This document shows, in pieces, positions 1 to 64,000 of a DNA stretch of 64,000 nucleotides. Position 1 is the stretch's first letter. Every line of letters starts with the position of its first letter. Origin of the DNA: Candidatus Zixiibacteriota bacterium (GTDB lineage: Bacteria; RBG-13-66-14; B26-G2; WVWN01); assembly GCA_030613505.1 (NCBI GenBank), contig JAUWLW010000009.1:5353-69352 (forward strand), written 5' to 3'. The translations under genes and the position numbers were made by a program. Under the pieces are notes generated by a model, which was given only the letters and a program-made list of their open reading frames with translations, made no database searches and was not told the origin of the DNA.

Positions 1-885
1 TACGGCGCCGGCGCCCGGGCGCTGGGGATGGGCGGCGCGTTCGTCGCCGTGGCCGACGACGCTACGGCCGCCTATTGGAACCCAGCCGGGATGCCCTCGG
101 TGGAGCGGGCCGCCTTCTCCGCCATGCACTCCTACACCTTCAACGGCCTCGCCGCGTACGACAGCATTTACGGCGCGTATAACCTCGGCAAGTACGGCGC
201 CGTGGGCGGCGGCCTGTTGATGTGCGCCGTCGACGATATTCCCATTACGGGCTGGAACGACCCCGAATCGCCGAACAGGAGGCCCGTGTTGAAAGGGTAC
301 GCGGATTCGGGGGATTACGCCGTATACGGCTCGTACGGCCGCGAGTTGTTGCCCAAGTTTAACGTCGGCGCGAGCGGCATCTTTATAATGGGCCGGCACC
401 TGGAAGACTTCGAAGAAGACGCCAACTCCTCCGGCCAGGCGCTCGACGTCGCGGCCAAGGCGGGCCCGTTCGGGCCGTTCACCGTCGGCGTGAACGTCCA
501 GAATATATATTCCAATCTGAAATGGGATACCGGTAAGAAAGAGACGATTCCCACCAACGTCAAGTTGGGCGGAGCGTACCGGCGCGCGGTCTCGAAGTGG
601 GACAGCGAGTTCACGCTGGCCGCGGACTGCAACGTCAAGTTCGCGGGCTACGACTTCGCCTCTCAGCTCGCCGCGGGCGACGCGAGCTTCGACTTCTGCG
701 GCGGCGGCGAGTGGTGGTACCGGAGGACGGTAGCGGTGCGATTGGGGAGCGAGCGTTCCGCCTTGACCGGCGGCGTGGGGCTCGCGGTGAGGGCGCTGGG
801 CGCTTCCTTCGGCATCGACTACGCTTTTCTCTCTGACACCGGGCTCGAGTCCAGCCACCGGGCGTCGGCCTCGGCCGCCTTCTAG
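1..885 (+). CDS. PorV/PorQ-like outer membrane protein, 5' end outside window
   Basis: The reading frame is open from base 1, so the true start lies upstream; an internal ATG at 28 is not the natural start. The visible N-terminus reads ALGMGGAFVAVADDATAAYW followed by NPAG, the signature of PorV/PorQ/UPF0164-type barrels, in which a conserved Gly/Ala stretch leads into a DDA...WNPAG turn. The remainder alternates short aromatic strands and Gly/Asp turns, ending in an Ala-Phe C-terminus typical of a barrel. In Bacteroidetes PorV acts in the type IX secretion system by shuttling substrates; other members are porin-like (FadL-like). Function here is inferred from family only. The FlgD-like C-terminal domains found elsewhere in this window make a secretion role conceivable. 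Confidence 0.75.
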   Translation, partial: YGAGARALGMGGAFVAVADDATAAYWNPAGMPSVERAAFSAMHSYTFNGLAAYDSIYGAYNLGKYGAVGGGLLMCAVDDIPITGWNDPESPNRRPVLKGYADSGDYAVYGSYGRELLPKFNVGASGIFIMGRHLEDFEEDANSSGQALDVAAKAGPFGPFTVGVNVQNIYSNLKWDTGKKETIPTNVKLGGAYRRAVSKWDSEFTLAADCNVKFAGYDFASQLAAGDASFDFCGGGEWWYRRTVAVRLGSERSALTGGVGLAVRALGASFGIDYAFLSDTGLESSHRASASAAF

Positions 886-933
886 CGCAGCGCCAGAGGA
901 CCCGCGGCCCGCAACCTACAGGGGTTGATTAAA

Positions 934-1137
934 ATGTTCGGTTCGATCGGCATTCAGGAAGTATTACTTATACTGCTTATCGCGCTGCTTTTATTCGGCG
1001 CCAAACGCCTGCCGGAGATAGGCCGCGGCCTGGGCAAGGGCATTCGCGAATTTAAGAAAGCCTCGCGGGATATTAGCGGTAAAATTACCGAAGAAGCGGA
1101 AGACAAGGAGCCGGGGAAGAACGAATCAACGCCGTAA
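934..1137 (+). CDS. tatA: Sec-independent translocase subunit TatA/TatE
   Basis: A 67-residue protein with the classic TatA layout: short N-terminus, one hydrophobic helix (about residues 5-20), the [14 protein letters not shown] hinge and amphipathic segment, then a charged Lys/Glu-rich tail. TatA oligomers form the pore of the twin-arginine pathway, which exports folded proteins. The ATG at 934 is preferred over a TTG at 925, because the purine-rich AGGGG at about 919-924 is then 9 bases away. No tatC is visible in the window. It lies between the barrel gene and coaX on the same strand and may be cotranscribed. Confidence 0.92.
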
Positions 1138-1194
1138 ACGGGCGGCGCGGGAAATCCGGCGGGCGCCCCTTCCTCCAATTTAATTCCGTAACTT

Positions 1195-1977
1195 ATGGGC
1201 GATAAATTGCTCGCGCTCGACGTGGGCAACACGTCTATCGCCGGCGGATACTTCGTCGGCGGTCGACTCGAGTTTCACGTTGACTTCTCAAGCGACGCGT
1301 CGCGGACCGCGGACGAATACGGGGCGCAGCTGCGGCACCTGGTGGAGCTCAACGGCGGCGCCGCGGCCGCCTTGCCGTCCGTAATGTGCTCGGTGGTGCC
1401 GCCGCTCACGTCGTGCCTGGCGGCGGCGCTCGAGAAATATTTCGGCGTAGCGCCGGTGGTAGTGGGCGACGACTACGACGCGTTGGGCATCGAGGTGCGC
1501 TATGAGAACGTGGCGGAGGTGGGCCCGGATCGCGTCGTCAACGCCCTGGCGACGCGCGAGTTGTACGGCGCGCCGGCGGTGGCGGTGGATTTCGGCACGG
1601 CCACTAATTTCGACGTCGTGGCCGCCGACGGCGCGTACGTCGGGGGCGTGATAGCGCCCGGCGTCGTCGTCTCGGCCAAGAGCCTTTTCGCGGAGGCGGC
1701 CCGCCTGGGCGCGGTGGGCCTTACGATGCCGCCGCGGGTGGTGGGGCGAAACACGGACGAGGCTTTGCGCGCGGGCATCATCCTGGGCGCGGCGGGCGCC
1801 GCCGACGGGATAGTCGAAGCCATACGGGAGGAGAGGGGGGAGCGCGGCGCGTTGGTCGCGACCGGCGGCCTGGCGAACGTCGTAGCGCCGGTTATGAAGA
1901 CGGCGCCGCGCGTCGACGCGGACCTCACGTTGAAAGGGCTCGCGCTGTCGTTCGAGCGGTTGGGCGGCGCGACGTAA
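1195..1977 (+). CDS. coaX: Type III pantothenate kinase
   Basis: Phosphorylates pantothenate in the first committed step of coenzyme A synthesis. At 260 residues it matches the CoaX family. Visible motifs are the N-terminal LLALDVGNTSI phosphate loop, GPDRVVNA near residue 106, the DFGTATNFDVV segment near residue 130, and GGVIAPGV near residue 150. Type III enzymes are unrelated to CoaA and lack its feedback inhibition by CoA. The ATG at 1195 has no convincing Shine-Dalgarno sequence. The lipoprotein gene follows after 10 bases, so the two are probably in one transcript. Confidence 0.95.
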   Translation: MGDKLLALDVGNTSIAGGYFVGGRLEFHVDFSSDASRTADEYGAQLRHLVELNGGAAAALPSVMCSVVPPLTSCLAAALEKYFGVAPVVVGDDYDALGIEVRYENVAEVGPDRVVNALATRELYGAPAVAVDFGTATNFDVVAADGAYVGGVIAPGVVVSAKSLFAEAARLGAVGLTMPPRVVGRNTDEALRAGIILGAAGAADGIVEAIREERGERGALVATGGLANVVAPVMKTAPRVDADLTLKGLALSFERLGGAT

Positions 1978-1987
1978 AACCACGACT

Positions 1988-2770
1988 ATGAGACGTTGCG
2001 GGATTTTGTGGCTTGCGGCGGCCGTTTTTATTTTCACGGCCGCGTGCCGCCGCGGCGAAGAGGGTGCCGAGAGCGCGGCGCCGGGAGAAGGGTACACGCC
2101 GCCGCCGGTGGAGTACGTCGTCGGAAAGATGGACGTGGACGACGACGCCGCGGAACCGTCGGTGCGTATGAACATAGCCGTCGACCCGTCGACGCCGGCC
2201 AAGGATATCGAGCGACTGTTGAACTACTTCGACAAGGAGCGGTACGACGAGTACGATATCGTTTGGGTTAACGTCTACTTCGACGTTGCCAAAGCGCGTT
2301 CGCCCGAGGCGGATACGCTGGCGCTGGTGGCGACGCTGCGCGTAAACCGCCCCGGGTTCCGTGAGCTCAAGCTCTCGGAAGATTTACTGGACCCGGAAGG
2401 AACGTTGGGCGGCCGACCCGAAGTCACTACTCAGACCGAGGAAACCCTTTACCTCGGCCGCCGCGGTCGGATGTTCGACTCCGGCAAGCAAGCGCAAACC
2501 CTCGTCGACATGATGGAAGATAAACCCGGCCACGCCCTCTACAGAGTCGTGTGGCAGAGCCCCGGTAATGCCCAATTGACGTACAGCGTTGAACAGGAGA
2601 TGTTGGTGCGCGTCCGGACCGGCGTCTCGCGTGAGACGTGGGCCGAGATGTCGTACGAGGGCTTGGAACGCGCCGCGAGGGGCGCCGGCTTCGGCGGCAA
2701 GCGGCGCCACGGCGCCAACTACGTTTACGTTCGGGAAACGGCGGACGAGGCCGAGGGCGGAGGTGAGTGA
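1988..2770 (+). CDS. Hypothetical lipoprotein
   Basis: A 260-residue protein with a type II signal peptide: MRRC, a hydrophobic stretch, then FTAAC as the lipobox with Cys about residue 20. The mature part is acidic, with an early Pro/Glu-rich linker, and I recognise no catalytic motif. A stretch around residues 70-190 reads as a beta-sandwich-like domain (for example LALVATLRVNRPGF and GHALYRVVWQSPG), but this is only an impression. It sits between coaX and the dehydratase-family gene with gaps of about 10 bases. Function unknown. Confidence 0.8.
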   Translation: MRRCGILWLAAAVFIFTAACRRGEEGAESAAPGEGYTPPPVEYVVGKMDVDDDAAEPSVRMNIAVDPSTPAKDIERLLNYFDKERYDEYDIVWVNVYFDVAKARSPEADTLALVATLRVNRPGFRELKLSEDLLDPEGTLGGRPEVTTQTEETLYLGRRGRMFDSGKQAQTLVDMMEDKPGHALYRVVWQSPGNAQLTYSVEQEMLVRVRTGVSRETWAEMSYEGLERAARGAGFGGKRRHGANYVYVRETADEAEGGGE

Positions 2771-2779
2771 CGCCCTAGC

Positions 2780-3778
2780 TTGCTCGCGCGCGACGTACGC
2801 GTCGGCATCACGACTACCCTTCCTATAGAGGTCCTCTGGGCGGCGGGCTATAGGCCGGTGGACCTCAATAATTTATTCATAGGCCGCGGCGACGCCGAAC
2901 GCGCGGTGCAAGAGGCCGAAAGCGTAGGTTTCCCGCGTAGCACCTGCGCTTGGATAAAGGGGATCTACGCCACCGTTAAGGAGGAGGGTTTCGGCCGCGT
3001 CGTTGTCGTGACCGGGGGCGACTGTTCCAACGCCGCCGCGCTGGGCGAGGTCTTGGCGGACGAGGGCGTCGACGTCGTCGCGTTCGCGTTTCCTTCACGG
3101 CCGGACCGGGCCGCGACAACCCTCGCCGTAGAGGCGCTCGCCGGCCGATTCGAAACGACCGTAAGCGCCGCTGAAGGAGTTTTCGCGCGCCTCTCGCGAA
3201 GCCGGGCGCTCCTGGCGGAGGTGGACGAGCTGACGTGGCGCGAGGGCATCGTGTCCGGCCGCGAGAACTTCGATTGGCTGCTGAAGGCTTGCGATTTCGG
3301 CGTCGGGGTCGAAGAATTTGAAGAAGAAGCGACGCGGTTCTTGGCGGAAGTGCGCGGCCGGCGCGGGCAAACGAAGCGCGTCCGCCTGGGCGTAGCCGGC
3401 GTTCCCCCCATCAACGACGACCTCTTTGAGTTTCTGGAGAGTTTGGGGGCCGCGGTCGTATTCAACGAGCTGCCGCGGCAATTCGCGCTCTTGGCCGGCG
3501 GCGACGACCTGGCCGACGCGTACACTCGTTATACCTACCCTTACGGCGCCGGGACCCGCATAGCCGATATATTGGAAGAGGTAGAACGCCGCGGCGTGCA
3601 GGGCTTGGTGCATTACGTCCAATCCTTCTGTTACCGCGGGATCCAGGATATTCTCGTACGCCGCGCCGTGCCGGTCCCGGTCTTGACGCTGGAGGGCGAG
3701 CGGCCCGGGCCGCTGTCGGCGCAGCAGCGTCTGCGGCTCGAAACGTTCGTCGAGATGTTGGCCGGGGGTACTCGTTAG
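2780..3778 (+). CDS. 2-hydroxyacyl-CoA dehydratase D-component family protein (single subunit)
   Basis: A 332-residue protein resembling the FldB/HgdB/BcrB-type subunits that bind a [4Fe-4S] cluster. The start reads GITTTLPIEVLWAAGYRPVD, matching the family's 'P.E...AAG..P' opening. Three candidate cluster cysteines are visible: STCAWIKG near residue 54, VTGGDCSNA near residue 78, and QSFCYRG near residue 280. Family enzymes dehydrate 2-hydroxyacyl-CoA esters in amino-acid fermentation or reduce benzoyl-CoA, and normally work as heterodimers with an ATP-driven activator. Neither partner is adjacent, so a different role, as in the many orphan members, is possible. The start is TTG, 9 bases after the preceding stop. 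Confidence 0.8.
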   Translation: MLARDVRVGITTTLPIEVLWAAGYRPVDLNNLFIGRGDAERAVQEAESVGFPRSTCAWIKGIYATVKEEGFGRVVVVTGGDCSNAAALGEVLADEGVDVVAFAFPSRPDRAATTLAVEALAGRFETTVSAAEGVFARLSRSRALLAEVDELTWREGIVSGRENFDWLLKACDFGVGVEEFEEEATRFLAEVRGRRGQTKRVRLGVAGVPPINDDLFEFLESLGAAVVFNELPRQFALLAGGDDLADAYTRYTYPYGAGTRIADILEEVERRGVQGLVHYVQSFCYRGIQDILVRRAVPVPVLTLEGERPGPLSAQQRLRLETFVEMLAGGTR

Positions 3779-3849
3779 AGCGGCGGTGCGACGTCGTTAG
3801 CTTGAGCCGCGCCGCAATTATGAAAATGAGGGGGTTTCGACATTTTAAT

Positions 3850-3896
3850 TTGACAACGGCGGCGATTTAAGTTATAATGATATTAATAATCATTAT
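3850..3896 (+). promoter_or_regulatory. Consensus sigma-70 promoter overlapped by a Fur-like operator array
   Basis: TTGACA at 3850-3855, a 17-base spacer and TATAAT at 3873-3878 give a perfect housekeeping promoter. The -10 box begins a run of Fur-type hexamers: TATAAT, GATATT, AATAAT, one C, then the inverse ATTATC (3873-3896 plus one base). The same stretch holds the perfect dyad ATAATGAT / ATCATTAT with a 7-base spacer. Fur boxes are commonly described as three or more GATAAT hexamers in a 6-6-1-6 arrangement. Binding here would block RNA polymerase. The ribosome-binding site aggagg lies at 3901-3906. Confidence 0.7.
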
Positions 3897-3911
3897 CAAT
3901 AGGAGGTTTCG

Positions 3912-4376
3912 ATGCGGAAAGCGTTTGTTGGGCTAGCGGCTTTACTCGCGACGTGGGTCGCGGCTGCGTCGGCGGCGATGCTGCCAATTACGACCGCTGA
4001 GCTGGCGGACCACGCGACGTTGGTCGTCGCGGGGACGGTGGAAGACGTGACGTCGTACGCGCCCGACGCCGCCGGGATAATTTTCTCCGAGGCGAAGGTT
4101 AGGGTCGGCGATACGGCGGTAGGGTCGAACGCGGACGAGTACGTTACGGTGCGGTACATGGGCGGCGAATACGGCGGCCTGGCGCTCGTAATTATGGAAG
4201 AGGCGACGTTCGAGGTCGGCGAAGAGGTAGTTCTGTTCCTCGCCCCCGTAGACGGCGGCGCGTACAAGTGCCCGGACGGCGCTCAGGGTAAAATGTCGGT
4301 GGTTGACGGAACCGTTCTACCGGCCGGAAAAACGTTAAACCAATTCTTGGCCGAGGTAGCGGCCGCGGGCCGTTAG
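3912..4376 (+). CDS. Small secreted protein encoded next to a matrixin-like protease
   Basis: A 154-residue protein with a Sec signal peptide (MRKAFVGLAALLATWVAAASA, cleavage near residue 21). The mature part is a compact beta-rich domain: an opening with HATLVVAGTVEDV, then VTVRYMGGEYGG, then VGEEVVLFLAP. This 'VV.G.V ... V.V..GG ... GE..VLFL' pattern occurs in small secreted proteins, some near metalloproteases, and I do not know its function. A strong Shine-Dalgarno (aggagg, 6 bases before ATG) and consensus promoter precede it. The protease gene follows 22 bases later, so they are likely co-transcribed; the small protein might be a chaperone, inhibitor or substrate partner (inference). 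Confidence 0.8.
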   Translation: MRKAFVGLAALLATWVAAASAAMLPITTAELADHATLVVAGTVEDVTSYAPDAAGIIFSEAKVRVGDTAVGSNADEYVTVRYMGGEYGGLALVIMEEATFEVGEEVVLFLAPVDGGAYKCPDGAQGKMSVVDGTVLPAGKTLNQFLAEVAAAGR

Positions 4377-4398
4377 ACTTGACCGGAAGGGTGCGCAA

Positions 4399-5610
4399 AT
4401 GAAGAAGGTATTTTTAATCGCTTTGATTATAGCCATAGCGGCGCCGGCGTTCGGCTTTAAGGTCTTCTATTACGGCGGCAAGATAGTAAAGCACGGTGAG
4501 GAGCAGATCCCCTGGACGATGAGGTTCAACAACCTCGGCACGCCGGACTGCGCGAAAGAGTTCGCCGCGCTGGCTTCGTCGCTTAATACCTGGTCCAACG
4601 TTACCAAGCAGTGGTACCGCAACAAACGCGGCGTTAATACGAGCACTATCAATTACGGCTACGACGGCGTTAACCTCTGCGTTTGGTATGAGCCCGGATA
4701 CTCGGGTCAGGGAGGCTGGCCGTGGGCGGCGGGCGCCATCGCCGTGAACATCTTCTGGATGACGGACGCCGGTACGTTTTATAAGGTAGTCGAAAACGAC
4801 GTCTGCTTCAACGGCCATAACTTCACCTGGTCCGACAAGGGCGAGGTGTACCGGATGGATGTCCAGAACATAGCGACCCACGAATTCGGTCACAACCTCG
4901 TCCTGGCCGATTTGTACGACGCCGCCTCGCGGGATTTTACGATGTACGGTTACGCGTCTACCGGCGAGACGAAGAAGCGTACGCTGCATCAGGACGATAT
5001 AAACGGCATCCGATTCTTATATCCCAACGACGAAATTACGCTGGAGTCGTTCACCGCGACGGCGCGCGAGGGCCGGGTGCTGGTGGCGTGGAAGGTCTCG
5101 CGCGAGGAGAACCACGCCGGCTACAACCTCTACCGCTTGGAGGACGTGGGGGGCGGCGCCGACTACGTGAAATTGAACGAGGCGCTGATCGTAGGGCGCT
5201 CGCCGTACGAGTTTGAAGACGGCGGCGTGAAAGCGGGCACGGCGTACAAGTACCTGCTGGAGTCCGTGGACCTGAGCGGCGGCAAGGAGCGCTTCGGGCC
5301 GGCGCGGGTGGAGGTCCCGACGGCGCAGAAGCGGGTATTCGCGCTGGCGCAGAGCTACCCCAACCCGGCGCGGACGGCGGCGACGATAAAGTTCGCGCTG
5401 CCGGAGGCGACGACGGCCGAGCTGGAGGTATACGATTTGAGCGGCCGGCGGGTGGCTACGCTGTACTCCGGTGCGGCGGAGGCCGGGGAACGCGAGGTGG
5501 TGTGGAACCTGGCGGGCGACGACGGCTCCGCGGTGGCGCCCGGGGTGTACATATACCGGCTGCGGACGCCGGGCGACGTCGCCGCGCGCCGGCTGGTCGT
5601 GGCCCGGTAA
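4399..5610 (+). CDS. Secreted matrixin-like metalloprotease with FlgD-like C-terminal domain
   Basis: A 403-residue protein. Residues 1-19 are a signal peptide. The catalytic domain carries THEFGHNLVLAD near residues 160-171, a metzincin HExxH with Asp as the likely third zinc ligand instead of the usual His, and a Met-turn region near MYGYAS at 182. Residues 205-300 form an Fn3-like domain (opening with FTATAREGRVLVAWKV). Residues 310-403 are a FlgD/T9SS-type Ig domain (SYPNPARTAATIKF, then GVYIYRL). Such C-terminal domains act as outer-membrane sorting or anchoring signals in FCB bacteria, though no T9SS core gene is visible here. The Asp ligand is as in snapalysin-like metzincins. An intrinsic terminator follows. 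Confidence 0.88.
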   Translation: MKKVFLIALIIAIAAPAFGFKVFYYGGKIVKHGEEQIPWTMRFNNLGTPDCAKEFAALASSLNTWSNVTKQWYRNKRGVNTSTINYGYDGVNLCVWYEPGYSGQGGWPWAAGAIAVNIFWMTDAGTFYKVVENDVCFNGHNFTWSDKGEVYRMDVQNIATHEFGHNLVLADLYDAASRDFTMYGYASTGETKKRTLHQDDINGIRFLYPNDEITLESFTATAREGRVLVAWKVSREENHAGYNLYRLEDVGGGADYVKLNEALIVGRSPYEFEDGGVKAGTAYKYLLESVDLSGGKERFGPARVEVPTAQKRVFALAQSYPNPARTAATIKFALPEATTAELEVYDLSGRRVATLYSGAAEAGEREVVWNLAGDDGSAVAPGVYIYRLRTPGDVAARRLVVAR

Positions 5611-5639
5611 ACGGTGGCTTGGTGTGTACGCGTCGGCAT

Positions 5640-5664
5640 GGGCGGGCTCCGGCCCGCCCTTTTT
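5640..5664 (+). terminator. Intrinsic terminator after the metalloprotease gene
   Basis: GGGCGGGC (5640-5647) pairs perfectly with GCCCGCCC (5652-5659) around the tetraloop TCCG, followed by five T residues. Confidence 0.9.
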
Positions 5665-5727
5665 CCGACTTGGGGCGTTAAACGGCTTTTTCGGCGGCAC
5701 CGTCTAAAGTCGGCGCGGCGTTTGGCA

Positions 5728-5756
5728 TTGCAAACGCGTGGCGGCGGTGTTAAAAT
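5728..5756 (+). promoter_or_regulatory. Promoter for the 5799-10226 envelope operon
   Basis: TTGCAA at 5728-5733, a 17-base spacer and TAAAAT at 5751-5756. It lies between the preceding terminator and the first gene, with an expected leader of about 36 bases. Confidence 0.6.
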
Positions 5757-5798
5757 TATCGTGGAAATTGTAATGTTTTCCGGAAGGAATTGGCCCCG

Positions 5799-6248
5799 AT
5801 GAGGCTGTTGGTTGGGATTTTAACGGCTTTGGCTTTGGCCGGCGCGGCATGGCCCGGCGGCAAAGAAGCTTTTATCGATTACTACGCCACCGCGTCCTCC
5901 CTGATCAGTTCGCTTAACAACGCGGCCGCGGACGTGGAACGGTTGAATCTACAAAGCGGCGACTTCTCAGACGACGTCGCCGGCGACATCAAGTCCCGGC
6001 TCGTAAAAGCCCGCGAGGGTTTCAATTCCATTTTGACGTACGACGACCACACGAACGAATTGAACGAAGGGTACGTGCTCTACATAGATAAGATGTTGTT
6101 GGCGTTAATGGTAGCCAAAGAATATCGCGAAAAAGGAGAGCCTGAAAAGCGCGACCGCCTGGTCAAAATTACGGCCGAGGCCGGCGGGCTGCGGACCGAA
6201 CTAAACGATAAGGTCCAGCGCGATAAAAAGAAATGGGGGCTCGACTAG
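5799..6248 (+). CDS. Hypothetical secreted helical protein
   Basis: A 149-residue protein with signal peptide MRLLVGILTALALAGAAWPG. The mature part is predicted helical and charged, with heptad-like spacing (for example SLISSLNNAAADVERLNL and KITAEAGGLRTELND), so it may form a small periplasmic helical bundle or coiled coil. The ATG at 5799 is chosen because ggaagga (5782-5788) is then about 10 bases upstream; a TTG at 5790 lies too close to it. It is the first gene of an operon with a CsgG-like lipoprotein and the peptidase/propeller/barrel protein. No family recognised. Confidence 0.75.
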   Translation: MRLLVGILTALALAGAAWPGGKEAFIDYYATASSLISSLNNAAADVERLNLQSGDFSDDVAGDIKSRLVKAREGFNSILTYDDHTNELNEGYVLYIDKMLLALMVAKEYREKGEPEKRDRLVKITAEAGGLRTELNDKVQRDKKKWGLD

Positions 6249-6269
6249 CGCCGGGGGTATTTAAAAGAT

Positions 6270-6995
6270 ATGAGGACAGTAAACGTCATAAAAAGAGTTA
6301 CGGCGGCCGCCGTTCTGATATCAGTTATGATGCTGGGCTTGGCTTGCTACGAACGTTTCATCGTCATTCAGGTGAAGAAGCCGCCCGAAATCGACCCGTC
6401 GGTGTACAAGCGGGTCGGCGTGCTGCCGTTCGAGGGCGAGGAGGACGAGGGCCTTTTGGCCTCGAAGGCGGTGCGCGAGAAGATGGCGGCTGAGGAAAAT
6501 TTCCTCGTCGAACCCGCCGAGACGGTCGAGGCCGCCCTCGACCGGGTCGATTTCTTCGATCCGTCGAGTAGGGACCAGGCCGTGGCTTTAGGCGCCGAGT
6601 TGGGGGTGGACGCGGTGCTCATCGGCGAAGTCGAATTTATACAGCGGACCTATAGCCCGGAGGGCGACGTCCGCAACGAGCTCTACACCGCGGATCGCCG
6701 GGCGATAGCTCCGTTCGAGCTCGGGACGTCGTACGCCACGCGGTACATGGACGTGAATTTAAGGTATACCTTGCGGCTGACCGTCAAAGCGCTCGACGTC
6801 AGGACGGGGCGTTTGATGCGCCGGCGGGAATTCGAAGCGACGACGATGAATACCTATAAACAACGCGAAGTTACCGAGGCCTCTTTTAAGGAAAAAGAGA
6901 TCTTCGATGAGCTGCTCGAAGAAGTTGTGGATGACTTCGTATACACGCTCCAACCCCACGACGTGGCACAGACGCGTGAAGTTGCGAGGTTTTAA
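6270..6995 (+). CDS. CsgG/LpoB-like lipoprotein
   Basis: A 241-residue protein with a lipobox (MLGLAC, Cys about 27). The mature part follows the CsgG/TolB-N/LpoB-like pattern: RVGVLPFEGEEDEGLLASKA near residue 48, then LGAELGVDAVLIGEVEFIQ near residue 110, and late a segment on attributes of the type LTVKALDVRTGRLM. That fold is a nucleotide-binding-like alpha/beta sandwich used in envelope lipoproteins such as LpoB and CsgG. Its job here is unknown. The 3' end overlaps the GTG start of the next gene by 20 bases, implying translational coupling and perhaps joint action with that large envelope protein. Confidence 0.75.
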   Translation: MRTVNVIKRVTAAAVLISVMMLGLACYERFIVIQVKKPPEIDPSVYKRVGVLPFEGEEDEGLLASKAVREKMAAEENFLVEPAETVEAALDRVDFFDPSSRDQAVALGAELGVDAVLIGEVEFIQRTYSPEGDVRNELYTADRRAIAPFELGTSYATRYMDVNLRYTLRLTVKALDVRTGRLMRRREFEATTMNTYKQREVTEASFKEKEIFDELLEEVVDDFVYTLQPHDVAQTREVARF

Positions 6996-9900
6996 ATACA
7001 AACTGGCATGGGCCTTGGCTCTCGGGGTCGTTTTTACCGCCGCGCGCGCGGCGGCTTTCGGTAAGTCCGTCGTCCGCAACGAGAAGTTGTCCTGGCGGAT
7101 CCTGCCCACCGAACATTTCGACATCTATTACTACGAGGAGGAAGATTTTCTCCTCGATTGGGGGGCCGAGATTGCCGAGGACGCCTACATCAAGATGTCG
7201 GACGAGCTGGGGTACGATTTGAATAAGCGTATCCCGATAATAATTTTCATGTCGGCGCGCCATTTCGAACAAAACAACATAAGTCCGGTATCGGGGGAGG
7301 GCGTGGGCGGTTTTTCGGAACCGCTTAAGAGCCGCCTCGTGATGCCGTACAACGGCTCCCAGCGCCAGTTCGAGGATACCATGGTCCACGAAATGGTGCA
7401 TATCTTCCAATTTAACATGCTGTTCCCGACCATGGGCGCGGTATTTACGGCCGCGGCGCCGCCGGACTGGTTTATGGAGGGGATGGCTACCTACTACGGT
7501 AACGATATCGATCCGGAAGGCGAGATGGTCTTGCGCGACGCCGTCATGAGCGAGAGCGTCCCCGACCTCGAGCGACTGAACGATTTCCGGTATTTACCCA
7601 GCCCGTACCTCGGTTATAAGCTAGGCCAGTCGGTAATGGTGTATTTAGTCGAGACGTACGGCGACGACGCACCGGCCGAGCTACTGCGGGCGTTCGGCGG
7701 CACGACGTTGAGGAGGCCCGATACCGCTCTGGACGACGCGTTCGGCATCAAGCTCGCCGACCTCAGCGAGGATTGGAAGGTTTGGCTCCGGCGACGCTAT
7801 TGGCCTCTTATAGGCGAAAAGGACCAGCTCAAGGATTTCGCGACCGAGCTGACGCCCAAAGATGACAGGCGCGATTATATTACGTATTTCAAGCCGAAGT
7901 GGTCGCCCTCGGGCGATTTGGTGGCGTGCCTAACGGTCAAGGAGCGCTTCCTGGACATCTTCCTCGTGAACGCCGAGACCGGCGAGAGGTTCGAGAATCT
8001 CACCAAGGGTTATTCGCTGTCGAAGTACGAGTACATAATGTATTTGCAGAACGGCCTCAGCTGGTCCCCGGACGGCAACTTTATCGCTTTCGTCGGCAAA
8101 AAGGGAACCTACGACCAGATATTCATATTGAACGTTTTCAACCGCAAGATCGCTCGGCGCTATAACCCCGAGTTCGAGGATGTCCTCTCGCCGGCGTACT
8201 CGCCCGACGGGACCAAGATCGCTTTCGCCGGCATCAAACGCGCGAAGAGGGATATCTACGTTCTGGACGTGGCGTCGGGCGCGATTACGCCCGTTACCGA
8301 CGACTTCTACTCCGACGGCTATCCCAATTGGTCGCCGGACGGCGAGTACATTTACTACGCCTCCGAACGGCAGACGTTCCACAACATATTCCGCGTACGG
8401 CCCGACGGCACGGGCCGGGAGCAGATCACCTTCGGCGATCACGAGAACGTTTCGCCCGCGGTATCCCCCGACGGCTCGCGGTTGATGTTCGTATCGGACC
8501 GCGCGGACGGCATCTTCAATATTTTCGCGATGGATTTGGAGACACGGGACTTAGGCCGGTATACCGACGTCGTGACCGGCGTTATGGACGCGGCCTGGTC
8601 CCCCGACGGCGAGACCATAGCGTTTACGTCTTTCGAGAACATGACGTATTCCATCTGGGCCATGCCGTGGCGGAACGAGCCGGTGGCGGAGGTCGCGCTC
8701 GAGCGTCCGGAGCCGGGCGACTACGGGTACGCGGAGTGGCTGGCGCGGCGCGGCGACCGGGGCGAGGGCGGGGATGAAGTCGAACTGTCGGTCGGCGGTG
8801 AACCCGCGGGCGTTGCCGTGGCCTTCGCCGGCGAGGAGGAATCGGGGGCGGGCGCCGGCGGCGAGGAGAGCGAGGCCGGCGAGGAGGAGGAGCTCGAGCC
8901 GCCGACGGTCCGGGACCTCGTCGTTTCCGATATCGTGGCCGACTCGCGGAAGTACGGCATCAAGTTCAGCCCCGATTACCTCTACACGACGTTTTCCTAT
9001 ACCTCGGGCGGCATTTTGGCCAACTATACCGTATTCGGTTTGAGCGACATCCTCGGCAGCCACCGCATCGACATCCTCTTCGATTTGACAACCATCGGCT
9101 CTTTTAACGATTTAAGCCTCGCGTTGGATTACTATTACATGACGAGGCGCACGTCGTACGTCTTCTCGGCGATAACCTGGCGGGATTGGTATGTAGCTAA
9201 CGAGATCGGCTTCGACGAGCGCCTTTCGGGCGGGTCGGCGGTCGCCTATTATCCGTTGAACATGAGGAACCGGGTGGGCGTCGGCCTTTACGGTCACCAC
9301 CGCCGGCGGATATACTATGACTACGAGCTGGAAAAGGAGATACCGTCCCGGGACGACAATATGTTGGGCGCGTTGGCCAGTTTCACCCGCGATACGTCGC
9401 AGTGGGGGTACTATCACCCCACCGCGGGCACCCGTTTGGCCTATACCGTCCGCCAGACGGTGCCGGCCACGTCGCAATCGTTGTATTATACCGAACAGAT
9501 CCTCGACGCCCGGCGGTATATTAGGATATCCCGGCGGATTAGCCTGGCTTTCCGGGCCGCGGCCGGCCTCGGCTCCGGCCGCGCCCCCGAGAACTTCTTC
9601 ATAGGCGGCGGCTCGACGCTGCGCGGCTACCGTTACGACGAGATCTACGGCACGCGTTTCGGCCTGGGCAGTTGCGAGTTCCGGTTCCCGATCGTCGATT
9701 ACGTCGTGTGGCCCATAGAGGGTTTCGCCATCGGCGGTTTCCGCGGCCTTTTCTTCGTAGACCTCGGCTCCGCGTGGGCGGACTACGACAACGAGTCCAT
9801 CTACCCCGACGACCGCCAGTGGCACACCGACGACGAGGACCTCGAATACGACCGCTTCACGTTCGCCACGTCCGAAGGCGGGTGGCACCTGGTCCACGGC

Positions 9901-10035
9901 AAGATGGCGTTCGGGACCGGTTTCAGGTGGTGGCTGGGGTACTTCGACCTGAAGTTCGATTGGGGTTGGCGCACTAACCTCCGCGACGTGGAGAAGCCGC
10001 CGCGCTTCCACTTCACGCTGGGCGCCGATTTCTAA
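6976..10035 (+). CDS. Peptidase-MA / TolB-like propeller / Omp85-like barrel fusion
   Basis: A 1019-residue exported protein with three parts. Residues 1-27 are a signal peptide. Residues 35-290 resemble gluzincin peptidase-MA: MVHEMVHIFQ gives HExxH near 138-142, and DWFMEGMATYYG near 164-175 supplies the downstream Glu. Residues 290-600 hold repeats of the form 'SPDG..IAF' with DIY/NIF strands, as in TolB/DPP6 propellers. A Gly/Glu-rich linker (about 600-645) leads to a C-terminal barrel of the bacterial surface antigen (BamA/Omp85) type, with GGGSTLRGYRYDEIYG carrying the family RGY/F loop motif, ending in FTLGADF. GTG at 6976 precedes a good signal peptide; an upstream in-frame ATG at 6907 would disrupt it. 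Likely outer-membrane; substrate unknown. Confidence 0.88.
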   Translation: MKLRGFKYKLAWALALGVVFTAARAAAFGKSVVRNEKLSWRILPTEHFDIYYYEEEDFLLDWGAEIAEDAYIKMSDELGYDLNKRIPIIIFMSARHFEQNNISPVSGEGVGGFSEPLKSRLVMPYNGSQRQFEDTMVHEMVHIFQFNMLFPTMGAVFTAAAPPDWFMEGMATYYGNDIDPEGEMVLRDAVMSESVPDLERLNDFRYLPSPYLGYKLGQSVMVYLVETYGDDAPAELLRAFGGTTLRRPDTALDDAFGIKLADLSEDWKVWLRRRYWPLIGEKDQLKDFATELTPKDDRRDYITYFKPKWSPSGDLVACLTVKERFLDIFLVNAETGERFENLTKGYSLSKYEYIMYLQNGLSWSPDGNFIAFVGKKGTYDQIFILNVFNRKIARRYNPEFEDVLSPAYSPDGTKIAFAGIKRAKRDIYVLDVASGAITPVTDDFYSDGYPNWSPDGEYIYYASERQTFHNIFRVRPDGTGREQITFGDHENVSPAVSPDGSRLMFVSDRADGIFNIFAMDLETRDLGRYTDVVTGVMDAAWSPDGETIAFTSFENMTYSIWAMPWRNEPVAEVALERPEPGDYGYAEWLARRGDRGEGGDEVELSVGGEPAGVAVAFAGEEESGAGAGGEESEAGEEEELEPPTVRDLVVSDIVADSRKYGIKFSPDYLYTTFSYTSGGILANYTVFGLSDILGSHRIDILFDLTTIGSFNDLSLALDYYYMTRRTSYVFSAITWRDWYVANEIGFDERLSGGSAVAYYPLNMRNRVGVGLYGHHRRRIYYDYELEKEIPSRDDNMLGALASFTRDTSQWGYYHPTAGTRLAYTVRQTVPATSQSLYYTEQILDARRYIRISRRISLAFRAAAGLGSGRAPENFFIGGGSTLRGYRYDEIYGTRFGLGSCEFRFPIVDYVVWPIEGFAIGGFRGLFFVDLGSAWADYDNESIYPDDRQWHTDDEDLEYDRFTFATSEGGWHLVHGKMAFGTGFRWWLGYFDLKFDWGWRTNLRDVEKPPRFHFTLGADF

Positions 10036-10226
10036 TGGTCGTGGCCGGAAGTTACGTCGAAATCGACCGCCGGCGGTGCGACTTGTGCGGCGCGTGCGTC
10101 GCGGTATGCGCGCCGCTCGCGCTCCGCATCGAGGGTGAGATGCTCGCGTACGACGCCGATGCCTGTACGGCCTGCGGCGACTGCCTTATAACCTGCCCGG
10201 TGGAGGCGCTTACGGCGGGGGAGTAG
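10035..10226 (+). CDS. Small 2[4Fe-4S] ferredoxin
   Basis: A 63-residue protein with two CxxCxxCxxxC motifs: CDLCGACVAVC followed by AP, and CTACGDCLITCP. This is the arrangement of a bacterial dicluster ferredoxin; in the first motif an Ala separates the last Cys from the Pro. Such proteins carry low-potential electrons in the cytoplasm. Its ATG overlaps the last base of the preceding TAA stop, so it is translationally coupled to the outer-membrane fusion protein, an odd pairing for a cytoplasmic redox protein. A terminator follows at once. The partner enzyme is not evident. Confidence 0.93.
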   Translation: MVVAGSYVEIDRRRCDLCGACVAVCAPLALRIEGEMLAYDADACTACGDCLITCPVEALTAGE

Positions 10227-10255
10227 GTAGGCCGCGGAGCTCGGCGAGATTATTT

Positions 10256-10280
10256 GGGGTTGCCGCGGCGACCCCTTTTT
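10256..10280 (+). terminator. Intrinsic terminator ending the 5799-10226 operon
   Basis: GGGGTTGCC and GGCGACCCC (10256-10275) pair with one T-G wobble, followed by five T residues (10276-10280), just upstream of a tRNA gene. Confidence 0.8.
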
Positions 10281-10300
10281 AGTAGAATAACGTGCCTTCG

Positions 10301-10386
<86 letters not shown>

Positions 10387-10406
10387 AATTTTTCGCGGGA
10401 TTCCCG

Positions 10407-10670
10407 ATGGCGTCTCGAGCCGATAAAATACGGTTGTTGGTCGCCGGCCTGGTGGCCAGGCCTCGTCTCGAGGGTTACCTCTCGAGCCGGCGCGTGCGCC
10501 TCGAGCCCCGCCAGGAGCGCTTCTTCGACCGGCCCTTCATGTGCCTGCTCGAGGAACGCGGCGCGCTGGTGCCGGTTACGGTGGCGTTCGGCGAGGAGGA
10601 ATGGGACGCGGCGGCGGCCGCCGCCGAGAGGGCCGGCGTCGAGGCCGACGCCCTCGGGATAAAAAACTGA
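10407..10670 (+). CDS. Small hypothetical protein between two tRNA-Ser genes
   Basis: An 87-residue open frame from ATG 10407, predicted cytoplasmic, with a basic N-terminal half (RVRLEPRQERF) and an acidic, Ala-rich C-terminal helix (EEEWDAAAAAAERAG). No signal peptide or recognised domain. An in-frame GTG at 10344 lies inside the tRNA and is not credible. Codon use resembles its neighbours, but the reading is short and without a convincing Shine-Dalgarno, so it could be spurious. No function offered. Confidence 0.5.
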   Translation: MASRADKIRLLVAGLVARPRLEGYLSSRRVRLEPRQERFFDRPFMCLLEERGALVPVTVAFGEEEWDAAAAAAERAGVEADALGIKN

Positions 10671-10688
10671 ATACGACGCAGGTTCCGC

Positions 10689-10777
10689 GGAGAGGTGTCC
10701 GAGCGGCTTAAGGAGCACGCCTGGAGAGCGTGTGGGCCCGTTGGGCCTCGTGGGTTCGAATCCCACCCTCTCCGCCA
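10689..10777 (+). tRNA. tRNA-Ser (anticodon GGA), CCA encoded
   Basis: Acceptor GGAGAGG (10689-10695) pairs with CCTCTCC (10767-10773), discriminator G at 10774, CCA at 10775-10777. The anticodon stem CACGC/GCGTG encloses CTGGAGA, giving GGA, which reads UCC/UCU. The acceptor and T arms are the same as in the CGA tRNA-Ser about 300 bases upstream. Confidence 0.94.
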
Positions 10778-10793
10778 TTCTAAAAACTCCGCT

Positions 10794-10967
10794 TTATTTC
10801 TCCAACGTTTCTCTTAATTCTTTAGCGTTTATCACCGCGTACGCCTCGGCGTCGTTGTTGAAGTACTCGTAAACGCTGTGGCTCTTCGGTACGTCTTCGG
10901 GATAGAAGCGGCCCTTCCGGTGGTCGTAGTTCCACCCGGAGGTCCCGATTAGGTATTCGGCGCTCAC
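10794..10967 (-). pseudogene. DUF72 (YecE-like) remnant with large in-frame internal deletion
   Basis: The frame encodes 57 residues. The first half, EYLIGTSGWNYDHRKGRFYP, matches the start of DUF72/YecE proteins (usually about 240-260 residues). The second half, VYEYFNNDAEAYAVINAKEL, matches their extreme C-terminus. The middle, roughly 180-200 residues, is absent, yet the frame is kept. The GTG start overlaps the TGA stop of the phosphoribosyltransferase (GTGA), as in translational coupling. It is probably a dead gene, though a stable miniprotein cannot be excluded. A binning or assembly artefact collapsing the middle is another possibility. Confidence 0.75.
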
Positions 10968-11587
10968 GTCGGCCTCGCCATTATTTCCAGCACTTCTTCG
11001 TCGCCGACGTCGTACCAGTTCCGATAGACTTGCGCCACCGCCTGGAAGAACGGCGGCACCTCCAATACGACCAGCTCGTCGACCATACCCGCGATCTCGT
11101 TCGCGACCTCCCTCCCCGCGACCGGCACCGCGACGACGATCTTGGCGGCGTTCTTGTTTTTGCAGAGCATAATGGCCGCGCGCATTGTGGAGCCCATGGC
11201 GAGGCCGTCGTCGACGAGTATGACCGTTCTCCCGGATATCTCGGGTAACGGTTTCCCCTTTCGCAAAACGTCGATTCTTCTTATAATCTCGCGGAGCTGT
11301 TCTTTCTTGATTTTTTCGATTCTTTTTCGCCCGAGCCACGCGGCGGCCCGTTCGAATATAAAAGTGCTGCCGTCTTCGGCGACGGCGCCGAACCCGGCCT
11401 CGGGATTGTGGGGGTAGGGTAGTTTCCTGGCTACGAGCAACGAGAAATCGACGCCCAGGTATTTCGCGACTTCGTACGCCACTTCGACGCCGCCCCGCGG
11501 TATGGCCAGGACCAGAACGTCTTCGCCTTTATATTTCTCTAAAGCTCGGGCCAGTCTTTCGCCGGCGTCTTTTCTGTCCTCGAACAC
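10964..11587 (-). CDS. Phosphoribosyltransferase-domain protein
   Basis: A 207-residue protein of the type I phosphoribosyltransferase family. The PRPP-binding loop is TVILVDDGLAMGSTMRAA near residues 121-138, and an N-terminal VLAIPRGGVEVAYEVA segment near residue 26 is typical of the stand-alone 'predicted phosphoribosyltransferase' group often found with dienelactone-hydrolase or DUF72 genes. Real substrate unknown. GTG start with GGAAGG about 8 bases upstream. It is followed, with a 4-base overlap, by the DUF72 remnant, and it is divergent from the HAD gene. Confidence 0.88.
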   Translation of the reverse strand: MFEDRKDAGERLARALEKYKGEDVLVLAIPRGGVEVAYEVAKYLGVDFSLLVARKLPYPHNPEAGFGAVAEDGSTFIFERAAAWLGRKRIEKIKKEQLREIIRRIDVLRKGKPLPEISGRTVILVDDGLAMGSTMRAAIMLCKNKNAAKIVVAVPVAGREVANEIAGMVDELVVLEVPPFFQAVAQVYRNWYDVGDEEVLEIMARPT

Positions 11588-11686
11588 GGCGGCCTTCCGT
11601 TTGTTAATCGGGGTTACTACGCCTTTTCTCGTACGGCCTGGACCTATTGAATTATTGCGGCCTTAGGGCTTGCGCCGTCGGCTTTT

Positions 11687-11704
11687 TAACGTAATAATAC
11701 GTTA
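11687..11704. repeat. Perfect inverted repeat between divergent genes
   Basis: TAACGTA (11687-11693), a four-base spacer and TACGTTA (11698-11704) form a perfect dyad about 100 bases from each of the divergent gene starts. It could be an operator. The surrounding 11588-11811 region shows no other clear signal. Confidence 0.4.
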
Positions 11705-11811
11705 CGACGTACGATAGCATTTCGGCCCCGTTCTTACAAGGCCGGCGCCGTTTAACCCAGCACGGCGGTACGCGCCGCCGACGGTTGTTCTTTGGGCCGC
11801 CCCTATTCGAT

Positions 11812-12642
11812 ATGAGAGAGCGAAATCCCTTTGACGATCACGAATCGCCCATCAAGCTCGTCGTCGCGGACTTGGACGGGACGATAACGGCGGACGAGGT
11901 CAAGCCGCTCGACTGCCAGGGGCTGAGCGTCCTCAGGCGGTACAACGACCTCTCCCGACGCGAAGAGGACCGGACGTTTCCGCCCATTTCCCTTGCCACC
12001 GGTAGGCCGCACTCGTACCTGGAGGCGTTCGCGCGTTTTATCGCGACGCCGCTGCCGTCGCTCTTCGAGTCCGGCTGCGGGATGCACTTGCCGACGGCGC
12101 CGCTCGGTCACGAGTACCTCTTCCACCCGGCGTTGGCGAGCCCGCGCGTTTCGGAGGCGCTCGAGCGGTTCCGCGCCTGGGCCGACGACGAGCTGGTGGC
12201 GAAGCGCGGCGCGGGCGTCATAATCGGGAAGGAGTATTCCGTCAGCCTGGCGGCGGGCGATCGTTGTTCGGTGGAGGAGCTGCTCGAGGCGACGCGGGCC
12301 ATGCCCGCCGATTTAGCGCCGCTCTTCGTCGTAACGCGGTCCGTCGGCGTCGTCGACGTCACGCCGCGGCCGGTAGACAAAGGGTCCGGGTTCGATTGGC
12401 TTATAGGGTATTTGCGGGACGAGCTCGGCCTCGACGTCGCCGCGGCCAACGTCGTGGCCGTCGGCGACTCCTATAACGATCTGCCTTTGCTGGGGAAGGT
12501 CGGGATATCCTGCGCCGTACCGGACGCCGCCCCGGCGGTGCGCGACGCCGCCGACTACGTCGCCGCGGGGCGTACCGCCAGCGGCGTCGTGGAGATAATC
12601 GAGCTCGCCGCGGCGTTGAACCGGGGACTCGGGTACCGCTAG
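11812..12642 (+). CDS. HAD-superfamily phosphatase (Cof/SPP-like, type IIB)
   Basis: A 276-residue hydrolase. Motif I is VVADLDGTIT (DxDGT) near residue 20, a Cof-type cap occupies the middle, and motif IV is VGDSYNDLPLL (GDxxND) near residue 220, preceded by a DKGSG segment with the motif III Lys. The subfamily dephosphorylates sugar phosphates and similar molecules; sucrose-phosphate and mannosyl-3-phosphoglycerate phosphatases belong to it, but the substrate cannot be read from sequence. ATG at 11812 is chosen over TTG at 11785; neither has a good ribosome-binding site. mutL starts 6 bases later, so the two are in one transcript. Confidence 0.85.
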   Translation: MRERNPFDDHESPIKLVVADLDGTITADEVKPLDCQGLSVLRRYNDLSRREEDRTFPPISLATGRPHSYLEAFARFIATPLPSLFESGCGMHLPTAPLGHEYLFHPALASPRVSEALERFRAWADDELVAKRGAGVIIGKEYSVSLAAGDRCSVEELLEATRAMPADLAPLFVVTRSVGVVDVTPRPVDKGSGFDWLIGYLRDELGLDVAAANVVAVGDSYNDLPLLGKVGISCAVPDAAPAVRDAADYVAAGRTASGVVEIIELAAALNRGLGYR

Positions 12643-12648
12643 GGAAAT

Positions 12649-14421
12649 ATGGCCAAAGTCCGGAAGCTCGACGAAGCAACGATAGCGCTCATCGCCGCGG
12701 GCGAAGTGGTGGAGGGCCCGTGGTCGGTCGTCAAGGAGCTTACCGAGAACAGCCTCGACGCCGGCGCGGGGCGCGTCGACGTATCCGTCGACGGCGGCGG
12801 CTTCAAAGAGATAAAGGTGACGGACGACGGCTGCGGCATGGGCGAGGAGGACCTGGCGTTAGCGTTCGAGCGTTACGCGACCAGCAAAGTCGCGGGTCCC
12901 GAGGACCTCGACGCCGTCGCGACGTTGGGGTTTCGGGGCGAAGCGCTGCCGGCCATAGCCGCGGTCTCGCGGGTGACGGTCTATACGCGGGCCGAGGACG
13001 AACCGACGGGGTTGAAGGCGGAGGTCGCGGCCGGGACGGTGGCCGTTTCGCGGGAGGGCGCGCCGCCGGGGACGACGGTAATAGTCCGCGACCTTTTTTA
13101 CAACGTCCCGGTGCGTCGTAAGTTCGCGGGCCGGCCGGCCAGCGAGTGGCGCCGCGCCGCGGAAGCGTTCAAGCGCCTAGCGCTCGCCCGGCTGGCGCCG
13201 GCGTTCTCGCTCACCAAGGACCGCCGCCTGCAATACACTACCTCGGCCGACGCCACCGCGCGGCAGCGCGTCGGCGAGGTCCTGGGGTGGGAGCTGTTGG
13301 ACCAATTGATCCCCGTCGCCGCCCAAAGGGGCGATTTTTCTCTGGAGGCCTACCTGTCGCCGGCGTCGGCCTCGTACGGGACTACCGGCAATATTTACAC
13401 CGTCGTGAACGGCAGGCCGGCTCGCGCCAAGCCGGTATTCAAGGGCGTTATGTCGGCCTACGACGGTAGGCTGGAGCGCGGCCGGTACCCCCTGGTTGTG
13501 CTCTACCTCGACGTCCCGGCGGAAGCCGTCGACGTCAACGTACACCCCCGCAAGGAGGAGGTCCGGTTCGCAGACGGGGCCGCGGCGTTCGAATTCGTAA
13601 GTCGCGCGCTACGGGAGGAGCTGGCGCGCGTGGGCGTCGTGGTGCCGTCGACTACTTTCGAGATGCCGTCGCGAAAGGCTCCATCCGGCTCGCCGGAGGT
13701 GACGGCGGCGATTCGGGAAAGCGTCCAGGGCTACCTGAAAAGACACGGCCTGTGGCCGGAAGGTATGTTCGGCGGCGTCGGAAGCGGTGAAGTGAAGGCA
13801 GAGGCCGCGGCCGCGCCGGCGGGCGTCGCCGTCGCCGAGCGCTCGCCGGATGGCGGCTCGGTGGAAGTGTTGGGCCAGCTCGATAATACGTACGTTATCG
13901 TACGCCGGGGAGGCGACCTGGTCGTCGTAGACCAGCACACCGCCCACGAGCGGGTCATCTACGACCGCCTGGCCCGGGCCGCGGGCGACGCCGGCCGCCA
14001 GGAGCTCCTTATGCCGGTTACGGTGTCGTTGGGGGCGGCCGCGGCGGCGGATTTGCGGCCGTGTCTTCAAGCGCTCAACGACTTGGGGTTCGGGGTCGAA
14101 GAGTTCGGCGGCGACGCCTTCGTACTGCGCGGCCATCCCAACGACGTACGCGTCGGCGACGTCGAAAAGTTTTTAGCGCGCGTGGTAACAGATTTCGTTG
14201 AGGAGGGACGACCCGCGGAGCTGGAGAGACGCCGAGAGTCCGTGCTCAAGGGTGTGGCTTGCCACGGCGCCGTGAAGGCCGGCGAGCGTTTGGAGCACGC
14301 GGAGATGGCGGCGCTGGTACGCGACCTCTTCGCTTCGCCCTCGCCGGACGTCTGCCCCCACGGCCGGCCGACCATGGTCAACCTCGCGGCGCGGGATTTG
14401 GCGCGTCTATTCCGGCGTTAA
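12649..14421 (+). CDS. mutL: DNA mismatch repair protein MutL
   Basis: A 590-residue GHKL ATPase of mismatch repair, coupling MutS recognition to strand incision. N-terminal motifs: LIAAGEVVEG, ELTENSLDAGA (motif I with catalytic Glu), DDGCGMG (motif II), TLGFRGEALPAI (motif III). The C-terminal domain has DQHTAHERVIYD, close to the endonuclease motif DQHAxxExxxxE but with Thr for Ala and Asp for the last Glu, plus ACHGAVKAG and CPHGRPT, all of which point to an intrinsic nuclease. Family position after VVE usually has RP; here it is GP. No mutS is visible in the window. A terminator follows. Confidence 0.96.
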   Translation: MAKVRKLDEATIALIAAGEVVEGPWSVVKELTENSLDAGAGRVDVSVDGGGFKEIKVTDDGCGMGEEDLALAFERYATSKVAGPEDLDAVATLGFRGEALPAIAAVSRVTVYTRAEDEPTGLKAEVAAGTVAVSREGAPPGTTVIVRDLFYNVPVRRKFAGRPASEWRRAAEAFKRLALARLAPAFSLTKDRRLQYTTSADATARQRVGEVLGWELLDQLIPVAAQRGDFSLEAYLSPASASYGTTGNIYTVVNGRPARAKPVFKGVMSAYDGRLERGRYPLVVLYLDVPAEAVDVNVHPRKEEVRFADGAAAFEFVSRALREELARVGVVVPSTTFEMPSRKAPSGSPEVTAAIRESVQGYLKRHGLWPEGMFGGVGSGEVKAEAAAAPAGVAVAERSPDGGSVEVLGQLDNTYVIVRRGGDLVVVDQHTAHERVIYDRLARAAGDAGRQELLMPVTVSLGAAAAADLRPCLQALNDLGFGVEEFGGDAFVLRGHPNDVRVGDVEKFLARVVTDFVEEGRPAELERRRESVLKGVACHGAVKAGERLEHAEMAALVRDLFASPSPDVCPHGRPTMVNLAARDLARLFRR

Positions 14422-14445
14422 GGGTGGGGACGCCGGTATGAGAAA

Positions 14446-14471
14446 GCCGCGGCTCGGCCGCGGCGTTTTTT
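14446..14471 (+). terminator. Intrinsic terminator after mutL
   Basis: GCCGCGGC (14446-14453), loop TCG, GCCGCGGC (14457-14464), then G and six T residues. It lies between the convergent mutL and parA genes. Confidence 0.9.
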
Positions 14472-14474
14472 AAT

Positions 14475-15260
14475 CTAGACGCGCGATTTGACGCGGCTTC
14501 GTCGGCGTCGGACGATTTCGCCGGCGAGGCGCATGTACGCTTGCGCACCCGCCGACCGGCCGTCGAAGGTGATGGCCGGTTTTCCGCTGGCGGGCGCTTC
14601 GGCCAAAGCTACGCTCCGGGGTATTACGGTTTTGAATACGAGCCTGCCGAAGCGGCGGCGAAGGTCGCTCTCGACTTCGTGGGCGAGTTTCGTCCGCTCG
14701 TCATACATCGTCAACAAAAACCCCTCGATTTCGAGGTCGGGATTTACGCTGAGGCGGACTGTTTTGACGAGGCGGATAAATTGATCGAAGGCGTGGTAGG
14801 AATAAAATTCCGCTTGCACGGGGATTAGGACGGAATCGGCTGCGACGAGCGCCGATACCATCAAATGCCCCATACTCGGCGGCGAATCCATTATTATGTA
14901 TTCGTAGTCGTCGTCGAGTTCTTCCACCGAGCGGGCGAGCATAGTGCGGTTGAGGGAGGTCCGCATTATCTCGTCTTCGGCGTTGTTCGACCAGATGTTG
15001 TTGGGTATGACGTAGAGGTTGGGTATTTCGGTCTCGTGTATGCTGCCGGAGGCGGGGAAGTTGCGCATGAATATCTCGTACACGCCGCGGTAGAGCAAAT
15101 CCTGGTTGAAGTCCAACGCCACGCTGGCACAGGCTTGGGGGTCGAGGTCGACGAGAAGCGTATTTTTCTCCGCGACCGCGAGCGAGGCGCTCAAGTTCAC
15201 CGCGGTGGTAGTCTTCCCGACGCCGCCTTTTTGGCTGGCTACGGCGATTTTACGTGCCAT
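14475..15260 (-). CDS. ParA/Soj-family ATPase
   Basis: A 261-residue deviant Walker A ATPase: ASQKGGVGKTTTAVNL near residue 8 (signature Lys present), LLVDLDPQACAS near residue 38, and DSPPSMGHL near residue 125 as Walker B region. Such ATPases form nucleoid-bound gradients that position chromosomes, plasmids, chemosensory arrays or other cargo. There is no parB or parS-like array nearby. Instead it follows a 1181-residue coiled-coil gene by 31 bases on the same strand, so cargo positioning by that protein is the leading inference. The C-terminus is strongly basic (RRRRSRVKSR), which suits nonspecific DNA binding. Confidence 0.95.
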   Translation of the reverse strand: MARKIAVASQKGGVGKTTTAVNLSASLAVAEKNTLLVDLDPQACASVALDFNQDLLYRGVYEIFMRNFPASGSIHETEIPNLYVIPNNIWSNNAEDEIMRTSLNRTMLARSVEELDDDYEYIIMDSPPSMGHLMVSALVAADSVLIPVQAEFYSYHAFDQFIRLVKTVRLSVNPDLEIEGFLLTMYDERTKLAHEVESDLRRRFGRLVFKTVIPRSVALAEAPASGKPAITFDGRSAGAQAYMRLAGEIVRRRRSRVKSRV

Positions 15261-15291
15261 TAAGGTATAAGCTCCCGGCTCGCTGGTTGGG

Positions 15292-18200
15292 TTAGGCCGG
15301 CGGTTTGGTTTCGCTTGTGCGCTTCAGCGCTTCGTTTAAGATGACGTCGGAGCGCGCGAGTTTTTTCTGCAGGTCGTCGAGGCGGTCGCTGGTCGATTTT
15401 AAATTCGCCATTTTGGCGTCGATGTCTTTGGCGAGAAAGCTCACTTGGGCGAGCTTTTCGGCGACGGCGTCCACCCGTTTTTCTTCGTTCCGCAGCTGGC
15501 CCATTTTCTCTTCCAGGGCCGCCGCGGCGCGATTTATCTGTTCGAACCTGGCCTCGACTTTCTTGAGGTCGGCGCGTTTGGCGTTCACGTCGCGAACGGC
15601 CGCGGCGACGTCTTTGCGCGTCTCCGAAAGTTCGCTTAGCTGGCCCCGGATCTGGTTTATGGCCTCCGCCTCGCCCTTGAGGTCCGTCATACCGTCTTGG
15701 ACCAGGTCGTAATAGGCTTTGAGGTCGCGGACTTCGCGTTCGACCGCCGCCACTTCGTCCCGCCGTTGGCCCAGGACGCGCAGGCGTTCGTCGAGGTCTT
15801 CGGCCAACATGGTGAGGGCGTTCACGCGTTCGTCGACGGCGACGATGTCCTGGCTCCGCCGCTCGACGAGGGTGGCTTTGCGGGTCGCTTCCTGGGAGGC
15901 ATCCAGGATCTTCTCGAGGACGCGATTGACTTCTTTCTCCGTATCAGCGGCTTGCGCGGCGTGGGAGGAGACGCGGTCGTTGACGTCCGTTACCTCGGCG
16001 CGGAGCTCTTCGATCTTTTCCACTTCGCCGGCCAGCTCGTGCCTCAACTTGCCCTGGGCCGCCAGGGCTTTTTCGACCGCGGCGGCGCTCTCCTCGAGGG
16101 TGACGACTTTTTCGGCCAGGCGGTCGATCTCCTTCTCGGATTTGAACGTTGCCCGACGTTTGTCATCGAGAAGGGAGAGGTCTCGGTTGAGGTCGTCGAG
16201 GCGGGAGCTCAGCGCGTCGAGTTTGGCGTCCTCGCGGAGTACCGTCATCATGCGCCCGTCGATGTCTTTGAGGAGAGTGTCGATTTTTACGGTCTTGTCG
16301 TGGACGCTGGTAACCAGCTCCTCGCGGAGCCGGATCTCCTCCTGGCGTCGTTCGACTTGCTCGAGCGCTCCCTGCACGGATTTGTTCATACGGGCGAAAT
16401 CTTCTTGCGTTCGGCCGCGTTCCGTCCGATATTCGCCGAGTTCGCGCGACGCGGCCTCGGATACGCGGCCAAGCTCCTCCTGCGCCTTTTGAATATTCTT
16501 GATCTCCTGCGCCGCGGCCTCGACCCTGCCTGCGTCGGCCGTTATCTCGCGGATTTTATTTTCGACCTCGTCGAGGCGAGAGGCTCGAGCGGTGAAGGCC
16601 GCTTCGCGCGCTTTGTTCTCCGAGATTTGGTCGGCGACGGCGCGGGACATCGCGTCCGCCTCGGCCAGCCGCGTCTCGAGCATGCCGATTTTATCGTGTA
16701 ATTTCTCCATCGCAGGCGCTTGGGCTTGGACTTCGGCCAGGTCCGCCTTGACGGCCCGGAGCACCTCAGCTCGGTTATCTATGGCTTCCAGGGACGCTTC
16801 GGCTTCGTCCAGTTTGCTTTCGGCGAAGCCTAGTTTGCCGACGAGGTCTTCGGCGGTGCGCGATACCTTGTCGAAGTCGGCCCGGACGGTGCGGAACTCG
16901 GCCATCTGGCGTTCGAACGTCGCCACTTCGCGTGCGAAATCCTCTTGGCGGCCTTCGACATCGGCCAGCTTTTCCCGGATGCCTTGAACTTCGCGGAAGC
17001 GGTCGCGCGTTTCGGCCAGCGTCTCCTCCAGGTCGGCGACGCGCTTTTCGCCGTCGCGCACCATCTTCTGTTCTTCGGCCAGCTTCTTGATCCGAACGTC
17101 CATTTCCCACAGCAGGACGTCGAGCTTACCCGACTCCTCGTTGGCCTTGGTGATAAGTTCGCGTTGGTCTTCCAGCACGTGGATCTTGGTATTGATATGT
17201 TCGATAAGCGCGTTTAAGCGGTCGACGTTTTGCGACGCTTCGGTGTAGCGTTCGCGCTCGAGGCGGAGGGCGCCGAAATCCTCTTGGATTTTAGCGAGCG
17301 ATTTATCGAGGGTTTGAGCTCGGTCGGCCGCGTTGTTAAGCTCCTTCTGAGCCGCTCCGAAGCGAGTGTTGAAGTCGCCGAGTTTTTCGTCGATGCCGTT
17401 CATTTTCCCGAGTACGGCGTCGGCGCGTTTTTCGGCGCCGGCGAGCTCGGCGACGCGCTTTTCGAAGCCCTCGACTTTCTGGTCGATCTTAGTCGTACGG
17501 CCGGCCAGCGCGCCCACGCGACGTGAAGCGTCACTTACGCCGGCGTCGGCGTCTTTGAGCTCTTTGTGGATGTTATCTAGCGAACTTTTTACGCCGGCTA
17601 CGTCTTCGCGGTACTTTTGGGCTTCGCCGCGGACGCGATTGAGCTCGCTCTGGGCAGCTTTACCCTCGGCGGCAGCTTCTTTCGCCGCTTGGGTCGTGGT
17701 TTCGATCCGGGTTTTTATGGCGTCGATATTTTTCGCGGCCCTGGCTGCCTCGCTTAGTTTGCTCTCCAGGGGGGCGATTTTCGTGGCGACCTCTTCGGCC
17801 CGTTCGCGCAGCGTTTCCGTTTTGTTAGATAACGTCGTGATGGTTTTGGCGCGCTTCTCGAGTTGACCCAAGCCGCCCTCGATGTCCTTTAGGCGGTGTT
17901 CGATTCCGTCGCTCGAGATTTTGAGGGTACCCTTAAGGTTGGACAACGCGGTGGTTTGTTGGTCGGCAGTTTTTTTAGTATCGGCCAGCGACGATTTGAT
18001 TTCGGCAAGGGTTTGTTTATTGGCTTCGTTAACCTTGGCGGTCTTTTCGGCGGCGGCACCTGCGGCGCGGAGCTCGGCGCGGAATTCGGTCATTCGGCCG
18101 GCGGCTTTTTCAACGTTGTCCAGTTTGGCCCGGGCGGCGGCGATATCCTTTTCGACCGCTTTTAACTTCTTGGCCTGGTCGCCCACGCCTGCTACGTCTT

Positions 18201-18837
18201 TTTTGACGGATTTCAGCTCGGCATCGGCCCGGCCTATGCCCTGCACCGCGGTTTTGACCGCTTTGTCCAGATCGACGATTTGCGTCGCCAACGACGACAC
18301 GCGGTCGGCCGACTCGCGAACGCGGGCCGTAATTTTGTCCTCGGTACCTGCCAGCCTTTGGGTTATTTTAGCTATCTCCGCGTCCGTTCTCCGCAATTCG
18401 CCGAGTTTGGCCTCGAGTTTCGAAACGTCGCCGGCGGCGCGGCTTACGCTCTCGTTTAACGTACGCGCTTTTTTCTCGAGGGTAAGGAGGTCGGCCTGCT
18501 TTTCAGCCAGCGCGTTAAGTTGTTTCTCGACTTCTCCGGTTTTCGCGGCGGCCGCCGCGGTTTTTTCGGCGGTGGCGTCAACCTGCGCCGGCAGGCCTTT
18601 CGAGCTCTTGACCGCTCCGGCCAACGACGCGGCAGCAGCCTCGAACTCCTTGATTTTATTGTCGAGTTCGTCCGCTTTTTTGAGGTCGCGTTCGACTTTG
18701 GCCGCCCGAGCCGTTAGCTTCTTTTCCTGGTCCGAGGCTTTGTCGATTAGCTTTTTAAATTCGGCCGCCCGCTTATCGAAATACTCGCCGACCAGTTCCG
18801 GCGTTAACTCCTTCTTTTTTCCAAACAAGGGGGCCAT
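15292..18837 (-). CDS. Giant coiled-coil protein paired with ParA
   Basis: A 1181-residue protein that is almost wholly charged and heptad-patterned (Lys, Glu, Asp, Ala, Leu rich; few aromatics, few prolines), with no signal peptide or membrane segment. The start, MAPLFGKKKELTPELVGEYF, precedes the coiled coil, and the last part ends LNEALKRTSETKPPA. Repeat-like blocks such as 'LEDQRELI' and 'IKKLAEEQKMV' are separated by short breaks. It resembles SMC or cytoskeletal coiled coils only in composition; no ATPase head is seen. Its SD (GGGAGGTCC, 7 bases before ATG) and strong promoter (18946-18974) support expression. parA lies directly downstream. Function unknown; candidate polar or spatial organiser. 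Confidence 0.85.
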   Translation of the reverse strand: MAPLFGKKKELTPELVGEYFDKRAAEFKKLIDKASDQEKKLTARAAKVERDLKKADELDNKIKEFEAAAASLAGAVKSSKGLPAQVDATAEKTAAAAAKTGEVEKQLNALAEKQADLLTLEKKARTLNESVSRAAGDVSKLEAKLGELRRTDAEIAKITQRLAGTEDKITARVRESADRVSSLATQIVDLDKAVKTAVQGIGRADAELKSVKKDVAGVGDQAKKLKAVEKDIAAARAKLDNVEKAAGRMTEFRAELRAAGAAAEKTAKVNEANKQTLAEIKSSLADTKKTADQQTTALSNLKGTLKISSDGIEHRLKDIEGGLGQLEKRAKTITTLSNKTETLRERAEEVATKIAPLESKLSEAARAAKNIDAIKTRIETTTQAAKEAAAEGKAAQSELNRVRGEAQKYREDVAGVKSSLDNIHKELKDADAGVSDASRRVGALAGRTTKIDQKVEGFEKRVAELAGAEKRADAVLGKMNGIDEKLGDFNTRFGAAQKELNNAADRAQTLDKSLAKIQEDFGALRLERERYTEASQNVDRLNALIEHINTKIHVLEDQRELITKANEESGKLDVLLWEMDVRIKKLAEEQKMVRDGEKRVADLEETLAETRDRFREVQGIREKLADVEGRQEDFAREVATFERQMAEFRTVRADFDKVSRTAEDLVGKLGFAESKLDEAEASLEAIDNRAEVLRAVKADLAEVQAQAPAMEKLHDKIGMLETRLAEADAMSRAVADQISENKAREAAFTARASRLDEVENKIREITADAGRVEAAAQEIKNIQKAQEELGRVSEAASRELGEYRTERGRTQEDFARMNKSVQGALEQVERRQEEIRLREELVTSVHDKTVKIDTLLKDIDGRMMTVLREDAKLDALSSRLDDLNRDLSLLDDKRRATFKSEKEIDRLAEKVVTLEESAAAVEKALAAQGKLRHELAGEVEKIEELRAEVTDVNDRVSSHAAQAADTEKEVNRVLEKILDASQEATRKATLVERRSQDIVAVDERVNALTMLAEDLDERLRVLGQRRDEVAAVEREVRDLKAYYDLVQDGMTDLKGEAEAINQIRGQLSELSETRKDVAAAVRDVNAKRADLKKVEARFEQINRAAAALEEKMGQLRNEEKRVDAVAEKLAQVSFLAKDIDAKMANLKSTSDRLDDLQKKLARSDVILNEALKRTSETKPPA

Positions 18838-18945
18838 AACAGGACCTCCCGGCGGGCGCGACGTAACGCTCGACCGCCTACGCGCCGGCCAGACGTACGG
18901 AAGTTGAGTTTATATTATGATTTATAAAAATCCCTTAGAACTAAG

Positions 18946-18974
18946 AATATAGAATAATTAGCCAATAGCGTCAA
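18946..18974 (-). promoter_or_regulatory. Promoter of the coiled-coil/parA operon
   Basis: On the minus strand TTGACG (18974-18969), 17 bases, then TATATT (18951-18946). The region 18900-18970 is AT-rich in a GC-rich genome. The leader to the ATG at 18837 is about 100 bases. Confidence 0.7.
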
Positions 18975-19040
18975 CCGAAAAATATTATCTTTCGTCTATC
19001 GCCCCGCGGATAGACCGATGTAAGACGTTTAGCTCGGTTT

Positions 19041-19619
19041 TTAGAAGAACCAGTTTGTTACGCGCGACCGCACAAACGCCGCTGCCGCGACGGCGACGAT
19101 TTGAATCAGTACCGCCGTTTCGCCTGCGAGAGCGACGCCGAACCGCCACCGGCTTTGGGTTCCCGCGGGGCGGCTCGTAAAGCGGGGAAGCCATATGGGA
19201 ACCGTACCGCGATAGGCGCGGTATTCCCAGCTGAAGCGTCGCCCCAGGTCGCGGTCACGCGCGCCCTGTATAAGCGAGTATAGCGCGATGAAGACTAACG
19301 CCGTCGCCAGCGGCAGCCACGGTAGAAGGCCCCCCGCCCATAGCGAGAGGCCGACGGCCACGGCGACGTTGCCGATATGCTTCGGGTTCCGCACCCAGCG
19401 GTACGGCCCGGCCGCCGAAAGATCGGCGATCGCTTCCGCCGCGTCTACACGGGCCCACGTGCCGCCGTAACCCGAGGCCCACAGCCTCAACGCCTCGCCT
19501 GCTAAGGCAACCGCGGCGCCGAGCCACAACCAGGGGGTACGGCCTTCGGCGAAAAACATCACAACCGCCGTCCAAAGGACGACCGTGACGAATCGCGTCA
19601 CTAAGAGAGTACGGGTCAC
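19041..19619 (-). CDS. Isoprenylcysteine carboxyl methyltransferase-like (ICMT/PEMT) membrane protein
   Basis: A 192-residue integral membrane protein with about five hydrophobic segments. GPYRWVRNPKHIGN near residues 91-104 is the hallmark of the ICMT/phospholipid-methyltransferase family, where the motif helps form the SAM and substrate site. Bacterial members methylate lipids or small molecules, or reduce other substrates; this one cannot be assigned. Starts at GTG 19619. The final hydrophobic segment (ETAVLIQIVAVAAAAFV) may be an additional helix. It lies between the parA cluster and a TPR protein, with no obvious link. Confidence 0.75.
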   Translation of the reverse strand: MTRTLLVTRFVTVVLWTAVVMFFAEGRTPWLWLGAAVALAGEALRLWASGYGGTWARVDAAEAIADLSAAGPYRWVRNPKHIGNVAVAVGLSLWAGGLLPWLPLATALVFIALYSLIQGARDRDLGRRFSWEYRAYRGTVPIWLPRFTSRPAGTQSRWRFGVALAGETAVLIQIVAVAAAAFVRSRVTNWFF

Positions 19620-19687
19620 GTTATTCGGTATAGCCCAAAGCGGCGGCGACCGAGCCGGCGCGGGTTAACGCCGGTTGCCTTTGCGCG

Positions 19688-20608
19688 TTACTTCCCCGCG
19701 AGGCGGCGCTGGAGGCGGTCCAGCATTTCGACCAGGCCGTCGATTACGGCGCCCGAATCGACGACCTTCTCGGCTTCGGCCAGGGCATCCTCGTACCGGC
19801 CTTGCGCTTCCAGCGCCGCGGCGAGGTAGTAGCGCGCTTCGCCGTCGCCGGGTTTGCGCTCGAGCACTACGCGGTAGTGTTTCTCGGCGCCGGCGTAATC
19901 GCCCTGCATGAAGAGGATGCCGGCGAGGTTATAATTGGCCGTTAAGTTGGCCGGTTCGAATGCCAGCGCGTTCTCCAAGTGTGCTCGAGCCACGTCGTAT
20001 TTGCGTTCGTTCATCTCCAGCAAGCCCAGGTACGACATGGCGAGCGCGTTCTCGGCGTCGGCCGTCAGCGCCCGCTCGAGCTTGGCGCGGGCTTCGCCGG
20101 CGTTACCGGCCATGAGTTCTAAATACGCGAGGCCGGTAAGGGCTCTCGATTCTCCGGGTATTTGGGCGAGGACCTGTTCGAACGTCGCCCGGGCGTCGTT
20201 GTCGCGGCCCGCGTCGAGATAAGCTTGGCCCAGCGCCAGGAGTATCGTCGCGTCGCCGGGGCGTTCTTTTAACGCCGCCCGGTAATTTACGATCGCGGCG
20301 TCGTACCGGCCAAGCGTATCCAACGCGAAGCCTTTGTAATAGAGTACCTCGACGGTAAAGGTCCCGGCGACGTCGCGGGCCATTGCGTCGTCCAACGCCT
20401 CGAGCGCTTCTTCGGCTTTGCCGCCCAGGATCAGCGCCCGAACGAATTGCAGCTTGCTCGCGAGCTCGGCTTCGCCGGGCGGGAGCTCTTCGCGCGGGAC
20501 GCGCAAAAGTTCCAAATCGGCCAGCGACGGGCCGTCGCCTGTAGCGGCGGCGGCGAGCGTCGCGGCCGCAAACGCGGCCAACGCGGCGGCGAGCAGTCTT
20601 CTTCTCAC
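19688..20608 (-). CDS. Secreted TPR-repeat protein
   Basis: A 306-residue protein with a signal peptide (MRRRLLAAALAAFAAATLAAAA). The rest is about seven TPR-type 34-residue repeats, with units such as ATILLALGQAYLDAGRDNDA, ALAMSYLGLLEMNERKYDVA and ARYYLAAALEAQGRYEDA. TPRs mediate protein-protein binding; the periplasmic location implies an envelope-assembly or scaffold role, not further defined. GTG start at 20608. It lies downstream of, and is divergent from, queH. Confidence 0.85.
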   Translation of the reverse strand: MRRRLLAAALAAFAAATLAAAATGDGPSLADLELLRVPREELPPGEAELASKLQFVRALILGGKAEEALEALDDAMARDVAGTFTVEVLYYKGFALDTLGRYDAAIVNYRAALKERPGDATILLALGQAYLDAGRDNDARATFEQVLAQIPGESRALTGLAYLELMAGNAGEARAKLERALTADAENALAMSYLGLLEMNERKYDVARAHLENALAFEPANLTANYNLAGILFMQGDYAGAEKHYRVVLERKPGDGEARYYLAAALEAQGRYEDALAEAEKVVDSGAVIDGLVEMLDRLQRRLAGK

Positions 20609-20765
20609 GGTATTAATTCAAACACCCCGGGGCGGCCAAGTCAAGGTCAAAGACGGGAAAAACGGGAGAAAACCGGCGTTCGGGTGGGATTTCGAAGGGG
20701 CCGGCCTAAGGGTATTCCGTTTAAGCCGTAAGCGGTGGGTGTAATAAGAGGAGGCCAGAAAAGGT

Positions 20766-20795
20766 TTGATATGGGACGCTTAAATGTTTTATAAT
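20766..20795 (+). promoter_or_regulatory. Promoter of queH, implying a near-leaderless transcript
   Basis: TTGATA (20766-20771), 18 bases, TATAAT (20790-20795). The ATG at 20808 is only 12 bases after the -10 box, and no Shine-Dalgarno is visible. Confidence 0.7.
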
Positions 20796-20807
20796 AGATC
20801 TTTTAGT

Positions 20808-21374
20808 ATGAAGATACTCGTACATGCCTGCTGCGGGCCTTGTTTAGTGGCGCCGGCACGCGCGTTAGCGGCGGAAGGGCACGAAATACTGGCATATTGG
20901 TACAACCCGAACGTCCAGCCGTACCGCGAGAACCGCAAAAGGCTCGCCGCCTTCAGGGAAGCCGCTAACCGCGACGGTTGGCCCGCCGACGTCGACGACC
21001 GCTACGACGTGGATTTTTTCCTGAAGGAGGTTGCCGTTCGCCGGGAAGGCCGTTGCCCGCGTTGCTACTACGAGCGGCTCTCGCGGGCCGCGGCGCGGGC
21101 GGCGGCGAACGGCTGCGACGCCTTCACGACGACGTTACTGATATCACGTCACCAAGACCGTGAGGCCCTGCTGGAGGCGGGAGCGCGGGCGGGCGCAGCA
21201 GCCGGCGTCGCGTTTATGGGGAGCGACTTCAGGCCTTTGGACGGCGAGAGCCACCGCCTCGCCCGCGAGATGGGCCTTTACATCCAGGGTTACTGCGGCT
21301 GCATATATAGCGAGGAGGAACGTTACCGAAAGCGGGAGGACGTTGACTCGAGCGAAGTTCGATCTGGCGGTTAA
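20808..21374 (+). CDS. queH: Epoxyqueuosine reductase QueH (DUF208)
   Basis: A 188-residue enzyme for the last step of queuosine synthesis in tRNA, reducing epoxyqueuosine to queuosine without cobalamin. The diagnostic cysteine motifs are all present: VHACCGPC near residue 6, RCPRCYYE near residue 80, and GYCGCIYSEEERY near residue 165. QueH replaces the cobalamin-dependent QueG. An in-frame upstream TTG/ATG at 20784 is rejected because it lies upstream of or within the predicted -10 box. The gene overlaps the next frame. Confidence 0.95.
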   Translation: MKILVHACCGPCLVAPARALAAEGHEILAYWYNPNVQPYRENRKRLAAFREAANRDGWPADVDDRYDVDFFLKEVAVRREGRCPRCYYERLSRAAARAAANGCDAFTTTLLISRHQDREALLEAGARAGAAAGVAFMGSDFRPLDGESHRLAREMGLYIQGYCGCIYSEEERYRKREDVDSSEVRSGG

Positions 21375-21942
21375 TGTCCCGCTGGTGTGGAAGCATCTGA
21401 GGATGCCGGCGCAGGAGGCGGCGGGCGAACTCCGCCGCGAATTTGACGACGTTTACCGGCGAGCCCGGGCCGTGCTCGAGCCGAGGTATTCGTACGCTCG
21501 CGCGGCCGTCGTCGCGGCCCGCGGCCGGACGTTGGAATTGGAGGGCGTCGTCTTCGAAAGCGCGGACCTCGTAGAGATGGCGGCCGGCGCTTCCGCCGTC
21601 GTGGCCATGGCGGCGACGGTGGGCGACGGCATCGACGGGTTGGCGCGCGAGTACGACGGCCGGGGCGAAACGTTCGCGATGACGGTGGCCGACGCCGTCG
21701 GCTCAGTGGCGGCGGAGGAGCTTATGTCGCGGCTGCACGCCTTCGTCGGCGCCGAAGCCGAGCGCGCGGGCGAGCTGGTAACGCGGCGCGTTAGTCCCGG
21801 CTACGGCGACTTTGAGCTCGCGGCCCAGGAGCGCCTGCTCCGGCTGGCCGGCGGCTTCGAGTTGGGAATCAGCTTGACCGAGAATTATATGATGGTTCCG
21901 CGCAAGAGCGTGACCGCGGTCGCGGCGGTTAAGGCGAGATGA
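21343..21942 (+). CDS. Stand-alone methionine synthase reactivation domain
   Basis: A 199-residue protein like the C-terminal activation domain of MetH, which binds SAM and remethylates oxidised cob(II)alamin. The closing FELGISLTENYMMVPRKSVT matches the 'GLSLTE....P...V' signature. Neighbouring metH lacks this domain, so the function has been split; a separate reactivation protein is known from thermophiles. The TTG start at 21343 overlaps queH by 32 bases, with ggGAGGA just upstream at a short spacing; a GTG at 21385 is an alternative. The end overlaps metH as ATGA, indicating translational coupling. Confidence 0.88.
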   Translation: MTRAKFDLAVNVPLVWKHLRMPAQEAAGELRREFDDVYRRARAVLEPRYSYARAAVVAARGRTLELEGVVFESADLVEMAAGASAVVAMAATVGDGIDGLAREYDGRGETFAMTVADAVGSVAAEELMSRLHAFVGAEAERAGELVTRRVSPGYGDFELAAQERLLRLAGGFELGISLTENYMMVPRKSVTAVAAVKAR

Positions 21943-24332
21943 AACTTAGGCGCGAACAATTCAAGACTTTGGCCCGGAAGCGCGTTTTACTTCTAGACGG
22001 CGCGATGGGCACGCTGCTTCAGCGCGAAGGGTTGCCGGCCGGCGAGCCGCCGGACGGGTTCAATATACACCGCCCGGACGCGGTGCGCGCGTCGTACGCG
22101 GCCTACGTCGCGGCCGGCGCCGATATAATTTTAACCAATACCTTCGGCGCGACGAGGCGACGGCTCGCGCTCTATCGCCTCGCCTCCCGCGCCGACGAGA
22201 TAAACCGCGCCGGGGTCGTGCTGGCGCGGGAGGCCGCGGCCGATAAAACCTGGGTGGCCGGCGACGTGGGCCCGTTGGGCGAGTATCCCGAGCCGTTGGG
22301 CGCGCTATCTTTCGACGAGGCGTACCGCGAATTCTACCGCCAGGCGCGGGTGCTGGCCGACGCCGGCGTGGACCTCGTCGTCGTCGAAACGATGTCGGAC
22401 CTGCGCGAGGCCAAGGCCGCGGTGGTAGCGGCGCGCGCGGCTTTCGACGGCCCCGTCGTCGCCTTTATGACGTTCGACGACGGCGGCCGCGCCGTTACCG
22501 GGACGCCGCCCGAGGTGGCCGCCGTAACGCTCGTCGCCGCGGGCGCGGATGCGGTAGGGGCCAACTGTTCGGTGGGGGCGCGGGAGCTCGTGCCGGTTAT
22601 TCGGGCGATGGCGGCCGCGGTGGACGTTCCGGTGTGTGCCAAGCCGAACGCCGGCCTGCCCAGACTCGTGGCGGGCAAGACGGTGTTCCGGCAGACGCCG
22701 GCCCAATTCGCGTCGTGGGTGCCGAAGCTCGTGGCTGCCGGCGCCGCGGTGGTGGGCGGTTGCTGCGGCACGACCCCCGAACACGTGCGCTTGGCGGCGA
22801 AAGCGGCCAGGGGTTTGAAGCCGCCGAGACGACGCCGGGGAGAGCGTAGGTCCACGCTTGCCAGCCGCACGCGGTTGGTTGTCGCGGGCGCGGGCGCGCC
22901 CGTCGTCGTGGGCGAACGTATTAACCCGACGGGCCGGCGCGAGCTTACGCGGGAGCTTGCGAAAGGCTCTTTCGATTTGGTAGCGAGCGAGGCCGAGGCG
23001 CAGGTGGCCGCGGGCGCGGCCGTCGTCGACGTAAACGTGGGCGACGGGGACGGCGCCGCGGGCACGATGGCGGCCGCGGTACGCGCGATTCAGGACGCCG
23101 TGGACGTGCCGGTTTCGGTAGACTCCGCCAGGCCGGAGGTGCTGGAGGCGGGCTTGAAGGCGGCGGTGGGGAAGCCGTTGTTGAACTCCTGCCCGGCGTC
23201 GGGGCGGGCGATGGCTAAGCTTCTGCCGTTGGCGCGCCGCTGGGGGGCGGCGGTCGTGGGTTTGGCGATGGACGCCCGCGGCATCCCGGCGACCTCGGCC
23301 GAACGGTTCAAATTGGCCGAAAAGTTTGTAGGCCGGGCGCTGGACGAGGGTATCGCGCTCGACGACATATACGTCGACCCGTTGATGTTGACCGCGGCGC
23401 AGGGCCGTGCGGCCCAAGCCTTCGAGACCCTGCGTGAGATAAAGAAGACCCTCGGCGTGCGGACGATTATGGGTGTGAGCAACGTGTCCCACGGCCTTCC
23501 GAGGCGAGACTTGTTGAACGCCGCGGCGTTTCTGTACGCCGCGGGCGCGGGCCTCGACCTCGCCATCGTCGATCCCCTCGACGAGCGGATACGGGAAGCG
23601 ATGGGTACGGCGTCGGCTTTGGCGGGCGGCGAGCGCGAAGTGGCTGCGTACGTCGAAGCGTTTTTGGAAAAACCTTCACGGAAAAAGGTAAGGAAGAGGA
23701 AGGTTCCGACGCCGGGCAACGAGCTGTACGAGGCGGTCGTCGACGGCCGGCGCGAGCGGGCGGCGGCCGCGGCCGCTCGAGCCGTTAAAAATTCCCCCAA
23801 GCCGTTTGCCATAAATAATAAATTTATCGTGCCGGCGCTGGAGGAAGTGGGTCGCCTTTTCGAGAGGAAAGAGTATTATCTTCCGCAGGTAATAAGGGCG
23901 GCTGAAGCGGGGCAAGCGGCGTTTAGCGTTATTGAGAAAGCAACCGATAAAGAGTCGCGCCGTCCGGCGGGCCGCGTCGTCTTCGCGACCGTGGCGGGCG
24001 ACGTCCACGACATCGGAAAGAACGTCGTCGCCGCGGTGCTGCGCAGTCACGGCTTCGACGTTTACGATTTGGGGAAGAACGTTTCCACGCCGCGCGTGGT
24101 CGAGAGCGCCAAGGCGCGGCGGGCGGACGTCGTGGCGTTGTCGGCGCTGATGACGACGACGATGCCCGAGATGGGCAAAGTCGCGGAGGCGCTGCGGGAG
24201 CGCGGCGTCAAGGCGCGCTTGCTGGTTGGTGGCGCCGTCGTTACGGAAAAGTACGCCAAGGAGATAGGTGCCGCGTACGCGCGCGACGCCGTCGCGGCGG
24301 CGCGCGTCGCCAAACGTCTGGTTCGACGATAA
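21939..24332 (+). CDS. metH: Cobalamin-dependent methionine synthase, core without activation domain
   Basis: A 797-residue enzyme, shorter than full MetH (about 1200). The homocysteine domain (about 1-290) has GANCSVG and GGCCGTT, the zinc cysteines. The methyltetrahydrofolate domain starts at VVGERINPTGRRELTRELAK. The B12 module has the helical cap and DVHDIGKNVVAA (DxHxxG, His ligating cobalt) near 690. The fourth, SAM-binding domain is encoded by the preceding gene. Transfers methyl from CH3-H4folate to homocysteine through methylcobalamin. Coupled by ATGA overlap to the reactivation protein; nucleotide-sugar genes follow after 15 bases. Confidence 0.94.
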   Translation: MKLRREQFKTLARKRVLLLDGAMGTLLQREGLPAGEPPDGFNIHRPDAVRASYAAYVAAGADIILTNTFGATRRRLALYRLASRADEINRAGVVLAREAAADKTWVAGDVGPLGEYPEPLGALSFDEAYREFYRQARVLADAGVDLVVVETMSDLREAKAAVVAARAAFDGPVVAFMTFDDGGRAVTGTPPEVAAVTLVAAGADAVGANCSVGARELVPVIRAMAAAVDVPVCAKPNAGLPRLVAGKTVFRQTPAQFASWVPKLVAAGAAVVGGCCGTTPEHVRLAAKAARGLKPPRRRRGERRSTLASRTRLVVAGAGAPVVVGERINPTGRRELTRELAKGSFDLVASEAEAQVAAGAAVVDVNVGDGDGAAGTMAAAVRAIQDAVDVPVSVDSARPEVLEAGLKAAVGKPLLNSCPASGRAMAKLLPLARRWGAAVVGLAMDARGIPATSAERFKLAEKFVGRALDEGIALDDIYVDPLMLTAAQGRAAQAFETLREIKKTLGVRTIMGVSNVSHGLPRRDLLNAAAFLYAAGAGLDLAIVDPLDERIREAMGTASALAGGEREVAAYVEAFLEKPSRKKVRKRKVPTPGNELYEAVVDGRRERAAAAAARAVKNSPKPFAINNKFIVPALEEVGRLFERKEYYLPQVIRAAEAGQAAFSVIEKATDKESRRPAGRVVFATVAGDVHDIGKNVVAAVLRSHGFDVYDLGKNVSTPRVVESAKARRADVVALSALMTTTMPEMGKVAEALRERGVKARLLVGGAVVTEKYAKEIGAAYARDAVAAARVAKRLVRR

Positions 24333-24347
24333 GGGAAGGGACTGCCG

Positions 24348-25298
24348 ATGAAGATACTGATCACGGGCGTTACCGGCTTCGCGGGCAGCCACCTGGCCGA
24401 TTTCGCGCTGGCCCAGGAGGGCGTCGACGTCTACGGCACGGCGCGCTGGCGCAGCCCCAGCCAAAATATTGAACATATCGCGGATAAGATAACGGTCATA
24501 GACGCGGACTTGAGGGACGCGTCGTCGATCGAGTCCCTGGTAGCGGATATAAAGCCGGCGCGGATATTCCATTTGGCGGCTCAATCGTACGTGGTCTCGA
24601 GTTGGAAGCTGCCGTCGGAGACGATAACCACCAATATCGTGGGAACCGTCAACATATTCGAGGCGGTCCGCCGGGCGAAGTATTCCCCCCGCATCCTGGT
24701 CGCCTGCTCCTCCGAGGAATACGGTTACGTCGAGCCCGACGAGGTCCCCATCACGGAGGAGAACCCGCTGCGGCCGTTGAGCCCGTACGGCGTGAGCAAA
24801 GTGGGCCAGGACCTGTTGTCGTACCAGTACTTTAAGTCGTACGACCTGGACGTGATCCGCACCAGGGCGTTCAACCATACCGGCCCGCGGCGAGGCAGGG
24901 TCTTCGTATGCTCCAACTTCGCGATCCAAATCGTCGAGGCGCAGAAGGGGCTCCGGCCGCACGTCAGCGTGGGCAACCTCGACGCCGTGCGCGACTTCAC
25001 CGACGTACGCGACACGGTGCGCGCGTACTGGCTCGCGCTCGAGGCCGCGGAAGCGGGCGACGTCTACAATATATGCAGCGGCACGGGGTTCAGCATCCGG
25101 GAAATTTTAGAGAGGTTGATCGCGATAAGCGGCGCCGACGTCAAAGTCGAGGTCGAGCCGGATCGGCTCCGGCCCTCCGACGTGCCGCTGCTCGTGGGCG
25201 ACAACGCCAAGTTCGTAAAACAAACCGGTTGGCGTCCCCAAATACCGTTCGACCAAACCCTTTCAGACGTATTGGCTTACTGGAGAGAGAGGATATGA
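24348..25298 (+). CDS. GDP-mannose 4,6-dehydratase-like SDR
   Basis: A 316-residue extended SDR. NAD(P) loop GVTGFAGSH near residue 7, catalytic SSEEYG near residue 120 and YGVSK near 144. GNLDAVRDFTDVRDTVRAYW near residue 208 is characteristic of the GMD/RMD group, which makes or reduces GDP-4-keto-6-deoxymannose. Length and motifs are compatible with either the dehydratase or the reductase, so the exact step is unsettled. Overlaps ugd by 4 bases (ATGA). Confidence 0.8.
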   Translation: MKILITGVTGFAGSHLADFALAQEGVDVYGTARWRSPSQNIEHIADKITVIDADLRDASSIESLVADIKPARIFHLAAQSYVVSSWKLPSETITTNIVGTVNIFEAVRRAKYSPRILVACSSEEYGYVEPDEVPITEENPLRPLSPYGVSKVGQDLLSYQYFKSYDLDVIRTRAFNHTGPRRGRVFVCSNFAIQIVEAQKGLRPHVSVGNLDAVRDFTDVRDTVRAYWLALEAAEAGDVYNICSGTGFSIREILERLIAISGADVKVEVEPDRLRPSDVPLLVGDNAKFVKQTGWRPQIPFDQTLSDVLAYWRERI

Positions 25299-26623
25299 GG
25301 ATAGCCGTCGTAGGAACGGGATACGTGGGCCTGGTTACCGGCGCGTGCTTCGCCGATTTGGGGAACGCCGTTATTTGCGCCGACATAGACAGCCGTAAGA
25401 TAGAGATGCTCACGCGCGGCGAAACGCCCATATTCGAGCCGGGCCTGGTGGAGAAGGTCCGCATTAACTCGCGGGTCGGGCGGCTGTCGTTTACCGACGA
25501 CGTCGCCGACGCGGTAAAGAAGTCGAAGATTATTTTCGTAGCCGTCGGGACGCCGCCGGGGCCCAACGGCGAGGCGGACCTGAGCCAGGTGCGGGCCGTG
25601 GCCGAGACGGTCGGCGAGGCTATGGACGGCTACCGCTCGGTGGTCAATAAATCGACGGTCCCGGTGGGTACCGGCGACATCGTGAGCCAGATCATCGCGG
25701 AGAAGTCGGGGGGCGCTTATACCTACGACGTCGTTTCCAACCCCGAGTTCTTGCGGGAAGGTTCCGCCATCCACGACTTCATGGAGCCGGACCGCATCGT
25801 CATCGGGTGTTCGAACGCCGCCGCGGGGGAGATGGTGGCCGAGCTTTACGCGCCGCTCAACGCCCCTATTATCATTACCGACCTGCTATCGGCCGAAATG
25901 ATTAAATATACCTCCAACGCTTTCCTGTCCCTTAAGATCTCGTTCATAAACGAGATTGCGAACATCTGCGAGCGGGTGGGCGCGGACGTGCGCGAGGTGG
26001 TTGAGGGCGTCACCAAAGACAGCCGCATCAACCCGGCGTTTTTCGGCGCCGGCGTCGGCTACGGCGGCTCTTGCTTCCCCAAGGATACCCTCGCGCTGGT
26101 AGATATCGCGGCAAAGGCCGGTTACGATTTCAAAGTACTCAAGGCCGTTATAGATGTCAACGATGGCCAGCGCGACCTCTTCGTGAAGAAGATTGCCGCG
26201 CGCTTAGGTAAACTAAAGGGGAAAAAGGTCGCTGTGTGGGGGTTGTCGTTTAAACCCAACACCGACGACATTCGCGAATCGCCGGCGCTGGACATTATCC
26301 AAAAACTGCTCGACGGCGGCGCCGCCGTAACGGCTTACGACCCGGTCGCGATGGACGCGGCTAAGGAAGTGCTCCCCGGCGTGGGTTACGCCGACGACCC
26401 CTACGCTGCAGCGGAAGGCGCCGACGCCTTGGCCGTAGTTACGGATTGGAACGAGTTCAAGGAAGCGGACTTCAAAGGCCTGGCCAAGGCGATGCGGCGG
26501 CCGTTGATCTTCGACGGCCGGAACATATACGACCCGGCCAAGGTCGAGGCCGCGGGCCTGGAGTACGTCGGCGTGGGCCGGCGGCCCGGCGCCGCGGCGC
26601 CGGAAGCGGATATAAAACCTTAG
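25295..26623 (+). CDS. ugd: UDP-glucose 6-dehydrogenase
   Basis: A 442-residue enzyme that oxidises UDP-glucose twice to UDP-glucuronate. Rossmann loop VVGTGYVGLVTGACFA at the N-terminus, VAVGTPPGPNGEADL near residue 87, and GGSCFPKDTLAL with the catalytic Cys near residue 260. The C-terminal domain shows KVAVWGLSFKPNTDDIRESP. The ATG overlaps the previous stop, showing it is coupled to the GMD-like gene. Product feeds the downstream decarboxylase. Confidence 0.95.
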   Translation: MRIAVVGTGYVGLVTGACFADLGNAVICADIDSRKIEMLTRGETPIFEPGLVEKVRINSRVGRLSFTDDVADAVKKSKIIFVAVGTPPGPNGEADLSQVRAVAETVGEAMDGYRSVVNKSTVPVGTGDIVSQIIAEKSGGAYTYDVVSNPEFLREGSAIHDFMEPDRIVIGCSNAAAGEMVAELYAPLNAPIIITDLLSAEMIKYTSNAFLSLKISFINEIANICERVGADVREVVEGVTKDSRINPAFFGAGVGYGGSCFPKDTLALVDIAAKAGYDFKVLKAVIDVNDGQRDLFVKKIAARLGKLKGKKVAVWGLSFKPNTDDIRESPALDIIQKLLDGGAAVTAYDPVAMDAAKEVLPGVGYADDPYAAAEGADALAVVTDWNEFKEADFKGLAKAMRRPLIFDGRNIYDPAKVEAAGLEYVGVGRRPGAAAPEADIKP

Positions 26624-26639
26624 CCTGAAAGGTCTGACG

Positions 26640-27581
26640 ATGACGCGTTACGTTATAACCGGCGGCGCGGGGTTCATAGGCTCCCACCTCGCCGAACGCT
26701 TGCTGCAAGAGGGGAACGACGTCGTCGTTCTCGACAACCTCGTCACGGGCGATCCCGATAACGTAGAAATCCTAAGCCGGTACGAGGGCTTCGAGTTCCT
26801 GGACGTCGACGTCGCCCGGCCGTACGAGCTGGACGGCCCGGCCGATTACGTTTTACACGTCGCGAGCCCGGCCAGCCCCGACGACTTCGGGCGGCTGCCG
26901 TTCGAGATCATGGCCGTTAACTCGGAGGGGACGCGCCTCGCCGCGGAGTTGGCGCTCGAGCGCGGGGCGCGGTTTCTGTTCGCGTCGACGAGCGAGGTCT
27001 ACGGCGACCCGGAGGTCCACCCCCAGGGCGAAGATTATTGGGGCCACGTCAACGCCTTCGGCCCCCGCGCCGTATACGACGAGTCGAAGCGTTTCGGCGA
27101 GGCTTTGGTCGCGGCCTTTAAACGCCACCGCGACCTGGACGTGAGGGTAGTGCGGATCTTCAACACCTACGGCCCCCGCATGCGTCCCTCCGACGGCCGC
27201 CTGGTACCCAATTTGATATCGCAGGCGCTGGCCGGGAGGCCGCTGACGATTTACGGCGACGGTTCGCAGACGCGCTCGTTCTGCTACGTGAGCGATATGG
27301 TGGATGGGATTCTGGCTCTCCTCTATTCCGACGTAGCGGAGCCGGTCAACGTCGGCATGCCGGAGGAGATAACCATTCTCGAGATGGCGGAGATGATACG
27401 GGACGCCGTCGACGGCGATTTGGAAATCGTATATCGGCCGCTTCCCGTTGACGACCCCCGCCGCCGCCGGCCCGATATCACCCGTGCTACCGAGCTGTTG
27501 GGTTGGCGGCCCCAAGTGCCCGTCTCGGAGGGTTTGCCCAAGGCGATCGAGTGGTTTCGCGAAAAATTGGGTAAAGCTTAA
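26640..27581 (+). CDS. UDP-glucuronate decarboxylase (UDP-xylose synthase)
   Basis: A 313-residue SDR. GGAGFIGSHLAERLL (NAD loop), HVASPASPDDFG, STSEVYGDPEVHPQGEDYWG and YDESKRFGEAL (catalytic YxxxK) give the signature of Uxs-type decarboxylases, which turn UDP-glucuronate into UDP-xylose. This follows directly on Ugd, its substrate supplier. Related activities such as UDP-4-keto-arabinose formation are possible. ruvX converges, with its stop overlapping this gene's end by 4 bases. Confidence 0.88.
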   Translation: MTRYVITGGAGFIGSHLAERLLQEGNDVVVLDNLVTGDPDNVEILSRYEGFEFLDVDVARPYELDGPADYVLHVASPASPDDFGRLPFEIMAVNSEGTRLAAELALERGARFLFASTSEVYGDPEVHPQGEDYWGHVNAFGPRAVYDESKRFGEALVAAFKRHRDLDVRVVRIFNTYGPRMRPSDGRLVPNLISQALAGRPLTIYGDGSQTRSFCYVSDMVDGILALLYSDVAEPVNVGMPEEITILEMAEMIRDAVDGDLEIVYRPLPVDDPRRRRPDITRATELLGWRPQVPVSEGLPKAIEWFREKLGKA

Positions 27582-28009
27582 TCGGGATAATCTTCGGGGA
27601 GAGCTTTTTTGCTGACGTCGAGATAGGTTTGGAGGATTAGGGCCGCCGCGGCCGCGTCGGCCGTTTTTTTTATTTTTTTAGCGGAGGCGCCGGCGGCGCG
27701 CAGTTTTTCTTCCGCGCGTTTGGTGGTGAACCGTTCGTCTATCAACTTCACCGGGACCGAGACCCGGCGCTGTACGTCGCGGGCGAATTCCTGGACCCGC
27801 TCCGTTGCGGGCCCCTCTTGGCCGGTGAGCGTCAGCGGGTAGCCGACGACGATCTCCACGGCGCCGGTTATCGAGGCGGCGTTGACGATGTTCGCCGCGG
27901 CTTTATCGTCGTTTTTTATAACCTTATAAGGCGAAGCGATGGTCCCGGTTTCGTCGGATACGGCCAGGCCGATGCGCTCCTCGCCCCAGTCTACGCCTAA
28001 AGCTCGCAT
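27578..28009 (-). CDS. ruvX: Putative pre-16S rRNA nuclease / Holliday-junction resolvase YqgF
   Basis: A 143-residue RNase H-fold protein of the YqgF/RuvX family, implicated in 16S rRNA 5' maturation and formerly considered a resolvase. Start MRALGVDWGEERIGLAVSDE carries the first catalytic Asp (GVDWG); VGYPLTLTGQEGP near residue 58 and LIDERFTTKRAEEKL near residue 89 carry further conserved residues. Predicted promoter at 28018-28046 implies a transcript starting within a few bases of the ATG, and no ribosome-binding site is seen. Confidence 0.94.
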   Translation of the reverse strand: MRALGVDWGEERIGLAVSDETGTIASPYKVIKNDDKAAANIVNAASITGAVEIVVGYPLTLTGQEGPATERVQEFARDVQRRVSVPVKLIDERFTTKRAEEKLRAAGASAKKIKKTADAAAAALILQTYLDVSKKALPEDYPD

Positions 28010-28017
28010 TAAAGTGT

Positions 28018-28046
28018 ATTATACATAAAAAGAGCAGCCGGTTCAA
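28018..28046 (-). promoter_or_regulatory. Promoter of ruvX, implying a leaderless transcript
   Basis: On the minus strand TTGAAC (28046-28041), 17 bases, TATAAT (28023-28018); the ATG follows after only 8 bases (start at 28009). Confidence 0.75.
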
Positions 28047-28068
28047 CGTCGTGCTGCGGCCATTTCGC

Positions 28069-28097
28069 TTGATTGTGGCATCGTCTTACTTTATAAT
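28069..28097 (+). promoter_or_regulatory. Promoter of mtnP
   Basis: TTGATT (28069-28074), 17 bases, TATAAT (28092-28097). The predicted leader to the TTG at 28218 is about 115 bases. Confidence 0.75.
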
Positions 28098-28102
28098 ATG
28101 CG

Positions 28103-28161
28103 GACGCCGGGCCGAGGAGTATCGGCTATCGGTATTGGCGGCGGCTTACTATTCCGGCGTC
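28103..28161 (+). other. Structured 5' leader of mtnP
   Basis: GACGCCGG (28103-28110) pairs with CCGGCGTC (28154-28161); inside, GCCGA (28111-28115) pairs with TCGGC (28122-28126) around a six-base loop. The outer stem is a full 8 bp. No match to a known SAM or other riboswitch core is evident. It may be a regulatory RNA or just GC-rich pairing. Confidence 0.4.
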
Positions 28162-28217
28162 GCAATGTTGTCTTCCCCGGATGGTAATCTTCGTTCTCGT
28201 CCAAGGAGGTTCGAAAC

Positions 28218-29075
28218 TTGAGTAAGGCGGCGACGGCCGTTATCGGCGGCTCCGGCCTTTACGAAATTGAGGGCTTCGACGTCGACGAGCGGCGCCGGCT
28301 CGAGACGCCGTACGGCCCTCCCTCGGACGACTTGATAATCGGCACGTTCGCCGGCGGGCCGGCGGTCTTCCTTCCGCGCCACGGCGCGGGCCACCGCCTC
28401 CCCCCGGGCGGCGTTAACTTCCGCGCCAATATTTGGGCGCTCAAGTCGTTAGGCGTGGAGCGTATCTTGAGCGTGTCCGCGGTGGGCAGCCTGAAGACGG
28501 AGGTCAAGCCCCGCGACTTCGTCATACCCGACCAGCTGTACGATAACACGAAGCATCGCGCGTCGACCTTCTTCGATGCCGGGTTGGCGGTCCACGTGTC
28601 GCTGGCGGACCCGTACTGCCCCCGGGTGCGGGAACTGGCGACGGCGGCCTGCGAGCGCCGGGGCGTGGCGGTGCACGGCCGGGGTACGTACGTTTGTATG
28701 GAGGGGCCGCAATTTTCGACCCGCGCCGAATCCAACGTCTACCGCCATCTCGGCTTCGACGTCATCGGCATGACCAGCGCCACGGAAGCCAAGTTGGCGC
28801 GCGAGGCCGAAATGTGTTACGCCACGGTAGCGCTCGTAACCGACTACGACGTGTGGTTCGAGGCCGAGGACGTTACCATAGGTATGATTTTGGATAATAT
28901 GAGGGCCAACGTCGCCAACGTCAAGGCCGTAGTCGAAGAGGTCCTGCCGGAGCTCGCCGCGGCCGGCGCGTGCGACTGCCAGCGGGCGCTCGAGGGTGCG
29001 ATCGTGACGGACCTCGAGCTCGTGCCGGACGAGGTCAAGGAGCGGTTGCGGCCTATCCTGGCGAAGTACTTATGA
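28218..29075 (+). CDS. mtnP: S-methyl-5'-thioadenosine phosphorylase-family nucleoside phosphorylase
   Basis: A 285-residue member of the PNP/MTAP family that cleaves methylthioadenosine (or inosine/methylthioinosine) by phosphorolysis. VIGGSGLYEIEGF at the start is a phosphate-binding segment, FLPRHGAGHRLPP lies near residue 51, EGPQFSTRAESN near 165, and GMTSATEAKLAREAEMCYA near 185 with TDYDVW near 212. MTAPs usually have Pro-Glu where this has SATEA, so the base preference is uncertain. TTG start with aaggaggt 7 bases upstream. Confidence 0.9.
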   Translation: MSKAATAVIGGSGLYEIEGFDVDERRRLETPYGPPSDDLIIGTFAGGPAVFLPRHGAGHRLPPGGVNFRANIWALKSLGVERILSVSAVGSLKTEVKPRDFVIPDQLYDNTKHRASTFFDAGLAVHVSLADPYCPRVRELATAACERRGVAVHGRGTYVCMEGPQFSTRAESNVYRHLGFDVIGMTSATEAKLAREAEMCYATVALVTDYDVWFEAEDVTIGMILDNMRANVANVKAVVEEVLPELAAAGACDCQRALEGAIVTDLELVPDEVKERLRPILAKYL

Positions 29076-29088
29076 GGTTCCGCCCCTA

Positions 29089-30162
29089 ATGACGCCGCGT
29101 CCTGTCGAAGTAATCCTACGTAACGTCTTGGAGGAAGTCGAGCCCTTCTTCGAGGTGGAGAAGTTTTACGGCCGGCCGCCGGGCGTGGTTCTGGTGGGGA
29201 AATTCAAGGCCGGCGGTCACGACGCCGTCGCCCGGCACTTCGAACCGCTCGGTTATTATACGAAGGCGACGCCGCTCGCGGGAGAGCGGTGGTTGGTGGA
29301 GGTCAGCCCGCGGCGATTAGAGCGGCCGCGCCGGCGGATACTCGTCAACGTGCTTCTGTTCGTCGCGACCATAGGGACGACGCTCGGCGCCGGGACGTGG
29401 CAACGAGGCGGCAACCTGCTCCGGCCGGAGGATTGGCTTTTGGGGGTCCCTTTCTCGGCCTCGATTATGGCCATCCTGTTGTGCCACGAGATGGCGCATT
29501 TCTTCGCCTCGATGAGACATCGGGTGCGCGCGACGTTGCCCTATTTTCTGCCTGTACCGCACCCGTTATTGGGGACCTTCGGCGCGGTGATTAAGATAGA
29601 GTCGCCCATCCCGGACCGTCGGGCGCTATTGGACATCGGCGCTGCCGGGCCGCTGGCGGGCTTCCTGGTCGCGGTTCCGTTGACGGTCATAGGCCTCCAT
29701 TATTCGGCGGTGGTCTCGCCGGGGGCGGCCGGCGCCGGCACCGTTATCTTCGGCGACTCATTGATATTCAAGTTTTTAACGTACGTCGTAAAAGGGCCGC
29801 TCGGCAGCATGGACGTATCGCTTCACCCGCTGGCGCTCGCCGGGTGGATCGGCCTGTGGGTCACGTCCGTCAACCTGCTTCCCATAGGCCAGCTCGACGG
29901 CGGCCACGTATCGTACGCGTTGTTCGGCAAGTATAGCGTCTGGGTGGCGCGCGCGGCGTTCCTGGCGCTAATCCCGCTCGGCTTCGTCTGGACGGGGTGG
30001 TTCTTCTGGGCTTTTTTAATTATACTATTCGTCCGGCTGAGGCACCCGCCCCCCATAGACGACGCCGTCCCGCTCACGCCGCTGAGGCGGCTCGTGGCGT
30101 GGGTCGTCTTCGCGATCGCGGTCCTGACGTTCATCCCGGCGCCGATAAATATATTATCTTAG
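29089..30162 (+). CDS. Site-2-type M50 membrane metalloprotease
   Basis: A 357-residue protein with a soluble N-terminal part (about 80 residues) followed by about six membrane segments. Zinc motif CHEMAHFFASM (HExxH) near 133-137 and the second motif LLPIGQLDGGH (NxxPxxxxDG type) near 265 are those of the S2P/EGY1-like group. S2P proteases cleave transmembrane segments in regulated signalling. The substrate is not evident; anti-sigma factors or envelope proteins are the usual targets. Within the mtnP-to-PspA gene run, with 13 to 16 base gaps. Confidence 0.9.
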   Translation: MTPRPVEVILRNVLEEVEPFFEVEKFYGRPPGVVLVGKFKAGGHDAVARHFEPLGYYTKATPLAGERWLVEVSPRRLERPRRRILVNVLLFVATIGTTLGAGTWQRGGNLLRPEDWLLGVPFSASIMAILLCHEMAHFFASMRHRVRATLPYFLPVPHPLLGTFGAVIKIESPIPDRRALLDIGAAGPLAGFLVAVPLTVIGLHYSAVVSPGAAGAGTVIFGDSLIFKFLTYVVKGPLGSMDVSLHPLALAGWIGLWVTSVNLLPIGQLDGGHVSYALFGKYSVWVARAAFLALIPLGFVWTGWFFWAFLIILFVRLRHPPPIDDAVPLTPLRRLVAWVVFAIAVLTFIPAPINILS

Positions 30163-30177
30163 TAATTAGGAGATACT

Positions 30178-31071
30178 ATGCCCAACGACGACGGACCCGA
30201 AAAGGAACCTCCGGCTGAGGAGGCGGCGAAGCTCGAGCGCTTCAAGCAGCGCCTCGAGCTCGAAAAGCGCATCGCCGAGCGGATGAAGCTCATCCGCCAC
30301 AAGATCTTAGTGGCGTCCGGCAAGGGCGGCGTCGGTAAGACGACGGCGGCCGTAAACCTGGCGCTCGCGTTGGTCCAAGCGGGGGACAGCGTGGCGCTGC
30401 TGGACGCGGATATCCACGGCCCGGGCGTACCGCTGATGCTCGGCATGGCGGACGTCAAACCCATCGGCGGTAAGGGCGGCATAAACCCGACGGCGTACGA
30501 TGAGAAGCTGGTCGTGATGAGCATGGCTTTCCTCGTCGCGGGCGAGGCCGACGCCGTCATATGGCGCGGGCCGCTCAAGATGGCGATGATAGACAACTTC
30601 CTGGCCGACATTAATTGGGGCGAGCGCGATTGGCTCGTGGTGGATACGCCGCCCGGAACCGGCGACGAGATTTTATCACTGGCGCAGCGGATTAAGGATG
30701 CCGACGGCCTGATAATGGTGACGACGCCCCAGGTGGCCGCGGTGGCGTCGGCGCGCAAGAGCCTGACGTTCGCCGTAAAAACAAAAATGCCGGTTTTGGG
30801 CGTGATCGAGAACATGGGCCCTTTTCCCTGTCCGGCGTGCGGGCATAAAATCGAATTGTTCGGCGGCGGCGGCGGCGAGCGCGTCGCGGCCGACTTCGGC
30901 GCCCGTTTCCTGGGGGCTGTTCCCTTCGACCCCGACGTCGTCCCGGAGTCGGACCGCGGCCAACCTGTTATGGTGGCCCGTCCCGAGAGCGCGACCGCGC
31001 GGGCTTGGAGAGAGATCGCCGTGAAGGTTCGGGAAGCGGTCGCGGGGTCGGCTAAGGAAACGCAGAAATAA
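30178..31071 (+). CDS. Mrp/NBP35-family iron-sulfur carrier ATPase
   Basis: A 297-residue P-loop ATPase that carries [4Fe-4S] clusters to apoproteins. SGKGGVGKTTAAVNLALAL is the deviant Walker A near residue 45, VDTPPGTGDE is the Mrp signature near 165, and FPCPACGHK gives the CxxC cluster-binding pair near 220. A charged N-terminal extension precedes the ATPase. It lacks the DUF59 domain seen in many Mrp proteins. Gap to the protease gene is 15 bases. Confidence 0.93.
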   Translation: MPNDDGPEKEPPAEEAAKLERFKQRLELEKRIAERMKLIRHKILVASGKGGVGKTTAAVNLALALVQAGDSVALLDADIHGPGVPLMLGMADVKPIGGKGGINPTAYDEKLVVMSMAFLVAGEADAVIWRGPLKMAMIDNFLADINWGERDWLVVDTPPGTGDEILSLAQRIKDADGLIMVTTPQVAAVASARKSLTFAVKTKMPVLGVIENMGPFPCPACGHKIELFGGGGGERVAADFGARFLGAVPFDPDVVPESDRGQPVMVARPESATARAWREIAVKVREAVAGSAKETQK

Positions 31072-31127
31072 CGTGCAAGCTTGGTCAGAGGTCATACGGC
31101 GTAAACGTTACGCGCGAGGTGAACGTC

Positions 31128-32243
31128 TTGGCGGCGAAAGATAAAGAAAAAACGAAACTAGCCGTCCTGTTCGGCGGGCGGTCCGGCGAGCACGAGGTAT
31201 CCATTATTTCGGCGCGCTCAATGATGGCCGCGGTGGACGGCAAGAGGTTTGAGGTACTGCCGATTTACATATCGCCCGAGGGTAGTTGGTACTTCTGGGC
31301 CGGCTTCATGCAGGGCGTCGCGCGCCCGGACGCGAGCGAGCCGTCGTACACGCCCGTCGCGGACCCGCAGCGGCGCGCTTTTCTGGTACGCCTCGACGGC
31401 GGCGGCGAGTTGGAGGCCGACGTCGTCTTCCCGCTGTTGCACGGCCCGTACGGCGAGGACGGGACGATTCAGGGCTTGCTAGAGTTAGCGGCGATGCCGC
31501 ACGTAGGGTCCGGGCCGCTGGCCGCGGCCCTCGCCATGGACAAGGAAATGTCCAAGGACGTCTTACGGGCGAAAGGCATATCGACGGTGGACTACTTCGC
31601 GGTCGCGCGGCGGCGCTTCGAGGAGGAGCCGGACCGGGTTACGCTGGAGGTCGAGCAGAGGTTGCGGTATCCTTTATTCGTGAAGCCCGCGAACCTCGGC
31701 TCGAGCATCGGTATATATAAGGTCAAGGACCGCGACTCCTTGAAGAAGGCGCTGGCCGACGCGGCGCGTTACGACGCCAAGATCCTTTGCGAGCAGGCGG
31801 CCAAAGGCCGCGAGTTCGAATGCGCGGTCTTGGGCAACTACGCGCCGGAGGCGTCGCCGGTGGGCGAGATCGTGCCGGCGGGGGAGTTCTACGACTACGA
31901 GGCCAAGTACGTCCGCGACGACGCCGAGCTCCACGCCCCGGCGGCCGTGGACCAAGAGCTCGCGCGACGGGTGCAGGACTTGGCGCTGCGCGCGTTCCAC
32001 AGCCATGGCTGCGCCGGCCTCGCGCGCGTCGACTTCTTCTACTTGCCGGACCGCGACCTCTTGTTGGTCAACGAGTTAAACACCATGCCCGGCTTTACGC
32101 CCATAAGTATGTACCCCAAGTTGTGGGAAGTGGGCGGCCTTAAGTACGCCAAGCTCATCGAGCGCCTGGTGGATTTGGCGTTCGAGCGCCACGCCGAACT
32201 TATGCGTAATCTCATAAAGTACGAAGACGCGGTAGAAATTTAA
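31128..32243 (+). CDS. ddl: D-alanine--D-alanine ligase
   Basis: A 371-residue ATP-grasp enzyme that makes the D-Ala-D-Ala dipeptide for peptidoglycan. VLFGGRSGEHEVSIISARSM at the N-terminus, PLLHGPYGEDGTIQGLLEL near residue 105, FVKPANLGSSIGIYKV near 185, and NELNTMPGFTP near 320 are family signatures. TTG at 31128 is preferred since AGGTGA sits 5 bases upstream; a GTG at 31119 is an alternative start. The protein is long at the N-terminus relative to E. coli DdlB, as in DdlA-type enzymes. Confirms a peptidoglycan cell wall. Confidence 0.93.
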   Translation: MAAKDKEKTKLAVLFGGRSGEHEVSIISARSMMAAVDGKRFEVLPIYISPEGSWYFWAGFMQGVARPDASEPSYTPVADPQRRAFLVRLDGGGELEADVVFPLLHGPYGEDGTIQGLLELAAMPHVGSGPLAAALAMDKEMSKDVLRAKGISTVDYFAVARRRFEEEPDRVTLEVEQRLRYPLFVKPANLGSSIGIYKVKDRDSLKKALADAARYDAKILCEQAAKGREFECAVLGNYAPEASPVGEIVPAGEFYDYEAKYVRDDAELHAPAAVDQELARRVQDLALRAFHSHGCAGLARVDFFYLPDRDLLLVNELNTMPGFTPISMYPKLWEVGGLKYAKLIERLVDLAFERHAELMRNLIKYEDAVEI

Positions 32244-32267
32244 AGACGAAACGGAAGAGGTGGCGAA

Positions 32268-32693
32268 TTGTTATTCTTATTAACTTCGACGGCTCACGCG
32301 ATGGGCGGGGCCGGCGGCGGCGAAGGACAGGGCGGCGGCTTCTCCATCATCCTGCCGCTCCTCCTGATCATGGTCATCTTTTACTTCCTGCTGATCCGGC
32401 CTCAACAGCGCTCCGAGAAACGCAAAAAGGAAATGATCTCCTCGGTTAAGAAAGGCTATCGCGTGATAACCGCGGGCGGCATCCGCGGCACGGTGGCGAA
32501 GGTCTACGAGAAAGACAAGATCGTGGTGGTGACCGTCGCGAAAGGCGTCGACATCGAAGTAGCGTTGGCGAAGATCGAAGCCGCGGCACCGCCTGGGGAA
32601 GACATCGCCGTCGGCGGAGCCGAGCGCAGAGAGGATAAGTCGGCCGCCAGGCCCAAGGAGCGCAAGGGGCTTCGGCGCCCTCGCCGTAGGTAG
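32268..32693 (+). CDS. yajC: Preprotein translocase accessory subunit YajC
   Basis: A 141-residue protein with a Gly-rich N-terminus, one hydrophobic segment (about residues 26-43, IILPLLLIMVIFYFLLIRPQ) and a conserved domain: YRVITAGGIRGTVAKVYE. YajC associates with SecDF and the Sec translocon. secD and secF are not in this window. TTG start with ggaagaggtgg upstream. The basic C-terminal tail is longer than usual. Confidence 0.93.
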   Translation: MLFLLTSTAHAMGGAGGGEGQGGGFSIILPLLLIMVIFYFLLIRPQQRSEKRKKEMISSVKKGYRVITAGGIRGTVAKVYEKDKIVVVTVAKGVDIEVALAKIEAAAPPGEDIAVGGAERREDKSAARPKERKGLRRPRRR

Positions 32694-32695
32694 AA

Positions 32696-33406
32696 GTGGT
32701 TGAGCACCGGAAAGAAGCGGGCGCCGGCGCCGGTGGCGCGCGGCGGCTGGTCACGGTCGGCACTTTGAAGGCCGACGCCGAGGTCGCGGCGTACCTCGCC
32801 GAGGCGGACCGGGTCCTCGCGGTGTTGGGCTTTACGGAGCACGGCGAAAGACACGCCGCCATGGTGGCCGATCGCGCGCGCTCTATAATATCAGCGTTCG
32901 GTTACAAGGAACGGCGGGCCGAACTCGCGGCCGTCGCCGGCCACCTTCACGATATCGGAAACGTCGTCAACCGCCACAACCACGAGGCGCTGTCGGCGCT
33001 GTTGGCCCACGATATCCTGGGGCGGCTCGGTATGGACATCGCCGAGACGCTGCAGGTTATGACGGCCATCGGCAATCACGACGAGGGCTCGGGGGTCCCG
33101 GCTAGCGTTATAAGCGCGGCGCTAATCATTGCCGACAAGTCGGACGTGCGACGGGACCGCGTTCGGAACCCGTCTATGATATCCTTCGACATCCACGACC
33201 GCGTGAACTACGCCGTGAAGCGCAGCGAACTGGAGGTAGACGGCGAGGCCAAGGTAATTACGCTCAGGCTCGATATCGATACGTCGATATCGCAAGTCAT
33301 GGAGTACTTCGAGACTTTCCTCTCGCGGATGATAATGTGCCGGCGGGCGGCGAGGCGGCTGGGGTGCAACTTCGGCCTTATCATTAACGACGTTCAAATG
33401 TTGTAG
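32696..33406 (+). CDS. HD-domain phosphohydrolase-like protein
   Basis: A 236-residue protein with an HD domain: HGERHAAMVADRAR, then AGHLHDIGNVVNRHNHEALS (H...HD) near 85, then IGNHDEGSG near 122 and ADKSDVRRDR near 145. These give the metal-binding His/Asp set. HD enzymes cleave phosphoesters of nucleotides or second messengers; the substrate is unknown. The C-terminal part (about 170-236) is a separate small alpha/beta segment. The GTG start follows the yajC stop by 2 bases, so translation is coupled. Confidence 0.82.
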   Translation: MVEHRKEAGAGAGGARRLVTVGTLKADAEVAAYLAEADRVLAVLGFTEHGERHAAMVADRARSIISAFGYKERRAELAAVAGHLHDIGNVVNRHNHEALSALLAHDILGRLGMDIAETLQVMTAIGNHDEGSGVPASVISAALIIADKSDVRRDRVRNPSMISFDIHDRVNYAVKRSELEVDGEAKVITLRLDIDTSISQVMEYFETFLSRMIMCRRAARRLGCNFGLIINDVQML

Positions 33407-33429
33407 GAGTAGTCTGACGGGGTGATGTT

Positions 33430-34167
33430 ATGCGACGCGTATTTAGGGTGCCGTTGCTCGCCTGGGCCTTGTGTTTGGCGGCCGGGTGCGGCGGCGCGGC
33501 CGAGAAAGAGGCGCGCGTGAACGACGACGCCGAAATGTGGCGCCGCCTTAACGCGATGGTGGACAGCCAGATCGAGGGTCGGGGAGTGTCGGACCCCGCG
33601 ACGCTGGCGGCCATGCGCAAGGTCCCGCGCTGGGAATTCGTCCCGGCGGGTATCAAAGACCGCGCGTTCGAAGATAACCCGTTAGCCATAGGCGAAGGAC
33701 AGACGATATCGCAGCCGTACATTGTCGCCTACATGACCGAGGCGTTGAAACTGGAGGCCGACGATAAAGTGCTGGAGGTCGGGACCGGCTCGGGATACCA
33801 GGCGGCGATCCTCGGCGTAATCGCCGCCGAGGTCTATACTATAGAGATCGTACCGCCGCTGGCCGAGGACGCCCGGGCGACGCTGGAACGCTTGGGTTAC
33901 GATAACGTCCACGTCCTTGTCGGCGACGGTTACCGCGGTTGGCCCGAGGAAGCACCATTCGACGCCATTATCGTAACCTGCGCTCCCGACCACGTCCCGC
34001 AGCCGTTGCTGAACCAGCTCGCCGACGGCGGCCGGCTGGTTTTGCCGCTCGGGGGCCGGTATCCGCAGATGCTCAAGTGCTATACGAGACGTGGCGATAC
34101 TTTCGAGGAAGAAAACCTCGAGCCGGTACTGTTCGTCCCCATGACGGGGGAAGCGCAAGAGAAATAA
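33430..34167 (+). CDS. pcm: Protein-L-isoaspartate O-methyltransferase with lipoprotein signal
   Basis: A 245-residue PCMT. Residues 1-20 are a type II signal peptide (MRRVFRVPLLAWALCLAAGC, lipobox LAAGC), which is unusual for a SAM-dependent enzyme. The catalytic body matches Pcm: VPRWEFVPAG, NPLAIGEGQTISQP (substrate loop), LEVGTGSGYQAAIL (SAM motif I), and GRLVLPLGG late. Pcm methylates isoaspartyl residues to start repair of aged proteins. If lipidated it would face the periplasm, where SAM is not known to be available; the signal may be read differently in vivo. Confidence 0.88.
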   Translation: MRRVFRVPLLAWALCLAAGCGGAAEKEARVNDDAEMWRRLNAMVDSQIEGRGVSDPATLAAMRKVPRWEFVPAGIKDRAFEDNPLAIGEGQTISQPYIVAYMTEALKLEADDKVLEVGTGSGYQAAILGVIAAEVYTIEIVPPLAEDARATLERLGYDNVHVLVGDGYRGWPEEAPFDAIIVTCAPDHVPQPLLNQLADGGRLVLPLGGRYPQMLKCYTRRGDTFEEENLEPVLFVPMTGEAQEK

Positions 34168-34216
34168 CCGTTCTAACCGCGTTGGGCCGTCGGGCCGGCG
34201 CGCGGAGGTGTTCCGC

Positions 34217-34609
34217 ATGGCGAACGAGAGAGACTTGGAAAGGTTTTTCGAGGACCTGGGGTACGACTTCGAAATGCTGGGCCCGCAGATGTGGGTCGTG
34301 GACGCCGGGGCCGAGGGCGGCTTCGGCAAAGTCGTCGTGAGCTATAGCCCGCCGCTGGTCGTGCTGCGGCTCAAGGTGGTGGAGCTGGCCAAAGGCGGGG
34401 AAGACGCCAAGCTCTTCCGGATGCTGCTGGAGGCGAACGCCCGCGACGTCGTTCACGGCGCTTTCGGCCTGGAAGACAAGGCCATCGTAGTGGTCGATAC
34501 GTTGGAGGCGGAATACCTGGACGCCGTCGAACTTCAAGCGTCGGTGGATGGAATGGCGTTCGCCGCGGCGACGGTTTTACCTCGCCTTAAAGAGTTCGGC
34601 CTGAAGTAA
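34217..34609 (+). CDS. YbjN / type III secretion chaperone-like protein
   Basis: A 130-residue acidic soluble protein: MANERDLERFFEDLGYDFEM at the start, MWVVDAG and VVVSYSPPLVVLRLKVVELA as central strands, then FRMLLEANARDVVHGAFGLE and VVVDTLEAEYLD. The layout of helix, strands, helix resembles the YbjN/SycE-like chaperone fold. E. coli YbjN affects envelope stress and stationary phase, but the job here is unknown. ATG at 34217 with ggaggtg 6 bases upstream. It precedes pspA by 13 bases, linking it to envelope-stress functions. Confidence 0.75.
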   Translation: MANERDLERFFEDLGYDFEMLGPQMWVVDAGAEGGFGKVVVSYSPPLVVLRLKVVELAKGGEDAKLFRMLLEANARDVVHGAFGLEDKAIVVVDTLEAEYLDAVELQASVDGMAFAAATVLPRLKEFGLK

Positions 34610-34622
34610 GGAGGAGGCCGCT

Positions 34623-35372
34623 ATGGGTGTTTTGGAACGGATCGCGAAGATCATCGAAGCGAATCTAAACGCGATGCTCTCGTCGGCGGAAAACCCCGAG
34701 AAGATGCTCGAGCAGTTAATGGTGGACATGCGCGAGCAATACCGCGAGGCCCAACGGCAGGTTACGGTCGCGATCGCCGACGAAAAGCGTCTCGAGGCGA
34801 AGTACCGCAAAGCCAAGGACGGGGCGGACGAGTGGCAGCGGCGCGCCGTCTTGGCGCTGCAGAAGGGCCGCGAAGATTTAGCGCGCGAGGCGTTGCTCCG
34901 CAAGCAGGAAGGAGCGGCGGCCGCGACGGAATACCTAACCCAACTCGAGCAGCAGAGTATCCTCGTCGAACGCTTGAAACGGGGGCTCGTCGCGCTCGAC
35001 CGGAAGATAGACGAGGCGACGCGCAAGAAGGACCTCATCATCGCTCGCCAGAAGCGCGCCGAGGCCGCCCGGACCATCAATCGCGCCGTTTCCTCCATCG
35101 ACGACCGGAGCGCCTTCGAGGCGTTGGCTCGGGTGGAGGAAAAAGTGGCCCGCCTCGAGGCGACCACCGAAGCCGAGGCGGAAGTCGCCGCGCTCGAAAG
35201 CGTCAAGAACCTGGAGGAAGAGTTTAAAAAACTCGAAACCGGCGACGTAGACGTCGAGCTCAAGGCGCTGAAGGCGTCGCTGGGCCTGGCGTTGGCGGCG
35301 GGCGAGATGCCCCAGGCCCTCCCGGAGGGCGACGAGGACGAAAGTGAGGAAAAGGCCGACGCCGACGCCTGA
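34623..35372 (+). CDS. pspA: PspA/IM30-family phage shock protein A
   Basis: A 249-residue helical protein: MGVLERIAKIIEANLNAMLS at the start is the amphipathic membrane-binding helix, NPEKMLEQLMVDMREQYREA is the family signature, and the rest is a long charged coiled coil. PspA/Vipp1 proteins form ESCRT-III-like rings or rods that stabilise the cytoplasmic membrane under stress. The C-terminal tail is a Glu/Asp-rich extension. Strong ribosome-binding site (taaggaggag). The following membrane-protein gene starts after 9 bases, so a pairing resembling PspA with a membrane partner is likely. Confidence 0.94.
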   Translation: MGVLERIAKIIEANLNAMLSSAENPEKMLEQLMVDMREQYREAQRQVTVAIADEKRLEAKYRKAKDGADEWQRRAVLALQKGREDLAREALLRKQEGAAAATEYLTQLEQQSILVERLKRGLVALDRKIDEATRKKDLIIARQKRAEAARTINRAVSSIDDRSAFEALARVEEKVARLEATTEAEAEVAALESVKNLEEEFKKLETGDVDVELKALKASLGLALAAGEMPQALPEGDEDESEEKADADA

Positions 35373-35381
35373 GCCGCGCCT

Positions 35382-36041
35382 ATGAACTGGAAGGTAATAC
35401 TCCGCCCTATAAGCCTGCCGGTTTTTCTGGCTAGTCTCATCTTCTTGCCGTTCTTCCCGGTCGTGACGGCGGCGGGCGCCGTTTTCTACGGCGGCGCGTT
35501 GTATTGGGCTTACCACCGCGAACGCAACAAAGCGCTCCCGCGGGGGACGGTGGACGAGGTCAGCAAGCTGCCGTATCGGCGCCGCAAGCTCGCGAATCAC
35601 GCCATCGCCGCGGCCCGCGATATCGAGCGTCGCCTGTCGCGCCTCCCCAAAGATATGGTGGAGCGGATGCCGCTCCGGGCGGAGGATGCCGGCCGCCTCG
35701 CGGCCGCGGTCGTCTACTACCTGCGCGAGGAAGGCGAGGCCCGGAAGCTGGTGAAGGCCGGCGCGGGCGGCGAAGCCGGGGAGCTCGCCAAAAAAGCCGC
35801 GGCCGACGCTGAACGGACATTCTCGAAAATGCAGGAATTGCAGAATGCGCTGACGGCGCTTGCTCTGGCCAGCGCGCACGTCGACCGCGAAATGCTGGCC
35901 GCCGAGGCGGACGACGCCGCGGAAGAGATAAAAGGACTGCGGCGAGCCATGGAGGAAGCTCGAGCCGAGCTCGGCGCCGCCCCCGAAAGGCCCGCGCTCG
36001 AGGGCGGCTCGGGGCGTTGGCAAGGCGGCGAGGGCGATTAG
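35382..36041 (+). CDS. Membrane-anchored helical partner encoded after pspA
   Basis: A 219-residue protein: two short hydrophobic segments in residues 9-48 (PISLPVFLASLIFLPFFPVV and TAAGAVFYGGALYWAYH), then a charged, helical, cytoplasmic domain rich in Ala, Glu and Arg with heptad-like spacing. This hairpin plus coiled-coil design is reminiscent of PspA partners such as PspB/PspC or PspM in role only; I find no homologous motif. Start is ATG, with the 5' end 9 bases after pspA. Confidence 0.75.
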   Translation: MNWKVILRPISLPVFLASLIFLPFFPVVTAAGAVFYGGALYWAYHRERNKALPRGTVDEVSKLPYRRRKLANHAIAAARDIERRLSRLPKDMVERMPLRAEDAGRLAAAVVYYLREEGEARKLVKAGAGGEAGELAKKAAADAERTFSKMQELQNALTALALASAHVDREMLAAEADDAAEEIKGLRRAMEEARAELGAAPERPALEGGSGRWQGGEGD

Positions 36042-36060
36042 CGCCGCGGCGCGGCGGGTA

Positions 36061-37101
36061 TTGTTTTGCCTTTGCGCGGCCGCGGCGGCCGCGAACGGCC
36101 GGTCCCTCGAGGCCGTAAACTATTGGAACGGCGTCCTCGGCGCGTCGGGCGAATTCCGCACCGTCTTCGACAATACCGAGTATTCAACCGTCCGTTTGGA
36201 GAAGTTGGACGAACGGACGTATTTCTTTTCGGACCTGACGCTGTATGCCGATTTCCACGTGGCCGAGGGCGTATTGGTGCAGGCGGGGGGAAAAGTCCGC
36301 TACGATTTCGGCGACGACGTCGCCGACGGCCCGGGCCCCCGCGCGTACCTCCGCTTGCGCGGCACTCTTGACACCGAGCACCACCACTGGACCTTCGGCC
36401 ACTTCCGCGATTCGACGTCGCCGCTCACTTTCGAACAACGCGACTACGACGACGAGCTGGCCGGCATGCGGTACCGCCTTACGTGGGGGCCCAGCGACAG
36501 CCGGCTCTTCCTCGCGCGGACGTCGACAGTGGGCGAGGAGAGGTACGAGACGTTCGCCGGCGGCGGTCGCTTTTCGCTGCGGCCGTGGGAGAAAACCGTC
36601 CTGGCGGCCAACCTGGGCGGCATCCACCAGGGCGGCTTCGACGCCGGGAGGGGTTCGGCCCCGCTCGGCGGCCGTAAGCGTGAGGCGGGCGTGGGTTCGC
36701 TCGATTTCGAACAGGGGATAATATGGGGCCTTTTCGCGTCCGGCGAGGCCGCCCTCTCTATGGACCGGGGCGACAGGGAAGAGGGTTCGCTGCGGGACAA
36801 CGCCTTTTGGGCCGGCGGCGGATGGCGGCGTGGCCCGTTCGAGGTGAGCGGCCGCTTCTACCGCGTGGGGTGGGCGTTCGCGACGCCGTGGGGCGTGAGG
36901 TTTCTGCGAAACGAGGAGGGGTCGATTATATTGAGCGACTTTTACGCGTGGACCGCGCGCGGCGCCGCCTCGTTCGACGTCTTCGAAACCGCCAGGCTTA
37001 CGTTGGCGCTCGAGGGGGGCGTCAAATATAAAGAGGAGAACTTCGCCGAGCAGGATTACAATTTCAACATCGAGTTAATCAAGTTCGAGGTTTACTTATA
37101 G
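36061..37101 (+). CDS. Hypothetical outer-membrane beta-barrel protein
   Basis: About 346 residues of alternating hydrophobic/polar strands with many aromatic residues (for example AVNYWNGVLGASGEF, HHHWTFGHFRDS, DAGRGSAPL), ending IKFEVYL as a barrel would. The N-terminus is awkward: TTG at 36061 yields only a short signal (MFCLCAAAAAANG). The same frame continues upstream as ISAAARRVLFCLCAAAAAA, a convincing signal peptide starting at an ATT (36037), but with no ATG, GTG or TTG upstream. Initiation at ATT or a sequence error at the start should be considered. Function unknown. Confidence 0.75.
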   Translation: MFCLCAAAAAANGRSLEAVNYWNGVLGASGEFRTVFDNTEYSTVRLEKLDERTYFFSDLTLYADFHVAEGVLVQAGGKVRYDFGDDVADGPGPRAYLRLRGTLDTEHHHWTFGHFRDSTSPLTFEQRDYDDELAGMRYRLTWGPSDSRLFLARTSTVGEERYETFAGGGRFSLRPWEKTVLAANLGGIHQGGFDAGRGSAPLGGRKREAGVGSLDFEQGIIWGLFASGEAALSMDRGDREEGSLRDNAFWAGGGWRRGPFEVSGRFYRVGWAFATPWGVRFLRNEEGSIILSDFYAWTARGAASFDVFETARLTLALEGGVKYKEENFAEQDYNFNIELIKFEVYL

Positions 37102-37123
37102 AGGTCGTTTCTCCGATAAAAAC

Positions 37124-37150
37124 GCCGCCCGCCCGGGCGGCTTTATTCTT
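37124..37150. terminator. Bidirectional terminator between the barrel gene and hisS
   Basis: GCCGCCC / GGGCGGC (37124-37141) form a 7-bp stem. Plus-strand reading gives TTTATTCTT after it; minus-strand reading gives GTTTTTATC. It serves both convergent transcripts. Confidence 0.85.
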
Positions 37151-37181
37151 CTCTTGGCGGTTTCTTTAGGCCCGTGTGAAC

Positions 37182-38516
37182 TTAGGTTCGTCCGAGTATG
37201 TTAGCGACTACCGCGGCCAGGTCCGCGCGCGGTACCTCCACTTGTTCCCGTTTCGCCAGGTCCTTCAATTGAACGACGCCCTTTGCGACCTCGTCAGGGC
37301 CGACGACGACGACGAAAGGGATCCCTTTGGCATCCGCGTAGCCGAACTGCTTGGCGAGTTTGGCGGAGGGCTCGAGGTAAACCTCGCAAGTCGCGCCGGC
37401 CGCTCTTATCTCCGCGGCGACTTCCAATGCGTCTTGCAGGACGCTCTTGTCATATACCGCGACGAGTACGTTCGCGGCGTCGCCGCCGGCGGTTTCGCGG
37501 TCCGCGAGGAGCGTTATGATGCGCTCCAGACCGAACGACGTTCCGGTCGCGGGGAGGTCCGGTCCTCCCAGCTGCGCGATTAGCTGGTCGTAGCGGCCTC
37601 CCCCCGCCACCGAGCCTACGCCCCCCTCGACGACGAACGCCTCGTAGATGGGGCCGGTGTAGTAGTCCAGGCCGCGGGCCATATGGAGGTCGAAGCTCAC
37701 GACGTCGTCGGGGACGCCGAAGTGATGGACGTATTCGGCCAAATTATGCATATCGGCGACGCCCTCGCGGCCTTCGTCGTAGTCGCCGGCGAACGCCTGA
37801 GCCGCAGTTAGATAATAATTGAAGCGGCCGCTGTTCTTCGGGTCGAATAACACATTCATAATTTCGTCGGCTGCGGGTTCCGGTACGTCGCTCGCCGCAA
37901 GCTCGGCCTCGACGCCGTCGCGGCCTACTTTGTCGAGTTTGTCCATAGCTCGGATAGCCGCGAATTTAAGCTCGGCCGGGACGCCGGCATAATCCATGAA
38001 GGCCGACAGTATTTTGCGGTGATTTACGCTTATGCGATAATTTTTAAAACCCAAAGCCGCGAGCGTTTCGTGCATGACGGCGACCATCTCGGCGTCGGCG
38101 AGTACGGACGCCGTCCCGACGCAGTCGACGTCGCATTGGACGAACTCGCGGAAGCGGCCTTTTTGCGGCCTCTCGGCGCGCCACACGGGCTGGATCTGGT
38201 AACGCTTGAACGGTTTGGGAAGGTCTTGGTTCGCGGCCATAACGCGCGCCAGCGGGACGGTGAGGTCGTAGCGCAGGCCCAGGTCGGCCTCGCCGCGCTC
38301 GCCGGCGGCGCCGCGCTTCAGGATGCGGAAGATGAGTTGGTCCGCCTCGTCGCCGTACTTGCCGGTCAGGACGTCGAGGCGCTCGAGCGCCGGCGTCTCC
38401 AGCGGCGCGTAGCCGAAGCTCTCGAAGACGCGCTTGACGGTCTCGATCACGCCGGCGCGGGTGCGGATCTGCGCCGGCAGGTAGTCGCGCGTTCCTTTGG
38501 GCGGTAGGGGTTTCAT
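37182..38516 (-). CDS. hisS: Histidyl-tRNA synthetase
   Basis: A 444-residue class II synthetase. KGTRDYLP at the start, LRYDLTVPLARVM near residue 75, GRFREFVQCDVDCVG near 115 (motif 2), and RGLDYYTGPIYEAF near 275 (HisA signature). The C-terminal anticodon-binding domain includes ANVLVAVYDKSVLQDA. ATG at 38516 is preferred; an adjacent GTG at 38519 is possible. The upstream hutH ends 38 bases away, so the pair likely shares a transcript. Confidence 0.95.
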   Translation of the reverse strand: MKPLPPKGTRDYLPAQIRTRAGVIETVKRVFESFGYAPLETPALERLDVLTGKYGDEADQLIFRILKRGAAGERGEADLGLRYDLTVPLARVMAANQDLPKPFKRYQIQPVWRAERPQKGRFREFVQCDVDCVGTASVLADAEMVAVMHETLAALGFKNYRISVNHRKILSAFMDYAGVPAELKFAAIRAMDKLDKVGRDGVEAELAASDVPEPAADEIMNVLFDPKNSGRFNYYLTAAQAFAGDYDEGREGVADMHNLAEYVHHFGVPDDVVSFDLHMARGLDYYTGPIYEAFVVEGGVGSVAGGGRYDQLIAQLGGPDLPATGTSFGLERIITLLADRETAGGDAANVLVAVYDKSVLQDALEVAAEIRAAGATCEVYLEPSAKLAKQFGYADAKGIPFVVVVGPDEVAKGVVQLKDLAKREQVEVPRADLAAVVANILGRT

Positions 38517-38554
38517 CACCTGTAGTTGTGCGCGGTCCCGTGGAGCGGTCGGCG

Positions 38555-40087
38555 TTATTCCAACTCCCCCGCGACCTTCTCGGCCGCGGCCAGGACCTCA
38601 CCCGACTTCACGAGCTCGGCCACGCGGTTGATGTCGTATTGCGTCGGCCGGTCCTTCTCCATAAAGTCGACGTGCTGGCGGACCAGCTTGTGCACCGCCC
38701 CCGCGGCGGCGCCGCCCTTGAGCGGCCGCCGGTGGTCCATCGCCTGGCACGCCGCTATAAGCTCAATCGCTATGATGTACCAGGCGTTGCGCAATATCTG
38801 CTTCGTCTTGATAGCGGTGTTCATCCCCATGGAGACGAAGTCCTCCTGGTCCGCGGCGGCGGGTATGGAGCCGGTGGCCGCGGGGTGGCATAGGACGCGG
38901 TTCTCGTTGACCAGCATGCCGGCGGTGTACTGCGTGAGCATCAGGCCGCTGAACATGCCGGCGCCGTGTATCAGGAACGCCGGGAGCCCCTCGCTCAGGT
39001 TGGGGTTCATCAGGCGGTTGAGGCGCCGCTCCGAGAGGACGCATACCGTAGTCGCCGCGGTGCCGACCAGCTCGAGGGCGAAGGCCAGCGGCGTCCCCTG
39101 GAAGTTGGCCCCGGTGACCACTTCGTCGTCGTCGGGGAAGAAGAGCGGGTTGTCGCCGGCGCCGTTGAATTCGATCTCGAACATTTGCCGCGCCCAGTCG
39201 AAGGCGTCCTTGGCCGAGCCGACTACCTGGGGCGTGGAGCGGAGGCTATACGCGTTCTGGACTTTCTTCTTGCCCATCTTGCCGGGGATGAGCATCTCGG
39301 AGCCGTCGACCAGGCGGCGGATGTTGCTCGCGCATTTGACGGCGCCCGGGTAGCCGCGGGCTTTGTGAAGGCGTTCGTCCAGGCAAAGCGTATTGAGGTT
39401 CAGGACCTCGAACGTCATGGCGGCGATGACTTCCTGCGTCTTGGCCCAACGGTAGGCGTCGTGGACCTCGAGGGCGCCCATGCCGGCGATGACGTTGGAG
39501 CCGTTGATGGTGGCGAGGCCGTCGCGGGCCTCGAAGACGATGGTGGGTACGCCGGCGGCATCCATGGCCTTTTTACCTTCCATTCGCTTGCCGCCGAAGA
39601 AAGCCTCGCCCTCGCCTATGAGCACGAGCGCCACCTGGCTCATGGGCGAGAGGTCGCCGGAGGCGCCCACCGAGCCGTACCGGAATACGACCGGCGTAAC
39701 GCCCTTATTGAGCATGTCGACGAGGGTCTCTACCACTACCGGCCTGAGCCCCGAAAAGCCGACGCAGTGACAGTTGACGCGGGTGGCCATCGCGGCGCGG
39801 ATGTCGTCGACGTCGCAGGGCTCACCGCAGCCCGCGGAGTGGGAGTACACGAGGTAGCGTTGGAATTCCTGCGTTTGCTCGGGCGTGAGGACTACTTCCG
39901 AAAACTCGCCGATGCCGGTCGTCACGCCGTACATGACCTCGCGCTTCTCCAATTTGTCGTCCAGCATCGCGCGGCATTTACGAATCCGTTCCCACGCGTC
40001 CTCGGTCACCTCGACCGGCTCGCCGCCGCGCGCGATTTTAACTAGACTCTCGATCGTAAGCGATTTACCGTCGAGTTTAGCCGTCAT
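38555..40087 (-). CDS. hutH: Histidine ammonia-lyase family enzyme
   Basis: A 510-residue MIO enzyme that eliminates ammonia from histidine, giving urocanate. The ASG triad forming the MIO cofactor is in YGSVGASGDLSPMSQ near residues 144-158. YGVTTGIGEFSEVVL supplies the conserved Tyr near residue 53, and YLVYSHSAGCGEP near 78 has a Ser-His selectivity pair as in histidine lyases rather than the His-Leu of tyrosine or the Phe-Leu of phenylalanine lyases. Aminomutase activity cannot be excluded. No other hut genes are nearby. SD aggaggccc precedes ATG. Confidence 0.9.
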   Translation of the reverse strand: MTAKLDGKSLTIESLVKIARGGEPVEVTEDAWERIRKCRAMLDDKLEKREVMYGVTTGIGEFSEVVLTPEQTQEFQRYLVYSHSAGCGEPCDVDDIRAAMATRVNCHCVGFSGLRPVVVETLVDMLNKGVTPVVFRYGSVGASGDLSPMSQVALVLIGEGEAFFGGKRMEGKKAMDAAGVPTIVFEARDGLATINGSNVIAGMGALEVHDAYRWAKTQEVIAAMTFEVLNLNTLCLDERLHKARGYPGAVKCASNIRRLVDGSEMLIPGKMGKKKVQNAYSLRSTPQVVGSAKDAFDWARQMFEIEFNGAGDNPLFFPDDDEVVTGANFQGTPLAFALELVGTAATTVCVLSERRLNRLMNPNLSEGLPAFLIHGAGMFSGLMLTQYTAGMLVNENRVLCHPAATGSIPAAADQEDFVSMGMNTAIKTKQILRNAWYIIAIELIAACQAMDHRRPLKGGAAAGAVHKLVRQHVDFMEKDRPTQYDINRVAELVKSGEVLAAAEKVAGELE

Positions 40088-40483
40088 CTAAGGGCCTCCT
40101 GTAAAGCAGCCGTCGAGCCGGGCCGCCGGGGCCCGACGTAAAGGGCTCTCGGCGATTTTTCGTGGTAGATGCTACGGCTTCCGCCGCGGGGTTTATCGAT
40201 ATTTAACTTAAACGGCCAACATTGTGGCTTGGCGGTAAACTAATCGGCGGTGATTCTATCACTTACGAGCCGGAGTCGCAATATATTATTAAATATCCGG
40301 GCGACTTTTTTACGCGTTTTAGAGCTCATAGTTAACCTTTTCAACATTATCGTATTTATGTTAATATAAAGGGTGGTAACAGGGCGTCGGCGGCGAGGCC
40401 GGGAGGGCTTCGCGTAACTTGTCGTGTAGTAGTAATAGTAAGGAGATACCGTACCGGTTTTTAGCAAGCGGTTCGAGCGGCGG
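40088..40483. promoter_or_regulatory. Divergent intergenic region between hutH and the KamA-like gene
   Basis: About 400 bases without a gene. The outer 100 bases hold the hutH ribosome-binding site; 40190-40370 is markedly AT-rich. On the plus strand TTCAAC (40340-40345), 16 bases, TAATAT (40362-40367) is a weak promoter for the KamA-like gene. An AAGGAGAT sequence at 40440-40447 lies 36 bases before the ATG at 40484 with an open frame (no start codon) between. No terminator or repeat is clear. Confidence 0.35.
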
Positions 40484-42250
40484 ATGTGGGCCGCGGCTCC
40501 CGAAATAAAGGCGCTTTTGAAGGCGGCGCCGACGTTTGAGGAAGCCCGGCTGGCCGTTTTCGATTACCTCGAGGCGCGGAAGCGCGAAGTCCGGGCCGAG
40601 GAAGTCGACCTTCCCAGCTGGGAGTGGGAAGTCGTCGACGATTGTATCGACGTACTGAAAAACATTTTTTCGGCTTATTACGAAAAGTCGGCGAAATTCA
40701 GCGGCCTGCGGACCCTTTGGCAGCTGGCGCGGGGCAAGTATTCGGGGAGGCGCAAGGAGCTGTCGCCCGGGTTATTTGAGGAATTCCGACACCTTTTCCT
40801 GGGGATAGCGGGTAGGTCGCCGATCTACGAAGGCAAGGAGCTGCCGACGTATGCCGGACTGCACGGCCGCAAGGCCGCGCTCGCGCGTTCACGGGACCTC
40901 GACCTCCTCGCGGGCGAATTGGAGGAGGGCCTGGCGCGGTATCCGTCGGGCCTCGATGAAGATTTAATTGCAGAACGACGACGCAACGCAACGCGCGTAA
41001 GGAAACTCTTCGGCGCCACGGACGACGAGTGGGACGATTGGCATTGGCAGTTCGGTAACGTCATTCGCGACCGCAAGACGCTACAGAAAATAATTACGCT
41101 CTCGCGCGAGGAGGCGAAGGCCGTCGACCTCGCCGCCGAGAAGGGCGTACCGTTCGGCATCACGCCGTACTACGCGTCGCTGATGCGGCGCCGTGTATCG
41201 CGGTCCCGCGTCCACGCCACCCGGGCGCAGGTGATCCCGCCGCTGGCGTACGTCCAAAGTATGGTTAAGTTCCGCGGCCGGCTCGAGTTCGAATGCGACT
41301 TCATGCTCGAGCGCGATACGTCGCCCGTGGACCTCGTGACGAGGCGTTATCCCACCATCGCGATCTTAAAGCCCTACAGCGGTTGCTTTCAAATCTGCGT
41401 TTATTGCCAGCGCAACTGGGAGGTCACCGGGACCGACCGCGTCGGGGCCGCGGCGCCCAAGAGGAAGCTCGACGCCGCCCTCGATTGGCTCGAGGCCACG
41501 CCTGCGGTCAACGAGGTCCTGGTTACCGGCGGCGACCCGCTCGCGCTGAGTGACGACCGCCTGGAGTACATTATGGACCGGCTGGCGGCTATGTCCTCCA
41601 TAGCAAGGGTGCGCCTCGGGACGCGGGCGCTGGTCGTCGCGCCCATGCGCGTTACGCAGGACCTGGCCGACCTCATAGCCCGTTATAACGAGCCCGGGCG
41701 GCGCGAGGTCGTCGTCGTGACCCATTTCGAACATTCCGCGGAGGTCACGCCGGAGGCGATGCGCGCGGTGCGGCGGTTCGGCCGGCGGGGCATCGCGGTT
41801 TACAATCAGGCGGTATTCACTTTCGCCAACTGCCGCCGCTTCGAGATGTGTAAGTTGAGATTCGACCTAAGGCGCATCGGCATCGACCCGTACTACCTCT
41901 TCAACGCCAAGGCCAAGGAGGAGCTCGACGTCTACCGCGTGCCGCTAGCGCGCCTGGAGCAGGAGCGCAAGGAGGAGGCGCGGCTGCAGTCGGGCGTCGT
42001 GCGGACCGACGCGCCGGTGTACAACATCCCGCGCCTCGGCAAGCACAACGTCATCGCCTGGCAGCATCACCGCGTCATCGCCGTCCTTCCGGACGGTCGC
42101 CGCGTGTACGAGTTCCAGCCATGGGAGAAGAATATCTCGCCGGAGGAGGTTTTCGTCGAGGCCGACGTCTCGATTTACGACTTTTTAGAATACCTCAAAG
42201 GCCGTGGCGAAAACGTAGACGAGTACAAGACGATTTGGTATTATTTCTAG
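40484..42250 (+). CDS. KamA-family radical SAM enzyme, long form
   Basis: A 588-residue protein. CFQICVYCQRNWE near 305-317 gives the CxxxCxxC radical-SAM cluster motif; LVTGGDPLALSDDRL near 345 and VVVTHFEHSAEVTPEA near 408 match lysine-2,3-aminomutase-like enzymes. The family shifts amino groups (lysine 2,3-, glutamate 2,3-) using PLP or modifies EF-P. It is longer than typical LAM (about 416): an unrecognised N-terminal region of about 230 residues and a C-terminal extension remain unassigned. ATG 40484 lacks a close Shine-Dalgarno sequence; aaggagat is 37 bases upstream, so the start may be wrong. Confidence 0.85.
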   Translation: MWAAAPEIKALLKAAPTFEEARLAVFDYLEARKREVRAEEVDLPSWEWEVVDDCIDVLKNIFSAYYEKSAKFSGLRTLWQLARGKYSGRRKELSPGLFEEFRHLFLGIAGRSPIYEGKELPTYAGLHGRKAALARSRDLDLLAGELEEGLARYPSGLDEDLIAERRRNATRVRKLFGATDDEWDDWHWQFGNVIRDRKTLQKIITLSREEAKAVDLAAEKGVPFGITPYYASLMRRRVSRSRVHATRAQVIPPLAYVQSMVKFRGRLEFECDFMLERDTSPVDLVTRRYPTIAILKPYSGCFQICVYCQRNWEVTGTDRVGAAAPKRKLDAALDWLEATPAVNEVLVTGGDPLALSDDRLEYIMDRLAAMSSIARVRLGTRALVVAPMRVTQDLADLIARYNEPGRREVVVVTHFEHSAEVTPEAMRAVRRFGRRGIAVYNQAVFTFANCRRFEMCKLRFDLRRIGIDPYYLFNAKAKEELDVYRVPLARLEQERKEEARLQSGVVRTDAPVYNIPRLGKHNVIAWQHHRVIAVLPDGRRVYEFQPWEKNISPEEVFVEADVSIYDFLEYLKGRGENVDEYKTIWYYF

Positions 42251-42312
42251 GGGCTAGCGCGCCCGCGTCGGCCGGCCCGATTAAAGCGTTGTACATAAAG
42301 ACATTTTAAGAT

Positions 42313-42336
42313 AAAAAAGCCGCCCCGCCGGGCGGC
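42313..42336 (-). terminator. Terminator of the lctP-porin operon
   Basis: On the minus strand GCCGCCC (42336-42330) pairs with GGGCGGC (42325-42319) around a four-base loop, followed by six T residues (42318-42313). Confidence 0.85.
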
Positions 42337-42358
42337 CGTTTGCTTTCCATAAAACGTC

Positions 42359-43420
42359 TTAGAACCTGACCTGGAACTGCGCGGAAATTTTGTCGTTGTC
42401 TATCTCGTCGCCCTCTTCTGTGAAGTGCTGGTAGTTGGCCATGAGCTTGCAGTGGTGGCCCGGGTCGAAGTGCAGGTTCACGCCGCCGGTGACGGCGTCC
42501 GCGGCGTCGTCCGGTATGTTACGGGCGGCGTCGTAGCGTTCCCAACGCGCCGCCGGTTCTACGATCTGGAGCCAGGGCCAGGGGAGCGGGTGCTTATAAC
42601 TCCCATGGAGGTAACACCCGGCGTCCGAAAGGTCTACGGTGCCGCCGCCGGCGGGCTGCTGGAAGGTTTGCTCGCGGTAGAGGAGTTCTCCCTGGAAGGT
42701 GAAGCGCTCGTGGTCGAAGGCGACGCAGCCGCCGTAGCGGGCGCCGTCGCCGGTCCCGTAGGGGGCCGTGTACGGCTTACCCAGGTAGTAGTATCCCTCA
42801 AACGTTAGGCCCTTTGTCGTCGCCCAGGGAAGCGGGTTGCCGGCGACGCGGACGGCGACGTCCTTGGCGACGTTCTCGTCGACGCGGTTCGGGCCGGAGC
42901 CGTTTACGGCCGCGACCGCCAACGATACCCAGTCCGGCCTGTCGTGGGATTGGAGTTTGAACTCGAGCTGGGCGCCGACGTCGCGCCCGAGCGGCGGCGC
43001 GACGTTTAACGTTACCATGGAGCGGTCGATTAAGAGCAACTTCGACGTCGACGTGTACGACTCGCGGCTGAACGGCACCAAGAATTGCCCCGCCCGGAAT
43101 TCTGTATACGGGATAACGTCAAGCGTACCGTACGCGTCCATTAGGGGCTTGGCACAGGCGACGTCGAAGTATATGGAGTATCCGGCGTACTTGAAGACGT
43201 CGCCCCGGAAAATAAGGCTGGCCGACCTGAGGCTGAAGGTGCTCACGGTCGGCGCGCCGACCGCGAGCTCGTCGCCGTTTTGGTACGCGTACCGGCCTAT
43301 GGCGTAGCCGGATATTATCAGGTTGCCGTGGGTGGATTTGACTACTTCGTAATCGGCAGCGGCGCCGGCGACCGATATTAGAAGGATCGATATGAGATAA
43401 GGTGCGGACCTTCGAGCCAT
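42359..43420 (-). CDS. OprO/OprP-type porin-like outer-membrane protein
   Basis: A 353-residue protein with signal peptide (MARRSAPYLISILLISVAGAAA). The barrel follows the phosphate-selective porin pattern: RYAYQNGDE, SLRSASLIFRGDVFKYAGYS, then YTEFRAGQFLVPFSRESYTS and RDVGAQLEFKLQ, with C-terminal KISAQFQVRF. Family members allow uptake of phosphate or other anions, but specificity is not conserved enough to call. Positioned 14 bases downstream of the lactate permease gene, with a terminator after it; it may provide the outer-membrane path for lactate. Confidence 0.85.
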   Translation of the reverse strand: MARRSAPYLISILLISVAGAAADYEVVKSTHGNLIISGYAIGRYAYQNGDELAVGAPTVSTFSLRSASLIFRGDVFKYAGYSIYFDVACAKPLMDAYGTLDVIPYTEFRAGQFLVPFSRESYTSTSKLLLIDRSMVTLNVAPPLGRDVGAQLEFKLQSHDRPDWVSLAVAAVNGSGPNRVDENVAKDVAVRVAGNPLPWATTKGLTFEGYYYLGKPYTAPYGTGDGARYGGCVAFDHERFTFQGELLYREQTFQQPAGGGTVDLSDAGCYLHGSYKHPLPWPWLQIVEPAARWERYDAARNIPDDAADAVTGGVNLHFDPGHHCKLMANYQHFTEEGDEIDNDKISAQFQVRF

Positions 43421-43434
43421 AAATTATCATCCCG

Positions 43435-45003
43435 TTATATTGTCCAGAGCAACGTCAAGAGGGCGCAGAGGGCCGTAATGCTTAGGGAGACGAAGATAGT
43501 CTTGCGGAGGACGTTGCTTTCTTCGCCTATGGCGTCAATGATGGCTGCGGCGTTCTGGAGCTTGGCCGGGCTTATGACGGAGGCGAGGCCGCCGCCGATG
43601 CCGGAGGCCGCCGCCCAGACGAGGCCGACTATTTTTATTTTTTCCGCGAACGTCGCGGTGTCGACGTGCAGTTTGGTGAGCATCGCGATAGACGACGTCT
43701 CCGAGCCCGAGATGAAGCCGCCCAGGAGACCCAGGAAGGGGGCGACGAGGCCGTAGAGGTCGCCGAAGGTCGAGGCCGCGCCGTGGGCCAAGACGAAGAC
43801 CATATTATGAAAAGGAACGGGCAATTCCCACCCCGTGGGGCCGGCGACTTTCCCTGAATGATTGATGACGTAGGCCACGGCGAAGTATACGGCCGCGGCT
43901 ATCGCCGGGCGCCAGGATCGGCGTACCCATTTCCGCGCCGCCCGGGAGAACTCTTCCCGCGTCGGCCTGAGGAACGGTAGCGCGAGGAACGTGGTTACCG
44001 TGACCCAGAAGTACGCCTGCCAGAAGAAGCGGATTTTGACCGGGGCCCCCGGTACGACCTCGAGCGGCATGGCGAGCTTTTTGAATACGAGATCGAAGAA
44101 CGGCAGGCTCGGCGTATTGGTCAGCGCCGCGGCAACGACTAGTATTATCCAGGGCGAGACGGCCGCGGCCAGCGACATGCGCGCCCGCGCCGCGCTATCC
44201 GCTTCGGTCGGTTCGCCGCGCTCGTAGAACTTTTGCCCCCGCAGAGATACGTACGCCGCCATGACGACGACGACCGCGGCGCCGGCAGCCACGCCGGTAA
44301 GCGTCGTCATGCCGACGCGGTTCATCCCTATGGCGACGAAACCCGCGGTGAGGCCGGCCACGAGCGTCGGTACGGCCCCCTTCAGCATAAGCTTGAATCG
44401 GCCCACGAGGTAGAGCATGCCGAACGCGATGCCGGTGGACATGACGGGCATGAAACGCGCGAAGTACCAGCCCGCCTCGTTGGGTTCCATGCCGGTGAGC
44501 GAGGCGAATACTACGACCGGGATGCCGAGCAGCGCGTACGTGCAGAGGGCGTCGTAACCGAGAGCCGGCAAGGCGATGGCGACGAAGGAGGAATAGCCGA
44601 GCGCGATCATAATGGGCGGCAGTATCGACACCGGCGTGGCGCCCAGGGAGGCGAGCAGGGTCCCGAAGCCGATGTTGATGATGAGGATCTGGACGACGCG
44701 GTCGTTGCGCGCGATCCCCTTTAGCGTCGCCACCAGTCGCGTCACCGCGCCGCACTCCAACATGACGCCCATTTGAAACAACGACGCCACGACCATGAGC
44801 GTAATGGGTAGCGACTCGACTACGCCTGCGACGCTCGCGACCAAGCAGACGCGGGGAGACGTTTTGAAATAGAAAATGGCGACGGCGAGCGTGAAGAACC
44901 AGCCTATAACGCCGGCCGTATCCGCGGCCTTTTTCAGGAACGCGATGAGGCAGAAGATAACTATTACGGGCGATAACGCAAAAAGGACGGCGAGCCACGA
45001 CAT
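43435..45003 (-). CDS. LctP-family L-lactate permease
   Basis: A 522-residue integral membrane protein with about twelve hydrophobic segments. The family signature is seen in PITLMVVASLFQMGVMLECG (near residue 80), GATPVSILPPIMIALGYS and FISGSETSSIAML near the C-terminus. LctP/LldP proteins import L-lactate or glycolate with protons. The start at 45003 (MSWLAVLFALSP) is chosen because GGAGGT lies 9 bases upstream; longer upstream starts give no ribosome-binding site. Co-transcribed with the porin. Confidence 0.9.
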   Translation of the reverse strand: MSWLAVLFALSPVIVIFCLIAFLKKAADTAGVIGWFFTLAVAIFYFKTSPRVCLVASVAGVVESLPITLMVVASLFQMGVMLECGAVTRLVATLKGIARNDRVVQILIINIGFGTLLASLGATPVSILPPIMIALGYSSFVAIALPALGYDALCTYALLGIPVVVFASLTGMEPNEAGWYFARFMPVMSTGIAFGMLYLVGRFKLMLKGAVPTLVAGLTAGFVAIGMNRVGMTTLTGVAAGAAVVVVMAAYVSLRGQKFYERGEPTEADSAARARMSLAAAVSPWIILVVAAALTNTPSLPFFDLVFKKLAMPLEVVPGAPVKIRFFWQAYFWVTVTTFLALPFLRPTREEFSRAARKWVRRSWRPAIAAAVYFAVAYVINHSGKVAGPTGWELPVPFHNMVFVLAHGAASTFGDLYGLVAPFLGLLGGFISGSETSSIAMLTKLHVDTATFAEKIKIVGLVWAAASGIGGGLASVISPAKLQNAAAIIDAIGEESNVLRKTIFVSLSITALCALLTLLWTI

Positions 45004-45133
45004 CGGCGCGAGACCTCCGGAAAAATAAATTAAATTAAAACTAACACGGCCGGACGACCTAGGCAAGGCAAATAATATTGCTACGTACGTTGCCAAGTTA
45101 ACCTAATATCGAAGCCGATACCGGCCCAAATGG

Positions 45134-45155
45134 AAAACCGCCCCCGAGAGGGCGG
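45134..45155 (-). terminator. Terminator downstream of proline dehydrogenase
   Basis: Minus strand CCGCCC (45155-45150) and GGGCGG (45143-45138) flank a six-base loop; TTTT follows (45137-45134). Confidence 0.75.
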
Positions 45156-45178
45156 CGTTTATAGGGGGCCTTTCCGGG

Positions 45179-46087
45179 TTATGTAAGTTCGTATTTAACG
45201 AAGATGTTGCGGAAGATTTGACCGGCGAGGCGGGGATTTTCCTTCAGGCGACGGGTGGAGTACGCGTACCAGGCGGTCCCGAAGGGGACGTAGATGCGGA
45301 GCTTGTGGCCCGCTGCCACGATTGTATCGCGGAGTTTGGCGTCCACGCCCAGGAGCATCTGGAATTCATATTGATCGCGCTCGAGGCCGTACTCGTAGAC
45401 CGCGCGCAACCCCTCCCAGACCATCTTCTCGTCGTGGGTAGCGATGCCGACGTAGCACCCGCCGTCCAGAAGGACGTCGAGCAGGAGGCTGAAGTTGGCG
45501 TTTACTACGGCTTTGTCCTTGTAGGCCAGTTCCCGCGGCTCGTTGTAGATACCCTTGCACAGGCGAAGGTTGGCCTTGGCCGCGGCGAGCCCCGCGCAAT
45601 CGGCCAGGCTGCGACGGAGGTACGATTGGATAACGGTGCCGACGTTGTCGTACCTCTCGCGAAGGGCGTAATATACGTCGAGGGTATCCTGGGTGCAAGA
45701 AGAGTCTTCCATGTCGACGCGGACGAAGTTGCCGTAGCGCTTAACCTCGTCGCAAATGGCGGCGACGTTTTCCCGGCAGAACGCCTTGTCTATTTTTAAG
45801 CCTAACATAGTCGGTTTGAGGGAGATATTCGAGTCGAGTTTTTCGGCGTCTATAGCCGCGAGGACTTTCTTGTAGGCCTCCACCGCGGCCAACGCTTCGT
45901 CGCGGTCGTCGATTTCCTCGCCAAGGATGTCTATCGTGGCGCATATTCCGCGATTGTTTAACGCTTTGACAACGCGGACGGCGTCTTCCAGTTTGTCGCC
46001 GGCGATGTAGCGGCCGGCGAAGCGCCGCACCAGCGGCCGTGGAACGAGCGGCAGCGTCGCGACGATGGCTTTGTTGAACAAGCTCAT
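45179..46087 (-). CDS. putA: Proline dehydrogenase (PRODH domain)
   Basis: A 302-residue stand-alone proline dehydrogenase oxidising proline to pyrroline-5-carboxylate, FAD-dependent. Family motifs: ISLKPTMLGL near 88, VRVDMEDSSCTQDTLDVYYAL near 124, VIQSYLRRSLAD near 152, RLCKGIYNEPRELAY near 175 and GIATHDEKMV near 214, YEFQMLLGVDAKLRD near 240 (usual 'FQML.G'). The second enzyme (P5C dehydrogenase) is not in the window. ATG start; SD AGGAGGAGC (minus strand) upstream. Confidence 0.93.
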   Translation of the reverse strand: MSLFNKAIVATLPLVPRPLVRRFAGRYIAGDKLEDAVRVVKALNNRGICATIDILGEEIDDRDEALAAVEAYKKVLAAIDAEKLDSNISLKPTMLGLKIDKAFCRENVAAICDEVKRYGNFVRVDMEDSSCTQDTLDVYYALRERYDNVGTVIQSYLRRSLADCAGLAAAKANLRLCKGIYNEPRELAYKDKAVVNANFSLLLDVLLDGGCYVGIATHDEKMVWEGLRAVYEYGLERDQYEFQMLLGVDAKLRDTIVAAGHKLRIYVPFGTAWYAYSTRRLKENPRLAGQIFRNIFVKYELT

Positions 46088-46259
46088 CCGGTGCTCCTCC
46101 TGCGACGGTAGAATGAACGTTAAGTCCGTACTTTACGGCGGCGTTGTACCCGCCGACGGCATCCACTTAATATATCGTAACGAAGGCCGGCTATCAAGCC
46201 CCGGTAACGATAGACGGGGCCCGAGCCTTCCGATAGCCGTTAGCGTACGTAGGCGAATT

Positions 46260-48011
46260 TTAACGAGTGATTACCAATCGCCGGTTTAGCGTTCCGTTGG
46301 CCGTTCGGAGGCGGTAGACGTAAACGCCGGGCGCCAGCGGCCGGCCCGCCTCGTCGGCTACGTTCCAGGCGATCTCTTTGGCGCCGGCGGCGGCGTGGCC
46401 TTCGTAGAGGGTCCGTATTTTGCGGCCGGCGTAGTCGTAGACCTCGAGCGCGACGGCCCCGGGTTGGGCCAGCTCGAACTTGATGGTCGTGGCGTCTCGG
46501 GCCGGGTTAGGCCGGTTCTGATAAAGGGCCGCGCCTTTCGGCAGCGCCTTGCCCGACGCCCGCCCCTTGACCGGGCCGAAGGTCGACGTTTCCCCCTTCA
46601 AGTCCACGCCCTCGAGCAGGTACTCGTAATCGCGGCCCGCTTCGACGCCCCGGTCGACGTAGTTATATGGCGAGCGGCCGGCGACGAGGTTCTCGTTGAG
46701 CTTCGCGTAATCGACCGTCGCCGGTCCTTCCGCGGTCGGCCGGCGGTAGAGGTTGAAGCCCGCCACGTCGCGTTCGTTCGCGACTTCCCAATGAAGCGTT
46801 ACGCCGCCGGCGGCGGCCTCGGCCCGGAACGACGTTACGTTTACGGGTAACTCCGAAAAGCCGAGCTTAAGGAGTTTGAGAAGCACCGGATATTGTTCGG
46901 CGCAGGTGATGGGGATTTGGTAGGCCGGCGGTTGTTGGGAGGTATCGATCTCGAACGTGAAGCCCCAGCACTTGTCGTGGCCTTTACCGTCGTATTCCCA
47001 ATCGCACGCCGTCCCGCTCCCCAGGTAGCGCAACGTTTCCCAGAAATTGCCGTGCCGCCACCCCGATAAAGTTTCTATGAGATATAACGAGACGTTTTTG
47101 AAGTACGTATAATCGGGCTCGGGGGGATGGCCGTAATCGTGGTTCCAGGGATACATGCAATATCGGCCGGACGAGTGATAATTTAGGGCGTAATTAAACT
47201 GGTGTTCGTTGCTATTGACGAGGTCGCGGATAGCTTGGGTTTCCGGTTCCGAAAAGGCGTAGGGGCCGCAATAGGTAGAGGCGTTCGGGTTGTGACTGCA
47301 CCCCGGTACTTTACCCCACTCGTAGTCGTAATTACGGTTGAGGTCGACGCCGTAGCTCCCGCCGCCGTTGTCTCGGCGGTTTTTTCGCCACCTGTTGTAA
47401 ACCTTGAAGACGTGGTTGTGGCCGTCAGGGTTAAGCATGGGGATTATCCAGGTCTCGACGTTATCGACTATCAGCTTGACGTCGGGATCGGTCGGGTATT
47501 TCTCGCATAATTTCTTGGCGAGGTAAAGCGGCACCTCGACCGTCATGATCTCGTTGGCGTGGTGGTTGCCGTCTATGAGGATATCCTTTTCGGCTGCCTC
47601 GTGCGTCGCGACGTTGTCTGATATCTTCAGCGCCCAGATTTCGCGTTTCTCCCACGTATCGCCGACGTCGTAGAGCCTGCAGATATTCGGGTAGGTGCTG
47701 GCGAGCCCTTGTAATATGGAAACCATCTCGTCGTACTCGGTATACTCGGAGGGCGGCGCGTCGGCGGTATCGATTTCGTCCAGAACGTCGTAGGAGATAC
47801 TTTTAAGGCCAAGGACGGCGAGGTCGTCGGCCGACGCGTATAGGTCAAAGTGACCGGCGGCGTCCGCCCCGGCGACGTCGAAATCGTAGCGTCGCAGGTC
47901 GGCCATAAGGCGAGCCGGGTCGGCGTACGCGCGCGTTAAGTAAACGGTATCCGCGGCGGCTCCCGCGGCCAACGCAGCGACCACGGTTACAAATAATACT
48001 ACGCTTTTCAC
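46260..48011 (-). CDS. Secreted M14 zinc carboxypeptidase, FlgD-like C-terminus (copy 1)
   Basis: A 583-residue protein with signal peptide (to about residue 20). The catalytic domain shows NHHANEIMTVE, zinc HxxE at 151-154, IPMLNPDGHNHVF, GVDLNRNYDYEWG with substrate-binding Asn-Arg, NYHSSGR with the third zinc ligand His, and FTFEIDTS with the catalytic Glu. It is followed by an Fn3-like domain (opening VNVTSFRAEAAAGGVTLHW) and a FlgD-type domain (NRPNPARDATTIKF). GTG start with gaggaggtga 6 bases upstream. It hydrolyses C-terminal residues, probably outside the cell. Copy 2 lies directly upstream on the same strand. Confidence 0.92.
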   Translation of the reverse strand: MKSVVLFVTVVAALAAGAAADTVYLTRAYADPARLMADLRRYDFDVAGADAAGHFDLYASADDLAVLGLKSISYDVLDEIDTADAPPSEYTEYDEMVSILQGLASTYPNICRLYDVGDTWEKREIWALKISDNVATHEAAEKDILIDGNHHANEIMTVEVPLYLAKKLCEKYPTDPDVKLIVDNVETWIIPMLNPDGHNHVFKVYNRWRKNRRDNGGGSYGVDLNRNYDYEWGKVPGCSHNPNASTYCGPYAFSEPETQAIRDLVNSNEHQFNYALNYHSSGRYCMYPWNHDYGHPPEPDYTYFKNVSLYLIETLSGWRHGNFWETLRYLGSGTACDWEYDGKGHDKCWGFTFEIDTSQQPPAYQIPITCAEQYPVLLKLLKLGFSELPVNVTSFRAEAAAGGVTLHWEVANERDVAGFNLYRRPTAEGPATVDYAKLNENLVAGRSPYNYVDRGVEAGRDYEYLLEGVDLKGETSTFGPVKGRASGKALPKGAALYQNRPNPARDATTIKFELAQPGAVALEVYDYAGRKIRTLYEGHAAAGAKEIAWNVADEAGRPLAPGVYVYRLRTANGTLNRRLVITR

Positions 48012-48037
48012 GCCGTCACCTCCTCGGGGTAACCGTT

Positions 48038-48074
48038 AAAAAAGCCCGGTTCGGCGCGAGCGCCGCCGGGCTTT
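48038..48074 (-). terminator. Terminator between the tandem carboxypeptidase genes
   Basis: Minus strand AAAGCCCGG (48074-48066) pairs with CCGGGCTTT (48049-48041), with GGCGC/GCGCC inside; a T run follows. Only about 20 bases then separate it from the Shine-Dalgarno of copy 1. Confidence 0.8.
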
Positions 48075-48104
48075 CGTCATTATTATCTGTTAGGTCGTCT
48101 CAAG

Positions 48105-49853
48105 TTAACGGGTTACGACCAAGCGCCGACTGAGCGTTTCGGCGCTCGTCCGCAGCCGGTAGACGTAAACGCCGGGCGCCAGCGGCCGGCCCGCCTCGTC
48201 GGCTACGTTCCAGGCGACCTCTGTGGCGCCGGCGTCGGCGTGGCCTTCAAAAAGCGGCCGTATTTTGCGGCCGGCGTAGTCGTAGACCTCGAGCGCGACG
48301 GCCCCGGGTTGGGCCAGCTCGAACTTGATGGTCGTGGCGTCTCGAGCCGGGTTAGGCCGGTTCTGATAAAGGGCCGCGCCTTTCGGCAGCGCCTTGCCCG
48401 ACGCCCGTCCCTTGACCGGGCCGAAGGTCGACGTGCCCCCCTTCAAGTCCACGCCCTCGAGCAGGTATTCGTAGTCGCGGCCCGCCTCGGCGCCGCGGTC
48501 GACGTAGTTATACGGCGAGCGGCCGGCGATGAGGTTTTTGTTGAGCTTCGCGTAATCGACCGGCGCCGGCCCTTCCGCGGTCGGCCGGCGGTAGAGGTTG
48601 AAGCCCGCCACGTCGCGTTCGTTGGCGACTTCCCAGTGAAGCGCTACGCCGCCGGCGGCGGCCTCGGCCCGGAACGACGTTACGTTTACGGGTAACTCCG
48701 AAAAGCCGAGCTTAAGGAGTTTGAGGAGCACCGGATATTGTTCGGCGCAGGTGATGGGGATTTGGTAGGCCGGCGGTTGTTGGGAGGTATCGATCTCGAA
48801 CGTGAAACCCCAATCTTTGGGGTGGCCTTTACCGTCGTATTCCCAGTCTACGGCGTTGCCGGAGGCCAAGTAGCGAAGGATTTCCCAGTCGTTGCCGTGC
48901 CGCCAGCCTGGCAAGGTCTCGAGCAGGTACGTCGCGACGTTCTTGTAATACGTGTAATGGGGCTCCGGCGGGTGGCCGTAGGTATAAGCCCACGGGTAGA
49001 GCATGGCCCGGCCGGAGGAGTGGTAGTTTAACGTATACGCGAATTGGTGGTTAACGTCGTTGATGAGGTCCCGGATCGCCTGGTTCTCCGGTTCGGAAAA
49101 AGGGGAGGGGCCGCAGTAAGTCCTATCATTGGGGTTATGGCTCGCGCCGGATTCGCCCCAGTGATAGTCGTAGTTGCGGTTGAGGTCGACGCCGTAGATG
49201 CCGCCGCCGTTGTCGCGGCGGTTCTTACGCCACCTGTTATCCTCCGTGAAAACCCAGTTGTGGCCGTCCGGGTTGAGCATGGGGATTATCCATGTCTCGA
49301 CGTTATCGACTATCAGCTTCACGCCGGGGTCGGTCGCGTATTTCTCGCACAAGTTCTTGGCGAGGTAAAGCGGCACCTCGACCGTCATGATCTCGTTGGC
49401 GTGGTGGCAACCGTTTATAAGGATGTCTTTCTCCGCCGTCTCGTGCGTCGCGACGTTGTCTGATATCTTCAGCGCCCAGATTTCACGCTTCTCCCAGGTG
49501 TCGCCGACGTCGTAAAGTTTACAAATATTGGGGTAGGTATTCGCGAACCCTTGCAATATCGGTACCATCTCATGGTACTCAGTGTACTCCGGAGGAGGTG
49601 CGTCGGAGGTATCGATTTCGTCCAGAACGTCGTAGGAGATACCTTTAAGGCCAAGGACGGCGAGGTCGTCGGCCGACGCGTATAGGTCGAAGTGGTCGCC
49701 GGGTACGGCGCCGTCTACGTCGAAGTCGTACTCCGCCAGATCGGTCATAAGGCGGGACGGGTCCGCGTAGGCGCGCGTCCAATAAAGCGTGTCCGCGGAC
49801 GCGCCGGCGGCCAGGGCGGTTCCTAAGATTGTGACAACTACTATAGCTCTCAT
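48105..49853 (-). CDS. Secreted M14 zinc carboxypeptidase, FlgD-like C-terminus (copy 2)
   Basis: A 582-residue paralogue of copy 1. Zinc and catalytic residues match: CHHANEIMTVE, GVDLNRNYDYHWG, LNYHSSGRAMLYPW, FTFEIDTS. The Fn3-like and FlgD-type C-terminal halves are almost the same as in copy 1, while the substrate-pocket stretches differ: RAMLYPWAYTYG against RYCMYPWNHDYG, and ASGNAVDWEYDGKG against GSGTACDWEYDGKG. Hence a recent tandem duplication with divergence focused on the pocket. Signal peptide at the start; ATG with gaggagc upstream. Its transcript meets a terminator before copy 1. Confidence 0.92.
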   Translation of the reverse strand: MRAIVVVTILGTALAAGASADTLYWTRAYADPSRLMTDLAEYDFDVDGAVPGDHFDLYASADDLAVLGLKGISYDVLDEIDTSDAPPPEYTEYHEMVPILQGFANTYPNICKLYDVGDTWEKREIWALKISDNVATHETAEKDILINGCHHANEIMTVEVPLYLAKNLCEKYATDPGVKLIVDNVETWIIPMLNPDGHNWVFTEDNRWRKNRRDNGGGIYGVDLNRNYDYHWGESGASHNPNDRTYCGPSPFSEPENQAIRDLINDVNHQFAYTLNYHSSGRAMLYPWAYTYGHPPEPHYTYYKNVATYLLETLPGWRHGNDWEILRYLASGNAVDWEYDGKGHPKDWGFTFEIDTSQQPPAYQIPITCAEQYPVLLKLLKLGFSELPVNVTSFRAEAAAGGVALHWEVANERDVAGFNLYRRPTAEGPAPVDYAKLNKNLIAGRSPYNYVDRGAEAGRDYEYLLEGVDLKGGTSTFGPVKGRASGKALPKGAALYQNRPNPARDATTIKFELAQPGAVALEVYDYAGRKIRPLFEGHADAGATEVAWNVADEAGRPLAPGVYVYRLRTSAETLSRRLVVTR

Positions 49854-50116
49854 CTGAGCTCCTCGTTCAGGTTTACAGGGCGGGCCTTTATACGTTTACT
49901 AAATAACGCCATCGTGGCGCAACGTATCGCTTTACCTATAGCGTTACCCCAAGCTTATTAATAAATAATCCTCATTGTCAACAATTAATATATTAGGCGC
50001 TCGGAAGCCCTAAACCTTTATTATTCAATAAGATACGTGTGTTAAGCAAGTTTTTTTCCACATACTATTAACATAGTCGTTATTTGGCGGAAGCGCCTTA
50101 TTTCTTTGGGGTTGCG

Positions 50117-51721
50117 CTAATTATTCGTTAATGATGAAACCTTGTCAGGACGTAATATCGTATCCTTGGCACACCTTTCGTCGTCGCGGTTCGGGTGGTC
50201 CAAATTGAAGTGAAGGCCGCGGCTTTCGGGGCGGGCTTGCGCGGAATGTACGATTAATTGGGCCACCGTTACTATGTTATGGAGCTCGACCAGGTCGTGG
50301 TTCAGGTTGGCGGTGGCGATAAGCTTATCCACGTTGCGACGGATGACCGCCAGCCGTTCCGCCGCCATCTCGAGACGGCGGTCACTCCGCACGATGCCGA
50401 CGAAGTCCCTCATCGTTCGCCGCACCAGGTACCAGTCGTGAGAGACCGCTACCGGCTCGTGGTCGTTGACGCGCTTGCCGTTCCACGCCACGGCCGCTTC
50501 CGCCTCCGGAGCGAGGCCTATTTCTTCCGCCGCGGCATCGGCGGCCCGTTTGGCGAAGACGACCGCCTCCAGGAGAGAGTTCGAGGCCAGGCGGTTGGCG
50601 CCGTGAAGGCCGGTGCAGGCGACTTCTCCCACGGCGTAGAGCCCCGGCAATTCCGTACGGCCGGAGAGGTCCGTCAGTACGCCGCCGCAGCAATAATGGG
50701 CCGAAGGGGCTACCGGCGCGGGTTCCACCGCCAGGTCGATGCCGTATTCGAGGCATTTGGAATAAATATACGGAAATCTTTTCTCCAATTTCTCCTTGCC
50801 CATATCCGTGACGTCGAGAAAGACGTGGTCCGTCCCGGCCTTCTTCGTCTCCTGGTCGATAGCGCGAGCCACGACGTCGCGCGGTCCCAGGTCCGCATCC
50901 TGATGATAATTTACCATGAACCGTTCGCCGTTTTTATTGAGTAAAACGCCCCCCTCGCCGCGAAGCGATTCCGAGAGAAGGAATGACCGTTCGGGAAGCG
51001 TTTTGGCGCCCGGGCGGAAGAGGCAGGTGGGGTGGAACTGGAAGAACTCCATATTGGCTACGGCGACGCCGGCGCGCCAGGCCGCGGCGATGCCGTCGCC
51101 GGTGCTCACGTCCGGGTTCGAGGTGATGAGGTAGACTTTACCGGCGCCGCCGGTCGCGAGGACCGTCGCTCGCGCGGCGAACGACATTACGTTGCCGTCG
51201 GCGCTCAGGACGTACGCCCCCCGGCACCGGCGGCCTTCGCCGTCCCCCCTCACGACTAAGTCGAGCGCGAGGTGGTTTTCGAAAATGTCGACGTTGGCCC
51301 GTCGACTCAGCGTGTCTATCAGCGCATCTTCTATCGCTTTACCGGTCAAGTCCGCGGCGTGCAGGATGCGCCGGCGCGAGTGCCCGCCCTCCATCCCCAG
51401 GTCGTAGCCGCCGTCCTGTTCTTTGGTGAACTCGACGCCCAGTTGGGCGAGTTCCACCACCCGCCGGGGCCCTTCGCGCACTACCGTTTCGACCACGTCT
51501 TCGTGGCACAGGCCCGCGCCGGCTCGGATGGTGTCCTGGGCGTGGAGATTTACGTCGTCGTCGGGCGACGTGACGGCGGCGATGCCGCCCTGGGCGAGTG
51601 CGGTGGAGCTGTCCGTAAGGCCGCGTTTGGTGACCAGGCCCACGCGGCCGCGGTCGCCGAATTCCAACGCCGTATATAGGCCCGCCAGCCCCGAGCCGAT
51701 TACGAGAAGGTCGAAATCCAT
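50117..51721 (-). CDS. nadB: L-aspartate oxidase
   Basis: A 534-residue flavoenzyme oxidising L-aspartate to iminoaspartate for NAD synthesis. VIGSGLAGLYTALEFGDRG is the FAD loop, SSTALAQGGIAAV near residue 37 and HSRRRILHAADLTGKAI near 113 are family signatures, EVACTGLHGANRLASNSLLE near 375 likewise. The C-terminal helical domain includes ERLAVIRRNVDKLIATANLN. nadA and nadC are not in the window. ATG at 51721 has no Shine-Dalgarno; a TATAAT lies just 10 bases upstream, suggesting a leaderless mRNA. An in-frame upstream ATG at 51769 gives an implausible N-terminus. Confidence 0.94.
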   Translation of the reverse strand: MDFDLLVIGSGLAGLYTALEFGDRGRVGLVTKRGLTDSSTALAQGGIAAVTSPDDDVNLHAQDTIRAGAGLCHEDVVETVVREGPRRVVELAQLGVEFTKEQDGGYDLGMEGGHSRRRILHAADLTGKAIEDALIDTLSRRANVDIFENHLALDLVVRGDGEGRRCRGAYVLSADGNVMSFAARATVLATGGAGKVYLITSNPDVSTGDGIAAAWRAGVAVANMEFFQFHPTCLFRPGAKTLPERSFLLSESLRGEGGVLLNKNGERFMVNYHQDADLGPRDVVARAIDQETKKAGTDHVFLDVTDMGKEKLEKRFPYIYSKCLEYGIDLAVEPAPVAPSAHYCCGGVLTDLSGRTELPGLYAVGEVACTGLHGANRLASNSLLEAVVFAKRAADAAAEEIGLAPEAEAAVAWNGKRVNDHEPVAVSHDWYLVRRTMRDFVGIVRSDRRLEMAAERLAVIRRNVDKLIATANLNHDLVELHNIVTVAQLIVHSAQARPESRGLHFNLDHPNRDDERCAKDTILRPDKVSSLTNN

Positions 51722-51730
51722 AATCCCGTA

Positions 51731-51759
51731 ATTATAACATTCGTTATCATAAAACGCAA
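51731..51759 (-). promoter_or_regulatory. Promoter of nadB, implying a leaderless transcript
   Basis: Minus strand TTGCGT (51759-51754), 17 bases, TATAAT (51736-51731). ATG begins at 51721, 9 bases after the -10 box. Confidence 0.65.
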
Positions 51760-51767
51760 AAATAATC

Positions 51768-51792
51768 AAAAAGGGCGGCCGCGAGGCCGCCC
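51768..51792 (-). terminator. Terminator of the zinc-ribbon/barrel gene at 51824-52624
   Basis: Minus strand GGGCGGCC (51792-51785) and GGCCGCCC (51780-51773) with a TCGC loop, then five T residues (51772-51768). Lies only a few bases from the nadB promoter. Confidence 0.9.
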
Positions 51793-51823
51793 TAGGGAAT
51801 GCCGGTTTCGCAGCGATTAAACG

Positions 51824-52624
51824 CTACAACGTAATACGTATGCCGCCTTCGAAGACAAACGCGGTTCTAATTTCCTGATCTTCCTCGATTCCCCGGTACT
51901 CCCCGCCGCCGAAGAAGATTAAAGTGGTCCAATCGAAATACGGTACGAAGCGGCTCTCGGCGATCCTTACGTCGAGACCGCCCCCGGGCCGGACGTACCA
52001 CCGTTCGATTGTTTCCGAATACCAACGGGTGAGTTCGTAGTCTTCGTACGCGTAGCCAAACCCAACGGTAGCGTGCGGTTTTAAGAAATACGACCGCGAG
52101 TAGGGTATTATATAAGGCCTTAATTCCAAGCCGACCAAGAAACCCAAACCATCCCCGTGGAAAAAACCTGATAGTTCCGGCCCGAATGCGAAATAGTCGC
52201 TGACGTTAAAGACAAGGTCCGCGGTTGGGGCCACGCAGGTTCTACTACCGAACCAACCGCCTACCCCCAACGATAGCGTAAGTAGGCTGCGTTCCCAACG
52301 ACTTTCCGCGGGTCGCGTTTCTGCTATTTCGGTTAACCTAAACCGGCAATACGCGCAATAGACGTCGCCCTGCTCGGTTTTTTCGCCGCATTTAGGACAG
52401 TAGTTATAATCCGTCCTTAACTCCGGTAGTTTTTTACCGCAATTCGCGCAATAAATCGCGCCCGTCGCGTTTTTCGCGCCGCACGCGGGGCACGTTTGGG
52501 TTTCGTCTGCGGCGGCCGTTAATGTAAGCGCTTTGGCTTCAGTACTGGCGGATCCCGGCGCGAAAGCCCCGAAGCAGGTTAAACAAACTGTTGTTACGAA
52601 TAGTAATAGCGTCTTCGTATTCAC
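51824..52624 (-). CDS. Secreted double zinc-ribbon protein with outer-membrane-like C-terminal domain
   Basis: A 266-residue protein. GTG at 52624 is chosen as GGAGG is 6 bases upstream; the N-terminus NTKTLLLFVTTVCLTCFGAF is a signal-peptide-like hydrophobic segment. Two C4 zinc-ribbon-type motifs follow: CPACGAKNATGAIYCANCG near residue 45, and CPKCGEKTEQGDVYCAYC near residue 76. The second half resembles a small beta-barrel (for example LTLSLGVGGWFGSRT, RPYIIPYSRSYFLKPHATVG), ending in FEGGIRITL. Zinc ribbons normally sit in the cytoplasm, so an exported pair is unusual. Function unknown. Terminator directly after. Confidence 0.75.
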   Translation of the reverse strand: MNTKTLLLFVTTVCLTCFGAFAPGSASTEAKALTLTAAADETQTCPACGAKNATGAIYCANCGKKLPELRTDYNYCPKCGEKTEQGDVYCAYCRFRLTEIAETRPAESRWERSLLTLSLGVGGWFGSRTCVAPTADLVFNVSDYFAFGPELSGFFHGDGLGFLVGLELRPYIIPYSRSYFLKPHATVGFGYAYEDYELTRWYSETIERWYVRPGGGLDVRIAESRFVPYFDWTTLIFFGGGEYRGIEEDQEIRTAFVFEGGIRITL

Positions 52625-52741
52625 GTACACCCTCCGTATCTTTTTGTATTGAAGTACCTTGGAGGAGTTACACAACCTCCGACGTTATACGCCGCAGTCC
52701 CGGTTGTGGAACCCTTATCCTATCGCCCGCATAAAACCCCT

Positions 52742-53532
52742 TTAGAAGCTAAATAGCGGGACCTCTATTTTAACGGCGAATCTTTCCCGTTCCAAGGATC
52801 TCCGGGCGCATGGCAAACGTATTTGAGTATCGTCGTCATGGCCCGGACGCGACGCGTAGACCGGCTCGGTTTTGACCGCGAGGCCGACGATAAACACAAC
52901 TAAACCCCCAGGCACATAACGCCGCCCGCGATATAAATCGCCTTCGAATCTTCGCCGATACCCAAGGCCGTGATGCCGGGGCCGATTACGAGCCACATCA
53001 CGAGGCCGGCAACCCACAATCCCGTCCTCGCGTGGCCCGGCTCGATCATCGTCCCCTTGGGGATATAACCTCTCCCCGGTACGTAAACCAATTCCAGTTC
53101 GGCGGTTCGGGCCCCGGCGGCGGAGAAGCCGTACCCGCAATCGCCGCAGAACCTCGCCCCCTTCTCGTTGACGAAACCGCACGTAGGGCACACCCTTGCG
53201 TACGTTAAGCCTGCGTCGGACGCACCCGTTCCTTTATTCGTTCCGCATTGCGAACAGTATTTCGCGTCGGCCGGGTTTACGTAGCGGCAGTTAACGCACG
53301 TCCAAGTCTCTCCGGCCGCGGCGACGTCGGATATCCCCGCCAATATCTCGTCGTACGTAATTTGCGCGTACGTCAGCGGATCGTATTCGATTATGGGGAG
53401 TTCTTCGGTGACTGTCGCCCCGCGCTCTTCGCTGAGACGGTTCCACGGTACGGCCCACGCGATATTAGCCCACAAAAGCGCTGACGCAAGGATAAGAACG
53501 AACGCGCCGTTAACCTTTAAAATGCGACCCAT
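52742..53532 (-). CDS. Secreted double zinc-ribbon membrane protein, frameshifted at a G5 run
   Basis: The first frame (53532-52900) codes for 210 residues: signal-like N-terminus (AFVLILASALLWANIAWAVP), two zinc ribbons (CVNCRYVNPADAKYCSQCG and CPTCGFVNEKGARFCGDCG), then a hydrophobic segment (LWVAGLVMWLVIGP) and a truncated one ending VMCLGV-stop. In the -1 frame the second hydrophobic segment continues (LVVFIVGLAV) and about 50 more residues run to a stop at 52742, ending FAVKIEVPLFSF. The break is at GGGGG (minus strand, 52909-52905); one extra G, or -1 slippage, restores a protein of about 263 residues. Either sequence error, phase variation or a dead gene. Confidence 0.7.
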
Positions 53533-53576
53533 CCAAGTAGCCTCCTCTCTAAATAAACTAATTTCGTAATTATTTC

Positions 53577-53605
53577 AAAATACCTAACACTCTTCCGAAT
53601 GTCAA
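53577..53605 (-). promoter_or_regulatory. Promoter of the frameshifted zinc-ribbon gene
   Basis: Minus strand TTGACA (53605-53600), 17 bases, TATTTT (53582-53577). gaggagg lies about 8 bases before the ATG at 53532. Confidence 0.65.
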
Positions 53606-53739
53606 GAACTTTCCTATATATGATACGTTTTGTTAAGATTGAGGGGGGTGTTAAGCGGTATTCTCGGTTTAATGGCTGTAGCGTTTCGAAAACTTCGCGT
53701 CGAAGACCTCCGGCCGATGTGGCTTCCGTAATATTCCAT

Positions 53740-53768
53740 AAAAGAACGGGCGGCCTCGCGGCCGCCCG
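53740..53768 (-). terminator. Terminator of the 53794-54780 barrel gene
   Basis: Minus strand CGGGCGGCC (53768-53760) and GGCCGCCCG (53755-53747), loop GCGA, then TTCTTTTA. Confidence 0.85.
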
Positions 53769-53793
53769 AAAGAACGATTGCGCGTACGGGGTG

Positions 53794-54780
53794 CTACAAA
53801 TTAATGAATCCGCCGTACGTGAGCGTGATGTACATACCCTGCGGCGAGTTGTTGCCCATTACCGGGTACATAAACTTCAAACCGAGGGCGCTGCTTTCGT
53901 CGAGCTGATATTTCGGGTAAAGGCCCAGGTATAGGGTCGAGTGGTCTACGCCTTCGGGTTTGGGCTCCGTTTCCGGCCAGTTATCCGGGTACGCGAGATC
54001 GTCCTTCATCGACATCTCGTAACCGATGGGCACGTAGATCTGGAAAGCCTGGTCGCGGCTAACGGCAATACCCGGCTCGGCGTGCAGATATATCATCAAG
54101 CCCGGCGTGACGTCGTAGTCTCTCCAATCGAGTTCGGGAAAGGGTCCTGGTTTGACTATTACGTAGTCTGCAACAGTTTTCTTCATGCGGTAGCGGAAGC
54201 CGGCCTGGCCGCTCATTACGAACTTCGTCGATTCGCCGTACTTGCCGGCGACGAGCGCCACGTCGATATCCATTTGGTCGTCGCCCAGGTTGGGTTTTTC
54301 GTCCTTGTAGTCTACTTTGCCGACCGGAATCTTAACGGCTAAGCGGGGCCCGAGGTAGAAGTCGGTGGCCGTTTCCCAAAGGCCGCGGGCTTTGACCCAG
54401 ATGTCGCCTAGTCCCATGGCGTTTACGGTTTTCTCCTCGGTTGTACCGGGTTTCCAAGTCTCGCTCGGCCGTAGAATCTGGAGCGTGACGTCCGCCATGA
54501 TGTGCTCGTTAAACGCGTAGCCGACGTCGAGCGGGACGAGGAGTGCGTTGGGTTTGCTCTTCCAATCGTCGCTATCGCCGGCGTCGTCGAAGCCTTTACT
54601 AGCCGCCCAGTACCCGGCGCCGGCGTTAATGTGGAGCGTTTCGGGTACGATGGGCAGGCCGCCCGGGTCAATGGAGATGAGGCCGTCGTACGGTGCGTAT
54701 TCCGGCATGGTGTAGCCGAAGGCCGCGCCCACGGCTATAAAGGGTACGGCTGACAGTAGAACTAAGCGCGATAATTTCAT
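53794..54780 (-). CDS. Outer-membrane channel-like barrel protein
   Basis: A 328-residue protein with signal peptide (MKLSRLVLLSAVPFIAVGAAFG). Strand-like alternation throughout with conserved-looking stretches LGDIWVKARGLWE, RLAVKIPVGKVDY and FRYRMKKTVADY, ending TLTYGGFINL. It resembles the putative meta-pathway phenol-degradation/transporter-type barrels, but I see no diagnostic motif. ATG at 54780 with GGAGGAAAGC upstream; an upstream in-frame ATG at 54849 adds an unlikely non-signal extension. Strong promoter at 54821-54849. Confidence 0.8.
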   Translation of the reverse strand: MKLSRLVLLSAVPFIAVGAAFGYTMPEYAPYDGLISIDPGGLPIVPETLHINAGAGYWAASKGFDDAGDSDDWKSKPNALLVPLDVGYAFNEHIMADVTLQILRPSETWKPGTTEEKTVNAMGLGDIWVKARGLWETATDFYLGPRLAVKIPVGKVDYKDEKPNLGDDQMDIDVALVAGKYGESTKFVMSGQAGFRYRMKKTVADYVIVKPGPFPELDWRDYDVTPGLMIYLHAEPGIAVSRDQAFQIYVPIGYEMSMKDDLAYPDNWPETEPKPEGVDHSTLYLGLYPKYQLDESSALGLKFMYPVMGNNSPQGMYITLTYGGFINL

Positions 54781-54820
54781 GCTTTCCTCCTTCTCGTTTG
54801 AGGTTAGCTTTCTTACGGAC

Positions 54821-54849
54821 ATATTATGAAATCGATTGCTTAAAAGCAA
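54821..54849 (-). promoter_or_regulatory. Promoter of the 54780 barrel gene
   Basis: Minus strand TTGCTT (54849-54844), 17 bases, TAATAT (54826-54821). Confidence 0.6.
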
Positions 54850-54898
54850 GTTTTTTTTAGGTTAAAATCCGCGGCGGCGTGCGGCCCGCCGAAAAGCC

Positions 54899-54927
54899 TT
54901 GACATGGAAGCTATACGTTATTAGAAT
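54899..54927 (+). promoter_or_regulatory. Promoter of the BMP-lipoprotein operon
   Basis: TTGACA (54899-54904), 17 bases, TAGAAT (54922-54927). Confidence 0.75.
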
Positions 54928-54933
54928 TTAAGG

Positions 54934-55051
54934 CGCTGGCTGGCGTGCGCGGCTGTTAATAATTAGCGAGTTTCGGTTGTTTCAAGCGAACGCAAACGGT
55001 AAAAAACGACCGTCCTACGACGGGTTTTTTTTTCGCGGGTAGTATCCGAAC
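54934..55051 (+). promoter_or_regulatory. Terminator-containing leader of the BMP-lipoprotein gene
   Basis: The ~118-base leader holds an intrinsic terminator, CCGTC (55010-55014), loop CTAC, GACGG (55019-55023), G and nine T residues (55025-55033), ending 18 bases before the GTG. Upstream CGGTTGT (54974-54980) can pair with ACGACCG (55006-55012, one U-G), and ACGGT (54996-55000) with ACCGT (55009-55013). Either pairing excludes the terminator. No plus-strand gene precedes it, so it looks like an attenuator or riboswitch; the ligand is unknown. Confidence 0.55.
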
Positions 55052-56035
55052 GTGTCGACAATAACGAAGGTAATTTTCGTCTCGTTCGCGGCTGCGGCCT
55101 TGATCGGTTGCGGCCGCGGCGCGCGCGACGCGGAGTGCTTCGACGTAGCGGTAGTGATGGACGCCGGCGGCTTGGGGGATAAGGGAAAAAACGACATGGT
55201 CTGGCGGGGGTGCCAGCGTTTCGCGGAGGAGAGCGGCGTCGCGGCCAGGGTTGGTAGCTACGAACCCGTTACGGAGGCCGAAGGTCGCGCGTACCTACGC
55301 GAAGCGAGCGATGGCGGCGCCGACGTAATAATCGTCGCGGCCCCGATATGGGAGGATTACGTCCACGGCTTGGCCCGAGAATACCCCCGTATAGTTTACG
55401 TCGTCGTGGACGGCGAGAGAGGCGCGTCCAACGTTAAGTCGTTGAGCTTTCCGGCCGCCGACGCCGGGTACTTGATGGGGGTGGCCGCCGCGGCCGCGGT
55501 CCCGGCGGGGAATTACGCGTTCCTGGGGGGTCGTAAAGACGCCTCCACCGAGAAACTTGCCGGCGGGTACCGCAAGGGGATTATGTCCGAGAACCCGTCG
55601 TCGGCGGTAGCCGTGGTTTATGCCGGCGACGATTTCGCCGCCCCGGTCGCACGCGGTCGGGTTCGCGCCCTCGCGGGGGAGCTTTTCGACGACGGCGCCG
55701 CGGTGATTTTCGCCGCCGCGGGCGTGGCCAACGCCGACGTCGCCGCTGTCGCCAAAGAAAGGGATAAACTATTAATCGGTTACGAGTCGAATCAGAATTA
55801 CCTCGAGCCGGGATACGTCATAACGTCGTTGAATATCAGGTGGGATAACGTCGTATTCGAGGAGCTGCGCAAAACCGCGTCCGGCGATTTCAAAGGGGGC
55901 GAGCGCGAGATCAGCATCGCGAGCGAGCACATCTCTTATCCCATCGACGACAACAACCGCTCGTTAATCCCGGCCGAAGCGGTGCGAAAAATAGAGGCCG
56001 CGCGCCAGCGGCTGGCGGCCGGGACGGTTGAGTAG
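55052..56035 (+). CDS. BMP/PnrA-family substrate-binding lipoprotein
   Basis: A 327-residue lipoprotein (lipobox ALIGC, Cys about 20). The family opening VVMDAGGLGDKGKNDMVWRG with its 'D.G...DKG.N' binding loop is clear; PAADAGYLMGVAAAAA and GYESNQNYLEPGYVITSLN near residue 245 follow. BMP proteins bind nucleosides (for example PnrA, guanosine-type ligands) for ABC import. No permease or ATPase is adjacent, so it may feed a distant transporter or act as a sensor. GTG start. Preceded by a regulatory leader; the QueG-like gene begins 11 bases later. Confidence 0.9.
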   Translation: MSTITKVIFVSFAAAALIGCGRGARDAECFDVAVVMDAGGLGDKGKNDMVWRGCQRFAEESGVAARVGSYEPVTEAEGRAYLREASDGGADVIIVAAPIWEDYVHGLAREYPRIVYVVVDGERGASNVKSLSFPAADAGYLMGVAAAAAVPAGNYAFLGGRKDASTEKLAGGYRKGIMSENPSSAVAVVYAGDDFAAPVARGRVRALAGELFDDGAAVIFAAAGVANADVAAVAKERDKLLIGYESNQNYLEPGYVITSLNIRWDNVVFEELRKTASGDFKGGEREISIASEHISYPIDDNNRSLIPAEAVRKIEAARQRLAAGTVE

Positions 56036-56046
56036 AGCGGTTTCCC

Positions 56047-56718
56047 GTGGCGGCGACGAAAGGCGTGGATATAGCCGGGTCCGAGGTGGAAGGGGTAGCC
56101 CGGGACGGCGGCGCGGCTCTCGTCGGCGTCGCTGCGGTAGGCGGCGGCGTACCCGGCGAGTTCGCCGGTTTCCCGCGGGCCGTTGTGGCGGCGGTGCCTT
56201 TATCGCGGGGCGTGGTAGCGACGTGCGTAACGGCGCCGACGCGTATCTATGCGTATCATTATCGCGTCGTGAACGCCGTCCTCGACAACGTCGCGTGCCG
56301 GCTGGCGTCGTTTTTGGAAAGCAGCGGTTATGCGACGTTGGCCGTTCCGGCGTCGCAAATTGTCGACAGGGACCGCGTCGTCGGCTCGGTAAGCCATCCC
56401 CGCCTGGCGCAGCTCGCCGGGCTTGGATTTATAGGCCGCCACAACTTGCTCGTTACGCCGCGGTTCGGCGCCGCGGTGCGGCTGGTAAGCGTTTTCACGA
56501 ACGCGCCGCTCGAAGCGGACGAACCGGCCGCGGGCGGTTGCGGCGATTGCGACGCGTGCCGGCTCGCGTGCCCGGCGGGCGCCGTAGGCGAGGGGCCGGA
56601 GCTTTGGGACCGCGCCCGTTGCCTCGAGAAGTTGCGCGATTTTAAAAAGCGGATTACGAACCAGTACATATGCGGCGTATGCGTCCGCGTGTGCACCGGC
56701 GCCGGGGCCATTTTTTGA
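56047..56718 (+). CDS. QueG-like 4Fe-4S double-cluster protein
   Basis: A 223-residue protein. SHPRLAQLAGLGFIGRHNLL near 114 and VTPRFGAAVRLVSVFTNAPL near 136 are QueG-like signatures. Eight cysteines for two [4Fe-4S] clusters are in CGDCDACRLACP, the later RCLEK Cys and CGVCVRVC. It is far shorter than QueG (about 350), and lacks a clear corrinoid domain, while QueH is encoded elsewhere in the window; so it is not assigned to queuosine. Related short proteins of the epoxyqueuosine-reductase type act on unknown substrates. GTG start 11 bases after the BMP gene. Confidence 0.8.
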   Translation: MAATKGVDIAGSEVEGVARDGGAALVGVAAVGGGVPGEFAGFPRAVVAAVPLSRGVVATCVTAPTRIYAYHYRVVNAVLDNVACRLASFLESSGYATLAVPASQIVDRDRVVGSVSHPRLAQLAGLGFIGRHNLLVTPRFGAAVRLVSVFTNAPLEADEPAAGGCGDCDACRLACPAGAVGEGPELWDRARCLEKLRDFKKRITNQYICGVCVRVCTGAGAIF

Positions 56719-56721
56719 TGT

Positions 56722-58197
56722 ATGTCTCCTGAGACCGCCATCGCAGGGCAAAGGATTTACCACCGCGTCGTCGGCATCGTCAAACTGGTGGTGGATTTCC
56801 TACTGCTCAATCTCTCGACCTTGGTCGTCCTCTTATTTCAGGAAAGGATATTGGGGGTGGCCGATTTCTTGCGCGAGCCGATGTCCGATCCCGCCGTCGG
56901 CCAATTCTTCGGCCTGGCCACCTACCTCAAAGTCTCCCTGGTCTATAGTTTCGTGACCGTCGCGGTTTTTTTCAACCGCGGTTTGTACGTCCGCCAACGT
57001 TCGATGGCGCGGCTCGACGAGCTATACCTCGTAATGAAATCGCTGATCATCTCGGCCTTTTTGATGATGGCGATTTCGGTTTTATTTCCCCAACTGCCGT
57101 ATGCCCGCGCTATTATCGTAAGCAATTTTTTCCTGAGCCTCGTCCTCATCGACCTATGGCGCATCACTTTGCGTAAAGTCGTAGGTTTTCTCGCGGAACG
57201 CGGCGTGGGGTTGATACGCGCCGTAATCTACGGCGCCGGTAAGAGCGGTCGTATACTCTCCAATCAAATCAAATTGCACTCCGAGTTCGGTTATTCCATT
57301 GTGGGCTATATAGACGACGACCCGGCCAAGAAGGGCCAAGTCTACGAAGACATCGGGGTTCTGGGGGCGTTTGAGAAGCTACCCGAAATTATAGTCTCCC
57401 ACGACGTCGACGAAGTTTTGGTGGCTATTCCCTCCGCGGCGCACCGCCATCTGCTGCACGTCGTCTTCGAGCTTCGCGAGAGGCGGATACCGTTTATGGT
57501 TATCGCCGACCTCTTCGAGCTGGTAACGCGCCGCGTCTCCGTAATGCAAATCGGCTCCATCCCCCTCTTGCGCTTGTGGCGCTCGCCGCTCGAGGGCTGG
57601 CAGGGATACATAAAACGGGCCATAGACATCGCGGGGGCCCTCGCCGGCATTATTATATTTTTACCTTTTTGGCTTTTGATAATTATACTCATAAAGCTCG
57701 ACTCCAGAGGCCCCATGTTCTACCGCCAGGAGCGCCTGGGTAAGGGCGGCCGGCCGTTCAAAATTTTCAAGTTCCGCTCCATGGTCGTCGGCGCCGACGA
57801 AATGCTGCCGGAGCTCGCCGAGTTCAACGAGATGGACGGGCCTATATTCAAGATTAAAAAGGACCCGCGCATCACCCACGTTGGGCGCCTATTGCGCAAG
57901 TTTAGCATCGACGAGTTCCCTCAGCTTATCAACGTTTTGAAGGGGGATATGTCGCTTGTGGGGCCGCGGCCCCCTATACCGGATGAGGTCGAGGAATACG
58001 AGCGTTGGCAGATGAAGCGCTTGACGGTCCCGCAAGGCGTCACTGGCTTGTGGCAGGTCAGCGGCCGCAACCTGTTAACGTTCGAGGAGATGGTCCGCCT
58101 CGACATTTATTACATCGAGAACTGGTCGCTGTGGCTCGACCTCAAGCTCCTCCTCAAGACGATCCCGGTGGTGGTTTTGATGCGGGGGGCTTATTAA
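56722..58197 (+). CDS. Polyprenyl-phosphate sugar-phosphate transferase (WcaJ/WbaP type)
   Basis: A 491-residue membrane enzyme that starts polysaccharide repeat units by moving a hexose-1-phosphate from a nucleotide sugar to undecaprenyl phosphate. About four N-terminal hydrophobic segments, a CoA-binding-like domain (VIYGAGKSGRILSNQ) and the C-terminal catalytic domain: KRAIDIAGALAGIIIF, FYRQERLGKGGRPFKIFKFR, KFSIDEFPQLINVLKGDMSL, and VGPRPPIPDEVE. Starts 3 bases after the QueG-like gene and ends with a terminator. It adjoins the glycan operon at 58241-62822, convergent to it. Confidence 0.94.
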   Translation: MSPETAIAGQRIYHRVVGIVKLVVDFLLLNLSTLVVLLFQERILGVADFLREPMSDPAVGQFFGLATYLKVSLVYSFVTVAVFFNRGLYVRQRSMARLDELYLVMKSLIISAFLMMAISVLFPQLPYARAIIVSNFFLSLVLIDLWRITLRKVVGFLAERGVGLIRAVIYGAGKSGRILSNQIKLHSEFGYSIVGYIDDDPAKKGQVYEDIGVLGAFEKLPEIIVSHDVDEVLVAIPSAAHRHLLHVVFELRERRIPFMVIADLFELVTRRVSVMQIGSIPLLRLWRSPLEGWQGYIKRAIDIAGALAGIIIFLPFWLLIIILIKLDSRGPMFYRQERLGKGGRPFKIFKFRSMVVGADEMLPELAEFNEMDGPIFKIKKDPRITHVGRLLRKFSIDEFPQLINVLKGDMSLVGPRPPIPDEVEEYERWQMKRLTVPQGVTGLWQVSGRNLLTFEEMVRLDIYYIENWSLWLDLKLLLKTIPVVVLMRGAY

Positions 58198-58220
58198 ACC
58201 TCTGCTGTTTTTAATTTTAA

Positions 58221-58242
58221 CCCGCCTGGCGGCGGGTTTTTT
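58221..58242 (+). terminator. Terminator after the sugar-phosphate transferase gene
   Basis: CCCGCC (58221-58226), loop TGGC, GGCGGG (58231-58236) and six T residues (58237-58242). Confidence 0.9.
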
Positions 58243-59224
58243 ATTGCGTTTGAATATCTTTAGCGGAGGGCCCGTCCCGTGCCGCGCGGGCCTCCGTTTT
58301 CGAGCCGGCGCCCGCGGCCGCCGCCGCCAGGAGGAGTTCCGCCGCCACCGCGACTATCCGGCTCGCCACCGCCAGGAACGCCGCGTCGCCCGGCGGCATG
58401 TAACGCTGCAGCAGTATTACGAGCAAACCTTCTCGCACACCCAGGCCCGAGGGCGCGAAGACGGCGACGTACCCTAGGACCGCGGCCGCGACGTACGCCG
58501 CCCCCACTTGGGCCGCCGCGGCCGCCCCGAGCGGGACGAAGGCCGCGGCGAAGAACGCGAAGAAGACGCCGAGCGAGACACAATAGGCCGCGTACGCGAG
58601 GGCGAACGCCGCCGACCCGCGCCGGCCTATGAACATCTCCGTCCCTAATTCCCCCAGCCGCATCTTTTTAAGGGGCCATGCGAGGAGGCGTCGCAGGACC
58701 GCCGGTTGGATTAACATAGCGAGCGCTAAGGCCCCCGCCGCGGCGAGCCCGAGCCCTGCCCAAGAGAACGCGCCCGTCAAGAGAGCCGCCGCCAAAGCGA
58801 GCGCTACCGCCACGCCGCCGACGGCGGCGAAGACGTTCTCGTAGGCCACCGCGAGCGCGGCCGTCAACCGCGGAACGCCCCGCCGTTCGTACATGTATAT
58901 TTTACCGACGATGACCGCGAAGCGGCCCGGGACGTACCGGCCGAGGAGGCTGTAGAAGAAGGGGCGGAGGCCGGCGCGAAAGCTGAGGCGGTACCCGACG
59001 CGGCGCAGTACGGCCAGCGAGACCTTGTAGAGGTAGAAGTACGAGCCGAGCAGCGCGAGGGCGGCGGCGACGAGTGAACCCGCTCGCGGCGGCTGCCAAC
59101 CCGCCCGTACGTCCGGCCAATTGTCGACCAGCACTTTTCCGACGAAGAAGACGGCCGCGGCGACGAGTATTAATTTAGCCGCCGTCCAAAGGGCCCGCCG
59201 CCAACTGCGGTTATTAGTTGTCAT
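58241..59224 (-). CDS. LPG-synthase-like/UPF0104 membrane protein (flippase-like)
   Basis: A 327-residue polytopic protein, about eight hydrophobic segments. FYSLLGRYVPGRFAVIVGKIYMYERRGVP near residue 88-115 and VFAPSGLGVREGLLVILLQRYMP near 255-280 are signatures of the UPF0104/MprF-N group, whose members flip or transfer lipid-linked molecules. Overlaps the upstream methyltransferase by 11 bases and is the last gene of the glycan operon. An inferred role is moving lipid-linked glycan or glycolipid across the membrane. Confidence 0.85.
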   Translation of the reverse strand: MTTNNRSWRRALWTAAKLILVAAAVFFVGKVLVDNWPDVRAGWQPPRAGSLVAAALALLGSYFYLYKVSLAVLRRVGYRLSFRAGLRPFFYSLLGRYVPGRFAVIVGKIYMYERRGVPRLTAALAVAYENVFAAVGGVAVALALAAALLTGAFSWAGLGLAAAGALALAMLIQPAVLRRLLAWPLKKMRLGELGTEMFIGRRGSAAFALAYAAYCVSLGVFFAFFAAAFVPLGAAAAAQVGAAYVAAAVLGYVAVFAPSGLGVREGLLVILLQRYMPPGDAAFLAVASRIVAVAAELLLAAAAAGAGSKTEARAARDGPSAKDIQTQ

Positions 59225-59981
59225 GTTCTCGCCGCCGGAGTATAAATATCCTCGTCGGCGCGGCCGCGGGTACGACGCGGGTCAAGGCCGCCAGTAAACG
59301 CCGGAGCGGCCGCCACCGCGGCACGACGTCGTCCGCGGCGAATTTACGGGGGTCCGCGACCAACGCGGCTGTGTATTCCCGCACGCCGAACGGCTCAAGT
59401 AATTGAAAGAGTTTACGGTAGCTCAAAAGGTCCACGTCGTATTCCTCGGCCCGCCCGGCCGCGCGTAAATACGCGTTCGCGGCGCGCCGCGGCAGCCAGG
59501 AGAGGAACGGCAAATGGTAGTGAGGCTCGAGTAATTGGTACTTGCCGGCCGCCGCTAAGTAAACCACGGCGTTCGGCTTGAGCAGGCGGCGGACTTCGGC
59601 GAAGAACGTCCCGACGTCGCGGACGTGCTCGTAGACGTGGTTGACGATTATCAAATCGAAAGCGCCGTCGTCGAAAGGAAGGCGCGGCGACGCGTGGCGT
59701 ACGAATTCAAGGTTGGAGTAACGGAAGCGGCGCGCGGCGTCGATAGCGACGGCGTCGACGTCCAGGCCGACGAAGCCGGCCGCGAGCTTGGCGAGGTACG
59801 CGGTTATCACGCCCGGGCCGCAGCCGAGGTCAAGGCCTCGTAGCCCGGGCCAGGGCGCGGGCCCCAGCTCGGCTTCCAGCACCCGCCTTATCTTGCGGCC
59901 TTTACGTACGCCCCGTCGGACGTCGGCCAGCCGCGCCAGCCTTTCGGGAGGGGACGCGTAGCCGGCCGCCTCGCCGTTCAT
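59214..59981 (-). CDS. Class I SAM-dependent methyltransferase
   Basis: A 255-residue enzyme. GLDLGCGPGVITAYLAKLA is SAM motif I near residue 50, FDDGAFDLIIVNHVYEHV near 105, LLKPNAVVYLAAAGK near 145. The 'NHVYEHVRD' feature is typical of Methyltransf_11 type enzymes in polysaccharide clusters that methylate sugars or lipid carriers. The ATG at 59981 overlaps the stop of the upstream methyltransferase (ATGA). Starts upstream of that are less likely. Confidence 0.88.
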   Translation of the reverse strand: MNGEAAGYASPPERLARLADVRRGVRKGRKIRRVLEAELGPAPWPGLRGLDLGCGPGVITAYLAKLAAGFVGLDVDAVAIDAARRFRYSNLEFVRHASPRLPFDDGAFDLIIVNHVYEHVRDVGTFFAEVRRLLKPNAVVYLAAAGKYQLLEPHYHLPFLSWLPRRAANAYLRAAGRAEEYDVDLLSYRKLFQLLEPFGVREYTAALVADPRKFAADDVVPRWRPLRRLLAALTRVVPAAAPTRIFILRRREHDN

Positions 59982-60673
59982 CTTTTCCGGCCTGCGAGCA
60001 TCCAATTCAGCGCAAACACGCCCTTAGCGTCGAGCAGGCGGTCCAGCGCGGGCCACCAGGGCGACGTGAGCTTCGCCAGGGCGACTGTGAGTCGCCCCAC
60101 CAGCGGAACCGGCGTTACGAGGGCGAGGGTGAGAACGTTCAAGTTGTGGCCCAAAAACGATAATAGTCCTCCGCACGGCGTTACGTCCTCGGTGGCGAAC
60201 CCGGCCCCCTCGGCCAGGAATCGAAGGCCCTCGGCCGTGAATCTGTAGTAATCGCCGGGCGCGTCGTGAAGGCGGCTCAGGTGGGGAGCGGTTAGGACCA
60301 GCGTGCCGTCGCGTTTTACGACGCGGCGCAGCTCGGCGAGGAGCGCCGCGGGCTCGGGCTCGTGCTCGAGCACTTGCGAGCAGAAGGCCGCGTCGAACGT
60401 GTCGTCGCGGAAAGGGAGCTTTTTCAGGTCGGCCGCTGCGTCGGCGTCCCCTTGCCTCGAGATATCTACGCCGACGACGTGGCCGCATTTTTCGAGTGTC
60501 GGCCGCCAGGTGCCGTAGCCGGCGCCGGCGTCGAGTATCAGGCCGCGGAGCCGCCGCGCCGCGTGTGCGCGGAACTGCCTATATAAAGCGTAGTTCCCCG
60601 GCGTTAGGTAGAAGTAGCCGCGGCGGCCCGCTTCGCGCAGCCGCAGCTTTCGCCAATTCGCGGCCAGGCTCAC
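59978..60673 (-). CDS. Class I SAM-dependent methyltransferase
   Basis: A 231-residue enzyme with GLILDAGAGYGTWRPTLEK (motif I) near residue 51, FRDDTFDAAFCSQVLEHEPEP near 91, RVVKRDGTLVLTAPH near 118. The fold and 'SQVLEH' pattern are those of Methyltransf_11 enzymes; the substrate is probably a glycan or lipid-linked sugar, given the neighbourhood. GTG at 60673 is chosen because ggAGG is about 9 bases upstream and it lies just after the glycosyltransferase stop. The long open frame upstream in this phase is a shadow of the glycosyltransferase. Confidence 0.86.
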   Translation of the reverse strand: MSLAANWRKLRLREAGRRGYFYLTPGNYALYRQFRAHAARRLRGLILDAGAGYGTWRPTLEKCGHVVGVDISRQGDADAAADLKKLPFRDDTFDAAFCSQVLEHEPEPAALLAELRRVVKRDGTLVLTAPHLSRLHDAPGDYYRFTAEGLRFLAEGAGFATEDVTPCGGLLSFLGHNLNVLTLALVTPVPLVGRLTVALAKLTSPWWPALDRLLDAKGVFALNWMLAGRKR

Positions 60674-60675
60674 GT

Positions 60676-61878
60676 TCAGGCCTCCGCCGCCTCGGCGTAG
60701 AGCTGAGCAATTTTTTTGAAGTCGCGGCCGGCCGCGGCGGCCAGGCAACTCGAGGCGAAGCGGTTGCGGCCTGCATTTAGGCTTTCGACTATCTTGGCGG
60801 CGAGGTCGCCGGCGTCGGCCGCGTCCGCGAGGAACCCCGTCTCGCCGTCGCTTACGAACTCCGGGATACCAGCCACACGGCTGCCTACTACCGGGCACGC
60901 CGCGGCGAAGGCCTCGAGTATTACCGTCGGCATCCCCTCGGTTTCGCCGTCGCGGGCTACTACCGACGGGACCGCCAGGACGTCCGCGGCGTTGTACATC
61001 AGTTTCAATTCGTCGTGACTTTTCGGCCCTACGAAGGCCACGGCGTCGCCGAGCTCGAGTTCTCGCGCCAGCGCCTTCGCGCGCTCGAGCTCCGGGCCGT
61101 CGCCCGCGGCGACGAGCCGCGCGGCCGGTATTGCCGCCGTAACTTTGGCCATCGCCCGGACTAAGTAGGGCAAGCCCTTCTTCTCGACCATCTTGCCGAC
61201 GAATAGTACGGTGGGCGCGTCGGGCCAGCCGAGGCGCGCCTTGGCTTCCGCGGGAGTATGGGCGGGCGCGAAAGAGGAGGTGTTCACGCCGGCGGTTGTC
61301 GCTACCGCGTCGACGTCCCGGCCTATCAGCCGGCTTGTCTCCCGGATAATGAATTCGCTGTCGGCGAAGACCTTGTCGGCGGTCCCTATAACGCGGGCCG
61401 CGAGACGCCGACCCCAGGGCACGCGTTTGAGGAAGAAGACGTCCGCGGCGTGTACCGTCAAGATATGCGGGACGCCCGCGTCGGCGGCGACCGGCCCCGC
61501 GGCCCATCCCGCCGGTACGATCCAGTGCGTATTCACGGCGTCGAAGCGGTAGTTTCGGCTCAAGCGGCGTACGGCCCGGCGGAACCACCACAAGAGGAAC
61601 GGCGGTTGGATTCTCGCCAACGGACTGCGCTTCGCGTTGGCCATAATGCCGGTCCCGTCCGCCAGGCGCTCGAGCCGGGAGGGAAGGAAATATTTAAACC
61701 GGCGGACCTCGACGTCGCCAAGCTTTTCGGCCAATGCCGCGCCGGGGTGATGGGGCGCGAGCGCGGTTACCTGGAAGCGTTCGGTCAGCGCCGCGGCGAG
61801 GTCGAAGACGAAGCGCGCCGTCCGCCGGTCCCCTTCGCCCAGGGGAAAGGTCGAGGAGCAGATCAGGAGGCTTTTCAT
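60676..61878 (-). CDS. GT4-family glycosyltransferase
   Basis: A 400-residue GT-B enzyme. The N-terminal half reads LICSSTFPLGEGDRRTARF, with HWIVPAGWAAG and HILTVHAADVF; the C-terminal half has VLFVGKMVEKKGLPYLVRAM near residue 215 and EGMPTVILEAFAAACPVVGS with the E(x7)E near 310, VSDGETGFLAD near 345. It transfers a sugar from a nucleotide donor to a lipid-linked acceptor. Overlaps the upstream GT2 gene by 4 bases (ATGA). Confidence 0.92.
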   Translation of the reverse strand: MKSLLICSSTFPLGEGDRRTARFVFDLAAALTERFQVTALAPHHPGAALAEKLGDVEVRRFKYFLPSRLERLADGTGIMANAKRSPLARIQPPFLLWWFRRAVRRLSRNYRFDAVNTHWIVPAGWAAGPVAADAGVPHILTVHAADVFFLKRVPWGRRLAARVIGTADKVFADSEFIIRETSRLIGRDVDAVATTAGVNTSSFAPAHTPAEAKARLGWPDAPTVLFVGKMVEKKGLPYLVRAMAKVTAAIPAARLVAAGDGPELERAKALARELELGDAVAFVGPKSHDELKLMYNAADVLAVPSVVARDGETEGMPTVILEAFAAACPVVGSRVAGIPEFVSDGETGFLADAADAGDLAAKIVESLNAGRNRFASSCLAAAAGRDFKKIAQLYAEAAEA

Positions 61879-62822
61879 CTGCGGCCGTATTGGTCCAATT
61901 TGATGCGGTAGAGGACGTCTTCCAGGAGCCGCCGGTTGGCCGCGACGAGGTCCGATATCAGCGCGATTATTATGATCTGGAAGCCGAGCAGGATGACGAC
62001 GCCGCCGACGACCAGCGATTGGACGTGTCCCGTAGGGCCGGGTATCGTGAAATAGAAGTAAAGGAAGCGGCCCAGAAGAAAAATGCCCGCGCCGAAGATG
62101 AGCAGCCCCAGCGTGCCCAGTACCCTGAGCGGCCTGAAGAGCAGATAGGCGCGGGTTATCGTGTTGACGGAACGGTATAAGTATTCGGGGATGGAGCGAA
62201 AAAGGCGGCTGGGCCGCGTCGGCGGGTTGACCCGCACCGGGACCTGCTTAACGGTTAGCCCTTTGTACCCCGTTTGTATTAACGTCTCCAGCGTGTACGT
62301 GAACGACGAGAGGACGACGAGCCGCAGCGCGGCTTCGCGGCTGTACGCGCGGAAGCCGCTGGTCGCGTCCGCGACGTCGACGCCGGAGAGCGTCCGGACG
62401 GCGAAGCTCCCCGCGCGCTGTAGGATTTTTTTAAGCGGCGAGAAGTGGCCTACGGCGCCGATGTCGCGGCACCCCACGACGAGGTCCGCTTCGCCCGCCA
62501 GCACGGGCGCGACCAGCTTCGCGACGTCGGCGCCCGCGTACTGGTTGTCGGCGTCGGTACCGACGACGACGTCCGCCCCCCGGGCGAGCGCCGCGTCGAC
62601 GGCGGTCCGAAAGGACGCGGCCAAGCCGAGGTTGCGTTTGTGCCGTACGATGCAGTCGACGCCGCGGGCGCGGGCTACCGCCGCGGTGTCGTCGCTCGAG
62701 CCGTCGTCCACTACCAACGTCTCGACCACCTCCGCGCCGGGTATCTCGCGGGGAAGCTCCGCCAGCGTAGCGGGCAGAGTAGGGCCTTCGTTGTAGCAGG
62801 GTATGACTATCGTTACTTTCAA
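61875..62822 (-). CDS. GT2-family glycosyltransferase with two C-terminal membrane segments
   Basis: A 315-residue GT-A protein. VTIVIPCYNEGPTLPATLAE, VVDDGSSDDTAAVA, GTDADNQYAGADVAKLV (DxD) and ATSGFRAYSREAALRL are those of DPM1/DPMS-like transferases. Two hydrophobic segments near the end (LLIFGAGIFLLGRFLYFYF and LVVGGVVILLGFQIIIIALI). It may build lipid-phosphate sugars. TTG at 62822 lies just after a TATAAT (62879-62874), so it starts near the transcript start; longer upstream frames are less likely. Confidence 0.9.
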   Translation of the reverse strand: MKVTIVIPCYNEGPTLPATLAELPREIPGAEVVETLVVDDGSSDDTAAVARARGVDCIVRHKRNLGLAASFRTAVDAALARGADVVVGTDADNQYAGADVAKLVAPVLAGEADLVVGCRDIGAVGHFSPLKKILQRAGSFAVRTLSGVDVADATSGFRAYSREAALRLVVLSSFTYTLETLIQTGYKGLTVKQVPVRVNPPTRPSRLFRSIPEYLYRSVNTITRAYLLFRPLRVLGTLGLLIFGAGIFLLGRFLYFYFTIPGPTGHVQSLVVGGVVILLGFQIIIIALISDLVAANRRLLEDVLYRIKLDQYGRR

Positions 62823-62873
62823 GGTTTGGGGAATACCAAAACCGGAACGAGCACGTCGGGCGGCTTTTTTTGC

Positions 62874-62879
62874 ATTATA
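62874..62879 (-). promoter_or_regulatory. -10 box of the glycan operon promoter
   Basis: TATAAT on the minus strand (62879-62874) with no clear -35 element; the predicted start of transcription is about 45 bases before the TTG. Confidence 0.45.
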
Positions 62880-62931
62880 GCACGGCCGCCCCTTATCCGG
62901 CGAAACTATTCCGCCCGCGGCGCATAGCTCG

Positions 62932-62960
62932 TTGACTAAATCGGGGCGTCGTGTTATCTT
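62932..62960 (+). promoter_or_regulatory. Promoter of the 62992 membrane-protein gene
   Basis: TTGACT (62932-62937), 17 bases, TATCTT (62955-62960), 31 bases before the ATG. Confidence 0.65.
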
Positions 62961-62991
62961 CGTCCTCAACTTTAAAACTAAGGAGAGCGCT

Positions 62992-63432
62992 ATGGAAAAG
63001 CTGGGTCGCGTACTCTTGGTGGGTGTGGTTGCCGGGTTGGCGCTTTCGATAATGGGTACGGTGACGCACCTGGTTCTTAGTCCGCTTAGAGTCGACGTGG
63101 CGGACTTCTTTAAAGACGAGAATTTCGAGATCGTACTCCTGGGGTTTTTCTTCGACCTGGCTATCGGCTTCTTCTACGTCCTGGCGTTCGCTATTTTCCG
63201 CGGCGCTAGTCCGGAACGCTTCTGGAAGAAGTTCGTTCTCTTCTGGCTGCTGTTGCTTTTAATAGGCGTCGTGCCGCGGGCGGCCGACGTCTATCGTTAT
63301 TTCAAATTCCCCGACGTCCTGGTGCTGGCCTGGCTGGTCTCGTGGGCCGCAGAGACACTCGTCGTGACGGCCTTGGTAGTCCTCCTTTTCCCGAAAACTA
63401 AGGCCGGGGCGCAAGGCGAAACTAAGCGTTAG
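62992..63432 (+). CDS. Small hypothetical membrane protein
   Basis: A 146-residue protein with four hydrophobic segments (starting LGRVLLVGVVAGLALSIMG; FEIVLLGFFFDLAIGFFYVL; FVLFWLLLLLIGVVPR; LVLAWLVSWAAETLVVTALV), suggesting a four-helix integral membrane protein. No family recognised. ATG with aaggagagc upstream. The barrel gene follows after 8 bases. Confidence 0.85.
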   Translation: MEKLGRVLLVGVVAGLALSIMGTVTHLVLSPLRVDVADFFKDENFEIVLLGFFFDLAIGFFYVLAFAIFRGASPERFWKKFVLFWLLLLLIGVVPRAADVYRYFKFPDVLVLAWLVSWAAETLVVTALVVLLFPKTKAGAQGETKR

Positions 63433-63440
63433 GAGCAAGG

Positions 63441-64000
63441 ATGAGGTTAATTTCGGTTTCGTTTTTGGTTCTCGCCGTCGCCGCGGCTGCCGGCGCGCAG
63501 GGCTACCGACCCGTGGGAACCGGCGGCGCCTTCTACTTCGGCGTGAACTTTCCGACCCTCGACGGCATAAGCGACGAGTTCGACGTTCTGGGCCTGGACA
63601 CGCCCGGCTCCACCTTTATGATGGGCGGGACGGTCCGGTACAGTTTCGCCAACGGCCTGCAGCTCGGTTACTACGGCGGCGGGTGGGCGTTCTCGACGGG
63701 CCGGATCTTCGACGACGGCGTCGTCAAGGATTGCGAGATCGGCTTCGGCGTCCACCAATTCGTGGGCGGCTACAAGAGGTACGTCGGCGAGCGGTGGGGC
63801 GTCTTCGCCGGCGGCGGCGTCGGCATCCTGGACGTGTCGTACACCAAGACTATATCGAGCGCGCCGTACAGCTTCGGTAACGTCCCCTTTCCGGAGTCCG
63901 TGACGTTCGTCTCCGAGTTGCGCGGCTTGAGCTGGTCGGCGCAGGCGTTCGTCGCGCCGCAGTACCGCCTCCTGCCGTGGCTCGGCCTCGGCTGCGAGGC
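63441..64000 (+). CDS. Secreted beta-barrel-like protein, 3' end outside window
   Basis: The frame opens at ATG 63441 (SD aggagcaagg) and runs past the window edge, giving 186 complete codons here. MRLISVSFLVLAVAAAAGAQ is a signal peptide. The mature part alternates Gly/aromatic strands: RPVGTGGAFYFGVNF, FMMGGTVRYSFANG, LGYYGGGWAF, VFAGGGVGILDV. It resembles an outer-membrane barrel with 'A/GG.G.G' turns. Function unknown. Probably transcribed with the membrane-protein gene just upstream. Confidence 0.8.
   Translation, partial: MRLISVSFLVLAVAAAAGAQGYRPVGTGGAFYFGVNFPTLDGISDEFDVLGLDTPGSTFMMGGTVRYSFANGLQLGYYGGGWAFSTGRIFDDGVVKDCEIGFGVHQFVGGYKRYVGERWGVFAGGGVGILDVSYTKTISSAPYSFGNVPFPESVTFVSELRGLSWSAQAFVAPQYRLLPWLGLGCE

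Follow-up and report, generated by a model that had tools for sequence, protein, structure and literature searches.

The gene for a 1181-aa coiled-coil protein and the parA gene downstream of it form a co-transcribed, conserved pair. We propose, with middling confidence, that this operon encodes a dedicated ParA-partner pair, in which an elongated coiled-coil scaffold would be matched with a ParB-independent ParA paralog whose pocket has been rebuilt for it. The conservation of the co-transcribed pair, the presence of a separate parAB, and the replacement of the ParB-binding pocket all support the reading of a dedicated ParA with a new partner. ParA-type ATPases are general positioning engines of bacteria, and for many of them, the orphan ParAs, no partner is known. 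In the present case, the partner is suggested by gene order, by a clade-restricted rebuilding of the pocket, and by a tail that is exclusive to the paired copies, and the hypothesis therefore yields residue-level predictions. The features discussed below are listed in Table 1; "the window" is the whole 64-kb stretch of DNA that was analyzed.

Table 1. Positions in the window of the two genes, their expression signals, and the protein segments discussed in the text
Feature	Position	Strand	Remarks
Long coiled-coil protein gene	15292..18837	-	1181 aa; ATG at 18837; uninterrupted ORF; orthologs in 6 other genomes of the class
Coiled-coil-linked ParA-type ATPase gene (parA)	14475..15260	-	261 aa; ATG at 15260; uninterrupted ORF
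-35 element TTGACG	18969..18974	-	Conserved in four congeners
-10 element TATATT	18946..18951	-	17-bp spacer to -35; conserved in four congeners
Shine-Dalgarno sequence GGAGGT	18844..18849	-	6 bp 5' of the coiled-coil ATG; conserved in four congeners
N-terminal tail of the coiled-coil protein, MAPLFGKKKELT	18802..18837	-	[FI]GKK motif; candidate ParA-activating peptide, proposed from PMC7993993
Conserved core of the coiled-coil protein, residues 534-604 (..KANEESGKLDVLLWEMDVRIKKL..)	17026..17238	-	From the alignment; defines the wider coiled-coil family
ParA residues 90-97 (WSNNAEDE)	14970..14993	-	Remodeled counterpart of the canonical ParB-binding region; mapping via PMC12462528
ParA residue 218 (Ala)	14607..14609	-	Canonical DNA-binding Arg lost

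Organization and conservation of the gene pair

Both genes are on the minus strand, with parA starting 31 bp downstream of the coiled-coil gene. The next gene past parA is mutL, which converges on parA, and there is no parB there. The ORFs, the 31-base gap, and the absence of parB that the initial annotation had described are therefore borne out, and so are the promoter and ribosome-binding site. The sigma-70-type promoter (TTGACG-17 bp-TATATT, 18974..18946) is 108 bp upstream of the coiled-coil ATG and is kept within the genus, in four congeners, while its flanks diverge. There is no exact parS core (TTTCACGTGAAA) within the 64-kb window.

Our phylum sample consists of 14 genomes, 7 of which, from four families, belong to the window's class. 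A long coiled-coil ORF is found directly upstream of a ParA gene, on the same strand, in 7/7 class genomes. The intergenic gaps are 31, 31, 31, 33, 68, 49, and 60 bp, the coiled-coil proteins are 1181, 1181, 1181, 1170, 952, 955, and 988 aa long, and parB adjoins the coiled-coil-linked parA in none of the seven. The congeners also share some flanking genes with the window, while in G004 and G005, two of the more distant genomes, the pair are the only genes in common with this part of it. The window and G006 share the ParA and two genes some kilobases away; the G006 coiled-coil protein is too diverged to be matched at that threshold, and its core is matched with an E value of 1.5e-7. The gene downstream of the pair varies between genomes, and the unit consists of two genes. 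Both are under purifying selection, with dN/dS values of 0.19 for the coiled-coil gene and 0.08 to 0.10 for parA. Based on these values and on the retention of the pair in every class genome, we conclude that the pair is not due to chance. The gene-neighborhood survey suggested by the initial annotation thus finds the pair conserved in relatives. The only carriers are these seven genomes, all in one class: in other phyla, no long coiled-coil ORF was found next to ParA among 93 ParA ORFs in 103 loci, nor was any such ORF found next to the ParA in the other top-scoring loci inspected.

The coiled-coil-linked ParA and its ParB-binding pocket

The parA product is a true ParA, with a score of 171 bits to PF13614 and 216 bits to Myxococcus xanthus ParA (8RAY). 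In 6/7 class genomes, there is a separate canonical parA beside parB and/or gid genes; the exception is G002 (78% complete), in which no canonical parA locus was inspected. The ParAs linked to the coiled-coil gene (cc-ParAs) form one clade (support, 94/82), and a long branch (99/98) separates the canonical ParAs from them. When 386 genomes were searched with a cc-ParA profile, class members scored 443 to 492 bits and the next best protein scored 307 bits; the G002 cc-ParA, an incomplete copy with an N-run gap at the end of its parA, scored 370 bits. The Walker and switch residues K11, K16, D38, D40, Q42, and D125 are invariant in 7/7 cc-ParAs, which carry a deviant Walker A motif of the KGGVGKT type. 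The N44 position (N64 in M. xanthus, listed as catalytic) is Cys in all 7. The cc-ParA resembles the ATPase of the chromosomal ParA (Soj)/ParB-parS system, to which it is ~45% identical and with which it shares the same Walker and switch residues. It differs from that system in that it has no ParB neighbor, its ParB pocket is replaced, Arg218 is lost, the window has no exact parS core, and the genome has a separate parAB.

The M. xanthus ParA (8RAY) aligns with the cc-ParA without gaps, with its D60 equivalent to D40 here (an offset of 20), so that residues can be mapped directly. Sixteen ParB-pocket residues of M. xanthus ParA have been assigned by mutagenesis, modeling, and NMR (PMC12462528), and most of these, once mapped, are replaced in the cc-ParA. 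The cc-ParAs have Trp at position 90, Asn at 92, a residue other than Gly at 93, Asp or Glu at 96, mostly His at 132, a residue other than Glu at 156, Phe at 161, mostly Leu at 164, and Thr at 167. Divergence is concentrated at the 16 pocket residues (mean JS, 0.667 versus 0.281; p=1.4e-6), and the enrichment persists among columns that are conserved in canonical ParAs (p=1.3e-4) and in single cc-ParAs. The controls, which were the Soj proteins of the same genomes (p=0.96) and six single canonical rows, have no pocket enrichment. Y61, E62, and E97, which form the site that accepts the basic residue of the activator, are largely retained. Judged from these alignments, the rebuilding of the cc-ParA is selective for the ParB-binding pocket and leaves the Walker and switch residues unchanged.

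The DNA-binding surface gives a mixed picture. Many ParAs are held on DNA by an Arg at position 218. Residue 218 is Ala, Thr, or Glu in the six cc-ParAs that are readable there and Arg in none of them, and the R238E substitution in M. xanthus, at the equivalent of Arg218, abolishes DNA binding. Two other Arg residues of this surface, R189 and R215, are retained. Because Arg218 is lost, nucleoid binding by the cc-ParA is uncertain, and a loss of DNA binding is possible. We dropped the loss of Arg218 as proof that DNA is not bound, since Ala218 is also present in two ParB-linked ParAs. At the C terminus (window positions 14478-14510), the cc-ParAs of G000 and G001 carry an Arg-rich tail (RRRRSRVKSRV in G000) that is absent from the canonical ParAs compared; possibly, it is a replacement DNA- or membrane-binding element.

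The coiled-coil protein and its wider family

A hydrophobic repeat of 3.45 to 3.49 residues runs along the entire 1181-aa protein, with a windowed power of 9 to 25 versus ~3.4 +/- 1.3 for shuffled sequences, and the protein contains 7 prolines, 1 Trp, and no Cys. The AlphaFold2 model predicts helix from residue 13 to residue 1176 and no globular domain, with low confidence (pLDDT, 52.5). Low AlphaFold2 confidence is expected for a lone coiled-coil chain. A fold search with this low-confidence model gave nothing at an E value of ≤0.001. At the N terminus, [FI]GKK is found within the first 12 residues of 7/7 ParA-linked copies and 0/49 unlinked relatives (in the G007 relative, MGKK occurs at a possible internal start, but no Phe/Ile precedes the GKK). 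This short tail is only mildly basic, its charge being +1 to +3 across 9 residues. ParA/MinD partners usually act as activators through a basic N-terminal tail (PMC7993993), which makes the [FI]GKK tail a natural candidate activator.

The alignment of the coiled-coil proteins contains one strongly conserved stretch, the core at residues 534-604. A profile of this core (A3) has matches in 25/386 genomes, including nine outside the phylum at E values of <1e-18, and in 43/77 genomes of one other phylum. The core-bearing proteins of other phyla are mostly 745 to 790 aa long, contain motifs such as ANEEAGKLNVL.WDMES, and have varied neighbor genes; the core is 48% identical in the single protein from another phylum that was aligned. 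These proteins form an unnamed family that shares the ~70-residue core with the 1181-aa protein but has no adjacent ParA, no [FI]GKK tail, and a shorter region before the core. No ParA was found next to the unlinked core-bearing genes of other phyla in about 45 loci, and the P-loops seen at unlinked loci are GKGGVGKSS, which we judged to be of the Mrp type. Five phylum-mates outside the class also have a core-bearing coiled-coil gene, with no ParA beside it in the loci inspected. On the evidence of the shared core, the coiled-coil protein is a member of an unnamed family that spans several phyla and is not exclusive to the ParA system. In other phyla its relatives have no ParA neighbor, which suggests that the scaffold protein is the older of the two and that the ParA joined it in this lineage. 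The unnamed family, with its conserved core, is a candidate scaffold in its own right. More tentatively, and with more doubt than confidence, we suggest that it could be an undescribed multi-phylum cytoskeletal scaffold for which a class-specific ParA was recruited and its ParB pocket rebuilt, resulting in a ParB-less, possibly nucleoid-independent ParA system.

Two recurrent arrangements were seen at loci of unlinked family members. In one other phylum (L205-L237), an asd-like gene, a ~760-aa coiled-coil gene, and an mtnP-like gene form a recurrent conserved arrangement, the asd-like and mtnP-like names being judged from sequence. In the sister class (L143, L145, and L146, from G009, G007, and G010), the core-bearing gene is preceded by a 467- to 474-aa gene, the G007 copy of which carries an HD-GYP-type domain (PF13487).

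Possible mechanism, alternative readings, and cell context

The dedicated-pair reading is supported, at the level of sequence comparison, by the conserved pair, the intact Walker and switch residues, the selective loss of the ParB site, the predicted all-helical partner, and a tail that is specific to linked copies. In the mechanism that we infer, the 1181-aa protein would be an elongated, probably self-assembling scaffold, and ParA with ATP would dimerize on a matrix, most simply the nucleoid. Direct binding would occur through the basic N-terminal tail, which would dock at the ParA dimer interface via the rebuilt pocket; docking would activate ATP hydrolysis, and ParA would be released. Repeated binding and release could then move, center, space, or remodel the scaffold, in a manner roughly like that of PomZ with PomX. 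Nucleoid-based positioning is plausible but, with the canonical DNA-binding Arg218 lost, unproven. The initial annotation had proposed a new positioning or cell-shape module. The dedicated pair, separate from parAB and with its ParB pocket replaced, supports a dedicated ParA with a new partner, while cargo positioning or cell shaping is unsupported.

A ParA with a coiled-coil partner is already known from PomXYZ and Scy-ParA. In the PomX/PomY/PomZ system of M. xanthus, a ParA-type ATPase acts with a coiled-coil partner, PomX, whose N-terminal basic peptide is an activator and whose coiled coil forms filaments, and the system positions the division site (PMC7993993, PMC11725790). However, PomX is ~404 aa long with a long Ala/Pro-rich disordered N-terminal region, while here the tail is ~12 residues long and the rest is predicted helix. 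An N-terminal region of the PomX type is not found in the 1181-aa protein, which has so few prolines and is predicted to be helical from residue 13, and the operon has no third gene (PomY). In Streptomyces polarity, the 1326-aa coiled-coil protein Scy also binds a ParA (PMC3718342), but this is the chromosomal ParA rather than a dedicated paralog, and Scy is not reported as an operon partner. The McdA-McdB and PpfA-TlpT systems (surveyed in PMC10241942) are similar in that a dedicated ATPase is encoded beside a highly diverse partner or cargo gene; here, however, a giant coiled-coil protein takes the partner's place, and no relation to theirs was detected. We found no description in the open-access literature of a two-gene unit in which a dedicated ParA, its pocket remodeled specifically in its clade, is joined to a giant coiled-coil protein in which no globular domain is detected.

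Scy also suggests a different role for the ATPase, which we regard as unlikely but deserving of serious consideration: rather than moving the scaffold, ParA-ATP would bind the filament and promote or block its polymerization, setting its assembly state. Scy and ParA inhibit each other's polymerization (PMC3718342), and with Arg218 lost, the clearest argument for involving the nucleoid falls away. On the other hand, R189 and R215 are still present on the DNA surface, the host genus has the Arg-rich C-terminal tail, and Scy works with the chromosomal ParA, while the ParA here is a dedicated paralog. It is less probable still that the two genes share only a promoter, with the ParA serving an unlinked partner and the coiled-coil protein being a stand-alone structural protein. 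This would agree with the members of the coiled-coil family that have no ParA nearby, in the 5 phylum-mates and at the loci elsewhere, but the pair has been kept through four families while its neighbors changed, and the paired copies are set apart by both the remodeled pocket and the [FI]GKK tail.

The other alternatives concern the identity of the coiled-coil protein, and we give them little weight. It is very improbable that the pair organizes the chromosome, with the coiled-coil protein serving as an SMC/Rad50-like arm or as a tether and the ParA aiding DNA segregation. Although ParA is the classical segregation ATPase and there are subthreshold matches to the coiled-coil parts of the SMC and Rad50 models, the SMC score is 109 bits, far below the cutoff of 567, and involves internal coiled-coil parts only. 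There are no ATPase heads and no hinge domain, the low-confidence model is helical almost from end to end, canonical parAB is present separately, and the exact parS core is missing from the window. We rejected SMC and Rad50 as relatives, since these are coiled-coil background matches only, and the Pfam matches to BLOC1_2, NPV_P10, and Laminin_II were rejected as generic coiled-coil matches. Hardly credible at all is membership in SpiroCoCo, a known kind of spirochete coiled-coil protein. The whole-protein score of 170.9 bits is nominally above the NF047515 cutoff of 125, but it is a sum of overlapping partial stretches, each of ≤~60 bits and all below the cutoff, and none of the matches listed for the seven proteins extends past position 276 of the 313 in the profile. 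The single full-length NF047515 match is in a SpiroCoCo-type protein of G030 that has an N-terminal hydrophobic segment, lacks the conserved core, and is not near ParA; SpiroCoCo membership is refuted by the partial repeats of which the score is built. The coiled-coil gene, which the initial annotation had considered might belong to a known family with another function, is in no such named family.

With regard to the cell context of the dedicated pair, the initial annotation had drawn an analogy to chemoreceptor systems. This analogy is weakened, and a chemoreceptor cargo is unlikely, because CheW was not found in G004 to G006, i.e., in 3/7 pair-bearing genomes. The window's genome, the one genome tested for FtsZ, encodes both FtsZ and MreB, and MinC has no match in any of the 14 genomes of the phylum, whether or not they carry the pair. 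We rejected the idea that the pair replaces Min, since the absence of MinC does not track the pair; a division-site role for the pair is possible and likewise does not track it.

Two further ParAs were observed. G005 has a third ParA (L130:3550-5814), whose ParB pocket is diverged and which is preceded by a 452-aa protein without any Pfam match. In G203, an orphan ParA (L265:9075-15326) resembles the cc-ParAs in its W-S pocket motif (CNVWSD) and lacks a coiled-coil neighbor; it follows a response regulator and is ~3.7 kb upstream of a gene for an FtsZ-like GTPase.
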